Below are positions 1-64,000 of a DNA stretch of 64,000 nt, piece after piece. Position numbers and translations under genes: made by a program. Numbering within the stretch: the stretch's first letter is position 1; each line of letters begins with the position of its first letter. The notes beneath the pieces are model-generated. The model was not told the DNA's origin and did not search any database. It saw nothing but the letters and a program-made list of their open reading frames with translations. Location: assembly GCA_018389105.1 (NCBI GenBank), contig JACATO010001546.1:124001-188000 (forward strand). Direction: 5' to 3'. The DNA is from Nautilus pompilius. Its lineage: Eukaryota; Mollusca; Cephalopoda; Nautilida; Nautilidae.

Positions 1-1569
1 TGACGAATGAGATGCGAGTCAACAGGAGCCGGCTGTGTTTACAAACTCGGGGGGGTTCATGGGAAGTCGTAAATTGTTTCCCATGTTGCCTCTCTCGCAG
101 ATTCTAATTAAAAAAAATTTGTTTTCCATTTATTTCATTGTTTATTTTCTGCTTGTGTAGTGCGCGGCGTCCATTCGGTAATCTCCCCGGTGTTTGTTTA
201 GCATTGCAGATCCGTGCCGCCATCTTTTTGTTAGTAATTACCGGGGGGAACAGCCATGTCTGTGAAGCTCCGAGGGCGCCTATTACCTACGATTTTAATG
301 TTTGGGACCAGTATTTTTTTATTTTTTTTTAGCAGAAGCATTGCTAGCAGACTGTGCAACTTGCGCCTAATCTCCTCCTCGCCAAGCCAGTTTAGTATTC
401 CAGTGGTTCACTTTGCGCGCGCCCATCTTGGATGAACAGCAGTGCATTGTGGGATGGTCGACAAATTCTGGAAACTCCTTATTGTGTATATTTAAAAATC
501 AAACTTTCGTTTAGACTGCTTCTAAATAGATTTCTTTTACTTACACTGATCACATTCTAAAATAAAGAGAATTAGGGAAAGGATACTGATGTGTCGGATA
601 TTCCTGATAATCTGTCGGGAACACGAAGGCCCAAAATGGCCGGACTGGGGTAGGTCTCATTTAAGTCCCTCCAGACTGAAAGCGGTCCAAGTTCGTAGAC
701 CCTCCTCCCACAGATGCTATCCAACTTTCTGACGCGCACATCTCCCACAACGGTTGCAGGTGAGCCTACTTAAATGGCGCCCCGCACCTGTGGCCGGCGT
801 TTAATCAACACGGGAGAGCTCGAGCTAATTATCATTTTAATGACCAGTCAGGGTGGGCAGCACCAGAAATTGCTATCCCTTACGACGAAGAGGTCTCCAC
901 GGTATTCGGCACGGATGGCGAGGAGCCCAATCCTGAGACAGTTACCGAGCATCAGCTTATTACAGTCCAAGAAAATACAACCTTTCTTCTTTTTAAACTA
1001 TTAAAACGATATCCCACCCCCGAGTTCTTTTTTGGGGGTCGGTGCCAAGATGCACTGATCAGCCGCGGACCTCTCATCTCACGGCAGCGGGCTCAGGGAT
1101 CGAGGGAGTTCCTGACCTCCACCTCAAGAAGCCGGACGGCCCTGGGTGAAATCCTCGCGGGCGGGTGACGTAATGAAAACGAAATGTACATGTCTGAGAC
1201 GAGAGGAAGGAAACATGAAACCGAACTACAGTACAGAATTCTTCTAGATAACCCGGCGGGAGGAGGGTTACACGGATTGCTCTCTCGCGCGCCTGTAAGA
1301 GGAGAATCCGATATTTCTTTGCTTGTACTTCACAGTAAATAACAGACTATAAATAAAATACATAATTAAATTTTAAATAATGAAATTTTTTATATAATAA
1401 ACAACAAACTACCGAGATGTCTTTGTCATTTATTCATATTTTAAAGAAGATACACGTCTACAAACCATATTTTCTTTTGTCTGTATCTATTTCATTGTAG
1501 AATGATATAGTAGTGAGAGAGAGAAGGTAAATAGGAATGTGCAAATATTTGCATTATTAACGAAGTCTT
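1..1569. other. Left flank, no gene recognised
   Basis: I see no convincing coding exon here. The stretch up to about 1300 is fairly CpG-rich, and near 424-432 it contains CCATCTTGG, which resembles a YY1-type site, so a promoter of a gene lying to the left is possible but unproven. From about 1310 the base composition turns strongly AT-rich; that part is the 3' flank of the minus-strand RING gene. Confidence 0.4.
1429..1434 (-). terminator. Poly(A) signal AATAAA of the RING gene
   Basis: The plus strand reads TTTATT, so the minus strand carries AATAAA about 135 bases after the predicted stop codon at 1570. It lies in an AT-rich stretch typical of a 3' end. The next AATAAA-like sites to the left are less well placed. 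Confidence 0.5.
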
Positions 1570-4500
1570 TTATAGATCTGAGTCGGATGACATACTGTAG
1601 CTCTTAAAGCTGCGTCGTCGGAATCTTCTGCTTTTGGTATCTGCTCGCTTGGGTTTTTGCTCTGGAAAGACAGGTAGACATTAAGACATCGGTAGCCACA
1701 AAAAATGACACTGGTCTGAAAGTCTTTTTCTTAACTTCCCATTTTCTTTTGGGCTGCTTGCCAGTGAAAGTCCACCCATCTTTACTCTAAATAAACATTA
1801 ATAATACAAGAATAGTGAAGTCGGGTTGGAATTCTATCATTTGCTTATTTCCTTACTATGTACAGTACGAGAGAATGGAGACACGAGAAGAATAATTGAA
1901 TTAAAACAATGCGTTATACCTCTGTCTGTCTGTATCCGTACGGTCAGTCAGCTGCTGGTTTGGTGAAGCTTCCCGACTGGTAAGATCAGGGGGGGCCCAA
2001 GTTCGAACACACGCTCGATTTGACGTCGTACCTGTGACATGCCTTCTTCCGGGCTCTCGTTTTTTTCTTCTACCTCTGTAAAAGCGACAGTTCTGGCAAG
2101 GCTTTACTCGCCGAACCGGGAAGGTCGTAGCGCTGGACTGGCACCGCTTCTTTCGCTACATATGTCTTTCTGTAACAACTGAGCGATCGTAGCGACCTCG
2201 GAGAAAGGTCTCACCGGAAACGTAGCCAGCTAGGGCAGGACGGACTCTTCGCGGCTAGAAATTCTTGCCGATGTCCAGACATAAGGTCTAAATAACTGAT
2301 TCCTTTTCAGCAACAGCAGGCAAAACGACCACTGTTGAAGCCATCCATCTTTTGTCACTAGGGAGTGAAAGTCACGGATGAGTGGCTAGATTATGCTACA
2401 TCAGCAGCCTTCTGCTGCGTTTTTTTTTTTCCGGTGGGAGGAGTTTGCGTCTCGAAAGTTATACCAGATGTAGCCGGACAGAGTAGCATCGTACTACTTC
2501 TCCAGTGATATCTACGCCACCAACATTTAAACAAATGTTATTGGTGTGACAAGAATTTATACATTTCAGACGTGATTACGTATATATGTCGGACACTACG
2601 ACAAGAACATGATGCCATTACTCGCCACGTTCATATTCACCGTCAAAATTCTTTTCTCTTTTTTGGCTGAGATCACCCATGCAGCAGAAATTAGCCAAAG
2701 AACGGTCCAACACTATCTCCATCGACCCGGCTAGAGAGGTAGGTGTGGCACGTAGGAATTCCCTTGTATGCAGTAGTAGTAGAACACTTCAGACTGACTG
2801 GTCAGAGAATGGTGTCGTGCGCTCTGCTCCCTGGCAAGTCCAGACTTCGGTGTAGCCTCTGTGTTTCGGGAAGACCTAATGACGATCTTCGACCACAATG
2901 TCTTCAGCCTTCGGTAAACTACGAAAGTGGCAGTTGTCATTGCGTAGAAATGACAGAATTGGTGTTTGTTAAAGGGCCTCTCAGTTCTTCCGGGCACACT
3001 GCCACTGTACCAGCAGGCCTGCTGAGATTCTTCAGAAGAAATAACGCCAGAAGCTCGATCTCCTATGTGGCGCTCATCTGGAAGAGGAAAGATATTCAAC
3101 TTCTGTGATCTGAAACCCACGAGCTTAACACTACAACCAATTCCAGACGGGAAATACTCGGCGTTGATTATAAGGTTGTGGACGGGAAAATTCAGGCTAA
3201 AGGACCGCGTCTCAGGAATTGTCAGCATGCTTTTGTTGTTGTTGTTTTTTTAACACTTGAGTGACCAAACAGGTGGACAATTACAAATTTTACGTACCTC
3301 TGACTAAACCCTTTTGGTACTCCATCTCCGTGTCGTCGTCGTTGTCCGCCAGGTAGCCCACGGTGGTGTCGTCCGTGTCTGGCTTCGGGGACGGCGAGAA
3401 CTCAACACTGTCACTGCCCAGTTTCTTCTTCTCGCGTTTCTCAGTTGTTTTCTGCTGCCGTCGACTTCCCTCCACACCCGCCTCCGTCTTTTTGTGCCGG
3501 GCCTTCGCCCGGACGGCCATGATTGCGGTCCGGGAGTTTTTCCTTTTCTTGTCTTGCACCAAGCTGCTCGATTCCTCTTTCTTCGCAGCACCTTTAAGAC
3601 AAAAACGGAAAGCTCAGCCGACGCGAGCCCCTTTTACTGCTCTGTACATAAACAGGGAGGGAAGGGGGGAGAGTTGGGCATAACGCTTTGCTTCGGCGCT
3701 AGGGACTCGGCCCGAGAGGTGCCTACCCCTGAAAAAAGAAGAGAGGGGGGCTGAGAATTACTGGGATCGCGTTAAAAGACCTTATTCTGAAACGTTAAGT
3801 GTAGATTTTATGAAATCCCTATATATCAGGTTTTAGGGAGGCGGAAGGTTCTTAAAACCCGGCTTATAATTCTGATTGCATAAACAGATTACGAGATAAC
3901 AAATACCTAGGTTCAGAGATAAAACCACCAGAGGGGAAACAATGGTAAGTGCGAATTAACCAGTGGTATTGTTCAATCGATGGTGACGTAATAGTTGGAC
4001 GATGCTCGGCAGGTTTCTGAACGACAATCGGGCTGCTGGACAAACTCAAGATATAGTCCAGCGATCCTTGGCGGGGTCCGTCTCCACTGCGAGGTGACTT
4101 GAGGAGGACCCTCAGCCCAGACGGTCCGACGTCAATTTTCGGTGAAAAATGGCAGAGAACTCGCGTCTGACTTGTAGGGAAAAGATTCGGTTAGTCAACG
4201 AGGTTAATTTATTCTCAGTTCTGCGGAGGGCTTCCTTACGAAAGGTAGAGGTGAAGTCTTTTGCTGATGATCCGTAATCTATAGGAAATAAACTGTCGAG
4301 TTATCAGTGGCATCTCGGTCCAAGTTTTCTGAAATGGTTGCGGTTATTCTAGAGTTCTTGTTGTGACAGTGGACTTGGTTGTTTGGCTTTGCACCCATGA
4401 GTGCATATTAGCGTTTACGTTCGGACTCCGTTGGTGGGGTCAGCTGGTTGTGGTTGGTTGTAGGACATGTTCTATCTTCCCACAAGATATACGAATATGT

Positions 4501-5412
4501 GACAGGCTAAATAAATATAATGTGTGCCAGATTCGATTTTTCCCATCCGTTGCTCCAAATTCGACGTTCTTGGCATTTGTAAACACATCAAATGAAAAAT
4601 CTCGTTAGCCCCTCTCAGATTTCCATTTGCGAGACCATGGACGTCCGATATGCATTCAGATCTGTTACCAATAGTTTGTATCGAGTAGGTCGTCCGGCCG
4701 CCATACCGAGAGCGTGCTCGAACCTCATTCGATAGCAGTCACGATAGGTGAATATGCGAATTCATTAACAATCTTTTTTTTTTTTAAAGCATTCAAATTA
4801 TTTCGGAAGGAATCTGTAAAGTTAGCTTTCAAATGAAAGAGTCTCAATGGTGCTGCGGTTACAAAGATATGGGGGGGAGATGCAAATGGTACGATCAGCT
4901 GTACCACGAAGAATCGAGGGCGGTAAGGCAAAGATGGGATGTTCGGTGCACGCCGAGTCCTTTTGAACTACTATCCCTTAGGATACACGGTTATGGTGTA
5001 GGATACGGTTCCTGAGACAAGGAAACCGAAGCCGGATACGAGTTTTGATAATTGACCAAACCTGCTAACCAGTACCTTAAAGAGAACGGCTGGTGGGGGG
5101 GAGGAGAGGGAACTGACAATAAAACAAAAGGGAAGTGACCTTTGCGATCGTCGTCGTGACCCGCCCAGATCAGTCTTACGCGTGTTTCACAAGAAAGGCC
5201 CCCGAGCCAACTAGCAGCCAGCCCAGTCGTGTACCGATCTCACCAGTATTTGTACAGCGCTCTCTTCCGCACGTTTTGCAGCCGGACGGTTTTACATTGA
5301 GACACGATCCAAGAGGATGGCAGGTCTTACAAGAAAAATGCTTCTTGCAATTCAGCAGGTGGACTTTGATATTCGACCGCTGACACACGTCGCATGTTTT
5401 GTTAGCCGCCAT
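1570..5412 (-). CDS. Small RING-finger protein, three coding exons
   Basis: I assembled this gene from splice sites. Exon 1 is 5412-5244, exon 2 is 3591-3298 and exon 3 is 1661-1570. Junctions are all phase 1: donor ACTG|GTGAGATC, acceptor CTTAAAG|GTGC, donor AGAG|GTACGT, acceptor CTTTCCAG|AGC. The product is 184 residues. Residues 7-48 match the C3HC4 RING spacing: C7-x2-C10, C22-x2-H25, C28-x2-C31, C45-x2-C48. RING proteins are usually E3 ubiquitin ligases, but some only bind zinc. The middle (about 57-155) is low-complexity, rich in Lys, Arg and Glu, and then acidic. The tail is very basic (RRFRRRSFKS) and ends SSDSDL, suggesting nuclear location. I chose the ATG at 5412 because it sits in an ATGGCGGC context and directly precedes the RING; the frame stays open further upstream. 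I do not recognise the family. The open frame, the matching phases and a strong final acceptor support a real gene. Confidence 0.68.
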
Positions 5413-5484
5413 CGTAAGACGCAACCGGTAATGTCGCATTATCATCATTCGGAATCCATAGTGATTACAATGTTTACGTAATAA

Positions 5485-5492
5485 TGACGTCA
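5485..5492. promoter_or_regulatory. CRE-like palindrome TGACGTCA
   Basis: A perfect eight-base CRE/ATF site lies about 73 bases upstream of the predicted start of the RING gene, in a CpG-containing stretch. Perfect CREs near starts of housekeeping genes are typically bound by CREB/ATF proteins. Its place between the minus-strand RING gene and the plus-strand candidate exon at 5879 would fit a two-way promoter. Function is inferred from the motif only. Confidence 0.45.
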
Positions 5493-5523
5493 TTAAAGGG
5501 GAAAATGCGGAACGGAACACTAT

Positions 5524-5547
5524 ATTATTATTATTATTATTATTATT
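5524..5547. repeat. (ATT)8 microsatellite
   Basis: A pure ATT trinucleotide run sits just upstream of the RING gene promoter. The same motif recurs at 22348, 34892 (as AAT) and 40315, so ATT/AAT is a favoured microsatellite in this genome. Confidence 0.9.
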
Positions 5548-5892
5548 CCGTGTGGACTAGAAAAGTCAAATTCGATGACAGGAGCCGGCAGCAAGCGTAC
5601 CTAGAAATAGAAATGTGAATCTGTGGTTATCGCAGAATAAACAGAAAACTTTACTTTCCTGACGGAACTTCCGTTCCTGAGAGTAACCCTGAACCCTGAA
5701 AGAAATGGTTGTTAATCTGAAATTGTTTTATTTTTTTTTTTTTTTTAAAAAGAAAGAAAAATAGAGATGCGAGAAAAGCCCAAATAAATTCCTTAAACTT
5801 ATTTCTTTTGTGATAACCTCGTCATCTCAACTTTACTTTTGTTTGTTTTTCTCTTTTTTTTCTGAGCTATTTTTTCAGGCCATTCTCCGTCC

Positions 5893-5994
5893 ATGTCGAG
5901 CAAGGATCCTCTATGGCGTTTGTTCCTGTTTTGGGGTGTGTGTTGTCTTTACATTGCAGCAGTGGCCATTGTTTCGACTATTGGCTGGCGGTAA
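5893..5994 (+). CDS. Possible 33-residue single-pass membrane microprotein or first coding exon
   Basis: The ATG is 14 bases after a strong 3' splice acceptor at 5879 (long T/C tract then TTTTTTCAG|GCC). The frame encodes a short start MSSKDPLWRL followed by about 20 hydrophobic residues, then TIGWR and a TAA at 5992. It therefore looks like an N-terminal cytosolic tip plus one membrane helix. A donor-like CG|GTAACA overlaps the final codon, so the exon could instead continue by splicing, for example to an acceptor near 6614. I do not recognise the family. A chance hydrophobic frame cannot be excluded; transcription from a promoter shared with the RING gene is inference. Confidence 0.3.
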   Translation: MSSKDPLWRLFLFWGVCCLYIAAVAIVSTIGWR

Positions 5995-7700
5995 CAAAGA
6001 GGAGCAAAGTGCTTAATGCATCTTGTGGCAGCGGATCAGAGTTCCAAGCGCCACCTACTGTTGGACTTTCGCTTTCCGTTTGAAAATAATAGGCTGAGCT
6101 TAGAGTTGGTTCGCTCACCGTTGAGGCAGCTTCACGTCACAACAGAGCGTCACAATGACTCGAATTCAATGGGGAAATCAGATTTTAAAAGGAATCGAAA
6201 GGGTGGAAAATTCTTAGAAAATAAAATTAAAATGTTTAAATGGTTCCCGGTTGCGCTGTGGGCAAAAGTGTTGATCAAAAACTACATCATGAATTGTCGT
6301 CCACGACCAGTTCAGACAAACTGTGCAATTCAAAAATTAGACATTATTACTTTAACTTACTGGCATTGCGCATCGAAACAGGTTTTCAGGAAAGGAAGGA
6401 CCGTGATCATGGCGACTGGAAACATGGGGTCCATTAGTTAATTCAGTTACCACTTCTAAGGAGAAAGAAAACTAACTACCTTCCAGATACTTTTTGTGAA
6501 ATACTGCAAGGTTCATAGATACCAAAAGAACGAGGACTCTTTTTTTTTATAATTCAGCTGTAATGTAAAAATATATATATTTAATTTAAGGAATTCATTA
6601 ATTTTGTTGTTGCAGCGATTCAAAATCGGTAGTAGCTTAACAGAAGAGGTTTAGTTGAAAGACACTGCGACCTTTTCTGATCTCGTGTTTGGTAACAATA
6701 CTTTTGAAGGTCGATGTCAACAACAGAGGCCGGCATTTGTATCAGTCAGTAAATATCATGTGAACACGTACTTTACTCGGTTAGTAGATACGAAACAATA
6801 AAATTGAGAATACATTTGATTTGGGGCCGCGGTGCTCCGTGAATTACTTTAGATATACTATGGCTCCCTCCCATCTCGCCGGGTTTCATACATACGGATA
6901 AACCGGGCGAAGTTAACTCTCACGCCGAGCCATGCGATTTTTATGTCAAAAAGTTACATCGAGATGTTAGAATAAGTAGGTGCCATCGTTCTAAACTGGA
7001 GCTGATGCCTTGTCGGCGCGGCTAGTAATCAGTTATTCTTTGACATCGCCAGCTGCGATCGGTCGATGTTAGAGCCGTTCTCATTGGCTAGCAAGCAACG
7101 GCGTTGATAATCCTTGCTGGTGTCACAAGAGAATTAAGGCAGTTTTCTTGCTCCGGAATCTAATCTTCCGAGTTGACACTTAAAGAAAAGAAGACTTTAA
7201 CACCGCCGTAATTTCCGCTTCGTTTGCCGTTTTAAGCTTTCGTGATACAGTCTCGCGGTGGTCTCTGGGGTCGGGCGATAGGCGACACCCGAGGGGAAAT
7301 ATCCTCCTCGACATTGCCAAAAATCGGTTAACGCCACTGAGCTTTATTTTAAATTATATCCTTCTCTTTAGTTATGTTAAACAAACAGTCTTGTAAGTGT
7401 TTGCATTTAAATTAATTGGGGGGAAGGAAGGAGAATGAAATCCTACCTAACCTCTAAGCCTCCCTTCGTTTTACACTGTGTAGGGCGGAGGTGCGAACAT
7501 CGCTGCCACTTGTGGATGGATGGATGCCTTTTGCAGATAGGATGAGCAATAAACTCTAACGGCTGTAAGCAGAGAAGTACACTACCTATTCCTCGATGGA
7601 TGCCAGCCGGTGGTCTAGCCGACCTAAGAATCAATTTTGGATCCACTATTATCTTTTATTTGAGCTGATAGAGAGCGAAAAGAAACCACGAACCAAAGCC
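5995..7700. other. Intergenic, no feature supported
   Basis: The longest frame is the 6016-6441 plus-strand ORF, which matches no family I know. I see acceptor-like tracts near 6553 and 6614 but no coherent exon chain. The remainder looks unique and partly CpG-containing (about 6830-7330). Confidence 0.35.
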
Positions 7701-7775
7701 AACCGGTCCCGACCAAAATTCGAACTCTGACCCGCATCCTCAGCAGTCGACTACCACCGCGCCATCCGGTTGAAC
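7701..7775 (-). repeat. tRNA-derived SINE head
   Basis: On the minus strand the order is an A box TGGCGCGGTGG (plus 7754-7764), then about 28 bases later a B box AGAGTTCGAATT (centre 7719-7725), closed by a GC-rich stretch that partly pairs with the start. Spacing and motifs match the pol III promoter of a tRNA, but the stem pairing is too poor for a working tRNA, so a tRNA-headed SINE is the best call. A tail may extend towards 7620. Confidence 0.55.
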
Positions 7776-8039
7776 TCGGTCTTCCTTTCCCTAGTCGACG
7801 TGTTTTGGTTAATGCGCGGAAAGGCTGGAAAATTGTTGTTTCCGCCATTGAGAGAGAGATGAGACGCTTCGCGTCCAGTGGCCGACCTGTTCCTGCTGCA
7901 GCCAGGAAAAACTCTCCGTTTGCCACCAGGGGCAGAAACGGGAGTCTCGCTGGCAAGTCGGCGACCTTGAAGGCGTCACCCCGCCTGCAGCAGGTTCCAA
8001 GTAAATGTTCAGCCCCGGTCGGTGAAGGGGGCCACTGCC

Positions 8040-8046
8040 TATAAAG
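8040..8046 (+). promoter_or_regulatory. TATA box of the 7SL RNA gene
   Basis: TATAAAG starts 31 bases before the predicted first base of the SRP RNA. Invertebrate 7SL genes commonly use an upstream TATA element at about -30 for RNA polymerase III, so the spacing supports both this site and the chosen RNA start. Confidence 0.7.
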
Positions 8047-8070
8047 GTAGCGATACGGAAGTAGTAGTTG

Positions 8071-8375
8071 GCTGGGAGTCGCGGCGAGCTCCTGTAATCC
8101 AGCTGCTTGGAGGCCGAGTCTGGCGGACGGTGCGAGGTCGGGGTCGCCTGCTAGGCGGGTGGTTATGGCGATCGGGCGTCCGCGCTAAGATTGGCATCGA
8201 CATGGTTACGCCGGGGGAGCTCGGTGCGTCCAGGTTGTCTAAGGCGGGGTGAACCGGTCCAGGGCGGAAACGCAGCAGACAAAAGTCCCCGTGCCGACCA
8301 GTAGTGGGATCGCGCCTGTGAATATCGCTCGGCTAGTATCCTGTCCATACGATCGGACCCAGATTCCTCTCTTTT
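8071..8375 (+). ncRNA. Signal recognition particle RNA (7SL RNA)
   Basis: This is the RNA scaffold of the signal recognition particle, which binds SRP54, SRP19, SRP68/72 and SRP9/14 and pauses translation of secreted proteins. The sequence aligns by eye with animal 7SL along its whole length. The Alu domain start GCTGGGAGTCGCGG is followed by the conserved loop CTGTAATCC. The S domain contains GATCGGGCGTCCGCGCTAAG. Helix 8 has GTGAACCGG, the GGAA tetraloop at 8266-8269 and AGCAG at 8274-8278. The 3' half carries CAGTAGTGGGATCGCGCCTG. Its length, about 305 bases, is normal. An upstream TATA box and a T9 stop at 8372 complete a pol III gene, so a working copy is more likely than a pseudogene. 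All open reading frames here are spurious. Confidence 0.95.
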
Positions 8376-8380
8376 TTTTT
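8372..8380 (+). terminator. Pol III terminator T9
   Basis: Nine consecutive T residues directly follow the 3' end of the 7SL RNA. A run of four or more T on the non-template strand is the standard RNA polymerase III stop. Confidence 0.85.
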
Positions 8381-8788
8381 GGAAAATTAAATATTTTTAA
8401 GATACAGACAACGTCTTCCCCTGAACCCATAACCCCAGATCGATCGATCAGTGCCTTATCTGATAAGCGAAAAATTGTTCGCGCCCTTTAACAAAGGGAG
8501 GCGATTCATGAAGCCTGAATTCCGTGCACGTGTCGGAGTTTGGATTGTGATGCTATTTCAAAAAGTGTTTCCTTCCGGAAGGAGTTGACACGGCTCGGAT
8601 TAGGTCTTAAACAATTTTGACATCGTGCTCTCAGGAAAACAGTAGCAGGTATTTAATAAGGAATATTTTAAGTAAGCAGCCATGTGTTCTGAATTTCAAT
8701 TCACTAAGCTGGCGCGGAAAAGGCTGGTTGTTTCATGATAAAAGGCAAGGTAAGTAACAACAACAATGAGGCTAATTAGTAGATTGTT
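8381..8788. other. Spacer between 7SL RNA and nidogen 3' end
   Basis: I see no gene in these roughly 400 bases. The 7SL gene and nidogen are convergent across it. Confidence 0.4.
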
Positions 8789-9188
8789 TTTATTGTGTAT
8801 TGTTTTACAAACAACATATACAAACTGGTATGTATGAGGCGCAGTGTCTGGTAGAATGAGAACGGTCAGAAGTAATACAATGATAAGTTAATCTTTGTTT
8901 TGTTATTAAATTTCTTAATCCACATGTCAAAATGATAATCTGAAGAATGCAGTATGTACAGATTTGGCACAACACACCCACAGGAAGCAGAACATCTTGT
9001 CTGCTATTCAGACAGAGGGGAACAACGATAACTGTTTTAGTACTAAATTTATAGACAGCTAAACTCTGCTGACTTGTCACTCACACTAATAAACAGGATG
9101 CTATGGACATTTGAACATCCTCTTGTGTCTGTATGGTAGGAATAGATCGGTCCTGGTAATGTATAAGGGGCAATGCATCAACAGGTAC
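8780..9188 (-). other. Candidate 3' untranslated terminal exon of nidogen
   Basis: The stop codon at 9591 is followed immediately by GTATGAG, a usable donor. A good acceptor, ATAATTTCAG|GTACC, lies at 9188. This suggests an intron that begins right after the stop codon and a last exon that is entirely non-coding, ending near the AATAAA at 8789. An unspliced 3' untranslated region is equally possible. Confidence 0.35.
8789..8794 (-). terminator. Candidate poly(A) signal of nidogen
   Basis: The minus strand reads AATAAA about 800 bases after the nidogen stop codon. It is the best placed signal if the 3' untranslated region includes the candidate terminal exon starting at 9188. Other AT-rich sites between 9200 and 9580 could also be used. 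Confidence 0.4.
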
Positions 9189-9590
9189 CTGAAATTATAA
9201 TTTAAAAAAGCTAATTCTTTCTTTAATTCTCATGTTTCTGCCATAACTAAGTTTTATAAAACAAAATTTGCAACATTTCTAGCATAAAATTGCATTGTCT
9301 GGATGGTTGTCTTTTATTACATCAGTAGCTCACCTTGTGCTTCTTTCCCCAGACATTTGGCAAAAGTCAGCTAAAGGTACACTAACAGAAATCACCCTGA
9401 CATACATTTGCTCCAGGAAATAGAAAATACAGAAAGTTTCATGTTTAAAGCATTTGAGAAAACAAGATTGGCGCATAACAATTAGAAATTGAGAGCACTC
9501 TATAATGCAATAATAACAATAATTTAATTAAGAATTAAACTCAGATAATTACATTTTTAAAAATAAAAAACAAACACACTTGTCTCATAC

Positions 9591-49902
<40,312 letters not shown>

Positions 49903-51232
49903 AGTAGCAAAGCGGGGAGCAATAAGTTTTAATGTTCTAGTCCAGACCCGGTAGTTAGTGTGGGTAGTATAGCATAGACATTAAAAAGGGCAGAGACACT
50001 CCAGAGTCGGATGTCCACCGAAGTCCAGCTCTCCGTCACTGGTGCTATATTGCGGGCTAAAAGCCTGTTCTCACCGACCAATGACTAAACTGACTTTCGA
50101 CGGAACCCTAACAAGACCCCGCCAGCATCCCTTCCAAGAAGGCTAGCGTGCTCGCGAGAACTTTATTGACGACAAGCGTAGGCTCACCGGGAGGTAATGC
50201 GGTGCCTAGTCGCCCACGCGAAAGAATCCGCCGATGTAACGGTATATCATTTAAAAATGACACGCGCAACTTGAGAATAGCTGCCTGCGGTTTCTTAACC
50301 CTAGAAACGGAATTTCAAGGGAAAAGGATAAACAAATAGAAAATATAACCTTGGGAGGGGGGGACAAAAACAAAAACAAAACATACATAGACTGCTTGTT
50401 TCTAATTTTAAATGGGTGTCTTAATTTTAAGAAAATCCAAACAGTCATTTTATCAGTGTGGCAAAGGAGCTGAGAAAGAAAGGGTGGGACAGGAAGACTA
50501 CACCATAGATAAATTCCAGTTCTCCCCCATTTTAAAGTCAACGTAGTTATTTTGTTTATGGATCTTCAAACTTAAAATATTTACTCCTTTCTCTGGTAAA
50601 AGAAAATCCAATTAACCCTAGAGAATCTCGTATACCGTAGTGCTAACATATAATACTTGAAAAGGTAACAAGAGTCAGCTGCCCCTGACTGTTCTTATTG
50701 CCCATATCTTTGACAGAAAAGGTAGCGTCATATATTATATAAACCGTGCTGCAACATCAGCAGCAGCCTCTTCTGGAACATGATCTTCTAGCGAAAAATC
50801 TATCGTTTCTTCCTTACTACAGTGAAAACATGTTACATTTCGGTTTTACTTTTGTTTTGTTTTTTTTTTAATTATTAGACCAAGAATAAAAAGCACTTTA
50901 GTATTTAGTTACATACATACTTGGTGATGTTTAATTATTAAATATTTACCTCTGGCGTGCTAAAAGAGATGGGAAACCAGAGTTCCATCCCATCCATTAC
51001 AAGGTTATTATCTAAATATACTAATCAGATTGTGGATTAGGTAAGGAACATTAGCAAAGTGGTTCCGGGTACGTAATTATGGTATATGACATCAAAAACA
51101 ACCAAGGCGATGAATGCTAGAACATATCCACATATCCATGAAAATATGAAAACAAATGACTACATTAAATTGTGTTTAAAGTGACTAAGTCCATATCGAA
51201 ACTCGATATCAGGAAGTAAAGCAATAGTGATA

Positions 51233-51295
51233 CTCTCTCTCTCTCTCTCCTCTCCCTCTCTCTCTCCTCTCTCTCTCTCTCCTCTCTCTCTCTCT
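51233..51295. repeat. (CT)n microsatellite, interrupted
   Basis: CT-rich simple repeat of about 63 bases with CTCC interruptions, comparable with the longer one at 30284-30498. Confidence 0.9.
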
Positions 51296-51767
51296 GTCGT
51301 CGTGGTCTCGTCTCGGAGTTCTAGGGGAATCACCAAGATTCCAGCGGCAGACCATCTGGTGGAACTGGATGGTCGAGATTGAGGATTGGCCCAGCGCCTT
51401 GTGGAAAAGGCGCAGAAACTTCAATCTAATGAGAAAAAGAGCTGTCTGATGAAACAAACATCAAAGTTTGTGGCAGTAAACCCCAAACTTGAATATAGTT
51501 AAACTACCGTACAAAACTATTTGACAAATTGTAACGCCACAAGGCTTATTTGGAAATTGCAGTAACGGCATGGGAAAACCAGCTGAAGCATACAGAGAGA
51601 AAATGGATCATTTCTCTTTTATATGTAGCGTCAGGTCCATTCGGGAATAAGCGTGTACTTCGTGAAGCAAAACAAAACTTTATTGATGCTGTCATCACTT
51701 GTATCGCTTTAAATATTCAGCCGTTTCACTTTCTCAGTCGTTCCGTCATTCGTGAGTATGGGAAAGG

Positions 51768-51907
51768 CCAGGGCTGGTTGTTACAGGGGTGAACAACTGC
51801 TACAGTAGTGGCAATTCCTAATTAAACGAACAGATTAAGCTACAATCGGCGTGTCTGCTTACGTTTAGTTCAGAATTACTGGTGCTGTAACAACTAGCTG
51901 CGGCTGC
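51768..51907. mobile_element. MITE with inverted ends, copy B
   Basis: The left end CAGGGCTGGTTGTTACAGG and the reverse-complemented right end CAGCTAGTTGTTACAGCACC are inverted repeats, and both match copy A at 19144-19294. About 140 bp, no coding capacity. Confidence 0.6.
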
Positions 51908-54900
51908 CTCCCCCTACCTATGGTCATTTGTATGAGTGTGTTAACAACATGCACAGATGAAGAGAAGTGTATCCAAGAAAAAGAACATTGAAATACGAGA
52001 ATTGTAATGAGCCATAATTAATTACATATAATAAAGCAAAACAACAACAACAACAACCCCACGAATATTATTCAGAAAACCCTGTGATTTCCCACTTATT
52101 AACACAGGGAGGTCAGCGTCACTCCACGACTGGAAACACAGCATCCATCACAAATCGAGTCTACCGCGATTGAGTCTGTTGCAAAAAAGAGCTGTAATAC
52201 AGTCCCCTCCCCTCATAAAAGAGGGCGGGGTCCGGCCGGCATCAGTCATGTGACTGTGACACGTGGGTCTTCACATTTCAAAGGTAGGCAGACTGACATC
52301 GAAGGAAAGCCACCTTCTTCTGGCTGCTGATGCTGCGACGCTTGACGACACTGGTTCGAACAGGCTTCACGTGAATGAAAGCGCAGGTTTGTCCGAATGG
52401 TTATTTTCCTGTAAATAATTAGGGGTTTGACCTTCGGCGCGATTCTCGTACCTGGAAGGGTCCCTAACGTGCTGTTGTAAAGAAAATTCGGTAGTTGCAC
52501 GAGAAAACTTCCGGCTACAAAAAGAACAGCTGTCATAGCTGACGGATTTCGCTTGGCTTAAAGAAACAACAACAACATCAATAAAAGATCATGGATGGGG
52601 AGACTGCTACTATATATCAAGAGAAACAGAATATTTCCCCTTTTGTTCTGTGCTTGAGTTCGCTTAATTTTTCCTAACATTCTATTAGCTTTGATATATA
52701 TATGTGTGTGTGTGTGGGTGTGTGTGGTGTACGTTTCCTGTTCTTCGTATTTAAACGTTTTGTTAATAAATTCTTAAATCCCTTTCTGCGTCAACTTGAC
52801 TAAACCATTGTAATAGAGTTAATTTTTTTTGTTTTATTTTAAATTTCTCTCTTTAGTTTTCAGTATTAACCCACCCCATTGAAAATTTCAAAATCATATG
52901 CAAACTTCTTTGTATAAAGTTCATTACTCTACTGTTATTATTTATATAAATTAAAAAGAAAGAGACAATCCAGAACCGAACCCTGTGGCACACCACTAAT
53001 AATTTGTTGATATGAAGAGATGCTGCATCTCACAAAACTACACGCCATTGTTTATCTTTGCTGAAAACAAAAATGTTGCTTGTTTACATAACAAAGGTGT
53101 CCAACACATACACCTATTTCCGCATCCTTTTCTATTAGTTCTGTATATAAAACTTTATTATGTCTTTTACTGAGTTTTTTAATATGCATTTTCAATATCG
53201 ATTCCATTCGTAAAGTACCGTAACATCAAGAAATCAGTTAACACATTTGTCCACAAAGCGAGAACCGCTGTACACCAAGGGTGCAATTTTCTCCATCGCG
53301 TGAGAAATACGGAGGAGAGAAAGCAGCTCAGGACAGAGAGAAACACAGATGATCAGCTAAGCCTGTTTATTCAAATTCCGAAACGTCCCAACTTCTGTCA
53401 AAGGAGTGGTCCGCCGGCTCTCCGCTCCACTCTCAAGGTTGAGATCTCGCAATTACGTCATTGCCAGATAATGAAGTGTAGTTGCTAAGAGGTCCATGAC
53501 GTAAAAATGACGTTCTGTTCCATATACCAAGGGCTTTCAAAAAGATGCATGAGTTGGACATTAAAGACTTTTTCCCTAGCCGCTGATAGAATGTCGTCGG
53601 CAGCAATAACTTGATTTCTATTAACGAAGGGTAAAAATAAACGTAAAATAGATATTGAGAAACCTTTGTGAGAGAAGAAAATATATCAGGGGAGGATCTT
53701 CAAAATCGCTGTCCCCACGATGTCGTTAAAGGAACGCTGTATAGCACTAGGAAAACGGTAGTTGTTATATGGAAGATTACGGAATGTTTATATGTTTTAT
53801 ACAAAACTTGTTCTTCCTAGGTGATGTTTTAGGGATCACAGTTAATTGTAATAAGAGGTTCGCTCCAATTAGGTGGCTATGGACGCTGCTGTTTGTATGC
53901 AAGAGAAATTAATTGCAACACATTTTTAATCTCGCGATGCGTTCATTTTAACGGTTTTTTTGCTTGTAATGCTTCCAAATGGATGAATTTAATGCCTAGT
54001 AATACATTTGTAACCAATGAGTTGCTCTTAAAATGTCTCTCTGGAAGACCCATCTCTATGCTTGCATCTTATATTTTGGATCCAGATTTCTTTTTCTTCT
54101 TCTTCTTCTCTCTCTCTCTCTCTCTCCATGGGAACTTTCGACTTCTTAAAAAAAACAAACAACAAAATATTAATGTATTTTTAAAAAGGGAGAGGCTCTA
54201 ATGTTCAGCAGATGAAGGGACGGGATGTAGCTACTGTATTTCGAATACACTCGAATGAAGTATATGCTCTTCCCTACAGACGATGATTGTGTTATTCGGG
54301 TATTAATCTTATACTGCAGTTTTACGCGGACAATATAAATCTATATCAACTGCATCGTCAAATAAAATTCATCATAGAGCAGTTTCCTGATTTCCGAAAC
54401 TATGCACATTCCAATAATTCATCTCTCTCTCGCCGCCATGATGCTGTAGCCAAACAAACTCGGGCTTAATCGGGCGAAGGGCAGAAATAACTTGAGGCTA
54501 AGTGAGCAGTTTTGACAGCGCTCCGAGCCAAGAAAGTAAAAGCCACCCGAATACTTTCAATCTCGCGGCACTAAACTCCCAGACAAGGAGAGGGGCGAGT
54601 AATGGATGGATTGCAGATTCGTACCACTTCCCTAACCTAACCCGCCCCACCGGCTGTGTGATGAATCCCTCGTGTCAGTTTTCCCAATACCCTGCTTCCC
54701 CAACGAAGAAGCAATTTTCATATCTGAACCCCCCTTTTGTTGTTGTTGTTGTTGTTGTGTTGAGAATCCCTCCCTAAGGAGACGGGGTTGGCGGTGTTGC
54801 TCGCGACGCCACCTATGTAGCAGACGAGAGCCGGGCGACGCGCGGAAGGCAGCGTTCCTCCGAAGGAGAAGAAACCGCAAGTCGCCGTATGACGGATGCC

Positions 54901-54913
54901 GCGCTTCGGTTTA

Positions 54914-54950
54914 ATGTAAGATGCGTCTGAGGCAGGATGGCAGGAGTTAA
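54914..54950 (+). promoter_or_regulatory. Two upstream reading frames before the homeobox start
   Basis: A minimal start-stop frame, ATGTAA, lies at 54914-54919. A nine-codon frame starts at 54921 and ends with TAA at 54948-54950, so it overlaps the homeobox start at 54937 in another frame. If transcribed, both could lower translation of the main frame. Confidence 0.45.
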
Positions 54951-57900
54951 TGGTGGCAAGGTCCCAGTGAGCACCGTGCACACGAAGCGGAAGCGAACGT
55001 TCATCAGTTCGTCGGAGCTCGCCAAGCTAGAGAAGCTGTTCGAGGGCGACCCGTGGCCCAACCGGTCGCGGCGGGAGCAGCTGGCCTCCGACATCGACAA
55101 GTCGGAGAACTTCGTCAGCGTGTGGTTCCAGAACAAACGCGCAAGGTTCAAGCGGCAGGGCCGGCTCAAGCAGCTCAACCGGTTCACGGCGATCAAGGAG
55201 AACCAGGAGGATACCACCACCCCCGGGGAAGGCGGCGGAGCCGTGGTCGAGCCGGTCGGATCCGCCTCTCCCGTACCGGCGGCTCCCCGCGCTGCCGTGA
55301 AAGCCGGTTGCCCCTGTTCCCACAACATGAAGAAGAAGGGTCCGGCGGCGATCCCAGCGGCGACGAATCCCAGTCCGAGCGGGACCCGCCAGGTAAAATC
55401 GTCCGATTGTAGAGAGTTCGCCAAACAACAAGGTCCGTTCAAGCTTGACAAGGTAGCAACAATAGTAGTAGTAGTAGTCGTATATCGCGCGAACCATGCC
55501 GTATCAGGCGGGAGGGACCTCCTCTCCCGAGCTCGTCTAAGTCTCCAGATGCACATTCAGTTTCAGACCGAACAGAAAAATCCCACGAATGTTGACTTAG
55601 CCCGCCCCCCCTCCCTCTCCTATCCCCCGTCCCATCGTCCGGGGTCTCGTCCCGGTTGATCTGACACTCCGAAGTTTCATCACCCCCTCCCAAACACACA
55701 CACACGATGGGCGTCTGCCCTCCCCTTTCCTGGAAAATTAATGGTGATAGGTGTAATGCTGAATAACATTGCTGTCTGTTTGGTTGTTGTGAGGGGACAG
55801 ACGAGTGAAGCCATCTCGGAGAAGTGTATCAGGGTGTCCCTTCTCCCTCTCAGGCTTCCTTTTTAACTCGAGAGATTGGACCATTCATCTGTTTTGGTTC
55901 CCTCCCCCCTTGGAAATGTCCACATCCCAGCTGTTTTGGTTGAGGGGAGTTCAGTAAGTAGGCTTGTAAAGGAATAAGTAGATTTATATGCCTGGGTTTT
56001 GTTCTATGTCCAAAACAGTTTGTGGAGATTGCAATTTTTTTGACATGAAAAAAAAGAAGAAAAACAAACTAACCCCCCCCACCCAACTTATTGTAAATTC
56101 TAATAAAGGAAGTTTTGAGAATGGTCAGAATTAGACGGCACCAGATGGGTAGAGCTGATCACCGGAATAAAGAGCTCTCAGAATGTCTTCCTGCCCATAA
56201 CTGTGTACAAAAATAGGAAAAGCGTAGGTGTGCGCTTACTCACAGCTTCATTCTAAAGTTAAAAGGATGGCCTTTCAAAACCTGATTAAGTAGAAATTTT
56301 AAAATAATCGACCATCCACCCCTCCCTTTTTTTCTTTTTAAATCATGAAACTGGGCATATTCCTTTGTAAGGACTTTCTAGTTGGCCTGTAGACCAGGGA
56401 ACGCACCTACAATTATCTAGTATTCCTTGCGTGCGATCTCATGCTTTGATTTCGTCTTACAGCTGTTGCGTGCATTCTCGTGTCAGTGCATACAACGCTA
56501 CAAAACGAATCTGAAAGAGAAAAATTTTCTAAAGAAACCCTTGTAGGGGCTACCAAAAGTGAGAGTACGCAAATCAACATCTGGCCAACTAGCAAATTAC
56601 CAACCGAGTGAGTGAGTTATCCTTGTGGTTTCTTTCTGTAAATGAGTGAAGTGCAACGAGGTATATATTTTAAAAAAAGTTTTATTTTCACTATTCCAAG
56701 AGATCCCTTTCTCTTTAAGCTTTGAAAACTTTAAAAAAAAAAAAAAAATTAAAATAGCACTGCATTCAAATGCGTAGTCGCAGTTGTAAGACCTTGATGC
56801 CATCTATATAAGAGGTTAGTTTCACAAGTTGCTTGGTGACAGGAAATTTCTTTTTGTTAATAATTTTTCAATATACTGATAGAGAAAAACTGGTTAAAAT
56901 AAATACATGTACTATGTAAATGTGCTAACAAACTGAAAAAATTCAGTGTTTTGGCACAACCTATACAAAGACAATAAATGATTTTAATGTCATTGACTTT
57001 TTGGATTACTTGAATTGCATCTTTGTTATTTTTATTCTCAGCATTGAACACATCTATAAAAATGATGCTTTTATTAGTGTACTGCATTTTTTCAAGTGAT
57101 CCTACTTGAAGCAGTCTTTTAGTTTAGTTATTACAGGGAGGCATGTTACTTTCTATCAAGGTCTAAAGGGCCCCAGTGAAAAGAATGTAAGATCTTATTC
57201 CAGCTGTTCACTTGTCTTAATCTCTCTCTACATCCAGTAATATTTTTGATTAAACCCTTTATTTATAGCTTTTTTTTTTCTTTCAGTAGAAAGTTTCATG
57301 CTTGACAACTTGTGATCATGGGCATCAACAGAAAGTTGATGGTGATAGTGTAATGATGGCATTATTTTTTGCCTAATTCACTATGCTCTCTGGTGCATAG
57401 TGAACCAGACAAGAAATAACAAGTCTGACTGGACCTGTCCTAAGGCCAAAACGTCAAGGGTTTGGAAAAGAGTATGCCTTCTCCTGCTGTAATTTATCCT
57501 ATGGACATTTTTTTTTTTTGTCATTTTGCCCCCTCCTGGAAAAAATACCTGTGGATGCCCATTCTTGTGTATTTATTGGTTCACATCTAATACAACTTTC
57601 CATACCAGATGTAAGTCTGAAGTTTCTAAGTTGAACTGTCTTTGAAGTAAACTCACTATCAGGATAATCCATGGAATCTCTGTTACCATACAGTCAGTAG
57701 AGTTAGGCTATTATTGCATCTTATATGTAATTATTGGTAACAATAACTACTTGACATCCTCCTCCTCCTAACAACCTGGGGAGAAGGGGTTAATAGAGAA
57801 ATAAAACCTGTTTTAGATAGCAGTGCAAGAGGCTTAAAGAACTAGTTAAAAGAAAGAAAAAAAAATGAATTTGCTGTATAGAAATGTTAGAAAGCTATTT

Positions 57901-60900
57901 TCTGACAAGACTGAATGATGGCTGATGATAGGTTGGCAGATGCTTGAGTTTACTCTAATTTTTTTGAAGTTTTATTTGATATGATTTAGAAAACAAGAGC
58001 ATGTTAAAAAATCCACTGACAGAAGAAAAAAGCCAAGGGCTTAGCAAAACTAATTGTAGGTATTAAGTTTAATAAACTGAAATATTTTTTTATTTAAAAA
58101 AGAATAAGCCTATGGAATTTTAATGTATAAAAATGAAAGAGAAAAATGTGGCAGGGTTATTATTTTTTTGTAGAATGTTGGAAATTGTTTTGTACCAGAA
58201 TTTTTCTTTCGAAATAAGCTACTTATCTATTATTTAAGTTTACCAGGGATGATGAATAAATAAAAAGGAGGAAACCTTTTTGTTTTTATGGGTGGACTTG
58301 TGTTCCTTTTGCATTTTGACTTTTGGTAAATATTGTTTAAGAACAATGGTAAAAGACAGAAGGAAGATCATCTTTAAGAAGTAAAACCTATTGTCATTAT
58401 CAGTGATATAATTTTTAAAAAATGCTGATCAAATCAAAATGGAAAGGAACTTATTTTTTTGCTATTAGAAGTTATGGCAAATAACCTGGAAGAACTTGTG
58501 CTGAACAAACATTGTTCCGATTTATGGAAAAGGTGTCTAGACTTTCAATTTCCTTTAAATAATAATTCTGTCTGGCTGTTTCAACAAAAAATTTCTGGTG
58601 ACTATAAAATCCATAATCCTGGGCTATTTATAATAATTGGTGTCCAGATGTTTTAAAGGAAGAGGAGGTTGGTGGTCTGGCAAGTTAGTTCTACAAAGTA
58701 CCTTTTCAGAGACTTTATTGGAAATCGAGTAGATAAGCATGTGAAAGTAAAAAAAAAAAAAGGCAATAAGCCCCCTGCTTCCACTGACATTGTTTTGAGT
58801 GGATTGCTATTCTTTTGTTTTTTTTAATCTGATTGGCTAAAAGTTAAAGTTAGACAAAGTCATGGTCAGATTATATTATTGTCGTCATTAAACGATGTGG
58901 CAACTGAACCATTGTCGAGCATGGGTATATAATTTTACACATTTTTAAAAAAACACAACCTTTTACTTAAATGCAGTCTGTACATTTTGTATAGAAGTGA
59001 ATTGATTGAGATTATATTTTTAGAAAATGCCAATGTTTCTAACAATTTCTTACCTATCCCCTCTGCCATTTTCCATTATAAGAGGTACTTTTTGAAAACT
59101 TGAGTTTCTACCTTGATAAAATTATTAACTGTGATGTTTGAATTGCACTTAAGGAGAGAAAAAACTCTAAAAGGTATATGTGACACTCTTTAATAAAGAA
59201 AGAAAAATCTGTCATAGTTGATCTTGTACAACTTATGACAAATCAACCCTACAGCATAAACACCAGTTTACATTCATTAGCATAATAAAATGATAATGCA
59301 ATAGGCAATGATCTTTTGCCAGTAGATATGTAAATGTTCATCAGGAAGGTTTACCTTTAGCGACCTGCTGCACAGAAGTTGGATATCATCAGGCTAATGC
59401 AATTAAGATAGAAAATCGTAGCAAAATGATCTGAAACTCAGCTTTTTCCTTTAAGGAAACTGGTAAGTCTTCCTTGCCCCCCCCCCTTTTTTTTTAGTAC
59501 TCGACTGAATCACTGGATTAATTTGAATGTCTATGGAACCAGTTAATATTTTGTTGCTGCTTAAGTCTATGTAAAGTTTTTCTGAAGTTCAGAGTTTTTG
59601 CAACTTTTTTTTTAAATATTATGTATGAATTTCTGTTGCGTTAATTTTTTTAAAAGTCTCCTGGAAGCTGAACCCTTTTTTTGGTGAAAAATATCCACAT
59701 ATTTCTGATTAATTGTTGATTTTTAATCCTTTTGTGACCTCAGAGAGAATCATAACAAATTAATCCTGAGAGTATATATATATAGGATCAATTGTATACT
59801 TTTTGATAATATGAACAAATCAGAGATAGAGAAATGCTAAGAAAGAACTTGAGTTCTAACTGATGTACTTGAAATTAACATTTTACATTTCTTACCAGTT
59901 TTCTCTATTTTGACTATTAATAAAACAAAATATAATCAATGTAAATTATCTTAGATACTAAAAACTTTGTATTTTAACATTTAGCATTATTTTATCATCA
60001 GCACGCCATTTGTCGCTTGAATTTTTTGTTTAAATCTTAGAAAAACATGTATTTTCAGATTTATTCATACTCTTTTTGTAGTTAAATAATTAATAGCTAA
60101 TAATTTGTAATTCCAACTTATTCAAACATTTTTTAATTGATCTGTTGTGATAACTTATTAATTTTTCTGAATTGTTAAAAAGATTAAATAATTATAGAAA
60201 CAGCTTTTTGCACTTTTTGTTTTGCTGTAACTAATATGCAGAGTGGTTAGTCTGCTAAGGTTGAGGGCCTGAGTTTGAATCTCAGTTAAGACTGACTTAG
60301 TTTGGTATACTATCTTCCAGGCATGGTTTCTTTTTGTTTTTCTTCATCAGCCGGTCATGCAAGATTTTCTTTGGGTGCTCCAGTTTTCTCTCACCTGAAA
60401 ATGAAGTGTTCTAATAGGGACTTTTGCTGGTGGCCTTCCACAAAGAAAAGTAACTTGTGCAACCCACTTAGCTTGTAAGCACATGACCCCCTAATCTCAT
60501 ACAAGGAAGGGGAAATAGCATTCAAGATTTTTACATTGAACAAGATTGTTTTATTGTGATTAATATACTCTTTTATGAACAGCAAATGCAGATATTCAGA
60601 AAATGTGAAAGGAAGTTGTGCTGATCTCTGAGATACCCTTTTCCATTATTCTATCCAGTGTGATTGGAATTTTATTTGAATTGCTTTCTACTGACCACTT
60701 GTCCAGTTCTGGTCAGTATTTTTTCAATGTATTCAAACCTCTACTTAGAATAAATGATTTGGCTGTGTTGTCTCATACTGCAAAAGTTATTTTATCCATC
60801 ATAAATGCATAGTAGTTTTGAGATAAGATGTCTGTAATACATGGCTTTATAGTCAGTCTTTTGGTTTGTTTTCAGTATCATCTGTATGTGATTTGGCTTT

Positions 60901-61722
60901 ATTTGCCTGTGCTTTTAATTGTCATTATTCATTTATAAAGGAAACTTTTAGTAGTTTTGAATTTGTCTGGGCCCTCACATTTATAATGAAGCCTTCCTAT
61001 CACAAATAAGTGATGGTACTCTTAAACAAGCCCTGTTTTTTGTTCTTTGAATAACTATAATTTTAAAAGTTATGATTTGTTGTACTGTTAGGGTAATGTT
61101 TTGTACAAGCTTATTTCTTTCACTATAGATCCAGACTGATAAACATTTGTAATTTTCACAACGGTAACTGGTTATTATTTCTGACAGATGATAAATGTTA
61201 AAAAGTTTTACTATACTGATGTGACAGTTAATGCATTATCAGTGTATGTTTATAAAGGCGAAGTCATATCTGCATATATATTTATTACAGGGTTAATTGT
61301 ACAGTGTTTAACAGCATGATTCATCTTGATTAAAACCTTTTCTTCCTTCACCCCTTTTCATGTTTTCAGTGTTTGTTATTTAACCATTTATCTTCACCTC
61401 ACTTTACTGTAGCAGGAAAGAAAAAAACTCATTATTTCTAATCAAAATAAAAAGTAATTTTATTTTAATATTGTACATTGTTTTTTAGGAAAATGAAGAT
61501 TTTCTCCTGTTGCTAGATGAGCCATTGTATGCAAGTGTTTTCAAGAGGATTATTGGTATGGTGGCTGCTGCAGAGTCTGTCCTGGACATTTCCAGCCCTG
61601 ATTTCAGCGTGGCTTTCCGAGATGCCCAGTATGGAATCAGGTTGAAACACAATGCAATTATTTCCTACAACAAAATCTATGGACTTAGTGTGGCTGATGA
61701 TGGCAGTGGGCCTCAGATCTAG
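54937..61722 (+). CDS. Divergent homeodomain protein, two coding exons
   Basis: Exon 1 (54937-55392) begins with a good Kozak context and encodes a 60-residue homeodomain at residues 16-75. It has no TALE insertion and shows the invariant core L31, F35, W63, F64, N66 and R68, with Gln at homeodomain position 50 (VWFQNKRARFKRQ). The segment DPWPNRSRREQLASDI is unusual; I cannot place it in a named class, though a diverged PRD-like gene seems possible. A Gly/Pro/Ala-rich tail follows. The donor CCAG|GTAAAA (phase 0) fits the acceptor TTTTTTAG|GAAAATG at 61489. A second in-frame donor, GACAAG|GTAGCA at 55453, would add 20 residues. Exon 2 encodes 77 residues that I do not recognise and ends DDGSGPQI. 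The total is 229 or 249 residues. It probably acts as a DNA-binding transcription regulator. Linking exon 2 to exon 1 is inference from phase and position. Confidence 0.72.
55453..61488 (+). other. Homeobox intron, about 6 kb
   Basis: AT-rich intron with a SINE at 60232-60480. An acceptor-bounded frame near 58471-58530 was considered as a middle exon but does not fit phase 0 on both sides. No RNA gene was seen. Confidence 0.45.
60232..60480 (+). repeat. tRNA-derived SINE
   Basis: Box A-like AGAGTGGTTAGTCTG and box B-like GAGTTTGAATCTC are about 30 bases apart. They are followed by GGCATGGTTTCTTTTTG, TCCAGTTTTCTCTC and TTCTAATAGGGAC, the same body order as the element at 20225-20519. It is a diverged copy of that family. 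Confidence 0.6.
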
Positions 61723-61742
61723 TTTAATTTCTGTTTCTTAAA

Positions 61743-61748
61743 AATAAA
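61743..61748 (+). terminator. Poly(A) signal AATAAA of the homeobox gene
   Basis: AATAAA lies 20 bases after the stop codon at 61720-61722, with a T-rich and TA-repeat stretch just downstream. This supports 61489-61722 as a true last exon. Confidence 0.6.
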
Positions 61749-61780
61749 TTTTTTGGTGATCCATATTGACTTCTGTTTTT

Positions 61781-61782
61781 TA

Positions 61783-61805
<23 letters not shown>
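61781..61805. repeat. (TA)n microsatellite
   Basis: TA run directly downstream of the homeobox poly(A) signal, followed by a T tract. Confidence 0.95.
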
Positions 61806-61813
<8 letters not shown>

Positions 61814-62603
61814 TTTTCTTTCTCCTATTGCAAGTGTAAAAGAGAAATGCTTGTCAATCTTGTGATAATGGGTGAGCTAAGAACAACAGTAACAACAACA
61901 TTGATTATAATTGCTTGGTAAGTTTAGATGTGGTGAATTGTTTAGCACTCTTCATACCGAATAGCACATGCCTTGATATCTTGCCATTTTATAAAGATTT
62001 ACTGGTTAAAAATGCAGTGTCATGTACTGCAGTTTTTTACTATTTGAATTAAATCAGATTAACAAAGTCTGATTTGATATTGGTTATTTACTAATAAACT
62101 CAGGCCCACGAGGAGATAACTGTTGGATAATTAATTATTGGTAAAACATTAACATGCAAATTATGTTATTGAACCACAGGTTTACCGTAAAATAATCAAA
62201 AGGCTTCCAGTGCTACTACGTTCCTGTCGCATAACTTTAATCACGTTGATTCAGATTGTCAGTTTATGTTCGTCTTGCAGGTTAAAGGGAGACAACTATG
62301 TAGTACTGTCTCTTGAGGGAAGAGAACTTGAATAAAACAAAAAAATTGCTTTGAACAAGGCACGTATGCCAGAAGCTAGCCACAGATATTTAAATCGTTT
62401 TTGTGAGGCTTATCTATATTTAAAAAAAAAAACAACAAACTTTCAATTTAACACGCTGCGTTTTTTTTAGTTACGGAACGTTTACAAAGAAAATTCGCAG
62501 TTGCGCCCCTTGGTATCGCCAGCAGGTTGCAGCACAGGCCCACTGGATATCTGTGCCGAAATATCGGAGGGTGCATTAAACAAGTAATTTCAAACGATTC
62601 GTT
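61806..62603. other. Spacer between homeobox gene and RTRAF
   Basis: No gene seen. The last 150 bases are richer in G+C and should hold the RTRAF promoter. Confidence 0.4.
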
Positions 62604-63905
62604 ATGGCCGGACTGTTTCGAAGAAAACTATAGCTCTGGGCTATCACAGCCCCGATACGTTTAACGTTAAAGGTGAGGAAGTGTAGCAGATTTCCGAATT
62701 AGCGTAGGAGCGGAGCGCCACTCGCTCGCGAACTGGAATGGCAGGAATTTGGCCCTCGAGAGGAAGATTATCGGTCTTCCAGCGCCCCTATTAATAATAT
62801 TGCCAGACCACCTCCCCTGCTTAACTTATACTTTCCAATCCTCCTCCTACGGCGGAATTCTATATCCCTCCTCTATTTGACTTGGTAATCGACAGAAAGA
62901 AGAAGCTCGACCACGTCGTCGTCATAATAGTACCACAGATGGGTCTGAAGACCACGAACTCGATCTTTGCCATTAAATGCTGATCCATCATGAATACAAC
63001 CCCACCCCACCCTTTTTTAAAAAAAATTGTAGATAATAGAAGAAAAGAAACGAAAGAGATTTTAGCATCGGTATCCTTTTCTGAAGGTTGTTTTCTCCAT
63101 CCCGTGAGGGCGATTTGCTTTGTTTCTTAACCTCCTCGCTAATTGTCTCTTCCCAGACGTCGCCCAGTTCAGGTACATGATCGTCTGGCTCGAAGACCAG
63201 AAAATTCGGCATTACAAGATTGAGGACAGGGGTGAGCTGAGAAACACCGATAGTAACGAATGGAACAAGGCTTATCAGAAGGCAAGTGCTGACCAACCGC
63301 TTGTACAATTAAACGTGGTCTGTTTTAAAATTTAATGCACTACTTCCCTTAATTCTGCTTCCACACTAAAACATTGAGATATGTTAACTCTTACAGTTGG
63401 TCTTGATATGTAATGAAATCAGTAGAACTGATCATGTTCTTCATGACCAACTGCATTTGTTTCCAAGAAGCATCTACACAAACTAGGTAAGTTTTTGCAC
63501 CAACAGGTAGTGTTATGTAGTTGCTCGGTTTAAAATGTATGCACATTTCAGTTGTTAAAATGATTAATGTCAGAAAATGCAGAAATGAAATAGCTTGGTC
63601 TGTGAGTGAGTGGCTAATTAGATAATGTCATACCATTCTTGATAGATTGCCTTATAGTTCTACTTTAAAGCATGTAAAATTCCTTCAGTTTAGAAACATC
63701 AGAAAGTGAGTGAATGTGGTTCTGTAAATTAAAGGATTTATCCAAAGTGCACTGAACTCGGATGTGATGAAGACTGGCTGATTGTAAATAGTCTGTGTTT
63801 TGTAGTACCTGGAGGATATTGAATGTCCCCACTCTAGCATAGACTGGGCAGCTGTTATGGACTGGATTTTGGGTTTTGCTGTACGACTTGAATATGGTGA
63901 CAACT
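62604..63905 (+). CDS. RTRAF: RTRAF (CGI-99/C14orf166 homologue), first three exons, continues past the window
   Basis: RTRAF is a small RNA-binding protein of the tRNA ligase complex and of cytoplasmic and nuclear RNA transport complexes. Exon 1 (62604-62672) encodes MAGLFRRK and, in another frame, ALGYHSPDTFNVK. Exon 2 (63157-63281) encodes DVAQFRYMIVWLEDQKIRHY and KIEDRGELRN. Exon 3 (63806-63905) encodes YLEDIECPHSSIDW and ILGFAVRLEYGDN. These match human RTRAF FRRKL, FRNFIVWLEDQKIRHYKIEDR and LAVRLEYGDN. Phases join as 1, 0 and 1. Intron 2 has a GC donor (AAG|GCAAGT). Exon 1 as written lacks one base between 62621 and 62632: the ATG frame reaches TAG at 62631, while the conserved reading resumes at 62633. 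Family assignment is certain; integrity of exon 1 is not. Confidence 0.93.
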
Positions 63906-64000
63906 GTGAGTACATCTGTCAAGAATTATTGTACATTTATATAGTATGTAATTAAGTATACTTTAATAAAAGACTTGTTGAGGGAACTTCTGCCCTTTGC

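Follow-up and report, generated by a model that had tools for sequence, protein, structure and literature searches.

A probably intact 7SL (SRP) RNA gene with a canonical TATA box in an animal genome

The stretch at 8071-8380 of the window (the window is the whole 64-kb stretch of DNA that was analysed) is very probably an intact animal gene for 7SL RNA. It has the full length of this RNA family, the family's motifs, a TATA box, and a run of T residues at its end. The signal recognition particle (SRP) steers newly synthesised proteins into the export pathway of the cell, and 7SL RNA is the scaffold of SRP. Judging from its sequence, the locus seems to be an ordinary member of this well-known RNA family and is probably functional. 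We describe 8071-8368 as a putative gene rather than as an intact-looking copy. We consider the host to be an animal because the neighbouring features include nidogen domains and a homeodomain. As a result, an essential RNA gene has a usable annotation, at a locus that protein-based gene finding would miss. The finding also adds one observation on the variation of 7SL promoters among animals, and it alters no view of how SRP works.

The match to metazoan SRP RNA

The first-pass annotation of this DNA had claimed a complete 7SL (SRP) RNA gene here and had named, beforehand, a covariance check with the Rfam model Metazoa_SRP (RF00017). When the 64-kb window was compared with this model, 8071-8368 on the + strand gave a strong and significant match (213.9 bits, E = 3.2e-57). 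The match runs from end to end of the model (positions 1-299 of 299), and its score is about three times the curated cut-off of 70 bits. No other RNA family reached its Rfam cut-off anywhere in the 64-kb window. A permissive Rfam scan found 12 further matches in the window, all of which were below the cut-off for their own family.

The Alu domain of 7SL RNA holds SRP9/14 and slows elongation. The S domain holds SRP19, SRP68/72, and SRP54, and SRP54 binds signal peptides. The locus has the features that are common to metazoan 7SL RNAs in RF00017: the full length, the order of the domains, the UGUAA of the Alu domain, the GGAG loop of helix 6, the GAAA loop and AGCAG of helix 8, the conserved 3' block, and the T run. 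All of these are on the + strand. The UGUAA of the 5' Alu domain (8093-8097) is identical to the consensus letters of RF00017 and is presumably the core of the SRP9/14-binding site. In the RF00017 alignment, helix 6 (8198-8237) has its GGAG loop at 8216-8219 and forms 15 of 18 pairs as standard pairs; we take it to be the SRP19 site. Helix 8 (8245-8290) has 11 of 15 standard pairs, a GAAA loop (8267-8270) that is closed by G-C, and AGCAG at 8274-8278. We assume that the tetraloop and AGCAG together are the SRP54 site. Both the alignment and the motif position place the conserved block, CAGTAGTGGGATCGCGCCTGTGAATA, at 8299-8324, on the 3' side of the central stem, and a search for motif positions found CAGTAGTGGG at 8299-8308. 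The order of motifs in the first-pass annotation holds for the Alu loop, AGCAG, and the conserved block, which lie where it had placed them. Its helix 8 loop, GGAA, needs correction: this is the GAAA loop read one base early.

We also searched two sequence collections. An exact 24-base block and a degenerate pattern for helix 8 each had 0 matches in viral_contigs, and the exact block had 0 matches in genome_contigs. These collections hold viruses and prokaryotes, so, as expected, they offered no relatives to align.

Base pairing and predicted folding

The sequence is identical to the RF00017 consensus at 207 of 297 aligned positions. Most of the 90 differences (79) are in paired columns. Nevertheless, 95 of the 120 consensus pairs are standard: 60 are unchanged, 15 are changed on one side, and 20 are changed on both sides, which means that 35 altered pairs still pair. 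Another 24 are non-standard (the consensus itself has no standard pair at 8 of them), and one further pair is gapped. The 95 standard pairs and the 20 double changes argue against a decayed copy. On the other hand, 16 of 112 consensus pairs are lost in 8071-8368, and this counts against an intact 7SL gene. The double changes are concentrated on the 5' side of the long stem, with 15 of the 20 in alignment columns 47-95.

As a null, we placed the same number of substitutions at random in the paired columns (5000 trials). This null is a crude guide only, because it ignores phylogeny, compares a single sequence to a consensus, and relies on an alignment that was fitted to the model; it kept a mean of 66.1 standard pairs (standard deviation 4.4, maximum 83) versus 95 observed, and it gave a mean of 5.6 double changes (maximum 14) versus 20 observed.

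Energy-based folding gave no clear support for the 7SL fold. The minimum-energy fold of 8071-8380 (310 bases) was no better than those of shuffled sequences (z = 0.52), and 69 of 100 shuffles folded at least as well as the native sequence. This best fold has 60 of the 95 standard consensus pairs in common. For 8071-8368 (298 bases), the best fold has 0 of the 95 standard consensus pairs, and its energy is -124.5 kcal/mol, versus -94.8 kcal/mol for the consensus pairs alone.

Promoter and terminator signals

The TATAAAG at about -31 and the T9 at the end, both of which had been reported in the first-pass annotation, are present. The TATAAAG box is at 8040-8046 (+), which corresponds to -31 to -25 relative to the model's first base, and is probably a TFIIIB/TBP site. 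The T9 run at 8372-8380 (+) is probably the Pol III terminator; 3 bases separate it from the end of the RF00017 model. The locus thus has what is looked for in a Pol III gene, namely a TATA near -30 and at least 4 T at the end. As a measure of chance, 0.8% of window positions (on both strands) have the start of a TATAAA in the nine-position slot from -34 to -26, and 0.5% have the start of a T9 in an eleven-position slot. A TATAAA and a T9 that are 325-340 bases apart occur twice on the + strand of the window (8040/8372 and 18089/18425) and never on the - strand. Because this spacing was found twice, it is not unique by itself; the SRP match is unique.

These signals suggest how the gene might work. 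TFIIIB, bound at the TATA box that lies 25-31 bases upstream, would probably recruit RNA polymerase III, and weak internal elements might assist. We infer that the locus is transcribed and where the exact ends of the RNA are: transcription would start near 8071 and stop in the T9 run, which would yield a transcript of about 300-305 bases. The transcript would then be assembled into the signal recognition particle as its scaffold.

The promoter can be compared to those of mammalian 7SL genes (human 7SL-1, 7SL-3, and others), as described in sections of PMC7279448. In these genes, a TATA-like box (consensus CTCTAGTA) occupies -31/-24, and a CRE lies farther upstream, at -51/-44. Citing earlier work, the same sections state that substitutions in the TATA-like box or in the CRE lowered the in vitro transcription of human 7SL. 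Like the mammalian promoters, the locus has an element at -31/-24, but it is a canonical TATAAAG instead of the TATA-like CTCTAGTA. It also lacks the CRE of the mammalian promoters: positions -51/-44 read CGGTGAAG instead. Over the 200 bases that precede 7SL, TGACGTCA, TGACG, GGGCGG, and CCGCCC are all absent, and the only CRE-like trace is the half-site CGTCA at -97. Four strict patterns for tRNA-like A and B boxes had no match in 7951-8400; this is a weak test, as those sections of PMC7279448 describe the A boxes of 7SL as atypical. A scan for bacterial promoters and terminators found nothing, which is irrelevant to an animal.

It is conceivable, although we would not bet on it, that a strong canonical TATA box leads 7SL transcription in this lineage and replaces the mammalian combination of a weak TATA-like box, a CRE, and internal boxes. 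If so, TFIIIB could be positioned almost without the aid of other elements, and the stronger TATA box might make up for the missing ones. Judged by title and opening of the abstract, no paper found in literature searches deals with TATA-led 7SL promoters in invertebrates, but most of these searches were restrictive and are weak evidence of absence.

Other explanations and the surrounding sequence

Could the locus be a full-length pseudogene, or an extra copy that is not expressed, which arose by retroposition or duplication? Animals can have several copies: within a survey of schistosomes (PMC2770079), one table column has 12 SRP loci, and a portion of the text mentions eight probable SRP candidates and four with point mutations. 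However, the locus is full length, it has its own TATA box and a T run at the right spacing, and many of the changes in 8071-8368 preserve pairing. The flanks also argue against retroposition, as 8001-8075 and 8356-8450 have no word of at least 6 bases in common, and there is no A-tail (runs of A in 8369-8450 are at most four bases long). Overall, none of the marks of a 7SL retro-pseudogene (truncation, an A-tail, or a target-site duplication) were found at 8001-8450. Neither the permissive Rfam scan nor blastn found a second 7SL copy in the 64-kb window; when 8040-8380 was compared by blastn to the remainder of the window, the 15 hits were chance matches, 11-27 bases long and with E values of 2.6 or 9.0. 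We consider a pseudogene or silent copy to be improbable.

It is far less plausible still that 8071-8380 encodes a protein and that its similarity to SRP RNA is incidental. Four stop-to-stop frames of 93-186 codons do overlap the RNA (one on the + strand and three on the - strand), but G+C-rich DNA is expected to have open frames on both strands. Furthermore, none of the five frames that overlap or adjoin the RNA (7624-8332; four overlap it) had a hit at the Pfam cut-off. One of the five had a sub-threshold hit to DUF2917 (16.6 bits versus a cut-off of 25.5 bits, E = 0.005). Given its E value of 3.2e-57, the SRP match is not incidental, and coding is very unlikely.

Besides the probable 7SL gene, the window contains pieces of a nidogen gene on the - strand. 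Pfam identifies Ldl_recept_b (11604-11933), EGF (17127-17561), G2F (23986-24393), and NIDO (34728-35048) domains. The pieces span 11604-35048, and possibly reach 49980, apparently with large introns between them. By eye, the frame at 49549-49980 (-) resembles the start of nidogen with a signal peptide; it has no Pfam match. A Tc5/CENP-B-type transposase with a partial DDE_1 domain (Pfam; 32669-33652, +) sits among the nidogen pieces and is encoded on the other strand. It consists of two open stretches in one frame with stop codons between them and is probably a decayed insertion.

Farther along, a 242-codon open frame at 54931-55659 (+) encodes a homeodomain (PF00046, 57.7 bits). ARAGORN reports a tRNA-Ser(tga) at 60240-60334 (+); this region has no Rfam tRNA match even at E values of up to 1, so the tRNA is probably a false call. 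Finally, 48851-49536 is a long, degenerate, CA-rich (CA/TG) tandem array. Eight of the 12 Rfam matches that fell below their cut-offs are microRNA models on this array (48.8-49.5 kb), including mir-297 and mir-3149, and its open frames are rich in His and Thr.
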